Below the pieces are notes generated by a model. The model was given only the letters and a program-made list of their open reading frames with translations. It did no database searches and was not told the DNA's origin. A stretch of DNA of 64,000 nt from Desulfatibacillum alkenivorans DSM 16219. GTDB taxonomy: Bacteria; Desulfobacterota; Desulfobacteria; Desulfobacterales; Desulfatibacillaceae. Shown here one piece after another: positions 1-64,000 of this stretch (position 1 is the stretch's first letter; each line of letters begins with the position of its first letter). The stretch is taken from the NCBI RefSeq assembly GCF_900142135.1, contig NZ_FQZU01000036.1, positions 1-64,000 of the forward strand, written 5' to 3'. Both the position numbers and the translations under genes were made by a program.

Positions 1-72
1 ACTATGTTAAATAAGTCTTACAATGAAGGAGTTTACAAATTATTTCAAAATGATATAAAGTTAGTGGATTAG
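1..72 (+). CDS. Possible 3' end of an unidentified plus-strand gene
   Basis: Frame 1 is open from the first base to a TAG at 70-72 (23 residues, ending in LVD). The stretch is AT-rich and stops exactly where the REP-like repeats begin. It is too short to identify and could be chance; a neighbouring gene would have to continue to the left of the window. Confidence 0.2.
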   Translation, partial: TMLNKSYNEGVYKLFQNDIKLVD

Positions 73-120
73 TCAGGGACGTCCCCGAGAATTTCAGTCA
101 GGGACGTCCCCGAGAATTTC
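71..120. repeat. Two tandem 25-bp REP-like units with GGGACGTCCC core
   Basis: Two identical 25-bp units lie head to tail at 71-95 and 96-120. Each contains the palindrome GGGACGTCCC followed by a C, and then GAGAATTTC. The same palindromic core recurs in the 69-bp array at 1301-1593, so these look like members of one REP-type family flanking the Rhs fragment. Repeats with this kind of core are often tied to IS200/RAYT-type Y1 transposases, but no such gene is present here. The second unit supplies the stop codon of the membrane-protein ORF at 98-463. Confidence 0.75.
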
Positions 121-463
121 TCAGAGATGTAGCGCGTAATCCTAAGATGATTGAAAAACCAAAATTTAGCAAATAAACAGGGAAAAAATATGTAAATCCA
201 ACTTCATCTAATTCAACAGCCATGAATGCAAGGTTATGAACAAACACAGGCCAAAATACCCAATAGCAAATTTTCAATCGTGCGTATAAAATATAAATAC
301 AAAAAATAGCATATAGAATTGCATATGTTTTTAATAGTGAATGTATAATGTCTATACTTACATAAGACATACACATTATTGATACTATTATGATTAAGTT
401 GGCAAGAAATATCTTGCCCTCATTCTGTTTTCGAACTTTCATGGCATCCAATAATATCTTCAT
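98..463 (-). CDS. Small four-helix membrane protein behind Rhs; possible immunity protein
   Basis: A 121-residue protein with about four hydrophobic segments (roughly residues 17-37, 46-63, 67-85 and 90-109). It begins one base after the stop codon of the Rhs tip (TGA, T, ATG), so the two are probably translationally coupled. I recognise no family. In Rhs/CDI loci the gene immediately behind the toxin-bearing C-terminus usually encodes the cognate immunity protein, so that is the best inference. The last residues (about NSRGRP) and the stop are encoded by the REP-like repeat at 96-120, so the natural C-terminus may have been cut or replaced by repeat insertion. Codon use is AT-rich compared with the core of the window. 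Confidence 0.5.
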   Translation of the reverse strand: MKILLDAMKVRKQNEGKIFLANLIIIVSIMCMSYVSIDIIHSLLKTYAILYAIFCIYILYARLKICYWVFWPVFVHNLAFMAVELDEVGFTYFFPVYLLNFGFSIILGLRATSLRNSRGRP

Positions 464-464
464 A

Positions 465-1307
465 TCACATTACCCAATCAATAGCATACTCCCAAAGTTT
501 TTTTAGGCCTTCAACAGGTTTAGTTTTGATGGTTTCTAGAGCATCCGTAACCTGATCTCGCTTCTTCTTAAATGCTTCTGCTATTGTTTCATCAGGATCA
601 TCAATGTCCTGCCCCAGAGGCAACAACCCCATCAAATTCTTTATATGTCCCAAGGAGACTTCACCATCTGCTTCACACCAACCTTCAGTAATCTGTTGCG
701 TGCCTCTTATCGTTAAGCCAGGCATTTTAAGTCCTAAATTATATCCCGCAGCAAGGGTCTGAAACATCGAGAGAGGCCAACCCAAACCAGCACCTGCTGA
801 CACAACACCTATCGATATGTCAGCGACCCCCTCGCAACCAGCTTTCACTCCTCTCACAAAATTTATAATACCTACCGCAGTTTTTGTAACATTCAAAAGC
901 CCATAAGGATCAACCAAACCAATCGGATTTTTTGAGGCATAGGAATAAAGATTAAGACCTCCCTCTATCCCAATCGGATCCGTTTTCAGATAATGCCCTG
1001 TTTCTGGGTCGTAATAACGGAAAAGGTTATAATGAAGCCCCGTTTCAGCTTCAAAATACTGCCCGGGAAACCGTAGATTATTTTCGATGGTAGAGCCTAT
1101 TTCCACCTCGGCTTCGCCGAATGCATGGTAGACTGCTGACCAAACCACGGCGCCGTTGGAGGCGATGAGCTTCTGGGGCGTTCCCAGATGATCGTTTTGG
1201 TAATAATAATACTCCGAATCCCGGACCATGAAAAGGGGATTTGTGGTCCAGGTGGAATTAGGCTTGTATCCATAAGACTTTATTAAAGTCCCTTCAGCCG
1301 TATTCAA
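465..1307 (-). CDS. 5'-truncated Rhs repeat-associated core protein with variable C-terminal tail
   Basis: The 280-residue frame carries the last YD-repeat-like segments (for example YYYYQNDHLGTPQKLI) and the Rhs core signature: RYYDPETGHYLKTDPIG, then NLYSYASKNP and VDPYGL. Full Rhs proteins are usually over 1000 residues, so the shell is missing. After PYGL comes a tail of about 145 residues, with a glycine-rich hydrophobic stretch and a charged end. This is where Rhs toxins sit, but I do not recognise the toxin family. The only start is a TTG inside the 69-bp repeat, and the same frame is closed by a stop within that repeat, so repeat insertion or recombination removed the 5' part. It is either an orphan Rhs tip or a pseudogene. 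The following membrane gene is one base away. Confidence 0.75.
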   Translation of the reverse strand: MNTAEGTLIKSYGYKPNSTWTTNPLFMVRDSEYYYYQNDHLGTPQKLIASNGAVVWSAVYHAFGEAEVEIGSTIENNLRFPGQYFEAETGLHYNLFRYYDPETGHYLKTDPIGIEGGLNLYSYASKNPIGLVDPYGLLNVTKTAVGIINFVRGVKAGCEGVADISIGVVSAGAGLGWPLSMFQTLAAGYNLGLKMPGLTIRGTQQITEGWCEADGEVSLGHIKNLMGLLPLGQDIDDPDETIAEAFKKKRDQVTDALETIKTKPVEGLKKLWEYAIDWVM

Positions 1308-1593
1308 GGGGACGTCCCTTAATAAATCAATAACTTTTTAACTATTCAAAATCATATATTATTTTTTGGTATTCAAGGGGACGTCCCTTAATAAATCAAT
1401 AACTTTTTAACTATTCAAAATCATATATTATTTTTTGGTAAACCTCTCGCTAACGTATTCAAGGGGACGTCCCTTAATAAATCAATAACTTTTTAACTAT
1501 TCAAAATCATATATTATTTTTTGGTATTCAAGGGGACGTCCCTTAATAAATCAATAACTTTTTAACTATTCAAAATCATATATTATTTTTTGG
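1301..1593. repeat. Four 69-bp repeats arranged as two 155-bp blocks
   Basis: Identical 69-bp units lie at 1301-1369, 1370-1438, 1456-1524 and 1525-1593. Each starts TATTCAAGGGGACGTCCC and ends in an AT-rich tail finishing TTTTTTGG. Units 1+2 and 3+4 abut directly. Each pair is followed by TAAACCTCTCGCTAA, so the whole is a duplicated block of about 155 bp (1301-1455 and 1456-1610). There are no variable spacers, so this is not a CRISPR. The array replaces the 5' part of the Rhs gene. Sequence identity between units implies recent duplication. Confidence 0.85.
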
Positions 1594-1816
1594 TAAACCT
1601 CTCGCTAAAAAGCGAACTTAATCGCCTTTTTCGAAGAACAACATGTCGCTATGCGACACCGGCAGGGTACTGCTCTGCCGGGGCTGCCCGATCAACTGTC
1701 ATCCCCGCAAGGTCGATCCGCTTTTTGGGATCGGCCGCAAGCGGGGACCCAGCGTCCTTTTTTTTGGATTTACATGGCGCGGGCTGGCTTCCTCCTCGCT
1801 GAATTACAGCTGATCT
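1594..1816. repeat. Gene-free stretch of nested palindromes
   Basis: No coding sequence is supported here. Three hairpins are visible. TGTCGC/GCGACA is at 1644-1658. CCGGCAG/CTGCCGG is at 1659-1681. A nested element at 1703-1746 has outer arms CCCCGC and GCGGGG, inner arms CGATCC and GGATCG, and a T-rich loop. The layout is that of an intergenic REP/BIME-type element between the GMC oxidoreductase end and the Rhs repeats. The hairpins could also end transcription, but none is followed by a clear T-run on the minus strand. Confidence 0.5.
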
Positions 1817-3091
1817 TCATTTGGCGGCAATATGCGCGGCCAGGCGTTTGCCCAGGCTGGCCAGGGTGTAGGAAGGCGGCACGCCCCAGGCTTCGGGGAT
1901 GACCGAGCAATCGCACACGAACAGGTTTTCTATGCGGGTCATGAGGTTGGCGTCCACCACGTCTCCTATCTTGGCCGTGCCGCCGGGATGTCCGGCGATG
2001 TACCAGGTTTTGAAGCAATCCACGGCGCCCGCCCCTTTCAGGATCTTTTTTGCGATCCCGTACCCCTTTCTTAAACGCCCCCAATCCGCTTTGCCCAGGT
2101 TTTTCATGACCCCGCCCCGGTCCGTCAGACGGCCGCCCAAGTCGTCCCGGATTTTCACCATAATGCCCAACACCTTTTTATGGGCCAAAACCTGATCGAA
2201 CCGCATCATTTGGGCTGTAAAGCCCATGTACACCGAGGGATGCACGGAAAGGTCGGTCAGCATGATTCCCTCGTCCTCAAAATGCACGCCCGCGGTCATG
2301 GGAACCTCGCCGCCGCCCACGGAATCCCCGGTCACGCCAAAGGCCATCACCAGGGGATCCACGAAAAAGTCGAAGCCCGCCTCTTTTATGCCCGAGCGGC
2401 GGAGAATGATAGGCGTTCCCAAGCCTCCGGCGCCCAAAACCACCATGGGCGCAGAAATCTTGCGCTCCCGGCCCTTATGCCGGAAGACGACGCCTTCGGC
2501 CCGGCCGTTTTTGACGATCACCCGGCGAACCCGGGCGCGATCCAGCAGTTGGGCGCCGTTGCCAACCGCATCGTGGGCGAAATTGCGCGCGGTCCATTTG
2601 GCGCCGTAGGGGCAGCCTGTATAGCACTTGTAGCAATCCAGGCGGCATTTATCCTGATAGATGAACTTGCGGATTTTCTTCCAATCGTATCCCAGGGAGC
2701 GGGCCGAGTCGGTCAAACGCCGGACGCCTTCTCCCGTCAGGGAGTCTTTCAAGGGAGCGCAGGGAATATCGTCAAGGACCTCCGCCGCCTCTTGGGAGAC
2801 GTCCACTCCGTACCGTTCAAGCATTGCAACAGGAGGGTCGAACGCAGTGGCGCAATACAAGGACGTGCTGCCCCCCACGGTGGTCGCCCGGCCGACGATC
2901 AATCCCTGGGGCGTGACAAAGACGTTCTTCCCGGGCGCGCCGATCATGGAAAGGCTCTGAACCTGGGAGCCGTTAAAAGGCTCCCCGCCTCCCCATTCCA
3001 GCATGAGCACCCTGGCGCCTTTGGCGCTGAGTCCCCGGGCCGTGGAAGCGCCGCCCGGCCCCGTTCCGACGATGATGGCGTCGTATTGCAT
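1817..3091 (-). CDS. GMC-family FAD oxidoreductase with four-cysteine insert
   Basis: A flavoprotein of the glucose-methanol-choline oxidoreductase family, about 424 residues. The N-terminus has the FAD-binding Rossmann motif VGTGPGGAS (residues 8-16). A GMC C-terminal signature lies near the end (AGHPGGTAKIGD, then a DCSVIPEAWGVPPSYT segment). The start at 3091 is preferred over upstream ATGs because GGAGGA lies six bases before it. Residues 149-160 carry C-x3-C-x2-C-x3-C (within CRLDCYKCYTGCPYGAK), which could bind metal or be structural. The substrate cannot be read. The TauE/SafE gene lies about 110 bp upstream on the same strand, so the two may be cotranscribed. Confidence 0.85.
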   Translation of the reverse strand: MQYDAIIVGTGPGGASTARGLSAKGARVLMLEWGGGEPFNGSQVQSLSMIGAPGKNVFVTPQGLIVGRATTVGGSTSLYCATAFDPPVAMLERYGVDVSQEAAEVLDDIPCAPLKDSLTGEGVRRLTDSARSLGYDWKKIRKFIYQDKCRLDCYKCYTGCPYGAKWTARNFAHDAVGNGAQLLDRARVRRVIVKNGRAEGVVFRHKGRERKISAPMVVLGAGGLGTPIILRRSGIKEAGFDFFVDPLVMAFGVTGDSVGGGEVPMTAGVHFEDEGIMLTDLSVHPSVYMGFTAQMMRFDQVLAHKKVLGIMVKIRDDLGGRLTDRGGVMKNLGKADWGRLRKGYGIAKKILKGAGAVDCFKTWYIAGHPGGTAKIGDVVDANLMTRIENLFVCDCSVIPEAWGVPPSYTLASLGKRLAAHIAAK

Positions 3092-3200
3092 GGACATTCC
3101 TCCGTTCGAGGCCTTTATTCTACGGTTGGTATAAAAAAGGATAATGCAACGGCTGCTGGAATGCAAGAAAATTCGAAATCAGCCGTGTACTAAGAATGGA

Positions 3201-4091
3201 TCAGAAAAAGAAATTCAAAATGTACTTTCCGGCGACGAACAACACGCAAAAGCACAGAACCATTTTAATGGTTCTTGGAGCAAAATACTTCTGGCAGCGG
3301 GCGCCCATATAGATGCCGGCCAGGCCTCCCAGGCCGAACAACAGCCCCAGGCCAATGTCCGGGGCGACGGAAACGCCTGGATAGTATCTTGCCAGAAAGC
3401 TGTAAAAGGCGACTCCCGCAATGGACGTGGCGAAGGTGCCCATAAGCGCCGCACCGGCCACCGTGTAGACGGGCAAGCCGAATATGGCCACCATGAACGG
3501 CGCGATAATGGAGCCTCCGCCGATGCCGTATATGCCCCCGATAATCCCGACAATAAAGCACAGCAGATAAATTTTGAGGGTGGATACGGAATAGGAGTCC
3601 TGGTCAAATTCAAAGGAGATGGTGGACATGGAGAATTTCGCCTGTCCCACGGAGGGGCGATTTTCTGCATTAGCCGCCATGCCCTTGCCCTTGCTTCCCT
3701 TGAACACGTCCAATACCAGGCGATATCCAAGATATAAAAGCACTATTCCGGCGAAAAACTTGAAATTTTTGGGATCAGGAAGCCATTGCACCCGGACCCA
3801 GGCGCCGATAAACACGCCGGGAAGCGTGCCGATCACCACGGCCCAGGCCAGAGGCCAAAGCATGCGCTGCTCCCTGATGAACCGGTAAATCCCTCCCGGG
3901 ATGGCGACAATGTTAAACAGTTGGTTTGTAGCGCTGACGGACGGGGACGAGTACCCCAGCACGCTCACTTGAAAGGGAAGGAGCATGAATGCGCCTGACA
4001 CCCCGCCCATGGAGGTGAAAAAGGACACGGCGAACGCCACCAGGGGCGGGACCAGGGGATGGACGTTAATATCTGCAACGGGAAAATACAT
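3201..4091 (-). CDS. Sulfite exporter TauE/SafE family membrane permease
   Basis: A 296-residue polytopic inner-membrane protein of the TauE/SafE (DUF81) family, whose members move sulfite, sulfonates or related anions. Two homologous hydrophobic halves are visible. The N-terminal half has SFFTSMGGVSGAFMLLPFQ and the C-terminal half has IVGIIGGIYGIGGGSIIAPF, the glycine-rich repeats typical of the family. They are separated by a hydrophilic loop (residues about 120-155). AGGAG precedes the ATG. A role in sulfur-compound export would suit a sulfate reducer, but the substrate is not determined by sequence. The promoter must lie in the divergent region shared with the crotonase gene. Confidence 0.85.
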   Translation of the reverse strand: MYFPVADINVHPLVPPLVAFAVSFFTSMGGVSGAFMLLPFQVSVLGYSSPSVSATNQLFNIVAIPGGIYRFIREQRMLWPLAWAVVIGTLPGVFIGAWVRVQWLPDPKNFKFFAGIVLLYLGYRLVLDVFKGSKGKGMAANAENRPSVGQAKFSMSTISFEFDQDSYSVSTLKIYLLCFIVGIIGGIYGIGGGSIIAPFMVAIFGLPVYTVAGAALMGTFATSIAGVAFYSFLARYYPGVSVAPDIGLGLLFGLGGLAGIYMGARCQKYFAPRTIKMVLCFCVLFVAGKYILNFFF

Positions 4092-4220
4092 GGCTGCTCC
4101 TGAACGTTAAAAGCTCGGATCCAAGCGCTCGATCGATTTGAAGCATACCCATGCCATATGCTTGCTGATCTTATCTATGCCATATATACGGCTTCCAGCC
4201 AAGTAAAATGCGCCCGGCAC

Positions 4221-4235
4221 TACCACAAGGTGGTA
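4221..4235. promoter_or_regulatory. Perfect inverted repeat TACCAC-3-GTGGTA, possible operator
   Basis: TACCAC and GTGGTA flank a 3-bp centre in the divergent intergenic region between the TauE/SafE gene and the crotonase operon. A regulator-binding site is the natural reading, but no regulator gene is adjacent, so the factor is unknown. Confidence 0.4.
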
Positions 4236-4361
4236 TACATAATTCAGGCTGCAGGAAGTCTCTTGCGCCCTTAAACCGCCCGTGATACTTTACCTGATCT
4301 CCGGGGCGTCCGACAAACGTCCCGATGCGGATCGTTTTTTACCATAACAAGGAGAACCTTT

Positions 4362-5135
4362 ATGCAGGTGCTTGTAGAAAAAAACGGACCGGTCTTTACG
4401 GTAGTCATCAACCGGCCTGACAAAAAAAACGCCGTGGACGGCCCCACCGCCCAACTTCTTGCAGACGCATTTCGAGAATTCGACGCAGACGACTCCGCCA
4501 GCGTGGCCGTATTGTGCGGCGCGGACGGGACCTTTTGCTCGGGCGCGGACCTATCGGCGGTGGCGGACCCGGAGGGGGGGCGGCTGCATCAGTTGAACGA
4601 AGACATGAACCAGGACGGCCCCATGGGCCCCAGCCGCATGCTGTTGTCCAAGCCGGTCATTGCAGCGGTTTCCGGCTACGCCGTGGCCGGCGGTCTGGAA
4701 CTGGCCCTGTGGTGCGATTTGCGCGTGATGGAGTCGGACGCCGTATTCGGCGTGTATTGCCGCAGGTACGGAGTGCCCTTGATAGACGGGGGAACCCAGC
4801 GCCTGGCCCGTTTGATAGGCCAGAGCCGGGCTTTGGACATGGTGCTTACCGGACGCAGCATCGGGGCGGAAGAGGCGTTCGCCATGGGTTTGGCCAACCG
4901 GGTGGTCGGCCCGGGATCATCCCGTCAGGCGGCCGAGGAGTTGGCCGCGCGCATTTCCAAATTTCCCCAGACTTGCATGCGAAGCGACCGCATGGCCCTG
5001 CTAAAAGGCTTTAACATGGATTTTGACAAAGCCATGGAAATGGAATTTCAAATGGGCCTGAACGTGATTCGAAGCGGAGAAACCGTGTCAGGCGCCCAAC
5101 GGTTCGTGGCCGGCCAGGATCGGGAAAAGCCCTGA
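4362..5135 (+). CDS. Enoyl-CoA hydratase/isomerase (crotonase) family protein
   Basis: A 257-residue crotonase-fold protein starting at an ATG with AAGGAGA just upstream. The oxyanion-hole region GTFCSGADLSAV and the motif GYAVAGGLELALWCD are present. The glutamate in GGLELA corresponds to the first catalytic Glu of classical hydratase (rat E144). The second catalytic Glu (E164, in QPEILLG) is replaced by cysteine in FGVYCRRYGVPLIDGGTQRL. Such RRYGVPLIDGGT crotonases form a common subfamily whose reactions are mostly untested. Plain enoyl-CoA hydration is therefore not assured. It is the first gene of a tight operon: larE follows after 16 bp. Confidence 0.85.
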   Translation: MQVLVEKNGPVFTVVINRPDKKNAVDGPTAQLLADAFREFDADDSASVAVLCGADGTFCSGADLSAVADPEGGRLHQLNEDMNQDGPMGPSRMLLSKPVIAAVSGYAVAGGLELALWCDLRVMESDAVFGVYCRRYGVPLIDGGTQRLARLIGQSRALDMVLTGRSIGAEEAFAMGLANRVVGPGSSRQAAEELAARISKFPQTCMRSDRMALLKGFNMDFDKAMEMEFQMGLNVIRSGETVSGAQRFVAGQDREKP

Positions 5136-5151
5136 GCTTATTATAATATTT

Positions 5152-5991
5152 ATGGAAGCCGCAAAACCCCATAGCCCCATGCCCCCGAATCTGGAATCCA
5201 AGGTGCAGCAAGTCCGGGACATGCTGGCCGCCCAAAAGTCCGTGCTCGTGGCTTTTTCCGGCGGCGTGGATTCCAGTCTGCTCTTAGCCCTGGCCCAACA
5301 GGCCCTGGGAAACAAAACCGCCGCAGGCACGGTGGACTCGCCCCTGCTTCCGCAGTGCGAAAAACAGGAAGCCGCCCTTCTTGCGCAACAGCTTGGAATC
5401 AAACATCATATTATTAAAGCAGGCGAGATGGAGTCCCGGGAATTCAGGGCCAACCCAAAAAACCGGTGCTATATTTGCAAAGGACTTCATATGCGGGCTC
5501 TGATGGAGCTTGCAAAATCGCTGGGGCTTGCTAAAGTCGCCCACGGAGCGAACACGGACGACTATTCGGATTACCGCCCCGGCCTCCAGGCCGCCCGGGA
5601 GTTGGGCGTTTTATCTCCCCTGGCGGACGCGGGAATGACTAAGCAGGAAATCAGGGACGCCTCCAAAGTTCTTGGGCTGAAAACCTGGGACAAGCCGTCC
5701 ATGGCTTGCCTTGCCTCCCGGATTCCTTACGGCAGCGAAGTGACTGCGGAAAAACTGGCGGCCATTGAAAAGGCCGAGGATTTTTTACGCAGCCAGGGAT
5801 TCAAGCAGTTTCGGGTGCGCCATCACGGCGAAATCGCCCGCATTGAAGTGGATGAGGAAGACTTTGAAAGAATTTTGCTCAAGCCGCTCCGCCAGGCCCT
5901 TTTAAAGGAGTTGGAAGGCTTGGGTTTTTCTTATGTAAGCCTGGATCTGTCAGGATATAAAACCGGCAACCTTAATAAAGGGATTGTTTAA
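5152..5991 (+). CDS. larE: LarE-type ATP-dependent sulfur transferase (PP-loop)
   Basis: A 279-residue PP-loop ATP pyrophosphatase of the LarE family, which adds sulfur to the carboxylates of the pyridinium precursor of the nickel-pincer cofactor of lactate racemase. The PP-loop SGGVDSS is at residues 36-42. C107 and C110 (RCYICK) and C187 (PSMACLASR, the position of the sacrificial Cys in Lactobacillus LarE) make a three-cysteine set. In other bacteria this set is linked to [4Fe-4S]-dependent, catalytic rather than sacrificial, sulfur transfer. No larA, larB or larC lies in the window. Its neighbours are a crotonase and a YcaO protein, so it may serve another acceptor. A start at 5179 is also possible; neither has a strong Shine-Dalgarno. 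Confidence 0.85.
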   Translation: MEAAKPHSPMPPNLESKVQQVRDMLAAQKSVLVAFSGGVDSSLLLALAQQALGNKTAAGTVDSPLLPQCEKQEAALLAQQLGIKHHIIKAGEMESREFRANPKNRCYICKGLHMRALMELAKSLGLAKVAHGANTDDYSDYRPGLQAARELGVLSPLADAGMTKQEIRDASKVLGLKTWDKPSMACLASRIPYGSEVTAEKLAAIEKAEDFLRSQGFKQFRVRHHGEIARIEVDEEDFERILLKPLRQALLKELEGLGFSYVSLDLSGYKTGNLNKGIV

Positions 5992-6033
5992 TGCCGCACC
6001 CTGCGGCCAAGCGGTCCGAAGAAGTTGAAAGAC

Positions 6034-7758
6034 ATGCCAAAAATAGAACTTAAAGACGCTATCAAGACGCAAAACCAAGATCAGGACAAGGTCATCACGC
6101 CGGAGGAAACGTTGGAACGATTCCGGGAAAGGCTAGCCCAGGTGGACCTGGACATCCTGGAGAAAACCGTGCGCGTGGACAACGGCCGCCTGGACATCCC
6201 GGTTTTTATGAGCATGTGCGGCGGCGACGCCCGGGCGCTCACCGGAAACCGGAAGCAAATGGGCAAGGGGGGAAACCCGGCCCAGGCCGAAGCCAGCGCG
6301 GTCATGGAGTTGGCCGAACGCTTCAGCTTATATGCTTTTTCCAACAATCCGGGCAATTTTGTGGTGGACACCCAGTTGAACCTGCGGGGCCGGGCCATGG
6401 CACCCCATTTAATCGCCCAGTCCGTCAATGACGACTCCGAGGATCTGGAAAAGGCCCTGGGGCTGTTCTCCCGCTATCCCCAAAGATGGTGCCTGGGCGC
6501 CAATCTCACCACCGGCCAGCAGGTGATGGTTCCCTTTGACTGGTTTTTCTCCATCAACGAGTTCAATGGAACTTCGGCCGGCAACGTGACGGAAGAGGCC
6601 TTGTGCCAGGGAATCAGCGAAGTGGTGGAGCGCCATGTTTGCGCCCGGGTTTCCAGGGAATCCATTCCATGCCCCCTGATCCGCAGGGACAGCATTACGG
6701 ATCCCATGGCCCTGGAGCTTATCCGGAAATTCGATGATAACGGGGTGGAGCTATTCCTTGTGGACCTGACGCTGGACATGGGAATTCCCACGGTCGGGGC
6801 TTTGGCCTACGATCCGGCAACCATGGGCGAAAGCAGCGAAATAGTCTGGACCGCCGGAACCGCGCCCAACCCGCAAAAGGCCCTGTGCCGCGCCATTACC
6901 GAAGTGGCGCAGCTGGCCGGGGATTTCAACTCCGGCGCCAACTACCTTGCCAGCGGCCTGCCCAAGCCGAAATCTCTGGAAGAACTTGATTTTATCCTAA
7001 AATCCGGCCTGGAAACCCGAATTCAGGACATGCCCGACCTGTCCAACGACAATATCCGCCTGGAAGTGGAGGCCCTGGCTGCGGCCCTGGAGCCCAAGAA
7101 CATGGAGGTCATAGCCATTGAGACCACCCATCCCGGCCTGGGCATCCCGGCTTTTTACAGCATTATTCCCGGCGCTCATTTCAGGGAAAGGGCCAAACGC
7201 AACCGGGTGGGCCTGTTCCTCTCAAAGCTCATCTCGGAAAACGAACCGCCCCACGAGGCCATGTCCTGGCTGCTGAACATGGACGCCGCCCTGCCCGGCC
7301 GGTATTATTTGATTTTTAATATCGGCGTGCAATACATGGCCCTGGACGATCCGGAAACCGCCCTGACCTGCTTTAAAAAGGCCATGGAGTTCGACCCGGA
7401 GCCTGAAGACGCCCCCAGCATCCTGGTTTATATGGGAGTCGCCTTAAAGGACATGGGCCGCTATCAAGAAGCTCTCGGCATCCTGAAAAAAGCCGAAGCC
7501 ATGGACCCGGACCGCACGGACTGTCACAACCTTATGGGCTTTTGCTATTTCAGCCTCAGGCGGCACGAAGAAGCCATCGCCAGCTTTCAGAAAGTCATAG
7601 ACCTGGATCCGGGCTCGGCCATCGACTACGCCAATATCGCTTCCAATTACAGGGATATGGGCGAAACGGAAATGGCCATCCAATACTACAAGCAGGCTTT
7701 GGCCCTGGATCCCTCCATTGATTTTGCCAGAGCCAACCTGGAGCGTCTGGCAAGCTGA
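6034..7758 (+). CDS. YcaO-domain protein with C-terminal TPR repeats
   Basis: About 574 residues. YcaO enzymes use ATP to activate peptide-backbone amides for cyclodehydration or thioamidation. The three ATP/Mg motifs can be seen: SAVMELAERF (about 88-97), QGISEVVERH (about 192-201) and RAITEVAQL (about 286-294). From about residue 425 to the end come tetratricopeptide repeats (for example YMGVALKDMGRYQEALGIL and ALALDPSIDFARANLE) in place of the proline-rich tail of azoline-forming YcaOs. No precursor peptide, TfuA or radical-SAM partner is adjacent. LarE ends 42 bp upstream, so a LarE-supplied sulfur step is conceivable. An in-frame TTG at 6025 is an alternative start. A strong hairpin follows. 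Confidence 0.85.
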   Translation: MPKIELKDAIKTQNQDQDKVITPEETLERFRERLAQVDLDILEKTVRVDNGRLDIPVFMSMCGGDARALTGNRKQMGKGGNPAQAEASAVMELAERFSLYAFSNNPGNFVVDTQLNLRGRAMAPHLIAQSVNDDSEDLEKALGLFSRYPQRWCLGANLTTGQQVMVPFDWFFSINEFNGTSAGNVTEEALCQGISEVVERHVCARVSRESIPCPLIRRDSITDPMALELIRKFDDNGVELFLVDLTLDMGIPTVGALAYDPATMGESSEIVWTAGTAPNPQKALCRAITEVAQLAGDFNSGANYLASGLPKPKSLEELDFILKSGLETRIQDMPDLSNDNIRLEVEALAAALEPKNMEVIAIETTHPGLGIPAFYSIIPGAHFRERAKRNRVGLFLSKLISENEPPHEAMSWLLNMDAALPGRYYLIFNIGVQYMALDDPETALTCFKKAMEFDPEPEDAPSILVYMGVALKDMGRYQEALGILKKAEAMDPDRTDCHNLMGFCYFSLRRHEEAIASFQKVIDLDPGSAIDYANIASNYRDMGETEMAIQYYKQALALDPSIDFARANLERLAS

Positions 7759-7768
7759 CAGACCCAAA

Positions 7769-7798
7769 ACGCCTGTCCGGGGCCGCCCGGACAGGCGT
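7769..7798. terminator. Bidirectional hairpin terminator between YcaO and DUF362 genes
   Basis: A perfect 12-bp stem (ACGCCTGTCCGG and its complement) with a 6-base loop lies between two convergent genes. Read on the minus strand it is followed by TTTTGGG. On the plus strand the downstream tract is only AT-rich. Confidence 0.7.
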
Positions 7799-7855
7799 CA
7801 AATATTCGTCTCAATGTCATTGATTTGACAACCGTCAATCCCTCAATCTTAGTCC

Positions 7856-9148
7856 CTAGGCTTTCCCCAGCACCCGGTTTTTAAAGATTTGAAAGCCCTT
7901 CACGATAGAGTTCCAGATGAACAGCACCGCGTCCCGCGGGTCGAACATGGGGCTCGGCAGCTTAAACACGTAAGGGACCTTGATCATAAGATCCCGGACT
8001 CCTATGGGGCAGCCTTTGATCCTGTATACCTTTTGCGCCTCCAGCTTGCCCGTCACCTTGGCGCAGGAGCCAATAAGCATGACCGGGCCGTCCGGGACGA
8101 TCACGTCGCCCTCATACACCCCGCACACAATGGCGCCGGGTTTTGCCTGTTTCAAGCTGCCGGGGGTGCGCTTTTCGATGGTTCCCAGGCATCCTTTCAA
8201 ACCGCCTTCGCAGCCGCCGTCGCAGAGCATGCCCGTGTCCCAGGCGTTACCGGAGTAAAACTTGATGGGCGTATCCAGTTCGCTAAGAACCTGGAACAGG
8301 CTGTTCCTGCCCTTGGGCCGGGCCTTGAGTTCTTCCAAATCCGCGTCGCCCGAAACATCGATATCGTCAATATTCAAGGAGCCGTAGCCGCGTTCCTCAG
8401 CGATTTTCAGGTGCACCACGTCATGGGGGTCGTAGCCCATAATGTGAGCGGCGACCACGTCGGCCGCCAGGGGGTTGTCCGCAAAAATCAGCAGGCCCAG
8501 CCTCACCGGATAAGGGGCGGATTCAAAGCCGTAAGTAATGTCAATGGCGTCCCCGACTACTAGGTCCGGGTATCCGGGTTCCAGAAGGTCCACGATTTTT
8601 TCGTGAATGCGGTGGTCGTGATAAAGCATCCGCTCCTTGTGGACCAGCAGGCCGATGTTCAGCTTTAATGCGTGGGTGATGGACGCAAAAATATGGTACT
8701 TGAGCTTGGGCATCCAGACTTTGACGTCCGCCTCGGCGATGTATTTGGAAAGCAGCATCTCCTTATGCCATTTGGCTTTGGAGAGCTTTGTCTTAATGAG
8801 CGGATGCTCGTTCAGGTCCAGCAGGGTTATTCCTTCCTTTTTCGCCATGTCAAAATAGCCGGACTCTTTAAAAAACAAGCGGGAGGGAATTCCGAATCCC
8901 CCGGATTCTCCAATCACCAGGCTTTCCGGCTGATCCTTGCGGATTACTTCGGCCATGGCCGCCGCCAGCTGGGGATGCGTGAAAGAATTGTGGATATATT
9001 TTTTGTTAGCTGTCACCACATTAGGTTTTATAAAGACCTTGCCCTGAAACCGAAAGCCCAGTTCCTGCACGGTTTCCTTTATAATCCCCCCCATAAGATC
9101 CCGATTGTAGTCGGCGCAGGACCTTAGAATAACCCTCGGTTTTTGCAT
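7856..9148 (-). CDS. DUF362 domain-containing protein
   Basis: About 430 residues. The DUF362 signature is visible near the N-terminus (KVFIKPNVVTANK and a VIGESGGFG motif) and continues to about residue 260. A cysteine-rich stretch, CDGGCEGGLKGC, follows at about 320-331, with further cysteines after it. DUF362 proteins often occur with ferredoxin-like clusters in anaerobes, and their reaction is unknown. The start at 9148 is preferred because GGAGG lies just upstream; the longer frame would add 39 unlikely residues. It is monocistronic, convergent with the YcaO operon and divergent from the CHASE2 kinase. Confidence 0.8.
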   Translation of the reverse strand: MQKPRVILRSCADYNRDLMGGIIKETVQELGFRFQGKVFIKPNVVTANKKYIHNSFTHPQLAAAMAEVIRKDQPESLVIGESGGFGIPSRLFFKESGYFDMAKKEGITLLDLNEHPLIKTKLSKAKWHKEMLLSKYIAEADVKVWMPKLKYHIFASITHALKLNIGLLVHKERMLYHDHRIHEKIVDLLEPGYPDLVVGDAIDITYGFESAPYPVRLGLLIFADNPLAADVVAAHIMGYDPHDVVHLKIAEERGYGSLNIDDIDVSGDADLEELKARPKGRNSLFQVLSELDTPIKFYSGNAWDTGMLCDGGCEGGLKGCLGTIEKRTPGSLKQAKPGAIVCGVYEGDVIVPDGPVMLIGSCAKVTGKLEAQKVYRIKGCPIGVRDLMIKVPYVFKLPSPMFDPRDAVLFIWNSIVKGFQIFKNRVLGKA

Positions 9149-9450
9149 GAAATTTTCCTCCAGGATGGTATAGAACGTACTGATGCAATATATCATCAGG
9201 ATAGTGGAATGACAAGCCTTTGGGCTTCGGTATTTCCGTCCTGCGCTGACAATCCCTGACTTCAAGCAAAGATATAAAGGAGTTCAGGACAATCTTCCGG
9301 CCCCAAATGCTTGACTCATGAAATTTTTCAGGGTAAACTTACGTACTTACGTCCAGAACAACCCAATTGGCGAAAATGTGAAGTTAAACACTCAACGCTG
9401 TTCAGCCCAGAATGCTGTTTTTGTGCGCTTAATCCGGAGGAATTATACTA

Positions 9451-12015
9451 ATGGGCGTCCTTAGAAAGCACCCCGCTGTTTTTCTCGGTCTTTTCATCAT
9501 GCTGCTTTTTTTTGTTCTTAACGCTGTACGCGTGGAGTTTTTAGACGCTCTGGACAATAAGTTGTACGACATTGCCATGAATATTCGCGGCGATTTTGAA
9601 GCGCCCAGCGACGTGGTCCTGGTGGAGGTTGACGAAGAATCCATCAAGCGGCTCGGCCGCTGGCCCTGGCCCCGGACGATCCTGGCCGAGGGCATTGACA
9701 TTATCGGCCAGGGCCAGCCCAAGGTTATCGGCCTGAATGTTATTTTGTCCGAAGCCCAGACAACGGACAGCGTTGAAATATTGGAAGCTCTCAAAGAGAT
9801 GTTCTCCACGGCCTTCGGGGACGTGCAAGACCCGGAGCTTCAGGAAAGGGCCGGCGTTTTCATGCAGTCCATGAACGAGGCCCAGCAGGCTCTGGATTTT
9901 GACGGCGCCTTGGCTTCAGCCATGGATATGGCCGGGAATGTGGTGCTGCCCGTCTACTATTCCATGTCCGACGCGGTTCCGCCTCCTGATGAGCCTAATG
10001 AGGCGCTGTATCCTCTGGCCCTGTCCCTGGAAATTCCCGACGGAACCCTGGTCCCTTACCCCGCTTCGGAAATCATTCTTCCCATAGACCAATTTCTTTA
10101 CGCCTGCATAGGCATTGGCCATATCAACGTCAGCCCGGACCCGGACGGAGTGGTTCGGCGGGAAGTCCTTTACTTTAACGGCGGCGGGGTGAACGAAGTG
10201 CTGCCCATCCCCTCCTATACGGTCAGCCTGCTTTGGCATTACCTTGGCGCAGGCCAGGACGAGGCCACGGCGGCTTTGGGCTACGGCCTCAGGATCAAAG
10301 GACGCGAAATACCCACCCTGGCCGACGGCTCCATCATGGTCAGCTACAAGGGCCCCCCGGGAGCGTTCCAGTCCTACTCGTTTTTTGAAGTCGCCAACGG
10401 CTCGGTCAAACCCGCCGTGTTTAAAAACAAACTGGTCATCCTGACCATCACGGCCCCCGGCATTACGGACCTTTTATCCACGCCCACAGGGGATATGACT
10501 CCCGGCGAATTTTCCGCCAACTCCATCTGGACCATGCTGAATAATGACTTTATTCAACAGCCGCCCTGGACGGGCACGGCCCAGTTGGCGTTCATCCTGG
10601 TCATCGGCTTGCTCAGCGCCCTGGTGCTGCCCAGGATCAAAGCCCTGTTCGCCGCGCTCATCTTTATCGTGCTTCTTTTCGGCCTTGCCGGCGGCAGCTT
10701 TTACATGTTGACGGCCAGCGGCGTGTGGATGCCGGTCATGTACGCCATCATCCAGCTGATTCTCAGCTATATCGGCGCGGTGACCATCCAGTACTTTGTC
10801 AGTGAAACCGGCATGGAAAAAGCCAAGGGCGAGTCCGCCGAAACCAACCGCATGCTGGGCCTTTCCTTCCAGAACCAGGGCATGCTGGACATGGCCTTTG
10901 ACAAATTCCGGCGGGTTCCCGTGGACGACGAAGTCAAAGACCTTTTGTACAACCTGGCCCTGGACTTTGAGCGCAAAAGACAGTTCAACAAGGCCGCCAG
11001 CGTGTATGAATACATTGAAGAGCATGACCAGAAGTTTAAAGACGTCGCCCAAAGAAAAACCAAGCTCATGCAGGCCAGCGAAACCATGGTATTCGGTCCC
11101 GGCATTTTGGGAGGCGGCGGGGTAAGCGACACCCTGATCTCCGAAGGCTCGGACACCAAACCCACTTTGGGCCGTTACGAAGTCAGCAAGATGCTCGGCA
11201 AGGGCGCCATGGGCATCGTGTACCTGGGCAAGGATCCCCGGATCAACCGCACCACGGCTATTAAGACCGTCCGCTTCTCCGACGATTTCCAGGAAGAGGA
11301 AGCCGCAAAGATGAAGGAAAAGTTCTTCCGGGAGGCGGAAAGCGCAGGCACCTTGTCCCACCCCAATATCGTGACCATATACGATGCGGGCGAGGAGCAG
11401 GATCTGGCCTACATCGCCATGGAGTTTTTGGAAGGCGGGGACCTGGAGGACCATATCAAGCCGGACAAACTCCTGCCCATGCGCAAGGTCATCGGCCACA
11501 TGGCTGACATCTGCGACGCGTTGGACTACGCCCACTCCAAGGGCATCGTCCATCGGGACATCAAGCCCGCAAACATCATGCTTTTAAAAACCGGCGTGTG
11601 TAAAATTACGGACTTCGGCATCGCCCGCATCACGGCCACGTCCCAGACCCAGACGGGCGTTGTCAAAGGCACGCCTTACTATATGAGTCCCGAGCAAATC
11701 GCTGGACAAAAGGTGGACGGCAGGTCCGACATCTTTTCCGTGGGCGTTATGACCTATCAACTGCTCACGGGCAAACTGCCCTTTCACGGCGATTCCGTGG
11801 CGGCATTGATGCACCAGATTATGAATGTCGCCCATCCCGACCCCAGGCAGTTCAACCCCAAGATTCCCAAGCCCTTGGCGGCGATCATTAACAAGGCCCT
11901 GGAAAAGGATCGGGATAAGCGCTATCAAAAAGCCGGACAGATGGCATCCCACCTTCGTCAACTTGGGCAGAGAATAGACGCCATGGCGGCCCAAAAGAAG
12001 GAAGGAGGGGCGTAG
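9451..12015 (+). CDS. CHASE2-domain transmembrane Ser/Thr protein kinase
   Basis: 854 residues. An N-terminal membrane segment (about 9-26) is followed by an extracytoplasmic CHASE2 sensor (about 30-360, beginning NKLYDIAMNIRG and VVLVEVDEESIKRLGRWPWPR). Three membrane helices (about 370-445) and a short TPR-like linker lead to an active-looking Hanks-type kinase from about 573. The kinase has LGKGAMGIVYLGK, AIKTV lysine, HRDIKPANIM (about 697), TDFGIA (about 720) and GTPYYMSPEQ. It probably senses an envelope signal and phosphorylates cytoplasmic partners. The PP2C phosphatase and FHA protein that follow on the same strand are the expected opposing and reading modules. The ribosome site GGAGG lies upstream of the ATG. 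Confidence 0.9.
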   Translation: MGVLRKHPAVFLGLFIMLLFFVLNAVRVEFLDALDNKLYDIAMNIRGDFEAPSDVVLVEVDEESIKRLGRWPWPRTILAEGIDIIGQGQPKVIGLNVILSEAQTTDSVEILEALKEMFSTAFGDVQDPELQERAGVFMQSMNEAQQALDFDGALASAMDMAGNVVLPVYYSMSDAVPPPDEPNEALYPLALSLEIPDGTLVPYPASEIILPIDQFLYACIGIGHINVSPDPDGVVRREVLYFNGGGVNEVLPIPSYTVSLLWHYLGAGQDEATAALGYGLRIKGREIPTLADGSIMVSYKGPPGAFQSYSFFEVANGSVKPAVFKNKLVILTITAPGITDLLSTPTGDMTPGEFSANSIWTMLNNDFIQQPPWTGTAQLAFILVIGLLSALVLPRIKALFAALIFIVLLFGLAGGSFYMLTASGVWMPVMYAIIQLILSYIGAVTIQYFVSETGMEKAKGESAETNRMLGLSFQNQGMLDMAFDKFRRVPVDDEVKDLLYNLALDFERKRQFNKAASVYEYIEEHDQKFKDVAQRKTKLMQASETMVFGPGILGGGGVSDTLISEGSDTKPTLGRYEVSKMLGKGAMGIVYLGKDPRINRTTAIKTVRFSDDFQEEEAAKMKEKFFREAESAGTLSHPNIVTIYDAGEEQDLAYIAMEFLEGGDLEDHIKPDKLLPMRKVIGHMADICDALDYAHSKGIVHRDIKPANIMLLKTGVCKITDFGIARITATSQTQTGVVKGTPYYMSPEQIAGQKVDGRSDIFSVGVMTYQLLTGKLPFHGDSVAALMHQIMNVAHPDPRQFNPKIPKPLAAIINKALEKDRDKRYQKAGQMASHLRQLGQRIDAMAAQKKEGGA

Positions 12016-12049
12016 ACGCCCGAATTTTGTGTTTTTTTCCTGAGTCTTG

Positions 12050-12078
12050 TTGAATAAACAGGGAAAATCAAGTATAGT
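12050..12078 (+). promoter_or_regulatory. Candidate sigma-70 promoter before PP2C gene
   Basis: TTGAAT (12050-12055), a 17-bp spacer and TATAGT (12073-12078) lie between the kinase stop and the phosphatase start. The phosphatase may therefore have its own promoter besides read-through from the kinase. Confidence 0.45.
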
Positions 12079-12145
12079 ACACTATCCATATTGTTGGGAT
12101 ATCAGACGCAAAAAAGGCGCAGCCCAGGAAGGCGGAAATGAATAT

Positions 12146-12961
12146 ATGAGCTTGGTAGTGGAGTCAGCCGGCAAAACTGACGTGGGCCAGAAGCGAAAAG
12201 GCAATGAAGACAGCCTTTTTCTGGACGACGCGTTAGGCTTGTACGTTGTTGCCGACGGAATGGGGGGACACCTTGCCGGGGAAGTGGCCAGCCGAATGGT
12301 TGTAGACACCATGGCCGACTATGTTCGCAGAGCCGCCAACGCCGGAAACGACCGGGAGGATATGGCGATTCATGAACCCGCCTACTCCATGGAAGCCAAC
12401 CGCCTTTTGTCTTCGGTGTTCCTGGCCAACCAGGTTGTTTACGAAGTCTCCACCCAAAAGAAGGAATACCGCGGCATGGGGTCCACGGTCAGCGGAATCT
12501 ACCTGACCCAGGACACCTTTGTAGCCGTCAACGTGGGGGACAGCCCCATATATCTTATTCACGACGGTCAAATAGAAACCATCTCCGTGCCTCATACGGT
12601 CATGGACGAACAAAGAGCCATAGACCCGGAAGCCGCCGATCAGCTTGACGGCAAGTTTGAGCACATGCTCACCCGGGCCATGGGCGTTCATGCAGACGTG
12701 GAGCCCTCTGTCTCCGAAATCCAGTGCTTCGGCGGGGATATTCTGGTAGTCGGATCGGACGGCCTTACCAACAAGGTCAACGACCGGGAAATCCTGGAAG
12801 TCGTCACAACTCATAAAGCAGACGCAGCATGCTCTTTCCTGGTGGATATGGCAAACGACCGGGGCGGAGAAGACAATATTACGGTCATCGTCCTGAAAAT
12901 CAAAAAGGTCAAGCATGGCAACGGCATTTTGTCCATGGTGACCAATTTCTTCAGGCGGTAG
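12146..12961 (+). CDS. PP2C-family Ser/Thr protein phosphatase
   Basis: About 271 residues from the ATG at 12146, where the conserved family N-terminus (SAGKTDVGQKRKGNEDS) begins; the longer frame from 12047 starts at TTG and adds nothing conserved. The metal-binding motifs are present: the D of DVG, VVADGMGGH, GSDGLTNKV and GGEDNITVIV. Such PPM phosphatases reverse phosphorylation by Hanks-type kinases. It sits between the CHASE2 kinase and the FHA protein, so it is probably the dedicated phosphatase of this module. It has no membrane segment and should be cytoplasmic. Confidence 0.9.
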   Translation: MSLVVESAGKTDVGQKRKGNEDSLFLDDALGLYVVADGMGGHLAGEVASRMVVDTMADYVRRAANAGNDREDMAIHEPAYSMEANRLLSSVFLANQVVYEVSTQKKEYRGMGSTVSGIYLTQDTFVAVNVGDSPIYLIHDGQIETISVPHTVMDEQRAIDPEAADQLDGKFEHMLTRAMGVHADVEPSVSEIQCFGGDILVVGSDGLTNKVNDREILEVVTTHKADAACSFLVDMANDRGGEDNITVIVLKIKKVKHGNGILSMVTNFFRR

Positions 12962-13046
12962 CTAAACGGGAATTATGTATCAGGCTTTGCCTGAAGGGGG
13001 TTCGCCAGCCCCAATAGATAAACAATAATAAAGAGGGTACAGAAAA

Positions 13047-13757
13047 ATGCCGACTTTGACGCTGAAGTTCAAGGACAATATCATCGCCGAATATCCCGTC
13101 AAAACAGGGCAAAGCCTCACCATCGGCAGATTGAGCGACAACAATGTGGTGGTGGAAAACCTTGCTGTCAGCGGGCATCACGCCAAACTGGACTCCGTAG
13201 GAGACGGATACCTGCTGACCGACCTGCAAAGTAAAAACCATACCTTTGTCAATGCCCAGATGATTACCTCGCATTGGCTTAAGCACGGGGATGTTGTGAC
13301 CGTTGGAAAGCACACCCTGTTGTTCACTGACCAGGAAGGCGCCGCCAAGGTTCCCGAAGGCGCCGGCGGCGATATGGATAAAACCATGGTCATGGACACC
13401 AGCGATCACCGGCAGATGGTCGCCAAAAGCGCTCCGGCTGAATCCGCCGCCGCCCCGGCCACAGCCATGCTTTCGTATCTGTCCGGCGGAGAAGGCGAAA
13501 TTCCTTTGAGCAAAAAACTGTTTAAAATCGGCAAGGCTGCTGCCAACGACATTGTGGTGGGCGGGCTGCTCATGGGACAGACGGCGGCTACGATCAGCCA
13601 ACGGCCCAACGGCTATTTCATTGCCTTCGTCGGCGGCCGGGTTAAACCCAAAGTCAACGGTGAAGTTGTGAAAGATACTGTAAAACTTAACGATTTTGAC
13701 ACCATAGAAGTGGGCTCCGCCAAGATGCAGTTTCTGGCCGGAAAGAGCAAAAAATAA
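13047..13757 (+). CDS. Double FHA-domain protein
   Basis: 236 residues. The N-terminal FHA domain (about 5-95) has LTIGRLSDNNVVVENLAVSG, HHAKL and a KNHTFVN segment, the loops that bind phosphothreonine. The second half (about 140-232) repeats the fold more weakly (LFKIGKAAANDIVVGG, then VNGEVVKDTVKLNDFDTIEVG). It lacks the clear SxxH loop, so it may not bind phosphopeptide. An alanine/proline-rich linker with several possible phospho-acceptors joins them. It is a likely reader or substrate of the adjacent kinases. GAGGG precedes the ATG, and a terminator-like hairpin follows at 13797. Confidence 0.85.
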   Translation: MPTLTLKFKDNIIAEYPVKTGQSLTIGRLSDNNVVVENLAVSGHHAKLDSVGDGYLLTDLQSKNHTFVNAQMITSHWLKHGDVVTVGKHTLLFTDQEGAAKVPEGAGGDMDKTMVMDTSDHRQMVAKSAPAESAAAPATAMLSYLSGGEGEIPLSKKLFKIGKAAANDIVVGGLLMGQTAATISQRPNGYFIAFVGGRVKPKVNGEVVKDTVKLNDFDTIEVGSAKMQFLAGKSKK

Positions 13758-13796
13758 AAAGCCGGTTTTTTGAACCCAAATATTTTTTGATTATCT

Positions 13797-13842
13797 GCGC
13801 CCGAAACGCCCCTGCTTTATGCGGGCGACTCGGGCGCTTTTG
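13797..13842 (+). terminator. Hairpin terminator after the FHA gene
   Basis: GCGCCCGA (13797-13804) pairs with TCGGGCGC (13830-13837) around an inner GCCC/GGGC pairing and is followed by TTTTGG. It would separate the phosphatase-FHA transcript from the second kinase gene. Confidence 0.55.
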
Positions 13843-13874
13843 GTTGGGCTTCTTGCAAAACACTGGATCTATTT

Positions 13875-15173
13875 ATGTCTACCAACAGCATGGAAGAACG
13901 GCTTTTGGCCTTGTCCGACCTTTCCAAAGTCGGACGTTATGAGATTGTGCGCAAACTGGGCCAAGGCGGCGCCAGTTTGGTTTTTTTGGGACGAGATCCC
14001 TACATCAAAAGGCTGGTGGCTCTCAAACTGGCGCCCCTGGCGTCCTCCGGAGTAAGCGACAAGTTTTTCAAGGAAATCCAATCCACCGGCAGGATGACTC
14101 ACCCGAACATAGTGGCTGTGTATGACGCCGGCCTTGCCAGGGATTATTGCTACATAGCCATGGAGTATGTAGACGGCCCCCAGCTTTCTGAGTATTGCAG
14201 GCCGGACAGCCTGATGCCCCTGGCCAACGCCGTGGAGTGCATCTACAAAGTCGTACGCGCCATAGGGTTCGCCCATGAAAAAGGGATTGTGCACCGGGAC
14301 CTGAAACCTTCCAATATCATCATGGAAGATACAAAGACTCCGAAAATCAGCGACTTCGGCATTGCCGTGGTCACGGAGGAAACCGCCCCCTTGGAGCAGG
14401 CGGGAACGCCCAGTTACATGTCTCCCGAGCAGTTGAAGGACGAAACGTGCTGCCCTCAAAGCGATATATACGCCCTTGGGTGCGTGCTTTATGAACTGCT
14501 TACAGGGCAAAAGGCCTTTGATGGGGACAGCTTTTTTTCCATCATGTACAAGGTGATCAATGAAAAGCCGGTAGGGATTCGCACCCTGAATCCTGAACTG
14601 CCGCCTATTTTGGAAAAAATTGTCAGCAAGGCAATGGCCAAGGACAAGCTGTACCGCTACTCCTCCTGCGAAGAGTTCGCCTTTGAGCTTAAAGTCGCCC
14701 TCCGCGGCCTGAGCGCCCCGGCGAAACTGGCCAAAAACAATGACGTCATTGAGTATGTGCAAAGCGTTTCGTTTTTCGCCGAGTTTTCCAAAATTCATGT
14801 TCGCGAACTTATGCGCGCCAGTGAGATGGTTCAGGTGAAAGACGGCGAATGCATTGTTGAGGAAGGCGAGATCGACGATAGCTTTTACATTGTTCTTTCC
14901 GGGGCCGCCAAGGTGGTCCGCAGGGGAAATAAAGTAGCAATCATCGGGGTTGGGGAGTGCTTCGGCGAAATGGCTTATATTGGAGGAAGGCCCCGGAGCG
15001 CCTCTGTTATTTCGGAAGGCGACTGCATCCTGATGAAAATCAACGGAGCCCTTCTGGACAGAGCGCCGGCCAAGATTCAGCTGCTTTTCTTCAAGCAATT
15101 CGCACTGACCCTGGTCAACCGTTTGTCCCGGAGCAGCTTTGATCCCAAAGCATGTCTTGAGTCGGTTGTATAG
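13875..15173 (+). CDS. Ser/Thr protein kinase fused to cyclic-nucleotide-binding-like domain
   Basis: 432 residues with no membrane segment. A Hanks-type kinase domain (about 21-285) shows LGQGGASLVFLGR, ALKLA lysine, HRDLKPSNII, SDFGIAVV and GTPSYMSPEQ. A cNMP-binding fold (about 300-415) follows, with GECIVEEGEIDDSFYIVLSG and a phosphate-cassette-like FGEMAYIGGRPRSASV. The E and R of the cassette are kept, so ligand binding is plausible. This order makes a soluble kinase that could be gated by cAMP or cGMP, as in eukaryotic PKG but with the domains reversed. The upstream Shine-Dalgarno is weak. The next gene encodes a repeat protein that may be its partner. Confidence 0.88.
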   Translation: MSTNSMEERLLALSDLSKVGRYEIVRKLGQGGASLVFLGRDPYIKRLVALKLAPLASSGVSDKFFKEIQSTGRMTHPNIVAVYDAGLARDYCYIAMEYVDGPQLSEYCRPDSLMPLANAVECIYKVVRAIGFAHEKGIVHRDLKPSNIIMEDTKTPKISDFGIAVVTEETAPLEQAGTPSYMSPEQLKDETCCPQSDIYALGCVLYELLTGQKAFDGDSFFSIMYKVINEKPVGIRTLNPELPPILEKIVSKAMAKDKLYRYSSCEEFAFELKVALRGLSAPAKLAKNNDVIEYVQSVSFFAEFSKIHVRELMRASEMVQVKDGECIVEEGEIDDSFYIVLSGAAKVVRRGNKVAIIGVGECFGEMAYIGGRPRSASVISEGDCILMKINGALLDRAPAKIQLLFFKQFALTLVNRLSRSSFDPKACLESVV

Positions 15174-15438
15174 TGGATGAAGGCGGCCTGAACGGCCTTG
15201 TAAAGAGCCGCCGGCATCAAAACTTTCGCTGCGCCGGGGGTGGCGCAGAATATACAAACGCCGTCGTTTCAGGCGGTATTGCAACAGATTGCTTCACATT
15301 GCTTCATCAAAGGCGGCGCCTTGGTATAACCTCGCGCATTTCGCCGATCATCGCTTTTTATCGTCTTGCACGCTCTGCGTTCGCTCGCGGCGCCGGAGTT
15401 GAAGCGCATATCAATTACTTCGCATTGATGAGGTCCTC

Positions 15439-16377
15439 ATGGAAGACAAAAAAAGAAAAGTTCCCAGGGCGTCCAAAACTCCCAAAGGCGAAAAAACGCC
15501 CAAACCCTCCAAAGCCTCCTCCCTGGCCCGGGGATTGAGCATGGCCAAAGTGGTGGACAAGTTGCAGGCTTCCCTGAAAAACCTGGTGGAAGTGGGGGTT
15601 GTGGAGGATCTCAGCGCCCTGCTGAAAGCCGTCGCCGATAACAAGGACAATGTGGTCGCGCTGCTGGAAAGAGGAACTTCCATGGCGGAGGAAGGGGAGC
15701 GCCTAGTTACAGACAACCGGGACGAACTGGACAGCATCATCAGAAAAGGCGAGAAATCCCTCGCGGCCCTGGCTTCGTCGGTGGAGCCGCTGCTGGAAAA
15801 CCTGGTCGGCATTACCGATATGGCGGTCCGGAATAGGGACAAAATCAGCTCCCTGTTAACCAAAGCGGACGACATCCTGGAAGATACGGAGGGCATCAAG
15901 GCGCTGACCAAAAGCACCCTGTTCGACGACCTTTCCACCATTGCCCGCACCGTTGCCTCCAACAGCCAGAGGATCGAGTCCATCATCGTGAAGGCCGACG
16001 ACCTGCTGGACGATACGGACGGCCTGAAAGCCCTCATGAGCGCTCCTTTTATAGATAACTTGAACGTCATAACCGGCGCTGTGGCGGGTGAAAGCAAAGC
16101 CATCGCCTCGGTGATCGGCAAGGCGGACGATCTGCTGGACGAGCCGGAGGAAATGAAGGGGCTTTTGAAAAATGCAGGCCGCATGGCAACGGCCCTTGCG
16201 GATCAAATGGAGGCCGTAGCCCAGGATCTGCCCACCTTGACGGACGGCGGCAAGTACGTCCTGGACTCCCTGCACCGTCTGCTGCCCAAGGTGGAAGCCA
16301 TAGACGAAAAAGCCCTGAACAACTTCATGCTGAACAAGGGCATTAGGGTGTTTTTAAAGGCCTTTCCCAAACTTTAA
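15439..16377 (+). CDS. Helical protein built from degenerate 43-residue repeats
   Basis: 312 residues; I recognise no named family. After a lysine/proline-rich head (residues 1-30) the chain is helical with internal repeats. NRDKISSLLTKADDILED, NSQRIESIIVKADDLLDD and ESKAIASVIGKADDLLDE recur every 43 residues, and two weaker copies precede them (NKDNVVALLERG, NRDELDSIIRKG). The pattern recalls the coiled C-terminal parts of MlaD/MCE proteins, but no MCE domain or signal peptide is seen. It follows the cNMP-linked kinase on the same strand after about 265 bp that hold no convincing gene. Confidence 0.6.
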   Translation: MEDKKRKVPRASKTPKGEKTPKPSKASSLARGLSMAKVVDKLQASLKNLVEVGVVEDLSALLKAVADNKDNVVALLERGTSMAEEGERLVTDNRDELDSIIRKGEKSLAALASSVEPLLENLVGITDMAVRNRDKISSLLTKADDILEDTEGIKALTKSTLFDDLSTIARTVASNSQRIESIIVKADDLLDDTDGLKALMSAPFIDNLNVITGAVAGESKAIASVIGKADDLLDEPEEMKGLLKNAGRMATALADQMEAVAQDLPTLTDGGKYVLDSLHRLLPKVEAIDEKALNNFMLNKGIRVFLKAFPKL

Positions 16378-16390
16378 GCAGAGGAAGATA

Positions 16391-16855
16391 TTACCCTGGC
16401 TGGCCGGACTGCTTCCCGGTCATTTCCCGCGTATTTACGGCGAAAACCGTCGTGTTTTTAAGCGAAGCCTCGGGAAAAGGCGGCCAGCTTTCCGTGTAAC
16501 GGGCCATGATCAGGTCCAGGGCCTTCTTTTTTTCCTCCAGGTCCTCGATAAACACGGCTTCGCCCATGGCCGCCACGCTTTGAAAGCGCATGCCCCATTC
16601 GCAAGGGCCGTCGCCGGGAACGGGCGTAACCCCGATGTCCAGCTCCACGCATACCAGGGGGTTTTTCCTCAGTATTTCGATTTTCCTGCCCTGGTTTGCG
16701 CTGTGGAAATAAAAAACTCCTGAACAATACCCGAAGCTCATGGGGATCACATAAGGCTGACCCTGGTCGGACAAGGCCAGCCTGCAAACCTGCGCCTTGG
16801 CAATGATGCTCTCGATATCCTGTAAATCAACAATCTCTTTATCTTTGCGCCTCAT
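16391..16855 (-). CDS. Pyridoxamine 5'-phosphate oxidase-like FMN-binding protein
   Basis: 154 residues of the split-barrel flavin-binding fold. Visible elements are CRLALSDQGQPYVIPMSFGY, YFHSANQGRKIEILRKNP and VCVELD, and then VAAMGEAVFIEDLEEKKKAL, which match the NimA/PNPOx-like group. Members bind FMN or heme and act as nitroreductases or unknown reductases. GGGAGA is five bases before the ATG. The gene is convergent with the repeat protein and lies downstream of the hybrid kinase, with a 7-bp hairpin between. It is a stand-alone gene with no obvious link to the signalling cluster. Confidence 0.8.
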   Translation of the reverse strand: MRRKDKEIVDLQDIESIIAKAQVCRLALSDQGQPYVIPMSFGYCSGVFYFHSANQGRKIEILRKNPLVCVELDIGVTPVPGDGPCEWGMRFQSVAAMGEAVFIEDLEEKKKALDLIMARYTESWPPFPEASLKNTTVFAVNTREMTGKQSGQPG

Positions 16856-16878
16856 GCTTCTCCCTCAATAAGTACATA

Positions 16879-16896
16879 AGGCGGCTCATGCCGCCT
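16879..16896 (-). terminator. Short hairpin after the hybrid kinase gene
   Basis: AGGCGGC and GCCGCCT form a 7-bp stem with a 4-base loop downstream of the hybrid kinase stop. The U-tract is poor (TTATGTACTT on the minus strand), so termination may be partial. Confidence 0.4.
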
Positions 16897-16930
16897 CAAA
16901 ATCAAAATTGTTTTGTTGTAAATATTTCTG

Positions 16931-19633
16931 TTAGCGGCCGGCGTCTAGGGCCTTTTTGATGGCCTGGGTCAGCTCGGAGATTTCAATAGGCTTGGACAGG
17001 TAGCCGGAAATTTTTTGGCGAACTCCATCTTCCAGCGCATCGGGGCCGGCGTCGTCAAAGCCGGACATCATGATGATTTTAGCGTCGGGATTGATCTCGA
17101 GAATATTCTCCACCATCTCGCATCCGCTTGCATCGGGCATGTTTCTATCCAATAGAACGACGTCCGGCTTCCATTCGGAGTATTCCTGCAAGCCCTTCAC
17201 GGCCGAACTGACCGCTCGGGGAGTGTATCCCGTGGCTGTCAGCAAATCAGCCAGAGGCTCAAGAAATGTTTTGTCGTCGTCAATCACAAGAATTTTTTCC
17301 GCCTGGCCGGTGATGGTTTCAAGACAAGCTTCGGGCGCCGCCTTAGGAATCTGCGAGGTATGGGGCAGCAGAACCGTAAAGGCCGTTCCTGCGCCCACCT
17401 TGGAATTGACGTGAATTTCGCCGCCGTGGTCTTTAACAATGGCGTACGACGTGGATAAACCAAGACCGGTTCCTTTGCCCGGCTCCTTGGTTGTGAAAAA
17501 CGGCTTGAAAATTTCCCCGGTCATTTCAGCGTCCATGCCGTGCCCCGTATCGGAAATGGTAATTTCCACTCCGTCCGCTGCGCTGACGGCCTGAATGTCA
17601 AGCTGGCCGCCTTTGGGCATGGCATCCCTGGCGTTGGTGCACAGGTTCATGAAAACCTGCCCCAGTTCGGAGCGGTTTCCATAAACAGCCAGCGGGTCGG
17701 GCAGGCTGCGATGCGTAACGATGCGCTTGTCGAAGACCTTGGAGACAACCTGATAAATCTCCCGCAGCAATTGGGTGACGTCAAAAACGGTCTTGTCGCC
17801 ATTGGTGTCAGGCCGAGAGTATTGCAGGATGCTGCGGATAAGGTCCGAGCCCATGGAGGCCAAATCCAGCAAGGCGTCCGTCTGGCGGTCCAGGCCGTCC
17901 AGGCCGCCGTACTTCATCTGCATTAATTGCACGTTGGCCGTAATGCCTGAAAGCACGTTGCGGAAGTTGTGCGTCACGCCGGAGACGATCTCCCCCATGA
18001 CCTCCATACGCTGGGATAGAGCGACCCTGTCGCGAAATACATATTGGCAGGTGTCCACGTCCACTTCTTCTTCAGGGGGCTTGGATTTCTTGGCGGCCGA
18101 AGATTCCAGGGACGTGCGCTCCACAAGGATGGCGTCCGCGGTCCGGCCTAAGGCCTCATGGCATTCCTGGGTTTCCTTTTCCCGCTCCAGACCGCGGGAG
18201 AAGGAGTCTACGGCGAATTTCAGGATGCTGGCCTCTGCAGCGCGCCACGGCGTCATGGACTTGCAGTTGTCAAAGCCGATAACACCTTGAAATTTACCGC
18301 CCACAAAAAGCGGAATAAGCAGGATAGCCTGCACATCTTCGCTTTTAAACCGGAATATGGCGTCATCAGGGGAGCTGGATTCGGTCTCGGAAACAAACCA
18401 TCCTTTGGCGAACTTCTTCCGCCAGCGCTTGGGATACTTCACACGGGCCAGTTTGGAATCCTTCTCCTGGGAAGGAAAGCCCGAGGCGCACCATTCGGCG
18501 ACCTGCCTGGCGTAAACCTTGTTATTCTCCACCGCTACATTGGAAAACCAGTAACAGCGGGAGGCGCCGGCCGCCTGCCCCAGCTCGGCCAGGATCAGAT
18601 CAGCCTGTCCGGAGGCGGACTTGCCGGAAAAGCACAGACCGGACACAATGTTCGCCGCCTTTAAAAGGCCCATCTGCCGGTCCAAAAGGGTGGTGTCCCT
18701 GGCAGTGAGCATCAGCCCATGGTTTTCTCCGGAATTTTTGCTTAGAGCATCGGCGTGAACGGACATGATGCGGCCGCCCGCCGAGAGGTTTTTGCACGCC
18801 CTTTTAGCTGGTTCGTCCTTCACCTCCGAAGCAATAATCTCGTTTTTAATGCACCCTTCACAGGCTTCCGGCTTATGGAAGAAAATCTCATGGCATTTCT
18901 TTCCCAGCACGTCCTTTCTGTTCTTTCGTAAAAAGGACAAGAAGGTCCGGTTCACATAAACCGCCTGCGCTTCCCCATCCAACACCATGACGCCTTCCCC
19001 CACCTTCTTAAGTACGGCTTCGTGATAGGCTTGAAAAGCCTCAAGCTCCCGATTGAAGTCCCTTTTTTCGTTGGCGGAATGGGGTTCAGGGGCGCTTTGC
19101 GTTTTGTGGGCGGGAATTGGGCGGGCCTTTTCAAAGCCCAGGGCGGCGATGTCCACCAGGATGCTTAGCAAGTTCCTGTCCGTATCGGAAAAGAGTCCCT
19201 TTTTTTTATTGAGGATTTCAATGGCGCCAATAACGCGGCCGCGGCTTTTGATGGGGGCGCAGGCAGCGGAATGGGTGCTAAAGCCAGTGAGTTTGTCGGC
19301 TGCGCCGGAAAATCGGGGGTCGTTTTTTACGTCGTTGACGACCAGCGGCAGATCATTCTCCACAACCCAGCCAATAATTCCCTGGCCGGAGGGAAAGCGC
19401 TCCCCACGCAGCACATCGGCGGCTTTTCCTGAAGTATAATAAAAGGCGAGTTGTGTGGGATCTTCCTGATCTACAAGGGCGATGACGCCGGCCTCGGCTT
19501 CAAGCAATTCCACCGAGCCCTCCACCATGGTGGAAAAAACCGCATGGTCCCCTCTGGTGGAATTGACCAGGCGCAGGAACTGACTAATTATTCCAAGCTG
19601 CTGGGATCTTGAATCCCGCTGGTTTTCTGACAT
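16931..19633 (-). CDS. Hybrid histidine kinase: GAF-PAS-GAF-HisKA-HATPase-receiver
   Basis: 900 residues with no membrane segment. Domain order by sequence: GAF (about 15-170, with FPSGQGIIGWVVEN), PAS (about 205-320) containing a CHEIFFHKPEACEGC cysteine pattern, a second GAF (about 335-470), a phospho-acceptor helix with GVTHNFRNVLSG (His near 556), and an HATPase with SDTGHGMD and GKGTGLGLSTSYAI. A C-terminal receiver follows (VIDDDKTF; acceptor Asp in VLLDRNMP, about 828). It is a soluble cytoplasmic sensor, last in the minus-strand cluster with the MglA-like GTPase. The lysine-tryptophan-rich second GAF and the cysteine pattern could sense redox or a small molecule, but that is inference. 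Confidence 0.9.
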   Translation of the reverse strand: MSENQRDSRSQQLGIISQFLRLVNSTRGDHAVFSTMVEGSVELLEAEAGVIALVDQEDPTQLAFYYTSGKAADVLRGERFPSGQGIIGWVVENDLPLVVNDVKNDPRFSGAADKLTGFSTHSAACAPIKSRGRVIGAIEILNKKKGLFSDTDRNLLSILVDIAALGFEKARPIPAHKTQSAPEPHSANEKRDFNRELEAFQAYHEAVLKKVGEGVMVLDGEAQAVYVNRTFLSFLRKNRKDVLGKKCHEIFFHKPEACEGCIKNEIIASEVKDEPAKRACKNLSAGGRIMSVHADALSKNSGENHGLMLTARDTTLLDRQMGLLKAANIVSGLCFSGKSASGQADLILAELGQAAGASRCYWFSNVAVENNKVYARQVAEWCASGFPSQEKDSKLARVKYPKRWRKKFAKGWFVSETESSSPDDAIFRFKSEDVQAILLIPLFVGGKFQGVIGFDNCKSMTPWRAAEASILKFAVDSFSRGLEREKETQECHEALGRTADAILVERTSLESSAAKKSKPPEEEVDVDTCQYVFRDRVALSQRMEVMGEIVSGVTHNFRNVLSGITANVQLMQMKYGGLDGLDRQTDALLDLASMGSDLIRSILQYSRPDTNGDKTVFDVTQLLREIYQVVSKVFDKRIVTHRSLPDPLAVYGNRSELGQVFMNLCTNARDAMPKGGQLDIQAVSAADGVEITISDTGHGMDAEMTGEIFKPFFTTKEPGKGTGLGLSTSYAIVKDHGGEIHVNSKVGAGTAFTVLLPHTSQIPKAAPEACLETITGQAEKILVIDDDKTFLEPLADLLTATGYTPRAVSSAVKGLQEYSEWKPDVVLLDRNMPDASGCEMVENILEINPDAKIIMMSGFDDAGPDALEDGVRQKISGYLSKPIEISELTQAIKKALDAGR

Positions 19634-19718
19634 TATTTAGCCTCATACACGCGGCCGCATGACAAGAAAAATAGGAGGGTTTATCGCCCGGAATATATAC
19701 GGAATTCGAAATGGGGCC

Positions 19719-19907
19719 TTAAAACAGCGTGTCGTCCTTGTCGCTTTTTTTCACTTTGACTTCAGGATTTCTCTCATCCTTTTTCACGATCCTGAGGATG
19801 TCCAGGCAGCCTTCGCATTTAATAGGCTTGGACTTATCCTCCAAGGCCTCCAGGGGGACGACGTTTTTATGTCCGCATTCTTCACAAAAAATAATGGTGG
19901 TTTCCAT
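19719..19907 (-). CDS. Small CxxC/CxxC zinc-ribbon protein
   Basis: About 62 residues. Two cysteine pairs, FCEECGHKN and CEGCLDIL, are spaced as in a zinc ribbon, followed by a lysine/aspartate-rich tail. I recognise no family. AGGAG lies 12 bases before the ATG at 19907. A TTG at 19919, directly abutting the Shine-Dalgarno, would add four residues. It lies between the acidic coiled-coil gene and the hybrid kinase and is probably part of that operon. Confidence 0.6.
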   Translation of the reverse strand: METTIIFCEECGHKNVVPLEALEDKSKPIKCEGCLDILRIVKKDERNPEVKVKKSDKDDTLF

Positions 19908-19943
19908 GGGATGCTGCAACTCCTTGATAAAACTTGACCCGGG

Positions 19944-20714
19944 CTAGTCCCGGTTTTTTAAATCCTGAATTTCCTTTCTTAAGGCTTCCGATTCCGTCCG
20001 AATGGTCTCGGTCAATTCAGCGATGGCAATGACCACCTTTTCCATAACCACTTCCAAAGCGCCCGTATCCATTGAAATGGAAGCTGTGCCCATGCCCGGC
20101 ACTGCAGCGCCGCCGGCGACTTCCCGTCCCGGCGACTCCACGGAGACCATGGACTCGGCGGTGGAGCCCTCGCCCTCATCAGCCTCGGCCTGCGGCGGAG
20201 CTTCCTCGGCAAAATCAAAGTCCGAAGGCGGCGCTCCGGTCTCTTTGGGCGCTTTGGAGGCTGCAATCTCCTCCCGGAGTTTTTTAAACTTGGCCACGTC
20301 CTCCATGACGATCTGCTTTCTGGACTCCTGGTCCATACCCGTCATGCTGAGGACTTTTTCCAAGTTTTTATAAGCGTTTTGCAACAGGCCGACCGAGTCG
20401 GGGTGGGCTTCCGCCTTGCGCTTTGCAATGTATTTTCCCAGATTATCCAACAAGGAGAGAAAGGTCTTAACTACGGGGTCGTCTTCCCACCTGGATTTCA
20501 GCCGGTCCACCTCGCCCTTGAGCTTGGCCATGATCTCGTCTGTAATTTCCCAGTCCAGGGACAGAATCAGGGCTTTTAACTCTTTGATGCCGAGTTCTTC
20601 CGCAGGATCCAAGGCTTCGTCTTCAACTTCGGCTTCCCACTCATCTTCCGAGAAAAACTCATCCAAACGAGCATCCGCTTCAGCCGCAATCAATTCTTCC
20701 TCTTTGGTGGTCAA
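19944..20714 (-). CDS. Acidic protein with C-terminal helix, in the MglA operon
   Basis: 256 residues, no recognised family. A very acidic head (residues 5-40) leads to a helical domain (about 45-155: IKELKALILSLDWEITDEIM, then a segment with YKNLEKVLSMTGMD). A proline/alanine/glutamate-rich linker (about 160-205) and a short coiled coil (about 215-254, VIAIAELTETIRTESEALRK) end the chain. Its start is 10 bp after the MglA stop, so it is translated with the GTPase. The IKELKALILSLDWEI segment resembles a small helical element seen in other delta-proteobacterial proteins, but I cannot name it. A scaffold or effector of the GTPase is the simplest guess. Confidence 0.6.
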   Translation of the reverse strand: MTTKEEELIAAEADARLDEFFSEDEWEAEVEDEALDPAEELGIKELKALILSLDWEITDEIMAKLKGEVDRLKSRWEDDPVVKTFLSLLDNLGKYIAKRKAEAHPDSVGLLQNAYKNLEKVLSMTGMDQESRKQIVMEDVAKFKKLREEIAASKAPKETGAPPSDFDFAEEAPPQAEADEGEGSTAESMVSVESPGREVAGGAAVPGMGTASISMDTGALEVVMEKVVIAIAELTETIRTESEALRKEIQDLKNRD

Positions 20715-20724
20715 TGGCCTTCTC

Positions 20725-21330
20725 CTATTTGAGTTCCTTGTGCAGGGACGCCACGGCGATGGATATGATCTTTTTCAGGGTAGGCACAACATTCTCACCG
20801 GTCATGGCGCTGGCGCCGAAACTGGGAACCTTGAGTTTACTGTTGAGGTCCTTTTCCATCCGTTCGATGGTTAAGAGCTGGATGCCTTGCTTGGCCAAAT
20901 CGCGTTTATTGTACTGCAACACCAGCGGAATTTTAAAGATATTCTTGTTGTACGCCGCCAGGTTCTCCTGAAGGTTTTTCAAGGACAAAAAGTTATGCTC
21001 TCTGCGCAACGCCATGGAGTCGGCCACAAACACCACGCCGTCCACGCCTTGCAGCACCAGCCGGCGGGTGGCGTTGTATTTCACCTGGCCAGGCACGGTG
21101 TAGAGGTTGACCTTAATGTCGTATCCCTTGATTTTGCCGATATCAAACGGAAAGAAGTCAAAATACAGGGTTCGGTCGCCGTGGGTCTTGATGCTGACCA
21201 TGTCGGACTTGATCCGTTCCTGGAACTTCTTGAAGATATACTCCAGGTTGGTCGTTTTTCCGCCCCTGCCAGGACCGTAGTAAACGATCTTAACCTGTAC
21301 TTCCTTCTTTTTCAGATTGATGAATGCCAA
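20725..21330 (-). CDS. mglA: MglA-type small Ras-like GTPase
   Basis: 201 residues, clearly similar to the Myxococcus polarity GTPase MglA. The family start (AFINLKKKEVQVKIVYYGPG), P-loop GPGRGGKTT, the hallmark YTVPGQ in place of DTAGQ, VDGVVFVADS and the base-specificity motif NKRD are all present. In Myxococcus MglA-GTP marks the leading pole and drives gliding or pili, and MglB is its GAP. The start is a TTG with AGAGGG eight bases upstream. The Roadblock (MglB-like) gene is directly upstream by 97 bp. No gliding or type IV pilus genes are in the window, so the output here is unknown. Confidence 0.88.
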   Translation of the reverse strand: MAFINLKKKEVQVKIVYYGPGRGGKTTNLEYIFKKFQERIKSDMVSIKTHGDRTLYFDFFPFDIGKIKGYDIKVNLYTVPGQVKYNATRRLVLQGVDGVVFVADSMALRREHNFLSLKNLQENLAAYNKNIFKIPLVLQYNKRDLAKQGIQLLTIERMEKDLNSKLKVPSFGASAMTGENVVPTLKKIISIAVASLHKELK

Positions 21331-21427
21331 TGCTGATCCCTCTCATTGCCAGTTTGCGTCTGTGCTCGATGGCCCGCCGGAAATCCGTCATGGACGGAGA
21401 GCGCATCCCGCCAGATCAGGTTAGGCC

Positions 21428-21868
21428 CTAATCTGCGTCCGACTCCGAATCCAGCAGATTGGCAAGGAGCATCGTTTTATAAAGCAACGAATCCTTGATT
21501 TTCTTTGCCACCTCTTCCACCCGGAGCCTTAAAAAACCGAGCGAGACGTCATTCCCGAAAATGGTAATGAGCAGAAAGTCATCCTCCACTTTGGAAAAGT
21601 GGATGCTTTCCGATTCTCCTTTGTGGAAGAGAAGCGTAAAATTCTCCTCGCCGACAATCTGGGCCATGGCGTTGACAGCGCCGAAGTTCCCCGCGGCCAG
21701 CGCAGCCAGCGAGTAAAGATCGTGCTGACAATTTCCGTCGTCGCAACGCGCGATGATATTGCCGGCCATGTCGATGAGCAAGGTGACATTCACCCCGATG
21801 TCGATGAGCTCTTCCTTCAGGATGCTCTCAACCCTGTCGAGTTCCTTTTGTCCAAACCCGTATTCCAT
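21428..21868 (-). CDS. Roadblock/LC7-domain protein, MglB-like
   Basis: 146 residues. The Roadblock/LC7 fold is seen from about residue 8 to 120: RVESILKEELIDIGVNVTLL, DMAGNIIARCDD, then FHKGESESIHFSKVEDDFLL. In MglB such proteins dimerise and act as GTPase-activating partners of MglA. It lies between the histidine kinase (14 bp upstream) and the MglA-like GTPase (97 bp downstream). A GAP or co-regulator of that GTPase is the expected role. A C-terminal helix after the domain, ending in acidic residues, resembles the MglB extension. Confidence 0.82.
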   Translation of the reverse strand: MEYGFGQKELDRVESILKEELIDIGVNVTLLIDMAGNIIARCDDGNCQHDLYSLAALAAGNFGAVNAMAQIVGEENFTLLFHKGESESIHFSKVEDDFLLITIFGNDVSLGFLRLRVEEVAKKIKDSLLYKTMLLANLLDSESDAD

Positions 21869-21882
21869 TCACCCTTGTCCTT

Positions 21883-22602
21883 TTAAAAGCTATCCATAGT
21901 GTTTAACCAGACCTCCACTGTGGCGCCCTGGCCCTTAGCGCTTATGACTCTCAGTTCCCCTCCCATTTTCGCCACAATGCGGTATGAAGTGGAAAGACCC
22001 AAACCGTCCCCGCCTTCTTTTGTGGAAAACAATGGAACCAAAATTTTCTTATGATGCTCGTTCATGACGCCTTTTCCGTTGTCCTCCACGGAAATGACCA
22101 AACGGCCCTCCCTGGCTTGCGCAGTCAAGGTGATTTTGGGCCTGTCCACGTCCTTCAGGGCGTCAACAGCGTTGTCAATCAGGCAGTCGAGAACGCGCGT
22201 CAGCGCGTCCTTATCGGCGGACACCATGCAGGCGCCGGCGCTGCAATCCTGACTGAAGCCGATGTTAAGCCTGGCCAGCCTCTCGCTGACAGGAATAAGA
22301 TAGTCGCTCCAAAATACCAGTAAAGGAACCGGCCTGTTTTCCGGCTCCGGAGCAGAGTAGCTGCGCAGCTTTTCGATAAAGTGCTGCTGCCTGGCCACCT
22401 GGCCCAGCGCTCTATCCAGGTACTCCGAGCGCTTGGCTTCATCAAAGCTGTTGTATTGCGCCGCCAGCACCTGGAGCGTAATCTTTAGCGAGTTGACCGA
22501 GTTTGCAAGCTCATGCCGCAACGCCGAGTATGCCTGGTCCAGCAATTCGATCGATTTTATGTTGTCATCCGAAGCCCCTATGTGCTCCTCAGGGCGGCTC
22601 AT
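21883..22602 (-). CDS. Short soluble histidine kinase
   Basis: 239 residues with no sensor domain. The acceptor region is LRHELANSVNSLKITLQ (His near 30), followed by an HATPase with DNAVDALKD (N box), VEDNGKGV (G1) and GGDGLGLSTSYRI (G2). Its ATG overlaps the stop of the preceding Roadblock gene (ATGA), so the two are coupled. With no input domain of its own, it probably receives its signal from the Roadblock proteins. It may phosphorylate the receiver of the large fusion protein encoded first in this cluster. Confidence 0.85.
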   Translation of the reverse strand: MSRPEEHIGASDDNIKSIELLDQAYSALRHELANSVNSLKITLQVLAAQYNSFDEAKRSEYLDRALGQVARQQHFIEKLRSYSAPEPENRPVPLLVFWSDYLIPVSERLARLNIGFSQDCSAGACMVSADKDALTRVLDCLIDNAVDALKDVDRPKITLTAQAREGRLVISVEDNGKGVMNEHHKKILVPLFSTKEGGDGLGLSTSYRIVAKMGGELRVISAKGQGATVEVWLNTMDSF

Positions 22603-22991
22603 GCGTATTTGCCCTTTCTGTCAAGAGCGTCAATCACTTCCTGCTCGTACTTTTTCATGAGCAGCCTGGCCCTGCCAAGCCACTCATTGCGCTTGGCCAT
22701 TAAAAACAAAAAACAGGGCTTGGTTTCAATATGCCTTATTAAAAAATAATGCTGGTCCGTGGTGATCAGGATGTCATCCGTCACCTGATCTCCCGCCAGC
22801 AGTTTGATGGCCTTCAAATTGGATTTGACAATCACCCCCAGGTACGCAGACGTGGTCTCGGCATCGATTGAGGGATCCCTGGACAACTTGGCCACGGAAA
22901 GGCCGTCATCCGCCAACACCACAGCGGAGGCCACAAAGCCCGGCAACTCGTCAGCCATATTCTCCAGGATGCCTTTTAAATGATTAGGCAA
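22599..22991 (-). CDS. Roadblock/LC7-domain protein
   Basis: 130 residues that are almost wholly one Roadblock/LC7 domain: LKGILENMADELPGFVASAV, LADDGLSVAKLSRDP, then TTDQHYFLIRHIET. It differs from the MglB-like paralogue in the same cluster and is closer to the Roadblock tail of the receiver fusion upstream, with which it could heterodimerise. It overlaps the start of the histidine kinase by four bases. A 149-bp gap separates it from the fusion gene. Confidence 0.82.
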   Translation of the reverse strand: MPNHLKGILENMADELPGFVASAVVLADDGLSVAKLSRDPSIDAETTSAYLGVIVKSNLKAIKLLAGDQVTDDILITTDQHYFLIRHIETKPCFLFLMAKRNEWLGRARLLMKKYEQEVIDALDRKGKYA

Positions 22992-23140
22992 TGTTGACTC
23001 CTGTCATCCTGGGCAAGGGCGCCTGTTTCCCGGCCGCGTTAAGGGTTTCCGTTTTCAGGCAAAACAAGGCCCGTGCCGCCCATTTAGGCATGTTTACCAC
23101 ATTTAAACACAAATTCAAGAAGGATTTATTCCCTGGGGGC

Positions 23141-25819
23141 TTATGCACGGAATATTTCATCCAATTCCTTGGAATATTTTCCGGCCACCATGCGCACATT
23201 CCCCAAGGTGGACTCACGGCCAACGGCAATCACCAAATAATACTCAGGATTCAAAAAGCGGGTCAATACCCAGGCGTTTTCCGTTTGCACCAGGTTCTCC
23301 TGGAATTGCCCGATATTCAAATCCTGGGCGGATTTTCCTATCAGTTGCATCACCACGGCGAATTTGCCGCCAAAGGCCTGCACGTCCACTCCCTTGGGAT
23401 TATAATCCACCAAGCCGATGCCGTCCATGCCGGATACTGCGCAAACGCGAACCCCCTCGATTTCGTCCGCCATGCCCTTCAACACCTCGTTGAGCTTGGC
23501 AATTTGCTCTTCAGTGAGCTTGCCGGAAGGCGCGGGCGCGGGCGCCCCGTCTTGAGCGGATTCGGATTTATTCGCCATGGGCGGGATAGGCCTGGGCGCC
23601 GGAGCGCTCATAATAGGAGGCGGCGGAGGGACTTCATCCGGAAGCTCCATGTCCAGGTCGGGCAGGCCGTCGTCGCCAAGTTCTTCCTCTCCCGAGCCGG
23701 GCAGGTCTTCGAAATCCAAGTCGTCGTCTGCTGTCAGCTCGGAAAAATCTCCGTCCGGCAATTCCTCGTCTATATCAAAAAGCCCGTCATCGCCGCCCGG
23801 ACTTCCTTCGCCTTCCAGGTCGACCGCCTCGTCCAGGCCTTCGTCGTCCAAATCAAAAAGCTCATCTGGGTCGTCTTCTTCCTGAGTCGGCTCAGAAAGA
23901 GAGTCATCCAAATCCATCAGGCCGTCGTCAGAGCCATCCGCGTCTTCCAAAACAAAGTCTTCACCGGAGTCTTCGTCGGCCTCCAACGCCATGGCCCCAC
24001 CTTCCTCCGAAGCCTCTTCCAATTCCATGAGATCGTCGTCGCCTTCCTCGATCGCATCCATGGATGGAAGTTCTTCCTCTGAGGCGTCCTCGACCGTAAA
24101 AAGGCCGTCGTCTCCGGCGTCTTCCTCATCCAGGTCCAGAGGCAGCGGTTCGTCTTCAGAGGCGTCTTCAACGGTAAAAAGGCCGTCATCTCCGGCGTCT
24201 TCATCATCCAGCCCCAGAGGCAGCGGTTCGTCTTCAGAGGCGTCTTCAACGGTAAAAAGGCCGCCGTCTCCGGCGTCTTCATCATCCAGGTCCAGAGGCA
24301 GCGGTTCGTCTTCAGAGGCGTCTTCAACGGTAAAAAGGCCGTCATCTCCGGCGTCTTCATCATCCAGCCCCAGAGGCAGCGGTTCGTCTTCAGAGGCGTC
24401 TTCAACGGTAAAAAGGCCGCCGTCGGCGGAGGGCTCTTCGTCCTCATCAAACATGCCTTCTACTGTCACAGCCTCTTCTTCAACGGTAAACAGATCTCCC
24501 GGGCCTTCTTCTGCCAGCGCACTGGCCTCCGGCCCCGGGTCCTCCGCCCCGTCAAAGACGAAATCTTCCTTGATGGGCTCTTCATCCACGGAAAAAAGAT
24601 CTCCCGATCCCCCTTCTTCGCTTTCGCCGAACAGGTCGTCATCCGAACCGCCGTCATCCACGACAAAAAGATCGTCTTCCCCTTCTGCGGCGAACAGGTC
24701 GCCGTCATCGTCGTCAATGGCGGCGTCGTTTATATCGAAAAGATCGCTGTCATCTTCCAGGGCGCCGTCCGGCTCATCCGAACCGCCGCCGAGGCCAAAC
24801 CCATCCACAACCATTTGTTGGGTTGATTCGCCTTCCGGGTCTTCATCGTCCTGCACGACGACATCGTCTTCATCGTCCGCGCCGAACAAGCCTTTTTCGT
24901 CGGCGCCGGGAACCTTTTCCACCACGGTGGAGCCTTCGTCAGGCGCAAGATCCTCCACCAGCCAATCCACGTCGTCCGCGCCCAAATCGCCGGAAACCAC
25001 ATCGCCCTCGCCCAATCCCTCTTCCAACGAGAGATCGTCCGCAAGAACGCTTTCATCTCCGTCCTCTCCCACGTTTTCCAAAGAGAGGTCGTCGGGTTCG
25101 CCCAAAGATTCGGAGGGAGGCCCTGCTTCAGCGCCGGCCCGTTCGTCTTCCAGGTGGGAGGCTTCCATAAGCAGGCTCATGAGGCCTTGATGGATATTTT
25201 TTTTCAGTTTTTTCTCAGGAAGGGACCTGAAACGAATCTGCGCCCCTTTCCATGTAAGCATTTCTATGGCGGCCTCTTCCCCTTGCAGGTCTCCGCAGAC
25301 CGCATCGTGAAGCTGGCCTTCGTCCAGGTAGAAAAAGCCTTTTTGCTTGTCTTCCGAAAGCACTTCCAAAAGCGAGGTTTTTTGCTCCGCCTCCATCAAC
25401 TGCAGAAAGCTGCCCACGGAAATTCCAGCCAGGGAGCCCCCCTGAAACACATGATCCAGGCCTTGCTTGATGGCTTCGGACAGCCGTTCGAAATCCAAAG
25501 GCTTGGACAGCACCTGGAGCGCGCCCAGTTCCTTGAGCTTGTCTTCTATGCGGGGCGTGGCGAATGCGCTCATGACAATGGTGGGCGTGGACGGCCTGTT
25601 GTCGTTAATATAGGCCAGAAGTTCAAAACCATCCATTTCCGGCATGCGAAGATCTGTCACAACCAAATCCACGGGCTTGGTTTCCAGGGTATCCACGGCT
25701 TCCTTGCCGTTATTGGCCGTGTAAACTCTGAACTGGTCTCCCTGGGACTCCAGTCCGTCAGCCATGCTCATAATCAGGGAGTTTTCGTCGTCCACCAAAA
25801 GGATGTTTTTCATTTGCAC
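23141..25819 (-). CDS. Receiver-PATAN-acidic repeat-Roadblock/LC7 fusion protein
   Basis: 892 residues. A receiver domain (3-120) has the acceptor D56 in LVVTDLRMPEMDG. It is followed by a DUF4388/PATAN-like domain (about 130-220; GGSLAGISVGSFLQLMEAEQ and GFFYLDEGQLHDAV). About 525 residues of extremely acidic, disordered sequence follow (about 225-750) and include tandem 26-residue repeats (GLFTVEDASEDEPLPL and variants, about 465-586). A Roadblock/LC7 domain (about 765-890) ends the chain. Myxococcus RomR is a receiver with an acidic/proline-rich disordered tail that controls MglA polarity. This protein looks like a RomR-type architecture fused to an MglB-type domain, and it opens the cluster containing MglA and MglB homologues. 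AGGAG precedes the ATG. Confidence 0.82.
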   Translation of the reverse strand: MQMKNILLVDDENSLIMSMADGLESQGDQFRVYTANNGKEAVDTLETKPVDLVVTDLRMPEMDGFELLAYINDNRPSTPTIVMSAFATPRIEDKLKELGALQVLSKPLDFERLSEAIKQGLDHVFQGGSLAGISVGSFLQLMEAEQKTSLLEVLSEDKQKGFFYLDEGQLHDAVCGDLQGEEAAIEMLTWKGAQIRFRSLPEKKLKKNIHQGLMSLLMEASHLEDERAGAEAGPPSESLGEPDDLSLENVGEDGDESVLADDLSLEEGLGEGDVVSGDLGADDVDWLVEDLAPDEGSTVVEKVPGADEKGLFGADDEDDVVVQDDEDPEGESTQQMVVDGFGLGGGSDEPDGALEDDSDLFDINDAAIDDDDGDLFAAEGEDDLFVVDDGGSDDDLFGESEEGGSGDLFSVDEEPIKEDFVFDGAEDPGPEASALAEEGPGDLFTVEEEAVTVEGMFDEDEEPSADGGLFTVEDASEDEPLPLGLDDEDAGDDGLFTVEDASEDEPLPLDLDDEDAGDGGLFTVEDASEDEPLPLGLDDEDAGDDGLFTVEDASEDEPLPLDLDEEDAGDDGLFTVEDASEEELPSMDAIEEGDDDLMELEEASEEGGAMALEADEDSGEDFVLEDADGSDDGLMDLDDSLSEPTQEEDDPDELFDLDDEGLDEAVDLEGEGSPGGDDGLFDIDEELPDGDFSELTADDDLDFEDLPGSGEEELGDDGLPDLDMELPDEVPPPPPIMSAPAPRPIPPMANKSESAQDGAPAPAPSGKLTEEQIAKLNEVLKGMADEIEGVRVCAVSGMDGIGLVDYNPKGVDVQAFGGKFAVVMQLIGKSAQDLNIGQFQENLVQTENAWVLTRFLNPEYYLVIAVGRESTLGNVRMVAGKYSKELDEIFRA
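24115..24426. repeat. 78-bp in-frame tandem repeats (156-bp higher-order)
   Basis: Four nearly identical 78-bp units inside the acidic region are anchored by GGCAGCGGTTCG at 24141, 24219, 24297 and 24375. Units alternate between CAGGTCCAG and CAGCCCCAG variants (Asp/Gly in the protein), so the last event was a duplication of a 156-bp pair. Copy number may vary between strains. Confidence 0.85.
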
Positions 25820-26124
25820 CCCGCTCCTGTACCATTTCCTTAACGAGTAACTCTAAAATATTAGCACACACCCTGTCAGAGTGCAATCCATATACGCGTC
25901 AAAGGGAGCAATGTGTGCGCTATTTCACATATTTGCCGATTTTTGATTTCGATTTTTCCCGGGTAATCGGCCTACCGAGGATGGGGACAGGGCCGATATT
26001 CAGGTTCACCTTGCCATAATCCGAAGAGATGTGCTAATTTTTTTTAAATAAACTTGCTTTTCCATGTGATGTTTCAACAATGAGGTTCCCATTTTTTTTG
26101 CTTTCACCCCCCAAGGAGGAAATC
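25820..26124. other. Divergent intergenic region, fusion gene and vWA-OmpA gene
   Basis: No gene is seen here. A distant inverted pair, AGCACACAC (25863-25871) and GTGTGCGCT (25914-25922), could be an operator for the fusion gene. A sigma-70-like promoter, TTGCCA (26011-26016), 17 bp, CTAATT (26034-26039), faces the OmpA-family gene. Confidence 0.35.
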
Positions 26125-27288
26125 ATGATGAAACGCGGACTGTGTATCAAACTCGTTCTACTTGTTGCTATTGCAGCCATGGCCTTCGGTTGTGCAACAG
26201 GCCCCAAACCCGCCTGCCCTATTGCGGCGGACCAAAACTTTGAGTTCAGCTTTCCCGGCCAAACCCCGAAAGTTGACTCTTTTTACGTGATTTTGGACGG
26301 CTCCGAGTCCATGGCCGGATCATACGGAGGCTTGAAAAAATTCACCTGCGCCAAAAAGATCGTCCTGTTCATGAACCAGGCCGTCGCCAACCTGGACCTT
26401 AAAGCAGGGCTCAGAACCTACGGACTGAACGCCGTGCCTTCCGGCCCCCAGACCGATCTGCGGTACGGATTCTCCAAGTATTCGCCTGAGGAATACGCCA
26501 ACGCCGTAATGCCCCTGTGGGGCCCCAACGGACCCAGCCCCCTGGGACTGGCCATCACGGAAGCCGACAAGGACCTGTGCTCCACGTCCGGCCGGACCGC
26601 CGTCATCATTCTTTCTGACGGACACCCCAGCGACGACGCTGTCAAAGCGGCCAGGAAGCTGAAAGACCGCATGGGCGGCAAGCTCTGCATTGCAACCATC
26701 GCGGTGGGCGCTGACGCCTCGGGCAAGGAAATTTTGAGCGGCATCGCCAAAATCGGCGGCTGCGACGCATCCTTTGACGCCAAAGACCTCTGCTCCGGCG
26801 CGGGCATGACCCAATTCGTCAACCAGGTTTTCTACAACCAGCCCAAAGCGGCTCCGCCCAAGCCCAATAATGACATTGACGGCGACGGCGTTCCTAATTT
26901 CAAGGATCGCTGCCCCTTCACCCCCAAAGGCGCCGCGGTCAATGAAAACGGCTGCTGGGAAATCATGGGCCTGACCTTTGACACGGACAAAGCGGATGTC
27001 AAGCCCGAGTTCCTGCCTTTGGTATACAAGGTGATCCCGATTCTGAACAATAACCCCGGGATGAAAATCGAACTCCAGGGACACGCAGACAACCGGGGCG
27101 CCAAGGATTACAATCAGGATCTTTCCGAACGCCGGGCGGAATCCGTCAAAAAGATCCTGGTGGACAAAGGCGTGGACGCCGGCCGCCTTTCCACCAAAGG
27201 ATGGGGCTTTACCAAGCCCATCGTTCCCAATGATTCCGAAGCCAACATGCGCCGGAACCGCCGGGTGGAAGTTCGCGAAATAAAATAA
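26125..27288 (+). CDS. vWA-OmpA outer-membrane lipoprotein
   Basis: 387 residues from the ATG at 26125, where AAGGAGG sits just upstream. A lipoprotein signal ends at AMAFGC (Cys 23). A von Willebrand A-like domain (about 48-235) begins YVILDGSESMAG, a DGSES metal site. A calcium-loop segment, DIDGDGVPNFKDRCPFTPKG (thrombospondin type-3-like), leads to an OmpA C-terminal peptidoglycan-binding domain (about 285-385) with LQGHADNRGAKDYN, LSERRAESVKKIL and NRRVEV. It is probably anchored in the outer membrane and tied to peptidoglycan, with the vWA domain exposed to bind a protein partner. A strong terminator follows. Confidence 0.9.
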   Translation: MMKRGLCIKLVLLVAIAAMAFGCATGPKPACPIAADQNFEFSFPGQTPKVDSFYVILDGSESMAGSYGGLKKFTCAKKIVLFMNQAVANLDLKAGLRTYGLNAVPSGPQTDLRYGFSKYSPEEYANAVMPLWGPNGPSPLGLAITEADKDLCSTSGRTAVIILSDGHPSDDAVKAARKLKDRMGGKLCIATIAVGADASGKEILSGIAKIGGCDASFDAKDLCSGAGMTQFVNQVFYNQPKAAPPKPNNDIDGDGVPNFKDRCPFTPKGAAVNENGCWEIMGLTFDTDKADVKPEFLPLVYKVIPILNNNPGMKIELQGHADNRGAKDYNQDLSERRAESVKKILVDKGVDAGRLSTKGWGFTKPIVPNDSEANMRRNRRVEVREIK

Positions 27289-27305
27289 AAACCTTTGTAA
27301 ACGTT

Positions 27306-27345
27306 CCGGGGGAGCCGGCGCCCAACGGCTCCCCCGGATTTTTTT
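27306..27345 (+). terminator. Strong intrinsic terminator after the vWA-OmpA gene
   Basis: A perfect 12-bp GC-rich stem (CCGGGGGAGCCG and its complement) with an 8-base loop is followed by ATTTTTTTGG. The next gene starts only 13 bp beyond, so its ribosome site GGGAG lies in the terminator tail. Confidence 0.85.
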
Positions 27346-27357
27346 GGGAGAAACCGG

Positions 27358-27801
27358 ATGTCAGACAATACCATGACCCGGGTCACGGACTCGGATCAAC
27401 CCATGTACGGCCCAAGAACCCTTTTGGTTTGCGGCTATTCCGCAGACGCTCAGGACGCCTTCCTGAACATGCTGAAAACCGAGGTGAAAGCCCCTACGCC
27501 CGTGGTCTTCTGCACCCCGGAAGACGGAGACACGCTCCTCTCCGAACTGGTCTCCCTTCCTGACGGCCGCCAAAAAGGCAGGGAAGGGAAAATGCCCCCC
27601 GCCGTCATCATGAGCGGAATCACGGAAAAAGAGCTTAAACTCATTATGAACGGCTGGAAAACCCTGGGCCTGCCCCGCCAGCTGTGGGCTGCGCTCACCC
27701 CCACGTCCGAAACATGGACCCTGCGCGCCCTCATCCGGGAGCTGCAATCCGAATACATGGCCATGCTCAAACAGCAGCAGCAACAGCAGCAGCAGCAATA
27801 A
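27358..27801 (+). CDS. DUF3783-domain protein with polyglutamine tail
   Basis: 147 residues. The middle and C-terminal part matches the DUF3783 pattern: VIMSGITEKELKLIMNGWK, then PRQLWAALTPTSETWTL. An N-terminal half (RTLLVCGYSADAQDAFLNML) may be a small Rossmann-like fold. Function is unknown. The chain ends in nine consecutive glutamines encoded by a CAG/CAA run directly before the stop, a tail foreign to the domain and prone to slippage. GGGAG is seven bases before the ATG. Confidence 0.75.
   Translation: MSDNTMTRVTDSDQPMYGPRTLLVCGYSADAQDAFLNMLKTEVKAPTPVVFCTPEDGDTLLSELVSLPDGRQKGREGKMPPAVIMSGITEKELKLIMNGWKTLGLPRQLWAALTPTSETWTLRALIRELQSEYMAMLKQQQQQQQQQ
27772..27798 (+). repeat. CAG/CAA trinucleotide microsatellite (nine codons)
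   Basis: Nine glutamine codons, seven CAG and two CAA, immediately precede the TAA of the DUF3783 gene. Slippage here would change only the tail length. Confidence 0.9.
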
Positions 27802-27960
27802 AAATGCCGCAAAAAAATCCGGGGGGAAAACTCTTTTTTCATAAAAGGAGTTTCCCGCCGCCTCTTCCTTCCTAAATATTTTATTGAAAATCAATAAGTT
27901 AAATTCAGAAACAAAAAATCATGCGCCATTCCTGAGCGCCTTGCCTGCATTTTCCCTTGA

Positions 27961-27990
27961 TTAGATTTTCAGTCTAGACTACAAGTCTAA
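27961..27990. promoter_or_regulatory. 30-bp palindromic operator upstream of tetR
   Basis: TTAGATTTTCAGTCTAGACT followed by ACAAGTCTAA is a 30-bp near-perfect palindrome centred on AGTCTAGACT; only a few symmetric positions mismatch. It ends 22 bp before the TetR start codon, the usual place for autoregulation by a TetR dimer. Confidence 0.65.
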
Positions 27991-28012
27991 TAAAACTCTT
28001 GAACGGAGAAAC

Positions 28013-28639
28013 ATGGCGACCCCAAGAAAACCCAATAAAACAACGCCGAAAAGAAAGCGGCAGATTATTCTGGCCGCCCTGGAAATCTTTAATGAAAAGG
28101 GCTTTACGGACGCGACCATGCAGGAAATCCGGCAAAAGTCGGGGGCGTCCTACGGCAGCGTGTACCACCATTTCAAAAGCAAGGAATTGCTGGCGGCGGC
28201 GGTCTACATGGAAGGCCTGAAGGATTACCAGGAAGGGATGGCCGTCTTTTTGGAAGAGAGGCCCGATGCAGAGGAGGGCGTAAGGGGTATGGTCGGCCGG
28301 CACCTTGACTGGGTCGCCTCCAACCCGGCCTGGGCCAAATTCCTGCTGAATATGCGCCATGCGGACTTCATGCAGGATTCCGAAGACCGCATAAAGACGG
28401 CGAACCAGGATTTCATCCCGGCCATCGGGTTATTTTTGGACAAGCACATGGCCTCGGGAAAGCTGCGGCCGATTCCTCGGGACGTGGGTATTTCCATCAT
28501 TTTGGGGCCTTGCCAGGAGTTCACCCGGCTTTGGGTGCAGGGAATAGCCTACACGGACATGGAGCAGGCCAAGGAGCTGATCGGCTATGCGGCCTGGCAG
28601 GCTATGAAGGCGCAGCAACAAGCAAGGAGGGAGACATGA
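28013..28639 (+). CDS. TetR-family transcriptional regulator
   Basis: 208 residues. The N-terminal DNA-binding domain is typical: RQIILAALEIFNEKGFTDAT, then MQEIRQKSGASYGSVYHHFK with helix-turn-helix at about 35-58. The C-terminal ligand domain is helical and of the TetR type with a WAKFLLNMRHADFM segment. A 30-bp palindrome lies just upstream, so it probably represses itself and the coupled downstream gene. Its stop overlaps the ATG of that gene (ATGA). The inducer cannot be read. Confidence 0.88.
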   Translation: MATPRKPNKTTPKRKRQIILAALEIFNEKGFTDATMQEIRQKSGASYGSVYHHFKSKELLAAAVYMEGLKDYQEGMAVFLEERPDAEEGVRGMVGRHLDWVASNPAWAKFLLNMRHADFMQDSEDRIKTANQDFIPAIGLFLDKHMASGKLRPIPRDVGISIILGPCQEFTRLWVQGIAYTDMEQAKELIGYAAWQAMKAQQQARRET

Positions 28640-29148
28640 GCAGGCTGGATGCCATAGACAAAAAGGACTTGAGGGAATTGTTGTGCATGGGCTGGATGAC
28701 CCATGACGGATGCTGGTTCAGCAGCGTTTTGCAAAAATACGGCGCCAAGGCGGCCAGCGATCTGAACAGGCAGGCGATTCTGGCTATGAGCGCTTTCGAG
28801 GTTCCCCGCCTGAAAAAGGCCTTGGGCATGGACGAGGTGACTACCTACGAGCAGTTGCAGGAATTCATCGAGGGCGGATTCGACCTGATTGGGGCGGATT
28901 TCATGCAGTTCAAGCGCAGTTATCCCGGAGACAATATCATTCGCTGGGAGGAGCCCGACAACGTGTGCTTCGCATACAAGGGCGTTAAGCGATTGGGCGC
29001 CCTGGACGATTACGACTGCGGCATATTCTACCGTGTGGAAGCCTGGCTCAAGGGGCTGGGGATCAAATACACCGTCACTCCCGAGGTGCACGGGTGCATG
29101 AGACACCAGGGCAAGCCGTGCTTCCGGGAGTATCAATTGGCTTTATAG
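28636..29148 (+). CDS. DUF6125-like protein coupled to TetR
   Basis: 170 residues; the ATG overlaps the TetR stop, and AGGAGGGAG lies just upstream. The N-terminal segment LLCMGWMTHDGCWFSSVLQK followed by LNRQAI resembles the DUF6125 / L-2-amino-thiazoline-4-carboxylate-hydrolase-like group found in anaerobes. The conserved C-terminal part has a YRVEAWLKGLG segment and GCMRHQGKPCFREYQ with two cysteines. The reaction is unknown. Coupling to the regulator suggests that the protein is the regulated output. Its last six bases overlap the convergent DJ-1 gene. Confidence 0.6.
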   Translation: MSRLDAIDKKDLRELLCMGWMTHDGCWFSSVLQKYGAKAASDLNRQAILAMSAFEVPRLKKALGMDEVTTYEQLQEFIEGGFDLIGADFMQFKRSYPGDNIIRWEEPDNVCFAYKGVKRLGALDDYDCGIFYRVEAWLKGLGIKYTVTPEVHGCMRHQGKPCFREYQLAL

Positions 29149-29742
29149 GGGCCTGGGGTCGATGATGGCCATGGCTTCCTGGACCTTTTCCACGTTTTCC
29201 CGGGTGGTCAGCATCTCCAGCAGGATGAATGCGACCTCCAGGCCGGTTGCCGGGCCGGTGGACGTAATGATATTGCGGTCCACGACCACGTGCTGATCCA
29301 AAACCACAGCGCCGAATTCAGCGAGCTGCTTGCGCCTTCGGGCGTTCACCAAATGATAGGTCGTGGCGTTTCTTCCGGTGAGCACGCCGCTTTTCCCCAC
29401 GGGCATGGCGCCCACGCAAATGGCAGCGATGGGCTTTCCGGTTTTGTCAAAATGGCGAACGGCCTCCAAAAAGTCCTCATGATAGGCGTCTTCATAAAAC
29501 CCGGCGCGCTGGAAGCCGCCCGGGATCGCCAGGGCGTCGAACTCCGCAAGATCCAGATCCTTTAACTGCGCCTGGGGTTTGACGATCAAGCTCCAGGTGC
29601 ATTGAATTTCCGGCCGGAGTCCGGCCGTGACCACCTCCACCGGGACGTCGCCCACAACCCGGCTCCACCCCAAAACATCCGTGAACACGGCGGCCTCGTA
29701 TTCCTCAAAGCCTTGGGCCAAAAACAACAGGACTTTTTTCAT
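29143..29742 (-). CDS. DJ-1/PfpI family protein
   Basis: 199 residues of the DJ-1/ThiJ/PfpI fold. Characteristic elements are VLLFLAQGFEEYEAAVFTDV (conserved acidic residue E13-E14), DALAIPGGFQ and the nucleophile elbow AAICVGAMPVGKSG with its reactive cysteine. Members act as glyoxalases, deglycases or chaperones, and the role here is open. AGGAG is about ten bases upstream of the ATG. The gene is convergent with the DUF6125-like gene and overlaps its end by six bases. Confidence 0.85.
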   Translation of the reverse strand: MKKVLLFLAQGFEEYEAAVFTDVLGWSRVVGDVPVEVVTAGLRPEIQCTWSLIVKPQAQLKDLDLAEFDALAIPGGFQRAGFYEDAYHEDFLEAVRHFDKTGKPIAAICVGAMPVGKSGVLTGRNATTYHLVNARRRKQLAEFGAVVLDQHVVVDRNIITSTGPATGLEVAFILLEMLTTRENVEKVQEAMAIIDPRPL

Positions 29743-29902
29743 ATGGGCAAGACTCCTTGAATACTGGGGGATTCCCGGCTATACTTTTTTAAATTCCGGC
29801 CGTCAAGCCTGTATATCATGGACGCTCCGCACTTGAAAACCGGAGAACGCCGCTTGGATGCAATTCCTTGAAGGCGGCCTAAGCCGCACAACGGGCGATG
29901 TT

Positions 29903-30304
29903 ATGGAATGGAAGCATCTTGATTACATTATATCGGACGACAAGTCTTTAATTAATCCCGCCGCAGTGCACGGTTTTTTGCGCGCTTCCTATTGGGCTGC
30001 GGACAGAAGCCTGGAGACCGTTCAAAAAAGCATTGAAAATTCCCTGTGCTTCGGCGCTTATTTGGACGGCGAGCAGGTGGGCTTTGCCAGGGCGGTGACG
30101 GACGGAGCCACGACGGCTTTTCTCGCCGACGTTATCATTGAACAAAGCCACCGGGGCCGCGGATTGGGAAAAAAAGTTGTGGCGGCGGCCATGGAGCATC
30201 CCGAAATTGCAGAATTGACGCATATCCTGAAAACCAAGGACGCCCACGGGCTCTATGAGCAGTTTGGATTCATCCGCAGCGAGTTCATGATGAGGAGGCG
30301 TTAG
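29903..30304 (+). CDS. GNAT-family N-acetyltransferase
   Basis: About 133 residues. The acetyl-CoA-binding motif A is clear: FLADVIIEQSHRGRGLGKKV (R/QxxGxG/A pattern HRGRGLGK), followed by a short motif B ending YEQFGFI. The ATG at 29903 (MEWKHLDYIIS) fits the family start better than the longer frame from 29858. The acceptor substrate is unknown. It ends six bases before the convergent histidine kinase gene, leaving no room for a separate terminator. Confidence 0.82.
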   Translation: MEWKHLDYIISDDKSLINPAAVHGFLRASYWAADRSLETVQKSIENSLCFGAYLDGEQVGFARAVTDGATTAFLADVIIEQSHRGRGLGKKVVAAAMEHPEIAELTHILKTKDAHGLYEQFGFIRSEFMMRRR

Positions 30305-30310
30305 GCCTTT

Positions 30311-32740
30311 TCAATTGTGAAGCTCCAAGGGCAGATCGATAATAAAACAGGTCCCTTGGCCAGGCTCGGACTGCACCTGCATTCTTCCGGCATGAAATTC
30401 GGTGATTAAGAAATAGGCCACCGAAAGCCCCAGGCCCGTGCCTTTTCCCACGGTTTTCGTCGTGAAAAAGGGTTCAAAAACCCGTTTGCGGGTTTCCTCG
30501 TCCATGCCCGGGCCGTTGTCGCAAAGTTCGATGCGCGCCAATGAGCCCTGCAGGGACGTCTTTATGGTAATGGAAGGGATGATCGAAGGGTCTTCAAGGT
30601 CATTCAAGGCCTGGGCGGCATTTTGCAACAGGCTGAAAACCACCTGCTGAATCCTTGAGGGGTCGCAGGGAACCCCCGGGAGCGCCGGATCGTATTCCTT
30701 GATTATGGATATGCTTTTAAAGTCAAACCGCCGGTGGAGGTTATAGTCGCTGGAGGCCAGTTCAATGGTCTTATCCAGCAGTCTTGCGATATTCTGCGGG
30801 AAAAAGCCGCTATCCTGATTTCCCGCAAAATCAAGCATATTGCTGACTATGCCTGAAATCCGCCCCCCCGCCTCGCGCAGGGCTTTGAGCATGCGCACAA
30901 CGCCCCGGTTCTCCATGAAGGCCCGGATGCCGTCCATCGTGGTTCCACATTCCCGGGCGGCTTTTTCACTGGCCGGATTATCGCCGGTCATCCGGTGGAT
31001 TATCACTTCCGAATTTTGCATGAGGACGGCCAAAGGATTATTGATCTCATGGGCCATGCCTGCGGCAAGCCCTCCCAATGAGACCATTTTTTCGGTCTGA
31101 ATCATCATTTCCTCCCAGCGCACCCGCTCCGTCACATCGTCCATTTTCACCACGGCGCCTTCCATGTCCCCGCTCATCAAGGGATAGATAGTCAGGTCCC
31201 AAAAATGAACCCGGCCGTCAATAATCATGGCGACTTTCTCTTCGTTGCGGATGCGCCGATCCTGAATGGCGCTTTTCAAATGTCCCATATACTGGGCGAA
31301 ATTCGGAAAGACCTCGTCAAGCATTTGGCCTAAAGCCTCTGAGGAGGGCACACAGGCAACCTGTTCCGCCTTGCTGTTCCATGAATGCACCCGGCCTTCT
31401 TTTTCCACGCCAATGATAATGGAAGGCATGGAATTGATTAGATCTTGGAGGTAGAGCTTGGCGATTCTGGCCTCGTTTTCAGCCAGGCGCTTTTTTGTTA
31501 TCATTTCATTGGCCGATGCAGCCAGGTTGGCGAAATCCTGAAAATGAATCCTTTGCAAGTCAATCAGAACGTCCTGATGAGCGGCCTCTCTAAAAAAGCC
31601 CTCAAACTCCAAAAAACTTTTTTCCAGGCCCTTTCCCAGCACATAACTAATCGTCAGGATAACCATGCAAGCCAGAAACAAAACCAGGATAATGATTAAA
31701 ACGTTTCTGTTGACGGCTTTTTGCAAAGCCATTGTTTTTGCCGCCAACTCCCTCTCTATGTCCGGGCGGTTTATCCCGGCGCCTATATACCAGCCCCAGT
31801 CGGAAACCTCTTTGACATAGCTGATTTTTTTTATATCCGCTCCTGTTGCAGGGTCAGGAATGGAGTATTCCACAAAACCGCCGCCCTCCTTTGCCGTGGA
31901 CGTCATCTTATTTGCGGCTGCATACCCCCAATGGCTTTTGTCTTCAAGGAAGCTCCTTCCTTTGTCCGGCCCAAGCAGCATAAGCCCGTCATGTGTTGCG
32001 GCGAAAACATATCCGTCCTGGCCGAAATGGACCGTATCCAAGCGGCTTAATACTTCCTCCTTGATTTCATTCTCCACATCATCCAGGTATTCCCCGGCGC
32101 CTATATACCAATCCAAGGGGGGATAATATTTTATAAATGAAATTTTTTTATGATTGCTGCCTGCAAAACCCGGCTTGGAGGCGGAGTATTCGAAGTAGCC
32201 CTCCCCTTCCCGGCTGACTTCTTCGATTATACGCCATACGATTTTCGTACCCTCTTGGGTCGTAAGATCTCCAATATATTCGCCTTCCAGGTCCTCCATT
32301 GCCGGCAACAGGCGCGCTATTCCTTGGGAATCCACGGCGAAGTAATATCCTCGGCCGCCTTTAAACCGAAACGGCTTAAGCGAATCGATGATTTTTTTCG
32401 CCTTTTCTTCCCGGGGTTTGTCAGCGTTTTGGCGAAAAATATAGTCGGCGCTGGCGATCGCCTCATATGTCCTGTCTTTGATGTATGCTTTTAATCGGTC
32501 CTTTGTTTGAGATTTTGCATAGTCGACATATTCAAGGCTGTTCTCCACCTCCTCTTTGACACGCTCCATGTACAGGCTATGCAGGTGCGTTTTCAGGTCC
32601 AAAGCCTTTTCATTAAACATGTCATATTGATGGGATACCCAAGCATATCCAACGATTAGAATTGCGATGATGGTGGGCGCAAGAAATCCTAATTGCAGCA
32701 CCCGCACCAGTTTTTGCCCCGAACCTAAATTTTTGTTCAA
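30311..32740 (-). CDS. Membrane histidine kinase with double Cache sensor and PAS
   Basis: 809 residues. A transmembrane helix (about 18-36) precedes two tandem Cache_2-type extracytoplasmic domains (about 75-220 and 225-335). Each has the repeated pattern of a glycine-aromatic-tyrosine stretch and DWYIGAGEYLDD or DWGWYIGAGIN. A second helix follows (about 344-368), then a linker, PAS (about 435-550), acceptor region GGLAAGMAHEINNPLAVL and HATPase with CDNGPGMDEE and GKGTGLGLSVAY. No receiver is attached and no response regulator is adjacent. The start is TTG with GAGG upstream. A sigma-54-like element lies about 50 bp before it. Confidence 0.9.
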   Translation of the reverse strand: MNKNLGSGQKLVRVLQLGFLAPTIIAILIVGYAWVSHQYDMFNEKALDLKTHLHSLYMERVKEEVENSLEYVDYAKSQTKDRLKAYIKDRTYEAIASADYIFRQNADKPREEKAKKIIDSLKPFRFKGGRGYYFAVDSQGIARLLPAMEDLEGEYIGDLTTQEGTKIVWRIIEEVSREGEGYFEYSASKPGFAGSNHKKISFIKYYPPLDWYIGAGEYLDDVENEIKEEVLSRLDTVHFGQDGYVFAATHDGLMLLGPDKGRSFLEDKSHWGYAAANKMTSTAKEGGGFVEYSIPDPATGADIKKISYVKEVSDWGWYIGAGINRPDIERELAAKTMALQKAVNRNVLIIILVLFLACMVILTISYVLGKGLEKSFLEFEGFFREAAHQDVLIDLQRIHFQDFANLAASANEMITKKRLAENEARIAKLYLQDLINSMPSIIIGVEKEGRVHSWNSKAEQVACVPSSEALGQMLDEVFPNFAQYMGHLKSAIQDRRIRNEEKVAMIIDGRVHFWDLTIYPLMSGDMEGAVVKMDDVTERVRWEEMMIQTEKMVSLGGLAAGMAHEINNPLAVLMQNSEVIIHRMTGDNPASEKAARECGTTMDGIRAFMENRGVVRMLKALREAGGRISGIVSNMLDFAGNQDSGFFPQNIARLLDKTIELASSDYNLHRRFDFKSISIIKEYDPALPGVPCDPSRIQQVVFSLLQNAAQALNDLEDPSIIPSITIKTSLQGSLARIELCDNGPGMDEETRKRVFEPFFTTKTVGKGTGLGLSVAYFLITEFHAGRMQVQSEPGQGTCFIIDLPLELHN

Positions 32741-32789
32741 TTAAATTTCCTCACGCAAATTAAACCCGCAGTTTTCCAGGGCATTGAGA

Positions 32790-32805
32790 AGCAATATCCA
32801 TGCCC
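32790..32805 (-). promoter_or_regulatory. Sigma-54-like promoter before the Cache kinase
   Basis: On the minus strand GGGCAT-GGATA-TTGCT places GG and GC ten bases apart, the -24/-12 spacing of RpoN promoters, with most consensus positions kept. Transcription would begin near 32779, about 40 bases before the TTG start. Confidence 0.45.
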
Positions 32806-33055
32806 GTTTGCCGCCTTTGACGGCAGGATTTGCAGCCCTTTAAAAAAACCGTTTGATAATAGCGGAGCCAAAATGAAATCTTTCCGCATTCTTGCCGTAA
32901 TTGGTTCACAATAACTTGATAGATTGGACAAATCAGATTATGAGTTTGACTGGAGAAACCATTTGCACCAACGCTTGTCAAACGGCCTTGACAATCACAA
33001 TCGTAAATCTGTTTTCACAACAATTTGAAATAAAAAGACTTATGAGGCGCCTTCA
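32806..33055. other. Divergent intergenic region before the ThDP enzyme pair
   Basis: No gene is seen. A sigma-70-like candidate, TTGATA (32916-32921), 17 bp, TATGAG (32939-32944), faces the ThDP enzymes. A TTGACA at about 32986 has no convincing -10 partner. Confidence 0.3.
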
Positions 33056-34912
33056 ATGAAGACTCTATCAGGAAGCCAGGTCCTGGCGCGCAGCATCGCC
33101 GGCGCCGGAATCGGTTTTGTATTCACGGTTGCCGCGCCCAGGCTGCAACCGGTAGTAAAAAGCCTGACCAGCATTGACGGCATGACCGTGATTCATGCCA
33201 GGGATGAAACCGCCGCCGCTATGATGGCGGACGGGTATATTCGCAGGTCAGGACGGTTCGCCGCGGTTCTGACGGAATGCCACGGCCGCAGCCTGTGCCA
33301 AATCGCCGGCGTCACCAACGCCTGGGCTGATAAGATTCCCCTTATTTCCATCAGTTTATGCGACGACCAGGCTCCCGACGCTAATAAAGGGGTGAACCGT
33401 TCGGCTTATGACGCCAACCGGGTTTTTGAGCCGGTTACCGTGTGGAGAAATCGCGTTTCCTCCCTGGCCGATGCGCCCAAAGCCTTTCAGGACGCCGTAA
33501 CCCATAGTCAGGGAAGCCGCCGGGGGCCTGTTCACCTGGACATCGAAGCAGGACTTTTAGAGCGGCAAATTGAAGATGAAATTCCCGGCCTGCCTCAGGA
33601 AGGCCCTGTAGCGCACCGAAAACTTACGCACTTACGCACGGAGGGAGCTGAAAGCGCCCTGGGGCAGGCCGTAAAGCTGTTGCAAACGGCTCGCAAGCCC
33701 CTGATCATGGCGGGCGGGGGAGTCAAAGCCTCCGGCGCCAGCTTGGATGTGGTGCAATTCATGGAGCGTTACGGCGTCCCCGGCTGCACCAGCATGGCGG
33801 GGATTGGCGCCATTCCGGCCGATCATGCCTATTGCCTGGGCGGGCCGAGCTATACCGCCGGGGAGGCTTTCCACGCAGCCATCAAACAGGCGGACGTGGT
33901 TCTTGCCCTGGGCTGCAGCTTTTCCGGCCTGGAAGGATTCGGCCTGCCTCCGCTGTGGTCCAAAAAAATCAAATGCATCCATGTGGATAACAATCCCAAT
34001 CAGATCGGTCTTAACATAAGCCCTGAAATTCCGGTTTTAGGCGACGTCAAGACGGTCCTGGCTCAAATGGCGGGCATGTTGGAGGCTTCCTCCTTCGTCG
34101 CTCCGGACGCTTGGGCCAACTGGAGGCTTTTTCTCTCCAACCTGAAACGGGAGCGCAAAACCAGGCTGCACAATTTCGCAAGCCGTCCCTGGGGCGCCCT
34201 GCACCAGGGGCTCCTGGCCCTGGAAATGGGCAAAATAGTGGAGAAGGAAAACCTGGTCATGGTCATCGACGGCGGCAACACGCCATTATACGCGGCCATG
34301 TACGGACCGGGCATGAGCCCCCGGCAGACGTTCTTTCCCTTTGGCATGGCGGCCCTGGGCGGAGGAGTTCCCTACGCCATTGGCGTCGCCCTGGCTGCGC
34401 CGGAAAAACGGGTGATGCTCATCACCGGGGACGGCTCCTGCCTGTACGCCGTCAGCGAACTGGAAACCATCCAGCGCCTGAATCTGCCCATCACCATTGT
34501 GGTCAACAACGACTCTTCGTGGAACATGATCAAGGCTCTCCAGGATTCCCTGTTTGAATGCAATTATGTGGGGACCTGCCTGCCGGACATCGATTACGCC
34601 AGGATTGCGGCGGGCTTCGGCCTGCATGGGGAAAGGGTCAAGTCCGCGGACCAGCTGGCCCCGGCTTATGAACGGGCGGTTCAATCCGGCGGCCCGGCCC
34701 TGATCGATTGCGTGACGGATTGCAAGAACCTGCCGGACAGCCTTCTGAGCTTCGCCATGGTGGAATTCGAGGGGGCGCAGATCAATCCCGTCAAACTGGT
34801 CAAAAGCCTTTGGAAAGGAAGGGACATGGGCCTGAGCCGCGCCTTGCACCAGGCATCCTACGTCCGAAAGGCGCTTGTCGGCTTTAACCCCATGGCGAAA
34901 AGGCGGGTGTAA
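33056..34912 (+). CDS. Thiamine-diphosphate enzyme, acetolactate-synthase-like
   Basis: 618 residues with the three-domain ThDP-decarboxylase architecture. The N-terminal PYR domain carries the activating glutamate in HARDETAAAMMADGY (about 51). The central domain follows at about 195-340. The C-terminal PP domain has the full cofactor motif, GDGSCLYAVSELETI through VVNNDSSW (GDG...NN). It resembles acetolactate synthase large subunits and 2-hydroxyacyl-CoA lyase relatives, but no IlvH-type regulatory subunit is nearby, so the acyl substrate is undetermined. The next gene, two bases away, encodes a shorter ThDP-fold paralogue. The pair is probably one enzyme complex. Confidence 0.82.
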   Translation: MKTLSGSQVLARSIAGAGIGFVFTVAAPRLQPVVKSLTSIDGMTVIHARDETAAAMMADGYIRRSGRFAAVLTECHGRSLCQIAGVTNAWADKIPLISISLCDDQAPDANKGVNRSAYDANRVFEPVTVWRNRVSSLADAPKAFQDAVTHSQGSRRGPVHLDIEAGLLERQIEDEIPGLPQEGPVAHRKLTHLRTEGAESALGQAVKLLQTARKPLIMAGGGVKASGASLDVVQFMERYGVPGCTSMAGIGAIPADHAYCLGGPSYTAGEAFHAAIKQADVVLALGCSFSGLEGFGLPPLWSKKIKCIHVDNNPNQIGLNISPEIPVLGDVKTVLAQMAGMLEASSFVAPDAWANWRLFLSNLKRERKTRLHNFASRPWGALHQGLLALEMGKIVEKENLVMVIDGGNTPLYAAMYGPGMSPRQTFFPFGMAALGGGVPYAIGVALAAPEKRVMLITGDGSCLYAVSELETIQRLNLPITIVVNNDSSWNMIKALQDSLFECNYVGTCLPDIDYARIAAGFGLHGERVKSADQLAPAYERAVQSGGPALIDCVTDCKNLPDSLLSFAMVEFEGAQINPVKLVKSLWKGRDMGLSRALHQASYVRKALVGFNPMAKRRV

Positions 34913-34914
34913 TT

Positions 34915-36468
34915 ATGAAGATAACCACCGGCGGAGAAATTGTTGTTAAATCCCTTCTGGATCAGGGCGTGCGATACGTATTTTCCATTATCGGCGGACA
35001 AATGGGAACCATCTACGACGCCATAGGCAAAAACCCCTCCATTGACGTCATTACGCCCAGGTCCGAGACTTCCACGGCCCTTATGGCATGCGGATACACG
35101 GTCACTACCGGCCTGCCGGCCGTCGCCATGTGCACGGTTGGCGCCGGCGTGGTTTACGAAGTGGGCGGACTCATAAAAGCCTGGCTTGACTACCTGCCCG
35201 TGATCTCCATTGCGCCCCAGGTTCAAAGCTACAAAATGAAGCCCAACCAGGAAAACCTCCAGGCCTGCGAGCAGGACCTTCTGTTTTCCCCCATTACTAA
35301 ATTCAACGCCATCGTCTATCACTGGGAGCGCATTCCCCAGTTGATCAACCGGGCCTTTCGCGAAGCCGCTTCAGGAATACCAGGCCCCGTCCACCTGGAC
35401 ATCCCCGTGGACGTGCTGTTCAAGCACCGTTTTCTGACCTCCCAGCGGAAAAAGCGCCTGCTGCCGCCGCCCCATCAGTCCCGGTATATCGGACCGATCC
35501 CCGGCGACGCCCCGTCCCTGGAAAAAGCATGCGGCCTTCTTAAGCAGGCGAAAAAGCCTGTCGCCGTCATCGGCCAGGGAATGGGCCGGGCCGGCAGGTT
35601 CCCTCAGATTAAAGCATGCCTGGAAAGGCTGGAGGTTCCCTTTTTAGGAACCCGGCTTTCCGCCGGAGCTTTTGACGCGGAGGACTCCTTTTTTATGGGG
35701 GATGCCGGGAGCTTTGCAAACTTTGAGGCAGGAAGAAAAATTCTGGAGCAGGCCGACTGCCTGCTGATCGCCGGCCTTGATCCCGAATCGCAACAAATCC
35801 TGAAAATCGCCCAAAATGCGACGATAATTCAAGTGGAGACCGACCCGGACGCCCTGCTGGGCCAGGAAACGGCGGCCCCGGTGTTCGCCGATCCCGAATC
35901 CGCGCTTAATCGCCTGGCCGAGGCTTTGGCCCGGCGTAAAGGCCGCAAGCCTGTCGCGTGGAAAAACAAAGCCCTTAAAACCGGCGAAGCCGCAGCGCAG
36001 CAAGTTTTGAAGGCGGCGGATGGCCCCATCCGAACCGCCTTTGAATTGCTGGACGGAGACTCTCTTAAGGACTGCATTTTGGTGGCGGACGGTGCGCCGG
36101 CCGCTTTTGCCCCTGCTTTTCTGAAAAGCCGCAAGCACGCAGGCGGACACATTATGGACCAGGGGGCCACGGCGGGCGCAGGCCTTCCCTATGCCATCGG
36201 CGCCGCGTTGGGAAACCCGGATCGCTCCGTAATTCTTTTGTGCGACAAGGAATCCTTGTTTCATCATCTCCGGGAGCTTCAACCCGCGGAGGAGTTGGGC
36301 GCCGGCATAACCATACTTTGCGTGGATGCGGCGCAGGGGCCGAACAACGCCGCAGACCTGGAAAAGGTTTTGCAAGGCTTTGGCTGCCACGTCCATCGGG
36401 CGGGGGAAAAAATCAGCATGGCAAACGTACTGAGGCATAAGGGGCAAGCAGGGGCGGTGCTGGTTTAA
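34915..36468 (+). CDS. ThDP-fold paralogue with degenerate cofactor motif
   Basis: 517 residues, two bases after the preceding ThDP enzyme. The PYR domain keeps the activating glutamate in TPRSETSTALMACGY (about 51), and the central domain is present. In the PP domain the GDG is changed (LLCDKESLFHHLREL) and the NN is replaced (ILCVDAAQGP), so the Mg-diphosphate site looks broken. ThDP sites form between the PYR domain of one chain and the PP domain of another. This chain could therefore supply the glutamate to its partner's intact PP domain, forming a heteromeric enzyme. It may alternatively be a decaying duplicate, but the frame is intact. Confidence 0.75.
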   Translation: MKITTGGEIVVKSLLDQGVRYVFSIIGGQMGTIYDAIGKNPSIDVITPRSETSTALMACGYTVTTGLPAVAMCTVGAGVVYEVGGLIKAWLDYLPVISIAPQVQSYKMKPNQENLQACEQDLLFSPITKFNAIVYHWERIPQLINRAFREAASGIPGPVHLDIPVDVLFKHRFLTSQRKKRLLPPPHQSRYIGPIPGDAPSLEKACGLLKQAKKPVAVIGQGMGRAGRFPQIKACLERLEVPFLGTRLSAGAFDAEDSFFMGDAGSFANFEAGRKILEQADCLLIAGLDPESQQILKIAQNATIIQVETDPDALLGQETAAPVFADPESALNRLAEALARRKGRKPVAWKNKALKTGEAAAQQVLKAADGPIRTAFELLDGDSLKDCILVADGAPAAFAPAFLKSRKHAGGHIMDQGATAGAGLPYAIGAALGNPDRSVILLCDKESLFHHLRELQPAEELGAGITILCVDAAQGPNNAADLEKVLQGFGCHVHRAGEKISMANVLRHKGQAGAVLV

Positions 36469-36489
36469 TCTCTTGGTGCAGGATCAGCA

Positions 36490-36513
36490 GCCGAGGGAAA
36501 GCCTCAGCGTTTT
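36490..36513 (+). terminator. Possible terminator after the ThDP pair
   Basis: GCCGAGG (36490-36496) and CCTCAGC (36502-36508) form a 7-bp stem with one internal mismatch and a 5-base loop, followed by GTTTTAGTAATTTTT. Confidence 0.4.
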
Positions 36514-36669
36514 AGTAATTTTTATCAAGTATGGACTAAATCTTTTTTATGCATTATTATACGATTGGGGGAATTGGCGAGGCATGCGCTTCTTGTTACC
36601 ATCAAGGCGCTGATGCCGGCAGTATACTTAGGGCCTGACAATTAATTTAATCACTACAGGACGGTAGCT

Positions 36670-39093
36670 TTGTTAAAATACTGTTTTGCTCGATTCCCGC
36701 TGATCGCAATTTTGACTTTTTTCCTTGGCTTTCCCCTTTCCGCATGGGCGGATCAGGCCCAATTCTCAGGCTTGTATTTCACCGCCAAGCAATCCAATCT
36801 GGGCATGCCCGTTCTCCTGAAAGCCCAATTGGTGGATTCCTCCGGCGATCCCATTCCGGAAGCGGCAATCTATTTTGACATTTATCATGACGGCGCCTGG
36901 CATATAATCAACGAGGACGACGGAGGATACATTACCGACTCCACCGGCGCGGCCAGCGCCTATTTTTATGTGGACCCGACGCTCTCCGCCGGCGATTATC
37001 AAATCCGCGCCCGTTTTGACGGCAATACGAAGTCGGAAAGCACGGTTCTGGAACAAACCCTTGAGGCCAATGAAGCCGGAATCACCTTCGCCCTGTATTT
37101 AAATGGAGATAACAATCTGGAGTCCTACGCCATAACGGATTTCTATAACGAGCTTTACCCCCACGGCCTGAACGAGTATGTCAATTTCATCGTTTTGTTC
37201 GACAGAAGGCCCGGATATTCCGCGGCGCAGGGCAATTGGACCGAAACCAGGATGTTCATCATCACCCCGGAAGCTGTGGCGGCGGGGACTTATCCTTATC
37301 AGGATTGGGGCGAGCAAAACATGGGCGACCAATCCACCTTGCAGAATTTTGTGGAAACGGCCTTTACGGACTTTCCCGCGGATAACTCGGTCCTGGTGAT
37401 TTGGGATCATGGCAGCGGATGGCAGGGTGAAACCAAATCCGCCGTATTGGAGGAAACGGACGAAACCATAACCGGCACGGAAGTGGAACTGCCCTTGCCA
37501 CCCCAGGTTGCAGCCCGGTTGGCGTCAAAAAAGTCAGCGACCATGGAGACAGACGCGGAAGAGGAAACTGTCGTCAAAGGCATCAGCTATGACGACACCT
37601 CCTACGGAGACCGCCTAAGCCTGCCGGAAGTGTCCGGCGCCATTGAAGGGTCGGGCCATACCGTAGATGTTGTCGCCATGGACGCCTGCCTGATGGGCAT
37701 GGTGGAAGTGGCGTACGAGTTAAAAAATGCAGCAAATTTCTTCGTGGCGTCGGCCGACACCGTTGCAGTCTATGGCTTTGATTATGATGATATCGGAGGA
37801 AGGCTGACGGCGGCCAACACGCCGGACGGCCGCTCCATTGCTTCGGCGTTGGTGACTTCCTATGCGAATTATTACGGGAATGACAATTATCATGCCACCC
37901 TGTCCGCCTGGGACCTAACCCTATCGGAGCCGTTATTCAGCGCCTTGGAAAATTTTTCCGCCGTATTATCAGCCAAGTTGGACCAAATTCCCTTTGCGGA
38001 AAGATCCGCTCTAAAGTCTGCAACCCAGGATATGATCGATGAAGAAGAATATCTGGACCTGGGCTCTTTAGCGTATCACGCCCAACGGGAAATTTCGAAC
38101 TCCCAGGTAGTCAATGCAGCCGCCGTCCTGCAAACCCAATTGCAAGGAAGCGCGTGCGTTAACTACTTTATCCACAGCGGTATATATAGCAGTTACAGAT
38201 ACTCGGACACGAGGGGCATGCGGGGCCTGACAATCTATTGGCCGTCACTAACCGCATGGGACTCTACCTACACAGATCCTGATGTTCTTGCTTTCACGGA
38301 CCTTTCCTGGAACCAAACCGTTCGCCTGCTATTGGACTACATCCCGCCGTCCGCCGATAACAATACAGTCCTTTGGGTCGCTGCGCCTCAAGCCGTGGAT
38401 GACGTCTCCATCTCCATGGAGTCCTTCTCAGCTGTGGATCAACGGGACAACACGGTCTATTATCAATTCACATTCACCCAAAGCCCCACCGGCGGGTCCG
38501 GCGGAAGCGATTCCAGCAACAGATACGAGTCCACCATCTACACGGACGACGGATTGGAGCCCAACCATCAATACTGTTACACGGTCTACGCCCATGACGG
38601 CGCAGGCAATGAAACCGGCGCAACTGACGAGGCTTGCGCCGTAACATTGGCCCAGACGCCCGCAGCAATAAGCCTGACCCGCAAAAACTGTGATCAGGTC
38701 CTCGCAGCCTGGGATCCGGGAGACAACCCGGACGGCACGGAATACTATTGCGAGAATATAACCACGGGAAACGCCTCAGGCTGGATTACGGATGCGGAGT
38801 GGGTAAGCGGCGACCTGCCCATCACCGCGACCTACTCATTTCGCGTCAAAGCCAGAAACTTGGAAGAGGTGGAGACCGAATGGGTGAGTCTGGGTGATTT
38901 TGAATTAGGTCCGTGCGCGGGAGACATTAACGCAGACGGCGGCATAAACATCGCAGACGCCATTCTGTGCCTGCAGATTGCTGTGGGCCTGGAGCCGGCA
39001 GGCGTGGATAAAAGCAAGTCAATCGACGCCGAATTACAAGTTGGACTTGACGAAGCCCTGTATATTTTGCAAATTAACAGCGAACACAGATAA
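36670..39093 (+). CDS. Exported clostripain-family (C11) protease with dockerin tail
   Basis: 807 residues. A signal peptide (LIAILTFFLGFPLSAWA) is followed by an Ig-like domain (about 35-125) and a peptidase C11 region (about 130-560). The catalytic His is in VIWDHGSGWQG and the Cys in VAMDACLMGMVEVAYEL. FN3-like segments follow (about 575-740). The C-terminus has a dockerin-type loop, GDINADGGINIADAILCLQ (DxNxDG), and a second, degenerate half. C11 proteases cleave after Arg and self-process in a calcium-dependent way. The start is TTG with AGGACGG upstream. A paralogue follows after 41 bp. Confidence 0.85.
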   Translation: MLKYCFARFPLIAILTFFLGFPLSAWADQAQFSGLYFTAKQSNLGMPVLLKAQLVDSSGDPIPEAAIYFDIYHDGAWHIINEDDGGYITDSTGAASAYFYVDPTLSAGDYQIRARFDGNTKSESTVLEQTLEANEAGITFALYLNGDNNLESYAITDFYNELYPHGLNEYVNFIVLFDRRPGYSAAQGNWTETRMFIITPEAVAAGTYPYQDWGEQNMGDQSTLQNFVETAFTDFPADNSVLVIWDHGSGWQGETKSAVLEETDETITGTEVELPLPPQVAARLASKKSATMETDAEEETVVKGISYDDTSYGDRLSLPEVSGAIEGSGHTVDVVAMDACLMGMVEVAYELKNAANFFVASADTVAVYGFDYDDIGGRLTAANTPDGRSIASALVTSYANYYGNDNYHATLSAWDLTLSEPLFSALENFSAVLSAKLDQIPFAERSALKSATQDMIDEEEYLDLGSLAYHAQREISNSQVVNAAAVLQTQLQGSACVNYFIHSGIYSSYRYSDTRGMRGLTIYWPSLTAWDSTYTDPDVLAFTDLSWNQTVRLLLDYIPPSADNNTVLWVAAPQAVDDVSISMESFSAVDQRDNTVYYQFTFTQSPTGGSGGSDSSNRYESTIYTDDGLEPNHQYCYTVYAHDGAGNETGATDEACAVTLAQTPAAISLTRKNCDQVLAAWDPGDNPDGTEYYCENITTGNASGWITDAEWVSGDLPITATYSFRVKARNLEEVETEWVSLGDFELGPCAGDINADGGINIADAILCLQIAVGLEPAGVDKSKSIDAELQVGLDEALYILQINSEHR

Positions 39094-39134
39094 GGAGATT
39101 TTTATCAGTTAATTAATCATAAAGGAACGCAGCT

Positions 39135-41561
39135 TTGTTTAAAATTTTTCTGGCTCGACTTCCGCTGTTTGCAATTCCGTTTTTTTTTCTTGCCGCCCCC
39201 CTTTCCTCGTGGGCGGCGGCGCCCTGTCAGTTCCCCGGCGCCCATTTTATAAACAAGCACTCCAACCTGGGCATGCCCGTTCTTCTGGAAGCCAAATTGG
39301 TCGACGAATCCGGCGATGCCATCTATAATGCGGCCATCTATTTTGATATTTATTACAATGACGCCTGGCACGTCTTTAATGAAGATGACGGAGGCTACCC
39401 AACGGACTACTTGGGCGTAGCCAAAGCCTTCTATTATGTGGATCCCGCATTCCCGAAAGGCGATTATCCCATTCGCGCCCGCTTTGAGGGCGACGCTTCT
39501 TATGCTCCGGCCTCCATTCAAAAAACGCTGACGGCCAATCTGGCCGGAGTCACCTTCGCTTTGTTTTTAAACGGGGACAATAATCTGGAGCCCTATGCCA
39601 TTGAAGATTTTTACGATGAACTGCATCCGCAGGGAACCAACGAGTACATAAACTTCATCGTTCTATTCGATAGAATCAACGGCTATGACTGGACCCATGA
39701 CAATTGGTTCGGAACCAGGATGTATGTCGTCACCCCCGACACGGTGCGCTCGGACGTGTATTTGTATCAGGATTGGGGCGAGCAAAACATGGGCGACCAA
39801 TCCACCTTACGGAATTTTGTAGAAACGGCCTTTACGGATTTTCCCGCGGAGCACTCGGTGCTGGTGATTTGGGATCACGGCAGCGGTTGGCAGGGAGAGT
39901 ACAAATCTTTGCCAGCGGAGGAACGGGACGCCCCTTTCACCGGCAAGGAAGTGGAACTGTCCTTGCCGCCCCATGTGGCCGCCCGATTGGCTTCCAAAAA
40001 GTCAACGGCGCCGCCCGCAGGGGAGGATGAGGACGCTTTCCCCGTTAAGGCCATAAGCTACGACAACACCTCGGGCAGCGACAGCCTGAGCCTGACCGAG
40101 GTTTCCGGCGCCATCGAAAATGCAGGCCTTGTTGTCGATGTTGTAGCCATGGACGCCTGCCTCATGGGCATGGTGGAAGTGGCTTACGAATTGAGGAATG
40201 TCGCCCGCTATTTCGTGGCGTCAGGCGACAACGTCAGCGCCAAAGGCTTTGATTACGCGGATATAGGCCAGAGGCTAACGGCGGACAATGCTCCCGGCGC
40301 CCGGTCCCTTGCTTCGGCGCTTGTCGACTCTTACGAAAATTTTTACGGCTCATACGACTACATGGCAACCCTTTCCGCCTGGGACCTGACCCTTATGGCG
40401 CCTTTTTTCAGCGCCCTGGAAAACTTCTCCTCCGTCCTGCTGGAAAAAATGGACCAAATCCCTTTTGCTGAAAGGGCCGATTTATACCTTGCGACCGAAA
40501 ATATGATCCAAGGCCCTCTCTATTTGGACCTGGGCTCCCTGGCTTACCACGCCCAGCAGGAAATCTCGGACGCTCAGGTGATTTCTGCGGCGGCGGAATT
40601 GGAAAGCCAGGCGCTTGGAGCCGCCTGCGTTAATTATTTTATCCACAGCGGCTATTACGGCAGTTACAAATACACGGACGAAACCAGCATGCGGGGGCTG
40701 ACCATCTATTTGCCTCCTCCTGATTACTGGGATCACAGCTACACCTATCCCCAGATATTGAGCTTTACGGACCTTTCCTGGAACCAAACCGTTCGTCTGT
40801 TATTGGATTCAACGCCCCCCGCTGCGGAAAATTCTTTTGATTGGGCGACGGCCCCCTACGCCGTCAACGAGTCATCCATTGCCATGGAGTCCTTTTCCGC
40901 CGTGGATCAATGGGAAAACCCCGTGTACTATCAATTTACATTCACTGAAAGCCCCACCGGCGGCTCGGGCGGGAATGATTCGAACAGCCATTACGAGTCC
41001 ACGGCCTATACGGACGACGGCCTGGAGCCCAACCATCAATACTGCTACACGGTCTACGCTTATGACGGCGCCGGAAACCCGACCGAAGCCATCGGCGAGG
41101 CTTGCGCAGTCACCCTGGCTCTGGCGCCGGAAGCAGGGGCCTTAAAAGCAAAAGGCTGCGACAAAATTGAGGCCGCCTGGAACACAGGGGGCAATCCGGA
41201 AGAGACGGAGTATTTTTGCGAAAACATAACCACCGGAGAAGCCTCGGGCTGGACCACAGATTCTCTATGGACCAGCAGCGGCCTTGCGACCAAAAGCGCC
41301 TATGCGTTCCGCGTCAAAGCCAGAAACTCTGCATATGTCGAGACGGATTGGGTGAGCCTGGGCGATTGCGAAACCGGGGTGTGTCACGGGGACGCCAATG
41401 CAGACGGCGCCCTTAGCCTGTCTGACGCCATAGTATGCCTGCAGATGGCAGCGGGCTTAGAGCCTGTTGGCTTGGACAAAAGCGCCGCCATTGACGCATT
41501 GCAGCAAATCGGGCTTGACGAAGCCCTGTATATTTTGCAAATTGAGGGCGAATCCAGATAG
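39135..41561 (+). CDS. Second clostripain-family protease, tandem paralogue
   Basis: 808 residues, similar along its whole length to the preceding gene: same signal peptide, Ig-like region, His motif WDHGSGWQGE, Cys motif MDACLMGMVEVAYEL, FN3-like region and dockerin loop GDANADGALSLSDAIVCLQ. It also starts at TTG with a closely similar leader (AAAGGAACGCAGC). Gene duplication is clear, but the two have diverged in the linker after the His motif (about residues 260-300), so both are probably retained and functional. Both look exported. What the dockerin-like tail docks to is unknown, since no cohesin-like gene is in the window. Confidence 0.85.
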   Translation: MFKIFLARLPLFAIPFFFLAAPLSSWAAAPCQFPGAHFINKHSNLGMPVLLEAKLVDESGDAIYNAAIYFDIYYNDAWHVFNEDDGGYPTDYLGVAKAFYYVDPAFPKGDYPIRARFEGDASYAPASIQKTLTANLAGVTFALFLNGDNNLEPYAIEDFYDELHPQGTNEYINFIVLFDRINGYDWTHDNWFGTRMYVVTPDTVRSDVYLYQDWGEQNMGDQSTLRNFVETAFTDFPAEHSVLVIWDHGSGWQGEYKSLPAEERDAPFTGKEVELSLPPHVAARLASKKSTAPPAGEDEDAFPVKAISYDNTSGSDSLSLTEVSGAIENAGLVVDVVAMDACLMGMVEVAYELRNVARYFVASGDNVSAKGFDYADIGQRLTADNAPGARSLASALVDSYENFYGSYDYMATLSAWDLTLMAPFFSALENFSSVLLEKMDQIPFAERADLYLATENMIQGPLYLDLGSLAYHAQQEISDAQVISAAAELESQALGAACVNYFIHSGYYGSYKYTDETSMRGLTIYLPPPDYWDHSYTYPQILSFTDLSWNQTVRLLLDSTPPAAENSFDWATAPYAVNESSIAMESFSAVDQWENPVYYQFTFTESPTGGSGGNDSNSHYESTAYTDDGLEPNHQYCYTVYAYDGAGNPTEAIGEACAVTLALAPEAGALKAKGCDKIEAAWNTGGNPEETEYFCENITTGEASGWTTDSLWTSSGLATKSAYAFRVKARNSAYVETDWVSLGDCETGVCHGDANADGALSLSDAIVCLQMAAGLEPVGLDKSAAIDALQQIGLDEALYILQIEGESR

Positions 41562-41591
41562 GGAGGGGTTAAACTTTTACGGAGGGGAAAA

Positions 41592-43079
41592 ATGAATCGC
41601 CGTCAATTTCTGGCCGTGTCTTCGGCCGTCAGCAGCGCCTTACTGCTGGGATCCTGCGCATCCACCACCAATCGCTACCAATTGCCCGAAGCCCTGGTCA
41701 AGCCGGACGACAAACTGGCCTTGACCAATCTGTCCATAGTGGACGTTCAAACCGGGACGATCCGCCGGGAAAACTGCATCCTGATTCAGCAGGGACGCAT
41801 CGCCCAACTGTTCACCAAGGAAGACTGGCCTTCCGTCCAGGCGGACAGGGAAATCGACCTGCAAGGCGGCTATGTCATGCCCGGGCTTATCAACGCACAC
41901 TGCCACATGACCGCGCCTTGCAGCATCGCCGTCAGTCCGGCGGCTTTGTTTTCGTACAAACGCCAGGTGGAAAGAAACGCCGAGGAATGCATCAAGCACG
42001 GAGTCACCACGGTCAGGGACATGCTATCCGTGGCGGATTGGGTTTCCGGCGTCCAATGGCTCCAGGAGCGCATGGACAGGGGCAAAATCGCCGGCCCCCG
42101 GATTATGAGATCCGTGGCCATAGACATTAACAACGGCTACGGGGACATGCTCACCAATTTCTCCACCTGGGAATCCTGGCACAACGTAGGCAGCATCAAG
42201 GAAGCCAGGAAGGCCGTCCGATCCTCGGCCGCCGGAGGCGCCGACGCCATCAAACTGTTCCAGCAGGAGACCAAGCTCCTGCTGCCATGCAATGACATGC
42301 CCCTCATGGACAAGGAAATGGTGGCGGCCGTCTGCGACGAAGCAGCCAAATGCGGCCTGCCGGTAGCCATGCATCATATGGAGATCGGCGGCCTGGGCAA
42401 AGGCCTGTACGGCGGAGTGAACACCCTGGAGCATATGGTGTGCGACGCCCCCGTACCGGAGGAAGCCTTGGAGAAACTAATTTCCCAAGGGACTTATGTC
42501 GTCCCGACAATCAGCATTCCTTACGGATATGTTTTCCCCGTAAGAGGAGACGAAAACTGGGGTACGGAAAGCACGGACTTTTACAATAACCTGAGAAGCG
42601 ACACCTTGCAGGGCTTTTTGGGAGAATTCTGCGAACCCGTGTTCGTAGAGGGCGGCATGGATTTTTGCCGCAAGTTTTCCGATCCCGACTCCTACGAGAA
42701 GCATCACCTCATCCCCTGGCTGTGCCCTTCCATATTCAACGCATACGCCAACCAGGGCGTGGCCAATATCAAGGCTCTGTATGAAGCGGGGGTCAAAATG
42801 GGCTGCGGAAACGACGGCGGCGTGCCGTTCGTCTTTCCCGGGAACATCGGGTTTGAAATGGTCCTTTTGGAGGAGGCGGGATTGCAAACCACAGACATCC
42901 TGAAAATGGCGACCATAAACAACGCCCATATTATTGGCATGGAAAACGATCTTGGAACCGTGGAAAGCCCCAAAATTGCGGACTTGGCGGTTTTCCCAGA
43001 TAATCCTCTGGAAACAGCCTCAAACGCCCTCAAACCTTCCATGGTTTTGCAGGCGGGCAGAGTGGTTTTTCAGGCATAA
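41592..43079 (+). CDS. Exported metal-dependent amidohydrolase (Tat lipoprotein-like)
   Basis: 495 residues. The N-terminus MNRRQFLAVSSA looks like a twin-arginine signal and ends in a lipobox, LLLGSC (Cys 22). The amidohydrolase barrel has NAHCHM (HxH), AIKLFQQ (bridging lysine), MHHME, NTLEHM and GCGNDGG (metal Asp), the order of imidazolonepropionase-like hydrolases. A folded, metal-loaded enzyme would fit Tat export and outer-surface anchoring. It is 30 bp behind the second protease with ACGGAGGGG upstream. Co-expression with the proteases suggests extracellular peptide or cyclic-amide breakdown, though the substrate is inference. Confidence 0.88.
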   Translation: MNRRQFLAVSSAVSSALLLGSCASTTNRYQLPEALVKPDDKLALTNLSIVDVQTGTIRRENCILIQQGRIAQLFTKEDWPSVQADREIDLQGGYVMPGLINAHCHMTAPCSIAVSPAALFSYKRQVERNAEECIKHGVTTVRDMLSVADWVSGVQWLQERMDRGKIAGPRIMRSVAIDINNGYGDMLTNFSTWESWHNVGSIKEARKAVRSSAAGGADAIKLFQQETKLLLPCNDMPLMDKEMVAAVCDEAAKCGLPVAMHHMEIGGLGKGLYGGVNTLEHMVCDAPVPEEALEKLISQGTYVVPTISIPYGYVFPVRGDENWGTESTDFYNNLRSDTLQGFLGEFCEPVFVEGGMDFCRKFSDPDSYEKHHLIPWLCPSIFNAYANQGVANIKALYEAGVKMGCGNDGGVPFVFPGNIGFEMVLLEEAGLQTTDILKMATINNAHIIGMENDLGTVESPKIADLAVFPDNPLETASNALKPSMVLQAGRVVFQA

Positions 43080-43095
43080 GATTCCACAAAGCCCC

Positions 43096-43136
43096 AAAAG
43101 GGGCGCCTCCCTTGCCTGGAAACGCCCCTTTTCAGC
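43096..43136 (+). terminator. Intrinsic terminator after the amidohydrolase
   Basis: AAAAGGGGCG (43096-43105) pairs with CGCCCCTTTT (43123-43132); the terminal T-run is part of the stem. This would end the protease-amidohydrolase transcript. Confidence 0.7.
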
Positions 43137-43242
43137 CGTGTTTATTTCATTTTTTCATGAAGATATGCGGTGTGAGTTTTTTCATACCCGGGTCTTAATT
43201 TTTTAATTGCCAATTATACTCGGGATACTTTATACTTTATTC

Positions 43243-43384
43243 ACGCTTTACAAGAGAGTGTTCGAGGTCTTTGTTTTTGGAATCCGGGCGATAACAAGCC
43301 GGGATTCCTTTGTCCTGATTACGGCAAAATATTATCCGGTCAATCCCCATTGGTTAAACCAAAGGGGATTGACCGGTTTTTTTT
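43243..43384 (+). ncRNA. Candidate small RNA (about 140 nt)
   Basis: A promoter-like pair TTGCCA (43207-43212), 18 bp, TATACT (43231-43236) is followed by a hairpin. The hairpin's arms are GGAATCCGGGC (43279-43289) and GCCGGGATTCC (43298-43308). A very strong terminator follows: CCGGTCAATCCCC (43336-43348) pairs with GGGGATTGACCGG (43364-43376), then eight Ts. No coding frame of note fits between, and the preceding gene already has its own terminator. The RNA is inferred. The terminator's last bases touch the end of the convergent methyltransferase gene and could also serve that side. Confidence 0.4.
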
Positions 43385-44189
43385 ATTGTTTAACGGCGCT
43401 CATGATGATCCATCGCCGAGCGTCATGATGGCAATGAATTCCCGAAAAGCCCTTCCGCTCCAAGGTTTGGGACAGCTCATCGGAAGTAAACCCCCGAAAG
43501 CCCATGCTGCGTGTATACTTTTCCCTGACCGCGCCCAGCAATCCATGACCCCTGCGGACAGCCGCCACGGTAAAGCAGCCTCCGGGCGCCAGAACCCGGC
43601 TGATCTCCTCCAAAGCCTTGTCCGGGTCCGGAAACAAGTGCAGAGCCCCGCAGCAATTGACCGCTTCGAAACTTTCCTCTTCAAAGGGCAGATCCAAAGC
43701 GCTGGCCCGCACATAAACCACGTTGTCCAGGCCCTGCTTTTTCGCCCGGGAGGCGCCCCAGCGCAGCATGGGAGCGGAGAGATCCAGGCCCACAACCCTG
43801 CCCTTGCCCATGGTCCTTGCGAAAGCCCGCGTATAGATGCCCGGGCCGCAGGCCAGGTCCAGCACCGAGTCGGCGTCGGCTATGTTGGCCGCCCCGGATA
43901 TGAGTTTGGCTTCCTTGTTAAAGGAAATCCCCAGGATCATGGCGGCGGCAATGCTTTTGCGCCATAACCGGCTTTCGTAAATGTTGACGATGGCGGGCGA
44001 CTCCATAAAGAACTGGGCCACGGTTTTCCTCAAATGGAGCTCCGGGACCAAATCCGCAAAGCCGTCCCTGATAGGGTAGCGCTCGCCGCAAACCTTGCAG
44101 GTGAAAAAATCCTTTTCGTCCCGATTGACGGAACAATAGCCCCCCTTGCACGAAGGACAACGAACCAGGTTTTCCGTAATCCTTTCCAT
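43383..44189 (-). CDS. Zinc-ribbon class I SAM-dependent methyltransferase
   Basis: 268 residues. An N-terminal Trm112-like zinc ribbon (LVRCPSCKGGYCS, then CKVCGERYPI) is followed by a Rossmann methyltransferase domain (about 100-225). The SAM motif is VLDLACGPGIYTRAFA, with GLDLS, ALDLPFEEESFEAV and CGALHLFPDPDKAL after it. This architecture is common in UbiE/BioC-like methyltransferases of unknown substrate. It lies downstream of ahcY on the same strand; AhcY would remove the SAH it makes, but a terminator hairpin separates them. Confidence 0.85.
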   Translation of the reverse strand: MERITENLVRCPSCKGGYCSVNRDEKDFFTCKVCGERYPIRDGFADLVPELHLRKTVAQFFMESPAIVNIYESRLWRKSIAAAMILGISFNKEAKLISGAANIADADSVLDLACGPGIYTRAFARTMGKGRVVGLDLSAPMLRWGASRAKKQGLDNVVYVRASALDLPFEEESFEAVNCCGALHLFPDPDKALEEISRVLAPGGCFTVAAVRRGHGLLGAVREKYTRSMGFRGFTSDELSQTLERKGFSGIHCHHDARRWIIMSAVKQ

Positions 44190-44220
44190 ACCCCCTCCTA
44201 TTTCCGGTAAAAATGAAAAA

Positions 44221-44245
44221 CCCGGAAGGCGGGCGGCCTTCCGGG
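44221..44245 (-). terminator. Terminator downstream of ahcY
   Basis: CCCGGAAGGC and GCCTTCCGGG form a 10-bp stem with a 5-base loop. On the minus strand it is followed by TTTTTCATTTTT. Confidence 0.7.
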
Positions 44246-44281
44246 TGAATCTGCGGCTTGAACGGCCGATATGCAGACATG

Positions 44282-44324
44282 CTCCGGCCTGCAGGACTTT
44301 GCAGGCCGGAGATTTTTTCTTTTT
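44282..44324 (+). terminator. Second hairpin with T-run on the plus strand
   Basis: CTCCGGCCTGC (44282-44292) pairs with GCAGGCCGGAG (44301-44311), then ATTTTTTCTTTTT. It directly follows the ahcY stop on the other strand and would stop any plus-strand (antisense) transcript before it enters ahcY. Confidence 0.6.
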
Positions 44325-45732
44325 AGTAGCGGTAAATGTCCGACTTGAAGGGACCTTCCACGGGCACGCCGATGTAATCGGCCTGATCCGGGGTCAGGGT
44401 GGTCAGCTTGGCGCCCAGTTTGTCCAGGTGCAGACGGGCCACTTCCTCGTCCAGTTGCTTGCTCAGGCAGCTGACCCCAATTTCTCCGGGATTCTGCCAC
44501 AGGTCGATTTGAGCCAAGGTCTGGTTGGTGAAGGAAGAGCTCATGACAAAGCTGGGATGCCCGGTGGCGCAGCCCAAATTCACAAGGCGGCCTTCAGCCA
44601 GGATGTAAATGCAGTGTCCGTCAGGGAACACCCACTTGTCCACCTGGGGCTTGATATTGATTTTTTTCACCCCGGGCCAGTTGCTAAGTTTGTCCATCTG
44701 GATTTCGTTGTCAAAATGGCCGATGTTGCACACAATGGCCTGATCTTTCATTTTGGACATATGCTCGGCGGTGATGATGTCCTTGTTGCCCGTGCAGGTG
44801 ACATAGATGTCGGTATACGCAAGGGCGTCTTCAATGGTGACCACCTGAAAGCCGGCCATGCATGCCTGAAGCGCGCAGATGGGATCGATTTCGGTCACGC
44901 TCACCCGGGCGTTCTGGCCGGCCAGGGATTCGGCCGAGCCTTTACCCACGTCGCCGTATCCGCAAATCAGAGCGTTTTTGCCGGACACCATCACGTCCGT
45001 GGCTCTCTTGATGCCGTCCACCAGGGACTCGCGGCAGCCGTAGATGTTGTCGAACTTGCTTTTGGTCACCGAGTCGTTCACGTTGATGGCCCGGGTCAGG
45101 AGTTCGCCCCTTGCCTGCATCTGGTAAAGACGGTTGACGCCGGTGGTTGTTTCTTCGGAAACGCCTTTCCACTCGGCGGCCACTTTGTGCCAGAACTGGG
45201 GGTCCTCCTTAAGGGTGGCTTTCAGGACATCGTTGATGCACTGGAGTTCGTGATTATCCGTGGGCTCGTCCAGGATGGAGGCGTCATTTTCCGCCGCATA
45301 TCCCCGGTGAATCAGCAGGGTGGCGTCTCCGCCGTCGTCCACGATCAGGTTGGGGCCTGTTCCGTCAGGCCAGGTCAGGGCCTGTTTGGTGCACCACCAG
45401 TATTCTTCCAGAGTTTCGCCTTTCCAGGCAAAAACCGGAACGCCGGCCTTGGCGATAGCCGCTGCGGCATGATCCTGGGTGGAAAATATATTGCAGGAGG
45501 CCCAGCGCACGTCCGCACCCAGTTCTACCAGGGTTTCAATAAGAACGGCGGTCTGAATGGTCATATGCAGGCTTCCGCTGATTTTGGCGCCTTTCAAAGG
45601 TTTTTGGGGGCCATATTTCTCACGTGTGGCCATCAGGCCGGGCATTTCGTGCTCGGCGATTTCCAATTCCCGGCGTCCAAAATCCGCAAGGCCAATGTCC
45701 GCGACCTTGTATTTCAATGCAGCGTCAGTCAT
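44323..45732 (-). CDS. ahcY: Adenosylhomocysteinase
   Basis: 469 residues. Hydrolyses S-adenosylhomocysteine to adenosine and homocysteine. It has the family features: the substrate region [17 protein letters not shown], an [16 protein letters not shown] stretch, the NAD-binding glycine-rich [19 protein letters not shown], and the C-terminal KSDIYRY that closes the neighbouring active site. The length fits the long bacterial type with the roughly 40-residue insert. AGGAG precedes the ATG. metK lies about 100 bp upstream on the same strand, so synthesis of SAM and removal of SAH are probably coordinated. The spacer holds a stable stem. Confidence 0.96.
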
Positions 45733-45770
45733 TTAGGGCTCCTGTAATTCTATCTGATGTTCTATGGGAA

Positions 45771-45808
45771 GCGAAACCCGGCGCCCGTTCGGCAATGCCA
45801 CGTTTCGC
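45771..45808 (-). other. Stem-loop in the metK-ahcY spacer
   Basis: GCGAAAC (45771-45777) pairs with GTTTCGC (45802-45808) around an inner GGC/GCC pairing. It lies about 40 bases before the ahcY start. I compared it by eye with SAH and SAM riboswitch cores and saw no match. It could be an attenuator or an mRNA-processing site. Confidence 0.35.
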
Positions 45809-45830
45809 AGCTAATCCTAAAAGATAAGAC

Positions 45831-47012
45831 CTATATCGAATTTTGCAAGGATTGCACCTTATTGGTCTTTTCCCAGGGAAAAATTTCCCGGCCGAAATGC
45901 CCGTAACTCGCCGACCTCTGATAAGACCATCCGTTGGGATGGAGCAAATCCAGATCCTTGATGATTCCGGCGGGCCGGAAATCGAAAATCTCCCCGGATT
46001 CCAGGACGGCCTGAAGCTTGTCCTGGGAAACCTTGCCGGTGCCGTAGGTGTCCACATTAATGCTCATGGGCTTGGCCACGCCAATGGCGTAAGCCACTTG
46101 AATTTCGCATTTGTCGGCCAGGCCCGCGGCCACAATGTTTTTTGCGGCGTAACGGGAGTAATAGGCTGCGGAACGGTCCACCTTGGAGGGATCCTTGCCG
46201 GAAAAGGCGCCGCCTCCATGGCTGCCTACGCCGCCGTAAGTGTCCACGATAATCTTCCGGCCGGTCAGCCCTGCGTCGGCCCAGGGGCCTCCCAAGGTAA
46301 ACTTGCCGGTGGGGTTGATGTAATACAAGGTGTCGGGACGCAGCAGGCCTGTGGGTTCCAGCAGCTCCTGCACTTCCTTCACAATGTCCTCCCGGATCTG
46401 ATCCAGGGACACGTCGTCGGTCTGATGCGAAACCACGACGCTGGTGATGTACTCCGGCTTGCCGTCTTTGTATTTGACCGACACCTGAGACTTGGAATCC
46501 GGCCTTAAATAAGCCAGCTTGCCGGATTTCCTGACCTTTTCCAGATGGCGCAAAATCCTGTGGGAAAAGGCAATGGGCGTAGGCATAAGCTCCGGCGTTT
46601 CGTTGGTGGCGTAGCCGAACATCATGCCCTGGTCCCCGGCGCCCTGTTCGGCAAAAAGCCCTTCGCCTTCGGTCACGCCCTGGGAAATATCCGGGGACTG
46701 CCCATGAATATGGGTGCTGTAATGAAAAGCCCCATCCCAAAAAAGCAACTCCTCGCGATTGTAGCCGATTCCCCGCACAACCTCACGGGCGATGGCTTCC
46801 GTGTCGATTTCATCCCATGCCCCGCAGGTGATCTCCCCCGCGGTAATGATGGAATCGTGTGCGGCCATGGTTTCGCAGGCCACCCGGCTTCTGGGGTCTT
46901 TTAACAAGCAGGCGTCGAGGATTGCATCGGAAATCTGATCGCAAATTTTATCAGGATGTCCCTCGCTTACCGATTCTGAGGTAAAAACATGATCTGCAGA
47001 TATTTTACTCAT
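45831..47012 (-). CDS. metK: S-adenosylmethionine synthetase
   Basis: About 393 residues from the ATG at 47012, where AGGAG lies upstream; the six-residue longer frame is unlikely. It makes SAM from methionine and ATP. Family motifs are present: [34 protein letters not shown] (methionine/ATP loop) and the P-loop-like [19 protein letters not shown]. It is first in the metK-ahcY unit. A TTGACA element with an extended -10 lies about 190 bp upstream, leaving a leader in which I recognise no riboswitch. Confidence 0.97.
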
Positions 47013-47202
47013 GGACAATTCTCCTAACAATGGACATATTCAGGCAATGGAAGCAACGGGCCAAATAGATGCGCAATCCGCCGGGTGCAATGAATACGTC
47101 CCTGGAGAAGTTGTACAAGTTGGTCGCTTTGCCGATTAACCTTGCCGGTCCAGTTTTTGGATGGCGACAAAAGAGTTTGAATTCACAACAAAACCGGCGG
47201 AA

Positions 47203-47231
47203 TCCGTACCATGATTAGACTCGACTGTCAA
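47203..47231 (-). promoter_or_regulatory. Candidate metK promoter
   Basis: On the minus strand a perfect -35 TTGACA (47231-47226) is followed after 17 bp by TACGGA (47208-47203) with an extended TGG just before it. The -10 is weak, and the upstream TG partly compensates. It would give a leader of roughly 180 nt before metK. Confidence 0.4.
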
Positions 47232-47271
47232 GCCGCCCTTCCCCTTTGTTTGTGGGCCCGCCGCGGCCGGC

Positions 47272-47300
47272 TTGCGCTATGATTTTCGATGGGGTAGAAT
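47272..47300 (+). promoter_or_regulatory. Promoter placing the rfbD start at the transcription start
   Basis: TTGCGC (47272-47277), exactly 17 bp, then TAGAAT (47295-47300). The rfbD ATG begins at 47306, six bases after the -10, so the transcript would be nearly leaderless. No Shine-Dalgarno suited to this ATG is visible. Confidence 0.5.
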
Positions 47301-47305
47301 AAACT

Positions 47306-48193
47306 ATGGAAAATCTTAAGATACTGATAACCGGCAATCAGGGGCTCTTGGGAACTGAGTGCGTCCGGGTTCTATATCCCACCCACGAAATACATGGTTT
47401 TTCTTCAAAAGTTTTGGATATTCGTGATAAATCTCAGGTGGAGGGCCGGATTAAGGAAATCAGGCCCGATATTATAGTCAATTGCGCCGCTTACACCAAG
47501 GTGGACGCCTGCGAAACCCATTTCCAGGACGCCTGGGATGTAAACGCAATCGGACCTGAAAACCTTGCGCAAGCCGTGCGCAGATGCGGCGGCTTCCTGG
47601 TTCACGTATCCACGGATTACGTCTTTGACGGTGTCCGCAGCATTCCACACCCATACACCGAAGAAGACTCTCCCAACCCCTTATCCGCGTATGGCAAAAG
47701 CAAACTGGCGGGAGAAGAGGCCGTGCGCTCCTTGTGCCCGCTGCATGCCATTGTGAGGACGGCCTGGTTATACGGCGCTGCAGGCCCGAATTTTCTGAAA
47801 ACCATGCTCAGGCTCAGCAAGGAAAACCCCTCCTTCCTCCGCAAGGTGGTGAACGACCAGTTCGGCTCCCCCACCTGGACCTATTCGCTGGCGAAACAAA
47901 TCAAAGTGTTGATCGAGTCGGGAGCGACGGGAACCTTCCACGCCACGGACCAGGGCTATTGCACGTGGTATGAGCTGGCCGAGACCTTTCTATCCCTGAT
48001 GGGCGTGAAGCATAACCTGACCCCTTGCGAAACCAGGGACTACCCCACTCCGGCCCGCAGGCCTTTCAATTCCATCCTGGAAAACAAACGCCTCAAGGAG
48101 TTCGGCATAGACGTCATGCCCCCCTGGCAGGACGACCTCAAGGCCTTTGTAAAAGCCAATAAAAAGCAACTGCTGAAAAGCATCACAAAATAA
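47306..48193 (+). CDS. rfbD: dTDP-4-dehydrorhamnose reductase
   Basis: 295 residues of the extended short-chain dehydrogenase family (RmlD). The NAD(P) motif ITGNQGLLGTE is at the N-terminus. IVNCAAYTKVDACE, HVSTDYVFDG and the catalytic YGKSKLAGEE (Y-x3-K) follow. RmlD makes the last step of dTDP-L-rhamnose for O-antigen or other glycans. The rfbA, rfbB and rfbC partners are not adjacent. It appears to have its own promoter and may be leaderless. Confidence 0.92.
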   Translation: MENLKILITGNQGLLGTECVRVLYPTHEIHGFSSKVLDIRDKSQVEGRIKEIRPDIIVNCAAYTKVDACETHFQDAWDVNAIGPENLAQAVRRCGGFLVHVSTDYVFDGVRSIPHPYTEEDSPNPLSAYGKSKLAGEEAVRSLCPLHAIVRTAWLYGAAGPNFLKTMLRLSKENPSFLRKVVNDQFGSPTWTYSLAKQIKVLIESGATGTFHATDQGYCTWYELAETFLSLMGVKHNLTPCETRDYPTPARRPFNSILENKRLKEFGIDVMPPWQDDLKAFVKANKKQLLKSITK

Positions 48194-48200
48194 AAAAACA

Positions 48201-48267
48201 AAGAATAACCCCGCCTCCGGCGAAAGCCTAAAAATCTGAAAAGAAAGCAATAACTGCGCCTCCGGCG
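48201..48267. repeat. Direct repeat around CGCCTCCGGCG palindrome
   Basis: Two copies of an AATAAC-x2-CGCCTCCGGCG element lie at 48201-48222 and 48245-48267 behind rfbD, each with the imperfect palindrome CGCC-TCC-GGCG. A terminator-like TACTTTTTGAAAAAAGC follows. The rest of the gap to 48479 holds a GGTTA triplet repeat (48360-48374) and no gene. Confidence 0.5.
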
Positions 48268-48479
48268 GCTTACTTTTTGAAAAAAGCAAGACAAAAACTT
48301 TTCAATGGCGCTGCGCGCAAGGACATGTCCACCGGCAACACAGCATCCATTAAGCTGTAGGTTAGGTTAGGTTAAGATTGCAAAACCCAAAAAGAACAGC
48401 CTTGAAGCTGCATCCGGATTTCATGGGGGCAGGCCTTTCGGCGTCCATGCCTCTATTCTTGGGCGGCGCAGGTTGGAGC

Positions 48480-49934
48480 CTACTTGTCAGTTCTCTTATA
48501 AACCACCAGGCGCTGGCCGGGGACGATGGGCTTGTTCAGGTTGATGCGGTTCCACATGGCCAGGGTGGGCAGGGGGATTCCATGGGCTTCGGCGATGCGC
48601 GTGAGGGAGTCTCCGGGCTTGACCACGTAAATGTGTCCGGCTTTTTGCTCGAACCATTTGGAGAACAGGGTCAGAAAGCGTTCGTTAAAACCGTCCGAAG
48701 CGCCTTTGGGAACCATGATGTTATGTTCTCCGGCGGAAAGGTCGTAGCCCCTTAAGTGGGGATTGAGGTCCTTGATGTGTTTGAATGAGGTGTTCGCCGC
48801 CTTGGCCGCCAGGGTCAGAGGGGCCTTGGCCACGGTCTTGAATTCCACGTTCTCCACCTCAATCAGAGGGTAATAGTCCTCGGGTTTGAGGTGAAAGCCG
48901 AATTTTTCCGGGTGCTCCATGAGCAGCTTGGCCGATAAAATCCTAAAGATATACCGCTGGGTTTCCAGGGGAAGGTACAACTGGTAATAATTGATCTGCT
49001 CCTGGACCAGAATCTGGGACTCCAGGCCGTCTTCCCCCATGTTATAGGCGGCCGCCGCCAAAGTCCATGAACCGAACCGCTTATACAACTCCTTGAAATA
49101 CAAAATGGCGGCGTCCGTGGATCGCCTGATTTCCCGGCGGTCGTCCACGTCCCTGTTGATTTCCAGGCCGTAGCGCTTGCCCGTCCCTTTTATGAACTGC
49201 CAGAACCCCATGGCGCCTTTGGGGGAGCCCGCATGGGGCCTCAGGGCGCTTTCCGCCACGGCCACGTATCGCAGATCCCGCGGCATGCCGGCCGCTTTCA
49301 GCTTGGAGTCGATAATAGGCATGTACCGTGTGGAGCGTTTGATCCAAAGCAGCACCTGGGGCCGGTCCCACAAGGAAAGCATCAACTCCTTTTCCAGGCG
49401 CTCCCTTACCTCGGGGTTGTCCAAAGGAACCTGCTCCCCGCAAAAATACAATGGGCCTGTGACTCTCAACGAATCCAACAGGGAAGGGACTGTCTCGTCG
49501 CCCGGGGGGGATAAAGGAAATTCGTCCACCGGCTCGTTTATGTCCACCTGCACCATGGACGCAGCCGACGCCATGCTTGGAGCTCCGGCCTCTTCCGGGA
49601 TTTCGTCCTCACTCCCGTCAAGACTTTGTTCATCGTCGTAAACGATGTACTCGTCCGCCACGGAGGGAAACTCCAGGTCCTGGCTTTCTTCCTCCACAAT
49701 CCATTTGTCTTCGTCAGGATCCTCGTCTTGGATGTCAATGTCCTGGGATGGGGGGGGCGCCGCCTCGCTTTTCCGCGTCTGGCTTTCCGGCGCCTCCGCC
49801 TGGGCGAGGCTCGCGGAAAGACTCCGAGTCATCGGAGGGCGGGAAATCGTTACCGTGTATCCGGACGCCTGAAGGCCGTAATATGCGGCGGCTCCAAGCC
49901 CGGCGAAAATCAAGAGGAATAAGAGCTTTTTCAT
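48480..49934 (-). CDS. mltD: Membrane-bound lytic transglycosylase (MltD type) with LysM
   Basis: About 484 residues. An N-terminal membrane anchor or signal (KKLLFLLIFAGLGAAAYYGL) precedes about 130 acidic, disordered residues. The SLT domain (about 185-330) has the catalytic glutamate in YVAVAESALRPHAGSPKGA and the WTLAAAAYNMGEDG segment. A linker region leads to one C-terminal LysM (YVVKPGDSLTRIAEAHGI, about 432-478). It cleaves peptidoglycan to anhydromuropeptides. The ATG at 49934 is preferred to the GTG at 49940 because AGGGTG lies just before it. The long acidic linker is unusual for MltD. Confidence 0.9.
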   Translation of the reverse strand: MKKLLFLLIFAGLGAAAYYGLQASGYTVTISRPPMTRSLSASLAQAEAPESQTRKSEAAPPPSQDIDIQDEDPDEDKWIVEEESQDLEFPSVADEYIVYDDEQSLDGSEDEIPEEAGAPSMASAASMVQVDINEPVDEFPLSPPGDETVPSLLDSLRVTGPLYFCGEQVPLDNPEVRERLEKELMLSLWDRPQVLLWIKRSTRYMPIIDSKLKAAGMPRDLRYVAVAESALRPHAGSPKGAMGFWQFIKGTGKRYGLEINRDVDDRREIRRSTDAAILYFKELYKRFGSWTLAAAAYNMGEDGLESQILVQEQINYYQLYLPLETQRYIFRILSAKLLMEHPEKFGFHLKPEDYYPLIEVENVEFKTVAKAPLTLAAKAANTSFKHIKDLNPHLRGYDLSAGEHNIMVPKGASDGFNERFLTLFSKWFEQKAGHIYVVKPGDSLTRIAEAHGIPLPTLAMWNRINLNKPIVPGQRLVVYKRTDK

Positions 49935-50227
49935 GGTCACCCTAAGGCGCTCACTAAATCTTTTTCGAACGGCGCGCCGTTCGTGCTGGTCGACAAGGGA
50001 TTCATTGACGAAATCATAACATAGGCCAAGACTTCCTTTCCAGCCCCCTAAAGAAATTTTAATATAGGCCCGGGAAAGGCGGTTTTTTTCGAAGCCTGTG
50101 CATTTTCAGGCCCTTCGTTGTGTATATTATTCCACATTATTAGGGGATAAGGATAGGAAATGCATCACAGTCCGCCCCAAAAAGGACGGACTGCGCCATT
50201 TTTATATGGATGAGGATTAAAGATTGA
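49935..50227. other. Intergenic region with one hairpin
   Basis: No gene is seen in 293 bp. CAGTCCG (50168-50174) and CGGACTG (50187-50193) form a stem behind the aldo/keto reductase. It may end that transcript, although no T-run follows on the minus strand. Confidence 0.35.
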
Positions 50228-51214
50228 TCACTTGTTAAGGCCTGCCATGCCTTCGGCGGTGTAGCGCTCCCCCCGGATGCTTCCTGGCGCGAAAGCCTGA
50301 TCCAGTGCTTCCATTTCATCCCGGGTCAGGACGACGTCCAGGGCGCCCAGGTTCTCCCGGAGGTATTTCAAACGCCTTGTTCCTGGAATGGGGACGATAT
50401 CCTCCCCTTGAGCCAGTATCCAGGCCAGGGCGGCCTGGGCCGGGGTGACGCCCTTGGAGGCGGCCAGGTCCAGCAACACCTGGGTTCGCTCCATGTTGGC
50501 TTGAAAATTTTCCTCCGAAAACCGGGGCAGAAAAGGCCGCAAATCCCCTTCTTTGGATATGCCGGCGGCGTCCAGCTTGCCGGTCAACGCGCCCCGTCCC
50601 AGGGGGCTGTAAGGAACCAGGGCCACGCCCAACTCCCGCATGACAGGCAGCATCTCCTCCTCCACCTCACGGGTCCACAGGGAATACTCGGATTGAACCG
50701 CGGCGATGGGATGCATCGCATGGGCTTTTTTCAAGGTCTCGGCCGCGGGCTCGGACAAGCCGACATAACGCACCTTGCCTTCCTTCACCAAATCGGCCAT
50801 GGCGCCCACGGTATCCTCGATGGGCGTGGTCTCGTCTATACGGTGGGCGTAATACAGGTCAATGCAATCCCGATCCAGCCTCTTCAAGCTGGCCTCGCAA
50901 GCCTGGCGGACGTACTCCGGCCTGCCGCAGATGGTCCTGGCGTATTCCCCCGGCTTGCGCACAATGCCGAACTTGGAGGCCGCAAAAACCTCCCCGCGCC
51001 ACTCTTTGAGCGTCTTGCCGATCAATTCCTCATTATGCCCGAACCCGTACTGATCCGCCGTATCCAGCATGGTCACCCCCATTTCCAAGGCTGCCAGCAG
51101 CACTTTTCTCGACGCCTCGTCGTCCGAAGGCCCATAGAACTCGCTCATGGCCATGCATCCCAGGCCCATTGCCGAAACCTCGGGGCCGTTTGCCCCCAAT
51201 TGCCGTTTTTTCAT
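50228..51214 (-). CDS. Aldo/keto reductase
   Basis: 328 residues. The NADPH-dependent barrel enzyme has its catalytic tetrad visible: Asp in MLDTADQYG, Tyr in the same motif, Lys in AASKFG and His in YYAHRID. It resembles the AKR13-type group (start LGANGPEVSAMGLGCMAMSE). It reduces aldehydes or ketones, and the substrate is unknown. AAGGAGATGAT precedes the ATG. It is divergent from an AraC-family regulator, which is its likely controller. Confidence 0.9.
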   Translation of the reverse strand: MKKRQLGANGPEVSAMGLGCMAMSEFYGPSDDEASRKVLLAALEMGVTMLDTADQYGFGHNEELIGKTLKEWRGEVFAASKFGIVRKPGEYARTICGRPEYVRQACEASLKRLDRDCIDLYYAHRIDETTPIEDTVGAMADLVKEGKVRYVGLSEPAAETLKKAHAMHPIAAVQSEYSLWTREVEEEMLPVMRELGVALVPYSPLGRGALTGKLDAAGISKEGDLRPFLPRFSEENFQANMERTQVLLDLAASKGVTPAQAALAWILAQGEDIVPIPGTRRLKYLRENLGALDVVLTRDEMEALDQAFAPGSIRGERYTAEGMAGLNK

Positions 51215-51314
51215 ATCATCTCCTTTGGTTGGGCTTCCATGTCAGTTTACGTCACGGATGATACGCAAAAACTGCTTGACCTTCATCAGAAAAAAAGTCA
51301 TTTTATTCCGAATT

Positions 51315-52136
51315 ATGGACATAATTATGAACAACACTCCCAGAAAAGCCCAGCAAATAGACTTAATCCCCCACGGCCTGGACGCGCGCACCATGGCTGG
51401 GGTCATGGCCGAATATTCCAGCGAGGACCTGCACAGCCACAATCATCACCAGGTTTTGAGAATCCGGAGCGGCGTAGCCTTGCTGGTGGATGAAAACCGC
51501 AGGCAGCCCATGTTCGGGCCCTTGACGGCGGTGATTCCCGCGGGCCTGGCCCACCGGTCCGTGGTGTTGGGACAATCGGCTAGCTTTAAATCCATCTATT
51601 TGAAAAAGGATCTGCTTCCGGATTTGGAGCAGGAAATTCGCTTGTTTTTTATAAGCCCCTTGAATTCGGCGTTGTTTGACAGGCTGAAGATATGGGGCGC
51701 GCAGGATCTTTTCCGCAATCTGAACCGGGAGTGTTTGGATTTATTTCTAAAAACGCTGCCCGAAGACATGGAAAAGCAGGCCAATCTGGTGCGTTTGCCC
51801 GAGGCGGGCACGCCTTTGGCCCGGGACGCGGCTGCATTTGTGGAAAAGAATTATTTCCGGCCGTTGTCCATGGACGACTTTGCCAAGGCCCTGCCCTACT
51901 CCGGCCGGCATCTTTCAAGGCGGTTTAAGGAGGATATGCAGATCACCCTGTTCGAGTACCTAAGGCTGTACAGGGTCCTCATGGCGTCCCTGGCTTTATG
52001 CGGGCCTGAAAAAGCCATCACGGAAATCGCCCTGGAATGCGGGTATGAGTCCCTTTCCTCGTTTTACCGGGATTTTAATATGATTTACGGAGCGCCGCCG
52101 AAATCTTTCAAAGAGATCTTTTCACAAAAGCAATAA
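51315..52136 (+). CDS. AraC-family transcriptional regulator
   Basis: About 273 residues from the ATG at 51315 (an alternative at 51327); neither has a good Shine-Dalgarno. The N-terminal cupin-like sensor begins DLHSHNHHQVLRIRSGVALL. The C-terminal double helix-turn-helix has DAAAFVEKNYFRPLSMDDFA, SGRHLSRRFKEDM and ITEIALECGYESLSSFYRDF. It is divergent from the aldo/keto reductase across about 100 bp, the usual arrangement for a regulator and its target. Confidence 0.88.
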   Translation: MDIIMNNTPRKAQQIDLIPHGLDARTMAGVMAEYSSEDLHSHNHHQVLRIRSGVALLVDENRRQPMFGPLTAVIPAGLAHRSVVLGQSASFKSIYLKKDLLPDLEQEIRLFFISPLNSALFDRLKIWGAQDLFRNLNRECLDLFLKTLPEDMEKQANLVRLPEAGTPLARDAAAFVEKNYFRPLSMDDFAKALPYSGRHLSRRFKEDMQITLFEYLRLYRVLMASLALCGPEKAITEIALECGYESLSSFYRDFNMIYGAPPKSFKEIFSQKQ

Positions 52137-52155
52137 GCATTTATTAAACAGGCCA

Positions 52156-54132
52156 TTATGCAACGGCTTTTTCCGGTGCAGCCATTTCCTTAAAGGCTGC
52201 GGCCTGCTCCCCATTGCCGATGATGGCGACCATGTCGCCCGGCTGAAACGCCAGCCGCCCTTCCGGGTTTGGATAAAGTATTCCCTTGCGAACGACTCCT
52301 ACCACGGACGCGCCGGTTGATGTGCGAATCCGGAGCTCCAGCAGGCTTTTTCCTTTCATGAAGCTGTTCTCGGGAATTTCAACCCAGACAAGCTCCAGTT
52401 GATCCGTGGCCCGTTGCAGGTGGTCCAGGGTGGAGTATTCCACCTGCTGGCTGAGAAGCGACTCATACAGATCCAGCCGCACTGCGTTGGTGAACCGCTG
52501 GATTTCCGTGGCCGGAATGTGCAAATCCATCAAGGCCTGGCGAGCGAATTCCAACCCTGCTTCATACTTGGGCATGATCACGTCGCAAGTCCCGGCTTCT
52601 CTGAGCAATTTCATGTGCTCCATGGAGTCGGCCATGGCAATGACGCGGATATCCGGGTTGGCATGCCTGGCGAGACGTAAAACGGTTTGAGAAGTCACCA
52701 GAGCCGGAGTGGTTATCAACACCAGCCTGGCCTTGTCCACCATCGCCCCTTCCAAAACGACTTCCTGGGAGGCGTCTCCGTACAAAACCGGCATTCCCAA
52801 CTCTTTGACCTTTTCCACCTGCCTGAAATCCTGCTCGACCATTAAGAAGGCCTCGTCCATACGCTGCAGAACGCGCCCCACGTATTGGCCGGTCCTGCCG
52901 CCGCCGACTATGATTACATGGTTTTCCATATTTTCTTCGGAAATTTGAATGGTTTCCATGGGGGCGTCTTTTCGCAGGCGCTTCTGCAGGCTGTACAGAG
53001 GGACGGTCAAACGGGAGACGACGGGCGTCAAAATCATGGTTACAATGGCCACGCTTAAAAACAGGGAGTATAGATTCTTATCTATGGCCTGGGCGGCCAC
53101 GCCGGTTCTGGCCAGGACAAAGCCGAACTCGCCCATTTGAAACAGGCCGAAGCCCACGGCAAGCGGAACCACGTTGCCGTAGCCAAAGGCATGGGACAGC
53201 GAGTAAAAAACCAGGAACTTTCCTATACTGATCAAAGCCGCCAGCATCAGGATGTTTTTCAGGTTGGCCGCCAGAAAATTCAGGTCCAGCAGCATGCCCA
53301 CGGACGCGAAAAACAACAGTCCGAAAAGGTCCCGCAGCGGGACGATGTCGCTCAAGGCCTGGTACCCAAAGTCAGATTCGCTAAGCACCATCCCGGCCAC
53401 AAAAGCGCCGAAAGCAAAGGAAAGGCCCACAAGATAGGTGCCGTATCCCACCCCCAGGCCGATGGCCGTGATGGATAGCAGGAACAACTCCCGGGAGTTC
53501 CACCCGGCCACCCTTTTCATGACCCAAGGCAAAAGCCGGACGCCCACCAAAATCATGGCCCCCAAAAACAGCACCGCCTTGACGGCCGCCACGCCCAGAA
53601 TGGGAAGGCCGGCTTTGGGGTTGCTCATCTGGGGCAGGATGATCATCAAGGGCACAACAGCCAAATCCTGCACGATGAGCATGCCGATCATGACCCGGCT
53701 GGACAAGGTGCCCATCCACCCCTGGCTTTCCAGGGTTTTCAACAAAACCATGGTGCTGGACAGCGAGGCCAGGCCCCCAAGCCACAATGCGTGGACCGGC
53801 TCCCAGTCGAAAAAACGGCCTATCAGGTAGCCGTAGGCAATGATCAATATAATCTGTATGGGCGTGCCGATAAGCGCAATCCGGCTGACCGGCTTGAGCT
53901 TCTTGAACGAAAATTCCAGGCCCAGGGCGAAAAGCAGCAGGGCAACGCCTATTTCCGCAAGCAGTTCAATGTTGTGGATTTCCTCCGGACTGATCCGGCC
54001 CCAGGTATAAGGCCCCACCAGAACCCCGGCCAGGATATAGCCCAAAATCAGCGGCTGTTTAAGCCTTTGCGCAATCAACCCGCCTGCCAGAGCCGTCACT
54101 ACAATCACAACAATGTCCGCTGCAATGCCCAT
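52156..54132 (-). CDS. Monovalent cation:H+ antiporter-2 with TrkA-N and TrkA-C domains
   Basis: 658 residues of the CPA2 (KefB/YbaL) type. About 12 membrane helices (residues 1-385) include [18 protein letters not shown] and the transport signature [15 protein letters not shown] TrkA-N Rossmann domain (about 405-525; [18 protein letters not shown]) and a TrkA-C domain (about 560-650) follow. It exchanges K+ or Na+ for protons under nucleotide control. No KefF/KefG-like subunit is adjacent. GGAGG lies seven bases before the ATG. It is convergent with the AraC gene, 20 bp away. Confidence 0.9.
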
Positions 54133-54577
54133 TCATCAGCCTCCATGATCTTTGAAACATGCCAAATGCCGCATTGGGATTCTATGGCAGATACTACACC
54201 TTGTCCTGAAAGACAAACGTTTGAGTCCCCCGTTCCCCGGGAAGCGCTATTCAACGCCTTCCTTTCCATTTCCGGATACATGAAGCGGCCAAACCAGTTC
54301 AGTGCGGATATGCCAATATCGCGTTCCAGGCAAACCGGCGATGAGGTTGTGGGAGGCAGGGTCCAAACGCCCCCTTAGTCTGAGACTCTCCATGAAAAAC
54401 TTGCCTTGCGCCGGCGATGCAAGGTATCCTAATAAAAATGGAAATGATGGCTTTGCCGCAACTGTACCGAGATAGCCATGTTTGAGACGAGAATCCATCC
54501 CGGCTTTGATGCAAATTGACCGGGATGGAAGTTGCCAGGCTCGCACAGTCTGCCGGCATCCTATCGCGCAAGGTATT
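54133..54577. other. Gene-free stretch before the hybrid kinase
   Basis: A 117-codon minus frame (54247-54600) is open here, but it matches nothing I recognise and has no good start. CCATCCCGG (54495-54503) pairs with CCGGGATGG (54520-54528) across a 16-base loop, a possible activator site or structure about 50 bp upstream of the sigma-54 promoter. Confidence 0.3.
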
Positions 54578-54593
54578 TGGCACAATAGTTGCT
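54578..54593 (+). promoter_or_regulatory. Near-perfect sigma-54 promoter before the hybrid kinase
   Basis: TGGCAC-AATAG-TTGCT matches the RpoN consensus at every informative position, with GG and GC ten bases apart. Transcription would start near 54604, about 107 nt before the coding sequence. Confidence 0.7.
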
Positions 54594-54710
54594 TTACCAC
54601 TTTTCGATTCCGTTCATTATCACGGCCTGATTTTACAATGGGAATACTGTTTTGTTCAACCCATGGAGTTGATGAGGCCCAGATAACCGGCTGCTTGAAT
54701 ATTAAGTGAA

Positions 54711-57700
54711 ATGACGATCATGACTTCCTACCGCATGCATTCTTACAGGTATTGCTACTTTCCGTACGCACTAACCATAATCTGTCTCACTATCGTCTTC
54801 CTGGGAGGCAATTTCGCCCTTGCAAAAGAAAACGCCTTCAGCAACCAGCAGGTTTTAAGATCCGCGGCGGAAATTGACTATCCTCCTTTTAGCGCAATCG
54901 ATAAGAATGGGCAGGCAATAGGTTTTTCCGTGGAACTTATGCGTGCAGCGCTTAAGTCCATGGGACGGGAAGTCACATTTCGCACCGGGCTCTGGCCGCA
55001 AGTGAAGGGCTGGCTGGAACAGGGCGAAGTACAGGCTCTTCCCCTGGTTGGACGAACCCCGGAAAGGGAAGCGGCTTTTGATTTTACCTTCCCTTACATG
55101 TCCATTCATGGAGCCATTGTTGTTCGAGAGGGCGAGGCCGGCATCCGCGATCTGGAAGATTTGAAAGGGCGTGAGGTCGCTGTCATGAAAAGCGACAACG
55201 CCGAGGAGTTTTTAAGGCGGGAAGACCCCGGCGCGATCATCCATACGACCGACACTTTTGAACAGGCTTTGGCTGAGCTTTCCCAAGGCAGGTATGATGC
55301 GGTCGTCATTCAAAGACTGGTCGCCCTGCGGCTCATCCAGGAAGCCCGGCTTACCAATTTGAAAATCATCAATAAGCCCATCGAAGGTTTTCGCCAGGAT
55401 TTTTGCTTTGCGGTCAAAGAGGGGGATCGGGACACCCTGGCTCTCCTGAACGAAGGCCTCTCCCTGGTGATGGCGGATGGGACCTATCGCCATCTGCACG
55501 CCAAATGGTTCGCCGCTTTGCAGCTGCCTACTAATCGACGCATAATCATTGGAGGGGATTACAATTACCCGCCCTATGAGTTTTTAAACGAAAACAACCT
55601 TCCAGCCGGCATGAATGTTGATCTCACACGGGCCATCGCCCGGGAAATGGGGTTGAACATTGATATCCGCCTGGGGCCCTGGTCAAAGGCCGTGGAAGAT
55701 CTTGAAAATGGCGCTATAGACGCTTTGGAAGGCATGTTTTATAGTCCGGAGCGTGATTTGAAATTCGACTTTACGCCTCCCCATACTCTGAATCATTATG
55801 TCTCGATAACCCGCAAGGGAGAAGGCCCTCCTCCCCTGAGCATGGAGGAGTTGACGGGCAAAAGCATTGTCGTTCAAAAGGGCGACATGATTTACAGCTA
55901 TGCCGTAAAACATGGACTCAAGGACAATATCTCGCTCAAAGACACCCAGGAAGATGTTTTGAGGGGCGTCTCCAATGGAATTTACGATTGCGCACTTTCC
56001 GCCAGAGTAACCACCCTATACCTGATCAATAAAAATAATTGGACGAATCTGGAACTGGGCCGTCAACCAATTCTGACAACAGAATACTGCTATGCCGTCC
56101 CCAATGGTCACAAAGCCCTCCTTGCACAGTTTAGCGAAGGCCTTAAAATTATAGAAGAAACTGGCGAATATCGCCGCATACGCAATAAGTGGCTTGGATT
56201 GTATGAGGAATCCCACACCAATCTCACCGCCATCATTCGCTATGTCGCCATAGTCGCCATCCCCCTGCTTTTGCTCTTGCTGGCTTTTTTCCTGTGGTCC
56301 TGGTCATTACGCAAACAGGTTGCAGCCAGAACCGCCGAACTCCAAAAGAGTGAAGAACAATACAGACTGCTGGCGGACAACACGCTGGATGTAATCTGGA
56401 CCTTAAATCCAAAACTTGAATTCACCTATATCAACCCCGCGATTATAGAACTGACAGGGTACACCGCGGAAAAATGGATAAACACCCCGTTGTCCGATCA
56501 TTGCGACGCCGCAAACTTGGAATTCATTAAACAGGTGTTCGCGGAGGAGGCGGCCAAAGGGCCGGAAGGCCCCGGCGTTATTTTTGAAGCTGAGTGGCTT
56601 AAAAAAAACGGCGAACCCGTTCAAGTGGAAATACACGGCAAAGTGCTTCATGACGAGAACGGCCAGGTGTCGAAATTTCAGGGAACCGCTCGTGATATTA
56701 CCATGCGCAAACAGGCGGAAAATGAACTCCGTCAAAGAGAGTCCCAGTACAATGCCATTGTGGAAAATTCCGGCGATTATATTATGCGCTATGACAGAAG
56801 CCATCGCCATATTTTTGCGAACCGCGAAGCGATAGAGGCGACAGGACTGACTCCGGAGCAATATCTGGGCAAAACCCACCGCGAAATGGGTTTCCCCAAG
56901 CACTTGTGCGAATTATGGGAAAACAGCATCGATGAGGTTTTTTTGACGGGGGAAGTCCGCTGCGTGGATTTTGACGTTGAACTGGAGAACGGCTGGGTCT
57001 CCCTGGAAATGCAACTCAACCCTGAATTTAACGAAGAGGGAAGCGTTCAGTCCGTCATTGGAATTTCCCGGGACATAACAAAGCGAAAGGCGGCTCAACA
57101 AGAAGACCGCTTGAACAAAGGGCGTCTGGAAATTATCCATGTCATTCAAAATCTGACGGATATTTCGGAAAAAAAGGTATGTGACATCATTCTGGAAAGA
57201 ATGGTTGATTTGTTGGATAGTGAAATTGGTTTTTTAGGCTTTATGAGTAAAGACGAAAAAATCATGCACATCCACGCATGGTCTTCTTCCGCCATGGAAC
57301 AATGCACAATCCAGCACAAACCCATCACTTTTTCCATTGCCGAGGCAGGCGTTTGGGGGGAGCCTGTCCGGAATCGAAAAGCGATTATCATTAATGATTA
57401 TAATAAGCCCCATCCCGCCAAGAAAGGCTGTCCGGAAGGACATGTAGCCATTTCCCGCTTTTTATCTGTTCCTGTGTTCGACAGCGGTCGTATTGTGATG
57501 CTCGCGGCTGTGGCCAATAAGGTGAATCCCTATACTGAAAGCGATCTTCGTCAATTTGAGCTGTTGATAGGCAGCGCATGGGAGCAGATCCAACGCAGAC
57601 GCATGGAAAAAGAAAGGGAGTCTTTGATTACCCAACTCCAAAGAGCCCAAAAAATGGAATCCATCGGCAACCTGGCAGGGGGAATCGCCCATGATTTTAA

Positions 57701-58784
57701 CAACCTGCTCTCCCCAATCGTCGGCATGTCCGAGATTCTATTGGAAGATTTGCCGCCAGGCAGTCTTGAATATGAAAACGCGCAGGAAATATTTACGGCG
57801 GGAAAACGGGCAACCGACCTTGTAAATCAGATTCTTGCCTTCAGCCGTCAATCCGAGCATAAAAAAATCCCGGTTCTGGTCCAAAAAATACTCCGGGAAG
57901 TCCTTAAACTAAGTAGATCGACCATCCCGGCGGACATCCAAATTTCTCAGGATATCATGAGTGATTGCGGGCCTGTGATTGCTGACCCCACGCAAATACA
58001 TCAACTGGTCATGAACTTCATCACCAACGCCTATCACGCCGTAGAGAAAACCGGCGGCGAAATTTTTGTGCAACTTAAGGAAACCAAACTAAGCGCGGAA
58101 GAAATAGGCAGCAAACCGCTTGGCCCGGGACGTTACGCCGTATTAGTCATTTCCGATAACGGCGAAGGAATCAATCCAGCCATCCTGGATAAAATTTTTG
58201 AGCCTTACTTCACCACCAAGGAACTGGGTAAAGGCACTGGCCTTGGACTTGCCGTAGCCTATGGGATCATTAAGGAGCACAAGGGCGACATCAGTGTGGA
58301 AAGTGAACTGGGATCCGGAACCGCCTTCACTATCCATTTGCCAATCATGGAAAAAAGCGTATCTGAAGGTCCTGCTCCACTGACACAAAGCGACCCGAAA
58401 GGCAATGAACGAATTCTGCTGGTGGATGATGAAGAAGCTGTCGCCAAACTTGAAAAACAAATGATTGAACGCCTTGGCTATCATGTCACAGCGTGCACCA
58501 GCAGCACAGAGGCGTTAAGAGTCTTTGAAGCAAATCCCCAAGATTTTGATTTAGTGCTTTCCGACATGACTATGCCCGGCATGACCGGCGACCTGCTTTC
58601 CATAAAAATGAGATCCATAAGGCCCGATATGCCTGTTATCATTTGTACAGGCTTCAGTGAAAAGATCAACGGGGAAAACGCAAAAGCAGCGGGAATCAAA
58701 GGGCTGCTCATGAAACCGATCATCAAATCCGAAATGGCTAAATTGATCAGAAACGTGCTGGATGAAGCGAAAACCTCAAACTAA
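54711..58784 (+). CDS. Hybrid histidine kinase with two periplasmic solute-binding domains
   Basis: 1357 residues. A signal/anchor (about 18-38) is followed by two SBP_bac_3-type solute-binding domains in tandem (about 48-265 and 275-500). Each begins with a YPPF or YPPYEF motif. A membrane helix (about 512-535) leads to two PAS domains (about 545-665 and 672-790), a GAF domain (about 810-960), the acceptor HDFNNLLSPI, an HATPase (DNGEGIN, GKGTGLGLAVAYG) and a receiver with LVDDEEAV and acceptor Asp in LVLSDMTMPG. The layout is BvgS/EvgS-like. It probably senses amino acids or similar small solutes. No cognate regulator is adjacent. A sigma-54 promoter is upstream. Confidence 0.92.
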   Translation: MTIMTSYRMHSYRYCYFPYALTIICLTIVFLGGNFALAKENAFSNQQVLRSAAEIDYPPFSAIDKNGQAIGFSVELMRAALKSMGREVTFRTGLWPQVKGWLEQGEVQALPLVGRTPEREAAFDFTFPYMSIHGAIVVREGEAGIRDLEDLKGREVAVMKSDNAEEFLRREDPGAIIHTTDTFEQALAELSQGRYDAVVIQRLVALRLIQEARLTNLKIINKPIEGFRQDFCFAVKEGDRDTLALLNEGLSLVMADGTYRHLHAKWFAALQLPTNRRIIIGGDYNYPPYEFLNENNLPAGMNVDLTRAIAREMGLNIDIRLGPWSKAVEDLENGAIDALEGMFYSPERDLKFDFTPPHTLNHYVSITRKGEGPPPLSMEELTGKSIVVQKGDMIYSYAVKHGLKDNISLKDTQEDVLRGVSNGIYDCALSARVTTLYLINKNNWTNLELGRQPILTTEYCYAVPNGHKALLAQFSEGLKIIEETGEYRRIRNKWLGLYEESHTNLTAIIRYVAIVAIPLLLLLLAFFLWSWSLRKQVAARTAELQKSEEQYRLLADNTLDVIWTLNPKLEFTYINPAIIELTGYTAEKWINTPLSDHCDAANLEFIKQVFAEEAAKGPEGPGVIFEAEWLKKNGEPVQVEIHGKVLHDENGQVSKFQGTARDITMRKQAENELRQRESQYNAIVENSGDYIMRYDRSHRHIFANREAIEATGLTPEQYLGKTHREMGFPKHLCELWENSIDEVFLTGEVRCVDFDVELENGWVSLEMQLNPEFNEEGSVQSVIGISRDITKRKAAQQEDRLNKGRLEIIHVIQNLTDISEKKVCDIILERMVDLLDSEIGFLGFMSKDEKIMHIHAWSSSAMEQCTIQHKPITFSIAEAGVWGEPVRNRKAIIINDYNKPHPAKKGCPEGHVAISRFLSVPVFDSGRIVMLAAVANKVNPYTESDLRQFELLIGSAWEQIQRRRMEKERESLITQLQRAQKMESIGNLAGGIAHDFNNLLSPIVGMSEILLEDLPPGSLEYENAQEIFTAGKRATDLVNQILAFSRQSEHKKIPVLVQKILREVLKLSRSTIPADIQISQDIMSDCGPVIADPTQIHQLVMNFITNAYHAVEKTGGEIFVQLKETKLSAEEIGSKPLGPGRYAVLVISDNGEGINPAILDKIFEPYFTTKELGKGTGLGLAVAYGIIKEHKGDISVESELGSGTAFTIHLPIMEKSVSEGPAPLTQSDPKGNERILLVDDEEAVAKLEKQMIERLGYHVTACTSSTEALRVFEANPQDFDLVLSDMTMPGMTGDLLSIKMRSIRPDMPVIICTGFSEKINGENAKAAGIKGLLMKPIIKSEMAKLIRNVLDEAKTSN

Positions 58785-58880
58785 CGATACAGTCAGGATG
58801 AGAATTTTTCCGGCATGGTTCTCTTTCCGCCATAGGCGGACCGCTCTCTCAGCATGGGGAGGCGAAGCAATCTCAAAAAG

Positions 58881-59882
58881 CTATCTCATGGGCACCGGCT
58901 TTAACAGCCGGGTGAAGCGGTTGCGGTATTCCCTGGGGGAGAGGCCGGTGGTTTTCTTGAACAGCTTGCGGAAGGAGTTGGGATCTTCGTATCCCACCTG
59001 CTGGGTGATCTCCTCGATGGATTGGGCCGTCTTTTCCAATTGATGCTTGGCCGCCTCAATGCGCACCCTCTGCAGGTAAATCAATGGCGAGTCCCCCGTG
59101 GCCTGCTTGAAGCGCCGCACAAAATGCCGGGGGCTCACGCCCATGTCGCAGGCCAGGGCTTCCACGGAAATCCGCGAGGTGAATTTTTCCTCCAAATAGC
59201 TCTGGGCTTCCTTGATCACCTCGTCCGTATGATCCTTCTGAAATTCAAAAATGGAATACGGCGACTGGCTGTTGCGGGGCTCCATCAACAAGGCCTTGGA
59301 GCATACGTCCGCCAATTCCTCATAACCGAATTTTTCAATCAGATAGATGCACAGATCCCAGAACGACGTGGTGGCGCCCGAGCAAAGCACGCCCCCGTCC
59401 TCGGTCAATATCCGTTCGGGCCTGAGCTTGACCTTGGGATACAGCCGTTTGAAATAGCGCGAGAACTTAAGGTTGGTCGTGGCCACCTTGCCGTCCAAAA
59501 TGCCGGTCTCAGCCAATAAAAAGGTTCCCGTGCAGGTGGAGCCGATCATCACATGCTTTTCATGATGCTTGCGAAGCCAGTCCGCCAACTCCCGGGGCGC
59601 GGCGCCAATAAACCGTATGGGAGGAAGAAAGCCGGGAACCAGGATGAAATCCGTCTTCTCGATATCGTGGATGGAGGCGTGGGGCGTGACGATCACCCTG
59701 CCGTCCGCTTCCACCTGCCCGCCGTCGAGCGATACGATGTCCCATTGAAACAACGGCGGTTCGTTCTTTCCATCCCCATTAAGCTGGGCGTACCACCGGT
59801 TGGAAATCCCAAAAGCGTCTATGCATCCGTAAATGGCGGAAGCGGCGCAATGTTCATAGGCAAGCAATGTGATGTGCGGCAT
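58881..59882 (-). CDS. GlxA-type AraC regulator (DJ-1/PfpI-HTH fusion)
   Basis: About 333 residues from the ATG at 59882, preceded by AAGGAG. The N-terminal half is a DJ-1/PfpI-like domain: ITLLAYEHCAASAIYGCIDA, DFILVPGFLPP and the elbow GSTCTGTFLLAETG. The C-terminal half is an AraC DNA-binding domain with SVEALACDMGVSPRHFVRRF and IEEITQQVGYEDPNSFRKLF. It is divergent from the 2,4-dienoyl-CoA-reductase-like gene. Two CCGTCAA boxes 21 bp apart lie between them, fitting AraC-type direct-repeat sites. Confidence 0.9.
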   Translation of the reverse strand: MPHITLLAYEHCAASAIYGCIDAFGISNRWYAQLNGDGKNEPPLFQWDIVSLDGGQVEADGRVIVTPHASIHDIEKTDFILVPGFLPPIRFIGAAPRELADWLRKHHEKHVMIGSTCTGTFLLAETGILDGKVATTNLKFSRYFKRLYPKVKLRPERILTEDGGVLCSGATTSFWDLCIYLIEKFGYEELADVCSKALLMEPRNSQSPYSIFEFQKDHTDEVIKEAQSYLEEKFTSRISVEALACDMGVSPRHFVRRFKQATGDSPLIYLQRVRIEAAKHQLEKTAQSIEEITQQVGYEDPNSFRKLFKKTTGLSPREYRNRFTRLLKPVPMR

Positions 59883-59951
59883 ATTTTCTTCTCCTTGCGT
59901 CCATGTCTGATTTGGCATGGTTAAAGTCAAAATAGCCTCTTTTGATTTGCT

Positions 59952-59979
59952 CCGTCAAGCTGTAAAAATATACCGTCAA
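59952..59979. promoter_or_regulatory. Direct repeat CCGTCAA x2, 21 bp apart
   Basis: CCGTCAA occurs at 59952-59958 and 59973-59979, exactly two helical turns apart, between the GlxA-type regulator and the flavoenzyme gene. AraC-family proteins commonly bind direct repeats with this spacing. Confidence 0.45.
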
Positions 59980-59990
59980 AGAAAGGTTTT

Positions 59991-60010
59991 CAGGGGGCGT
60001 CCCCTTGAAC
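59991..60010. repeat. Solitary REP-like motif (TTCAAGGGGACG on minus strand)
   Basis: The minus strand reads GTTCAAGGGGACGCCCCCTG, which shares TTCAAGGGGACG with the 69-bp array at 1301-1593. It may be a lone member of the same repeat family, or a chance match in the leader of the flavoenzyme gene. Confidence 0.4.
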
Positions 60011-60047
60011 GATCAGAATAAAAACAAGCCGTCAGGAGGAGAAAATC

Positions 60048-62048
60048 ATGGATCCCTTGTTTCAGCCCATCAAAATCAACCAGATGGAAGTCAAAAACAG
60101 AATTTATCTGCCCGCCATGCATTTGAACATGGCCGTGGACTTTTTGGTGACGGACCAGATTGTGGATTTTTACGCGGAACGCGCCAAGGGCGGCGCCGGC
60201 ATGATCGCCGTGGGCAACGCCACGGTGAACGAAGTCGCCGGAAACAGCATGTACATCGGCGCCCATAAGGACGAATTCATGCCCGGCCTCACGCGGCTTT
60301 CCAAAGCGATTCAAGAAGGCGGCGCAAGATCCGTGGTCCAGTTGAACCACGCGGGCCGTTATTCCCATTCCTTTATGATGAACGGCAAAATGCCCGTGGC
60401 GCCTTCGGCCATCCCTTCCCGGATGACCCGGGAAACCCCGGAAGCCCTGGATCTTGACGGCATCAAACAGACCATCGCGGATTTCGCCGAGTCCGCCGAG
60501 CGGGTGAAAAAATGCGGATACGACGCCGTGGAAGTATTGAGCGGCACCGGATACCTCATCAGCGAATTCCTTTCTCCGGTCACCAACGCCCGCGACGACG
60601 AGTACGGCGGATCTTTTGAAAACCGCATCCGCTTCGGCGTGGAAATCATGAAGGCCATCCGCGAGAAGGTCGGCCCGGACTATCCGGTCATGGTCCGCCT
60701 GGACAACAACGACTTCATGGAAGGCGGCCAGCGCGCCGACGAGCTGACCGAATACGCCCGAATCCTGGCTGAAGAATGCGGCGTGGACGCCCTGTGCGTC
60801 AAGGGCAACTGGCACGAAGCCAGGGTGCCCCAGATGACGACCAACGTGCCTCGCGGAACCTACGCCTACCTGGCCAAGAACGTCAAAGACGTGGTGGACG
60901 TTCCGGTCATCGCCAGCCACCGCATCCATTCTCCCGAAGTGGCCCGGCAAATCATCCGGGACGGCTTTTGTGATATGGTCGCTTTCGGCCGCGCCCTCAT
61001 CGCCGATCCCTACATGCCGGAAAAAGCCCGCACAGGCCGGGAAAACGAAATCGTCCAATGCATCGCCTGCTGCCAGGGCTGCTTTGACAGCCTGTTCCAA
61101 CTGCAGCACGTCAAGTGCATGTGCAACCCCAAGGCCGGCTACGAAAGCTCCAAGGCCATCGAAAAAACAGCCTCCCCCAAAAAGGTCATGATCATTGGCG
61201 GAGGACCGGCCGGCATGACCGCCGCCCTGGCCGCCAAGGAAAAAGGCCACGACGTGACCCTGTACGAAAAAAGCGGCAAGCTGGGCGGACAGCTTTATCT
61301 GGCCGGCGCTCCCCACGGCCGCGAGGAATTCGTGGAGCTGGCCAAGGACCTCACCACTCAGTTGAAGCTCGCCAAGGTGGACGTCAAGCTGAACACCGCC
61401 GTTGACGAAGCCCTTATCGATCAGGAAAAACCGGACGTCGTGCTTCTGGCCACGGGCGCCGAGCCCATTACCCCGCCCATCCCCGGCGTGGATCAGCCCC
61501 ACGTGGTCCAGGCGTGGGACGTGCTCTTGGACAAAGTCTCTGTGGGCAAAAAAGTGGTTGTCATCGGCGGCGGCGCCGTGGGCGTGGAAACCGCCATGCA
61601 TCTTTCCGAAATCGGCACGCTGTCCGGCGACGCCATCAAGTTCCTGCTGGTGAACCAGGCGGAAACTCCTGAAACCCTGTACAAGCTGGCCACCCAGGGA
61701 ACCGTGGACGTCACCCTGATCGAAATGCTGGATAAAATCGGCGCGGGCATCGGCAAAAGCACCAAGTGGGTCATGCATCAGGACATGGGCAGGCAACGCA
61801 TTGCCATCAGCACCGGAACCAAGGCCCTGGAAATCACCCCCACGGAAATCAAAGTGCAAACCGGCGAGGAAGTATACACCATCCCGGCGGACACCGTGGT
61901 TCTGGCCGCAGGCGCCAAGCCGGTCAACGTCCTTGCCGAAGCCCTGAAAGCCAAGGGAATCGACTTCCAGGTGATCGGCGACGCCAACGGCATAGCCCTG
62001 GCCTTCGACGCCGTCCATAACGGCTTCGATGCAGGGCGGAATATCTAA
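60048..62048 (+). CDS. NADH:flavin oxidoreductase, 2,4-dienoyl-CoA-reductase-like
   Basis: 666 residues of the FadH/2-enoate reductase family. An Old-Yellow-Enzyme FMN barrel (about 1-340) carries VVQLNHAGRYSH. A [4Fe-4S] cysteine set CIACCQGC plus KCMC follows (about 343-366). An FAD/NAD(P)H domain has IIGGGPAGMTAALAA and VIGGGAVGVETAMHL. Electrons would pass from NAD(P)H through FAD and the cluster to FMN and an enoyl substrate. The exact substrate (dienoyl-CoA, enoate or other) is open. AGGAGGAG lies upstream, and the divergent GlxA-type regulator probably controls it. A strong terminator follows. Confidence 0.9.
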   Translation: MDPLFQPIKINQMEVKNRIYLPAMHLNMAVDFLVTDQIVDFYAERAKGGAGMIAVGNATVNEVAGNSMYIGAHKDEFMPGLTRLSKAIQEGGARSVVQLNHAGRYSHSFMMNGKMPVAPSAIPSRMTRETPEALDLDGIKQTIADFAESAERVKKCGYDAVEVLSGTGYLISEFLSPVTNARDDEYGGSFENRIRFGVEIMKAIREKVGPDYPVMVRLDNNDFMEGGQRADELTEYARILAEECGVDALCVKGNWHEARVPQMTTNVPRGTYAYLAKNVKDVVDVPVIASHRIHSPEVARQIIRDGFCDMVAFGRALIADPYMPEKARTGRENEIVQCIACCQGCFDSLFQLQHVKCMCNPKAGYESSKAIEKTASPKKVMIIGGGPAGMTAALAAKEKGHDVTLYEKSGKLGGQLYLAGAPHGREEFVELAKDLTTQLKLAKVDVKLNTAVDEALIDQEKPDVVLLATGAEPITPPIPGVDQPHVVQAWDVLLDKVSVGKKVVVIGGGAVGVETAMHLSEIGTLSGDAIKFLLVNQAETPETLYKLATQGTVDVTLIEMLDKIGAGIGKSTKWVMHQDMGRQRIAISTGTKALEITPTEIKVQTGEEVYTIPADTVVLAAGAKPVNVLAEALKAKGIDFQVIGDANGIALAFDAVHNGFDAGRNI

Positions 62049-62077
62049 ATTCTTAAGAAAATTCTATTTGATGTGAG

Positions 62078-62115
62078 AAAGCAGGGGCTCGAAATCTGAG
62101 CCCCTGCTTTTTTGT
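62078..62115 (+). terminator. Strong intrinsic terminator after the flavoenzyme
   Basis: AAAGCAGGGGCTC and its complement form a 13-bp stem with a 7-base loop that runs into TTTTTTG. The following stretch to 62356 is AT-rich and gene-free. Confidence 0.88.
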
Positions 62116-62356
62116 TTTCATAGATACATGAAATAGGTTCATTTTTTGATCCATATTTAAAACTTTTAACTGGATTTATTTTTATTTAATTTCTATATTA
62201 TAGCGCATAATTATCCAATATAGTTCTTGAACTTATGATAGAGATAGGAAACGCAATATCTAAAGATTTGTTCAAGTCTTAAAGACTAAAGGATTCTGTC
62301 AAACATGCTGGATGAATCACGGCGACTGGGCAAAGGATTACAAAAGGGGTAAAGGG

Positions 62357-63331
62357 ATGATAACAAAAAAAACAGTCTTTGTCCTCGGGGCTGGAGCCAG
62401 CATGCATTACGGATATCCTTCCGGCGAAACTTTGCTGCGCGAAATCCAAAAAATTCTCAATGCCCCAGATTCGTTTGCCCACAAAGTCATCAATGAATTA
62501 TCACATTATGGGCATATTGAAGGTGATATCAAGCGGTTTGCCAAGGCATTAGGTGAGACGGGACGATCCTCTATTGATGCGTTTTTGGAACATAGACCCG
62601 AGTTTATAGATATCGGAAAACACTTTATCGCTAGTGTGCTGATACCGAATGAAAAAGCTGAACCATTGTCGGCAACTGCGAGAAATCTCAAGATGGGAAA
62701 TTGGTTTCAATATTTGTACAATAAAATGAACTCAAAATTTGAAGAATTCGGAGATAATCAGATTTCATTTGTAACCTTAAACTATGACCGGTCTTTAGAG
62801 CATTTTTTATTTTCGGCTCTGCAGGCAGACTATGGCAAAGGAGAAAATGATTGTGCCGAGCAATTAGACAAAATCCCTATAATTCATGTTCACGGGCAAT
62901 TAGGCCTACTTCCTTGGCAGGACAAGAAAGCGGGCAGAGCGTATGCTTCAGGAATCGACATAGAGAGAAAACGCGAAGAGTTTCAAACATCCGCCAGAGC
63001 AATCAAAATCATTCATGAAGTTGAAAATGCCGACGATATTCCGGAATTCATTAAAGCCCAACGATTAATGAATGAGGCCAACCAAATTTACTTTCTAGGT
63101 TTTGGATATGATCCGACTAATTGTAAGAGGCTTAAAATTCCCGACTCGAGCGTATGGAAAGCGGGAACAGGTTATGGCCTTCTTCATCAAGAAAGAAGAG
63201 AAGTTGGCAAATTACTTGGTTACCGCCCTGAGGGAAGCAAATATGGCCGGGGAGACGTCCCTGTGTTGCAGCTGTCACCTATGCAGGTTGATTGCTTAGA
63301 GTTCTTAAGAGAGTTCGCTGAATTAACTTGA
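62357..63331 (+). CDS. SIR2-like domain protein, possible defence effector
   Basis: About 324 residues from the ATG at 62357 (AAAGGG upstream). The NAD-binding start KKTVFVLGAGASMHYGYPSG, TLNYDRSLEHFL and the histidine in IHVHGQLG match the SIR2-like domains used as NADases in prokaryotic antiphage systems. There is no transmembrane segment and no second recognisable domain. Base composition is clearly more AT-rich than the core genes. It is immediately followed by an HsdR relic and an unknown gene, which suggests a defence island. Its NADase activity and the partner that triggers it are inference. Confidence 0.75.
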   Translation: MITKKTVFVLGAGASMHYGYPSGETLLREIQKILNAPDSFAHKVINELSHYGHIEGDIKRFAKALGETGRSSIDAFLEHRPEFIDIGKHFIASVLIPNEKAEPLSATARNLKMGNWFQYLYNKMNSKFEEFGDNQISFVTLNYDRSLEHFLFSALQADYGKGENDCAEQLDKIPIIHVHGQLGLLPWQDKKAGRAYASGIDIERKREEFQTSARAIKIIHEVENADDIPEFIKAQRLMNEANQIYFLGFGYDPTNCKRLKIPDSSVWKAGTGYGLLHQERREVGKLLGYRPEGSKYGRGDVPVLQLSPMQVDCLEFLREFAELT

Positions 63332-63463
63332 AAGCATGGCTTGCAAGCCAATCTTCGGATGATGGTTAAACGGATTCTCCGCAAGCACGGTTATCCGTCG
63401 GACAAATAGGAAAAGGCCATCTTGACCACCATTGAACAAGCCGAACTGATCACCGGCGATTAG
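63332..63463 (+). pseudogene. Decayed C-terminus of type I restriction subunit HsdR
   Basis: Read in frame from 63332, the sequence gives LRMMVKRILRKHGYPSDK, a stop (TAG), then EKAILTTIEQAELI. This is the usual HsdR C-terminal pattern (VKRxLRKYGYPPDKQEKA...QAEL). A Q codon has become TAG and no upstream HsdR remains. The preceding stop codon of the SIR2 gene is in the same frame. Confidence 0.65.
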
Positions 63464-63495
63464 GCGAAGTGAGAGGCAATGGGGGGAATTTGAAC

Positions 63496-64000
63496 ATGAT
63501 AGCTCATGCGGATAATAGACTTTTTGATTCATGCTACGACTTAGACAGTCATTTGCGAAGTATGACGGCAGCAATGCCCATAGAAATTGATAATATGCCT
63601 AAAGACCAATTCTTAAATACCCCGCAATCAACTTTGATTTCTCATTACTCTGAAAAATTCACTATTGAGCCATTAACAATCTATGAAGATAGAATGGAAC
63701 AAAAGGAACCGGTGGAACGCAATATTGATGTATCGGGCGACCGAAATAGGGTTGCAGCATCTATGAGGGGAAAAAGCCCAATGTGGGTTAAGGGAGTGAC
63801 CATTGAGATAGAGCTGCCATTTTCAGGCGACCCCAGACTTTGGACCCTAAACCCTAATATATATCTTTCAATCAATCCTCATGGAAGAATTCTTATCACG
63901 CCCGGGCATAATTTTGGGAAGCTGCTCATAGCATACGATGTTACAATTGATAGCGATCCTTCCAACCTGAAAAACGAGCTAAATAAAAATCTTGATTCTA
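63496..64000 (+). CDS. Unrecognised protein, truncated by the window end
   Basis: An ATG at 63496 with GGGGGG about nine bases upstream opens a frame of at least 168 codons with no stop before 64000. The first part is polar (DNRLFDSCYDLDSHLRSM). A middle segment looks like beta structure (WVKGVTIEIELPFSGDP, then YLSINPHGRILITPGHNFG). I recognise no family. It is on the same strand as the SIR2-like gene, about 165 bp downstream across the HsdR relic, and shares its AT-rich composition. Confidence 0.6.
   Translation, partial: MIAHADNRLFDSCYDLDSHLRSMTAAMPIEIDNMPKDQFLNTPQSTLISHYSEKFTIEPLTIYEDRMEQKEPVERNIDVSGDRNRVAASMRGKSPMWVKGVTIEIELPFSGDPRLWTLNPNIYLSINPHGRILITPGHNFGKLLIAYDVTIDSDPSNLKNELNKNLDS

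Follow-up and report, generated by a model that had tools for sequence, protein, structure and literature searches.

How YcaO enzymes that form thioamides without TfuA obtain their sulfur has yet to be settled, as was noted for E. coli in 2026 (PMC13063428, in its available text). One answer can be tested directly on an operon that joins a sulfur insertase to the widespread YcaO-TPR protein of sulfate reducers. Such an operon lies in the window, a stretch of 64,000 nucleotides from Desulfatibacillum alkenivorans DSM 16219, and the initial annotation had proposed that its LarE replaces TfuA. We find that this sulfate reducer's sole LarE gene sits in a tight operon with a widespread YcaO, with the remaining nickel-pincer nucleotide (NPN) pathway encoded elsewhere in the genome, so that the conserved pairing is real but falls short of demonstrating a new system of sulfur delivery. 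With moderate confidence, we read the operon as joining the NPN sulfur insertase to a YcaO-TPR protein that probably thioamidates a conserved protein with free sulfide, the two activities being mostly separate.

Three consecutive open reading frames on the + strand encode the proteins listed below, and profile matches to all three bear out the row of genes as annotated. The gaps of 16 and 42 bp given earlier are also correct, the second when YcaO-TPR begins at ATG 6034, which lies near the start of its relatives; an alternative TTG start at 6025 would give 577 aa instead of 574.

4362 to 5135, + strand: crotonase / enoyl-CoA hydratase family protein, 257 aa, the first gene (NF006108)
5152 to 5991, + strand: LarE, ATP-dependent sulfur transferase of nickel-pincer nucleotide synthesis, 279 aa (TIGR00268)
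6034 to 7758, + strand: YcaO domain followed by C-terminal TPR repeats, 574 aa (PF02624 and several TPR models)
7769 to 7798, + strand: hairpin with a 13-bp stem and no T-run, between convergent genes, a possible terminator found by folding

The spacing and conservation of the genes suggest a single transcript for the whole operon. The shared terminator that had been claimed for it is weakly confirmed: the hairpin is there (z -4.64 in the fold of 7750-7830), but it has no T-run and was not called by the terminator scan. The gap upstream of the operon holds only short open reading frames, of 58 aa or less.

The YcaO domain scores 236.5 bits against PF02624 (cut-off 25.7) and carries the ATP motif S184-x6-E191-x3-Q195-x3-E199-xx-E202-R203 (numbered from the TTG start), in agreement with the YcaO motif Sx6-7Ex3Qx3ExxER quoted in PMC7774982. 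Its AlphaFold2 model (pLDDT 89.7) has M. jannaschii YcaO as top structural match (6peu/6pe3; Z 38.4, rmsd 2.7 over 343 residues, 23% identity), and the best NCBIfam model, matched over residues 22-385, is that of McrA-glycine thioamidation, TIGR03266, with 124.1 bits against a cut-off of 365 (131.9 to 139.4 bits for three relatives). The E. coli-type YcaO model NF040716 gives 51.5 bits (cut-off 700) and the SagD-family azoline RiPP model TIGR03604 gives 100.9 bits (cut-off 219.25); all curated YcaO equivalog cut-offs are missed. The earlier assignment to the thioamidation type is thus plausible from the nearest model and fold, both of methanogen thioamidation enzymes, but is held back by a score far below the TIGR03266 cut-off. 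Scores so far under the cut-offs of both families that thioamidate proteins count against the reading we favour. The pI of the protein, considered as a mark of a uL16-type YcaO, may do so too: it is 4.74 (median 5.35 of 108 relatives), whereas E. coli YcaO is reported to have a more acidic 4.4 (PMC13063428, available text).

YcaO-TPR would be an ATP-dependent activator of a backbone amide, most likely thioamidating one conserved intracellular protein. The leading candidate substrate, by analogy with E. coli YcaO, is uL16, which that enzyme thioamidates in vitro with Na2S, ATP and Mg and without TfuA. The TPR tail, which in the initial annotation would recruit the substrate, has a counterpart in E. 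coli YcaO, whose TPR domain is credited with dimerization and perhaps with binding the substrate (both from the available text of PMC13063428). The host uL16 carries the RMGKG loop, whose presence is expected anyway. YcaO-TPR probably draws on the free sulfide that is abundant in a sulfidogen, in which case neither TfuA nor LarE would be needed as an obligatory partner.

It is doubtful that the product is something other than a thioamide, made with another nucleophile or by phosphorylation or adenylation of a small oxyanion; if it were, the sulfur chemistry of LarE would be irrelevant to YcaO-TPR. YcaO enzymes do yield several products (PMC13063428, available text), and the missed equivalog cut-offs agree with such a departure. 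Desulfovibrio has a previously described YcaO-TPR protein, DVU2210: found via the molybdate resistance of a sat mutant, it affects molybdate sensitivity, which its authors would explain by a reaction with molybdate that consumes ATP (PMC7774982). Against another product stand the nearest fold and profile, which are those of the methanogen thioamidation enzymes, and the conservation of the protein, which argues for one conserved substrate.

LarE scores 317.7 bits against TIGR00268 (cut-off 150) and is the only copy over cut-off in this genome. Its PP-loop SGGxDS is present as SGGVDS. The three cysteines pointed out earlier exist, although numbered one too high (C107, C110 and C187 for what are C106, C109 and C186), and their CXXC-C pattern is that of T. 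maritima LarE, where it binds a catalytic [4Fe-4S] cluster (PMC9283937, available text), in support of the catalytic Fe-S type that had been assigned. S189, R221 and R223 align with Ser180, Arg212 and Arg214, which bind the phosphate of P2CMN in L. plantarum LarE (same source, available text), and form a predicted P2CMN site. Both arginines and all three cysteines are kept in 42 of the 42 LarEs examined, whatever the neighbouring gene, and the third P2CMN site is Ser or Thr in every one; we therefore rejected the idea that these cysteines single out a special kind of LarE, LarC-linked LarEs being among the 42.

The rest of the NPN pathway is encoded on three other contigs of the same genome, scattered and in no single operon:

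LarB: contig G000:C42, 89845 to 90468, 301.9 bits (cut-off 175)
LarC: contig G000:C25, 75544 to 76668, 468 bits (TIGR00299 and NF052512 both over cut-off)
LarA homologue: contig G000:C90, NCBIfam NPN isomerase group 22 (NF052515, 448.5 bits, cut-off 400)

The absence of larA, larB and larC noted earlier therefore holds at the locus but not for the genome. The complete lar operon that, according to the initial annotation, would have explained LarE and refuted the proposal exists in substance, as scattered genes: the genome encodes larB, larC and a larA homologue away from the locus. Of the 22 searched genomes with the LarE-YcaO pair, 21 have LarC, and LarB and PF09861 are each over cut-off in 19. 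A weak PF09861 match on contig G000:C32 was rejected as LarA; the best 25 of its 126 NCBIfam matches are ferredoxin-type, with no LarA model among them. LarE would then be the organism's only NPN sulfur insertase, adenylating pyridinium carboxylates and moving sulfide onto them from the three-cysteine [4Fe-4S] cluster, and together with LarB and LarC would make NPN for the group 22 LarA-type isomerase. We infer this chemistry from the L. plantarum and T. maritima enzymes; the genes, motifs and substrate residues are seen here directly. The shared transcript is probably a matter of co-expression of two sulfur-insertion enzymes and not of one pathway.

The pairing itself recurs. LarE lies directly upstream of YcaO-TPR on the same strand in seven of the nine genomes of the window's family, and just upstream of it at 17 of 80 named loci (one of them a remnant, with 12 not judgeable), so that the two genes are not the rare neighbours that would have spoken against a functional link. 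LarE is the commonest neighbour of YcaO-TPR, on the same strand at 23 of 23 loci and with gene overlaps in some; the pairing is held by two YcaO clades, and the flanking genes vary. Neutral chance would not easily produce such a pattern, and the constant strand, the overlaps and the two clades count against a reading of mostly separate activities. Tests on 36 of 109 rows reject the LarE-linked YcaOs as a strict clade (p 3.4e-5) but do not reject them as a clade set against the unlinked rows once L128 and the rows of the second clade are left aside (p 0.095); two independent origins of the pairing are thus not proven. An 825-aa frame at L033/L128 was rejected as a LarE-YcaO fusion, the locus having no LarE match and the first ~245 residues looking, by eye, like an alternate-start extension.

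The crotonase (402.5 bits against NF006108, cut-off 273) was rejected as a core partner. It completes the triple in six of the nine family genomes, that is, in six of the seven with the LarE-YcaO pair, the exception being G148; among the remaining 79 named loci (L043-L121) there is a single distant crotonase match, at L060 with 27% identity. Its linkage is confined to the window's family.

We consider it unlikely that LarE has a second job as a dedicated or dual-use donor, its [4Fe-4S] cluster carrying an extra sulfide to a backbone amide that YcaO has activated in a conserved protein (uL16 is one possibility), in place of ThiS-thiocarboxylate and TfuA. Besides the recurrent pairing amid varied flanks, several observations speak for it. 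LarE and a strong YcaO match tend to occur together across the order's 146 genomes (odds ratio 5, p 0.0015; 12.7 in the 96 better genomes), which counts against our reading because simple co-expression does not predict it. TfuA (PF07812) has no match in the organism's own genome. For T. maritima LarE, the available text of PMC9283937 puts forward a [4Fe-5S] sulfide donor, and that of PMC13063428 names no sulfur carrier for E. coli YcaO. In a tree of 42 LarEs, the LarC-linked ones fall with three others in a group (support 95/88) that has no YcaO-linked member, so the two kinds of LarE may differ, although the YcaO-linked LarEs form no supported clade of their own. This exclusion, together with the lack of help that Na2S gave to T. 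maritima LarE (PMC9283937, available text) and the six of 146 genomes that have LarC without LarE over cut-off, also weighs against the mostly separate activities that we favour.

Other results turn the argument away from a donor role. Of the order's genomes, 13 have a strong YcaO match but no LarE over cut-off, and TfuA is present in only 4 of the 146; among the matches listed, no genome outside the window's family places LarE next to YcaO. LarE keeps its P2CMN residues and follows LarC (counts 111/12/6/17; odds ratio 26, p 4.5e-10) far more tightly than it follows YcaO-TPR, and the genome's full NPN set needs this single LarE. The replacement of TfuA by LarE is accordingly not supported. We found no publication joining YcaO with LarE in one literature collection.

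It is very unlikely that the operon is a nickel-enzyme maturation unit in which the target of YcaO-TPR belongs to the NPN system or is an NPN client. LarE is its operon partner, LarC is present in 21 of the 22 searched genomes with the pair, and the nickel enzyme MCR is a known YcaO substrate in methanogens (PMC5589413, available text); but YcaO-TPR also occurs in genomes without LarE and often without LarC, LarC and YcaO show an association of p 0.15 across the order, and the genes for LarA, LarB and LarC are not among the frequent neighbours of YcaO-TPR. A RiPP pathway acting on a small unannotated precursor peptide nearby is the most improbable reading: YcaO enzymes are frequent in RiPP clusters (PMC13063428, available text), but this one is 49-58% identical across 14 relatives amid varying flanks, YcaO is found in 132 of the 146 genomes, and no small gene recurs among neighbours of at least 70 aa within 6 kb.

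The conserved operon suggests that protein thioamidation may extend past methanogens and Pseudomonadota. With two mostly separate activities, and LarE making the NPN cofactor only, YcaO-TPR is still a widespread enzyme, to which 70 of the phylum's 198 genomes have a full-length match. Were LarE the sulfur carrier after all, sulfate reducers would have a route to thioamides that dispenses with TfuA, and the operon would offer a model for the carrier that is missing for E. coli-type YcaO enzymes.

Among known systems, the YcaO-TfuA thioamidation pair is similar in that a YcaO has a sulfur-related protein as its neighbour, and differs in that TfuA is absent here, LarE being a PP-loop enzyme unrelated to TfuA in family searches. 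The McrA-thioamidating YcaO of methanogens is the best NCBIfam and structural match, but in the window protein the aligned part is followed by a C-terminal TPR domain. E. coli YcaO (NF040716; 4q84-4q86), which acts on uL16, shares the order of a YcaO domain and then a C-terminal TPR domain, the lack of TfuA, an acidic protein, no obvious precursor and a host uL16 with the RMGKG loop; its structural Z of 30.8 is lower than that of the methanogen enzymes, and the available text of PMC13063428 mentions no LarE partner for it. DVU2210 of Desulfovibrio vulgaris Hildenborough, likened here by its published motif and domain order alone, is likewise a YcaO with TPR repeats in a sulfate reducer and has an ATP motif of the same form. 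For LarE, the T. maritima [4Fe-4S] enzyme and the sacrificial L. plantarum enzyme are the closest systems, the window protein having a TIGR00268 score well over cut-off and the SGGxDS PP-loop; the CXXC-C cysteines are those of the T. maritima protein, where L. plantarum LarE has a single sacrificial Cys, and the P2CMN-binding Ser and two Arg are those of the L. plantarum protein. The host genome has LarB, LarC and a LarA homologue, as in NPN biosynthesis elsewhere, but unlike in the T. maritima and L. plantarum systems its larE adjoins ycaO and not larB or larC.

The crotonase, LarE and YcaO-TPR genes belong to known protein families and make up an operon that is real and conserved. The ORF listing bore out the positions given to all three by the initial annotation, and Pfam and NCBIfam profile searches identified them as follows:

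4362-5135 (+), crotonase (NF006108, over cut-off)
5152-5991 (+), LarE (TIGR00268, over cut-off)
6034-7758 (+), YcaO with several TPR repeats

ATG 6034 is probably the best start for the YcaO gene because the starts of its relatives fall nearby, and with this start the intergenic gaps are 16 and 42 bp, as annotated. A scan of 4050-7900 for promoter-like sites found none upstream of the crotonase gene and one within the YcaO gene, versus 2.0 expected, so that spacing and conservation are the whole basis for the term operon. The shared terminator that had been proposed stands as a hairpin (7769-7798) 3' of the YcaO gene, but one lacking a T-run.

Within the family sample (9 genomes, 5 genera), seven genomes have LarE immediately upstream of YcaO-TPR, and six of these seven have the crotonase just upstream of LarE; G149 has no LarE upstream, and G150 has too little upstream sequence on its contig to be judged. 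Genome G109 belongs to the same genus, Desulfatibacillum, and locus L042, with identical LarE-YcaO match figures, was counted as its duplicate. At loci L124 and L125 the end of the crotonase gene overlaps the start of LarE by a few bases. In an evenly sampled set of 146 order genomes, 132 have a YcaO and 123 a LarE over cut-off; comparing place lists by eye, we saw LarE adjoining YcaO only in the four sampled genomes of the window's family, a reading made among the YcaO matches listed, where weak ones are partly missing, and in which contig breaks may hide pairs. We also examined 80 named loci, the best among 446 relatives, scoring linkage as a LarE no more than 1.5 kb upstream on the same strand: LarE was linked in 17, absent in 51 and unjudgeable in 12. 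One of the 17, L059, has a mere remnant judging by its ORFs. There (9457-9968) all that remains of LarE is an 83-aa piece, immediately upstream of an intact YcaO-TPR and next to a 91-aa ORF; LarE seems to have decayed and YcaO to have been retained. At L052 (8732-9312) LarE and YcaO-TPR are separated by two short ORFs of 83 and 111 aa on the same strand.

LarE was the most frequent neighbor of YcaO-TPR in a survey of 88 loci, duplicates included, occurring at 23 loci and always on the same strand (23/23), while the next eight neighbor clusters, which presumably include hisB, hisA, dnaG and rpoD, were all on the opposite strand. On a YcaO tree of 109 rows, duplicates merged, LarE-linked rows fall in the window's family (7) and in a second clade (16) of 28 rows with support 100, whose other members are unlinked (8) or of unknown status (4). 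The genes flanking the pair vary from member to member. Those in the window are:

465-1307 (-), ORF (DPIGIEGGLNLYSYASKNPI) that we take to be the end of an RHS-repeat protein
1817-4091 (-), upstream, GMC-type oxidoreductase and TauE/SafE permease (Pfam/NCBIfam)
7856-9265 (-), convergent to the YcaO gene, DUF362 protein (PF04015, 126 bits; weak NF052623 match, 48 bits against a cut-off of 500)
9451-15173 (+), presumably two serine/threonine kinases, one with a sensor-like N-terminal part, a PP2C-type phosphatase and an FHA-type protein

ORFs related to the oxidoreductase and permease occupy corresponding positions in L042 and L122, where the 9451-15173 run is also partly kept downstream; an ORF cluster related to the DUF362 protein lies downstream of YcaO in L042, L122 and L124.

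Across the genome as a whole, the view of this LarE as an orphan is refuted. The genome (6.47 Mb, completeness 100%) has one LarE over cut-off, LarB on contig 42, LarC on contig 25 and a LarA homologue on contig 90, which is under the Pfam Lar_N cut-off and matches NF052515 (nickel pincer cofactor-dependent isomerase, group 22) at 448.5 bits, cut-off 400, a family also present in G109 and G140. Since the DUF362 model also matches this homologue, barely over cut-off (25.2 of 24), it and the window's DUF362 protein may be distant kin. Among 22 pair-bearing genomes (7 of the family and 15 from the named loci, excluding L042 and the L059 remnant), 21 have LarC, 19 have a LarB above its cut-off, and 19 a PF09861 match above its own, some barely. 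Some relatives (G096, G069, G037 and G054; loci L132-L135 and L141-L144) have two LarE genes over cut-off, one of them near larC in G096 and G069.

Co-occurrence was assessed in the 146 order genomes, phylogeny uncorrected.

Co-occurrence of LarE with LarC and with strong YcaO ("strong" leaves out 12 genomes whose best match was judged by score and length to be of non-TPR type)
LarE and LarC: both 111, LarE only 12, LarC only 6, neither 17; odds ratio 26, p 4.5e-10
LarE and strong YcaO: both 107, LarE only 16, YcaO only 13, neither 10; odds ratio 5, p 0.0015

The association with strong YcaO is thus below that with LarC, and LarE against any YcaO was not significant (p 0.24). In a good-quality subset of 96 genomes chosen by eye (97 by computed count), the odds ratios, likewise uncorrected, were 135 and 12.7. 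Strong YcaO stands without a LarE over cut-off in 13 genomes; six of them are of good quality, and one, G097, has a LarE fragment.

Of the 42 LarEs compared, the family contributed 7 and the second clade 16, among them the one at L104, which lies ~4.5 kb away; another 8 have larC nearby, and the other 11 fit none of these groups. All 42 have the three cysteines, as well as the two arginines that bind P2CMN, the LarE substrate, with Ser or Thr at the third P2CMN site, so YcaO-linked LarEs are not distinguished by these residues. On the LarE tree the LarC-linked proteins and three others form a group (support 95/88), and all YcaO-linked LarEs fall outside it.

Given the observed gene content, motifs, conservation and co-occurrence, we suggest that LarE would make the nickel-pincer nucleotide, that YcaO-TPR would thioamidate a conserved protein with free sulfide as sulfur source, and that the shared operon would provide co-expression. 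The initial annotation instead had LarE possibly replacing TfuA, and a cluster-bearing LarE could possibly pass sulfide to YcaO, a coupling favored by the recurrence of the pairing and by the LarE-YcaO co-occurrence, the weaker of the two associations. However, YcaO-TPR is also found without LarE, and LarE tracks LarC, so this replacement is not supported, although it still offers a clean experiment. TfuA itself occurs in 4 of the 146 order genomes, adjoining a shorter YcaO frame (432-447 aa) in three of them.

The window's YcaO-TPR is 49-58% identical to 14 relatives selected from the order, and 84 of 198 genomes of the phylum match its alignment at 1e-30 (by manual count, 70 with both domains, 11 with the TPR part only and 3 with the YcaO part only). 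One published YcaO-TPR protein is D. vulgaris DVU2210, reported as found via molybdate resistance of a sat mutant and of unknown role, with sulfate respired by the deletion strain (PMC7774982), and listed among mutated genes of an evolved syntrophic line (PMC8319347). For thioamidation, work from 2026 established uL16 as a target of E. coli YcaO; its authors describe a system with no TfuA and sulfur delivery unknown, and place some thioamide-forming YcaOs in high-sulfide habitats (PMC13063428). IscS together with cysteine reportedly charged T. maritima LarE, whereas Na2S did not (PMC9283937).

The window genome's own uL16 carries the RMGKG loop, which is expected and proves little. The ATP motif of the window's YcaO is intact and its AlphaFold2 model is good (pLDDT 89.7, pTM 0.86). 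Among profiles the McrA-thioamidation family ranks first, though at 124 bits it misses its cut-off of 365, and the E. coli YcaO family scores far below its own (51.5 of 700); three relatives show a similar pattern. Re-examination of Foldseek's matches, short of a full search, placed M. jannaschii YcaO as the best structural match of the YcaO domain (Z 38.4), followed by a LynD-type heterocyclase and M. kandleri YcaO (34 to 35) and E. coli YcaO (30.8).
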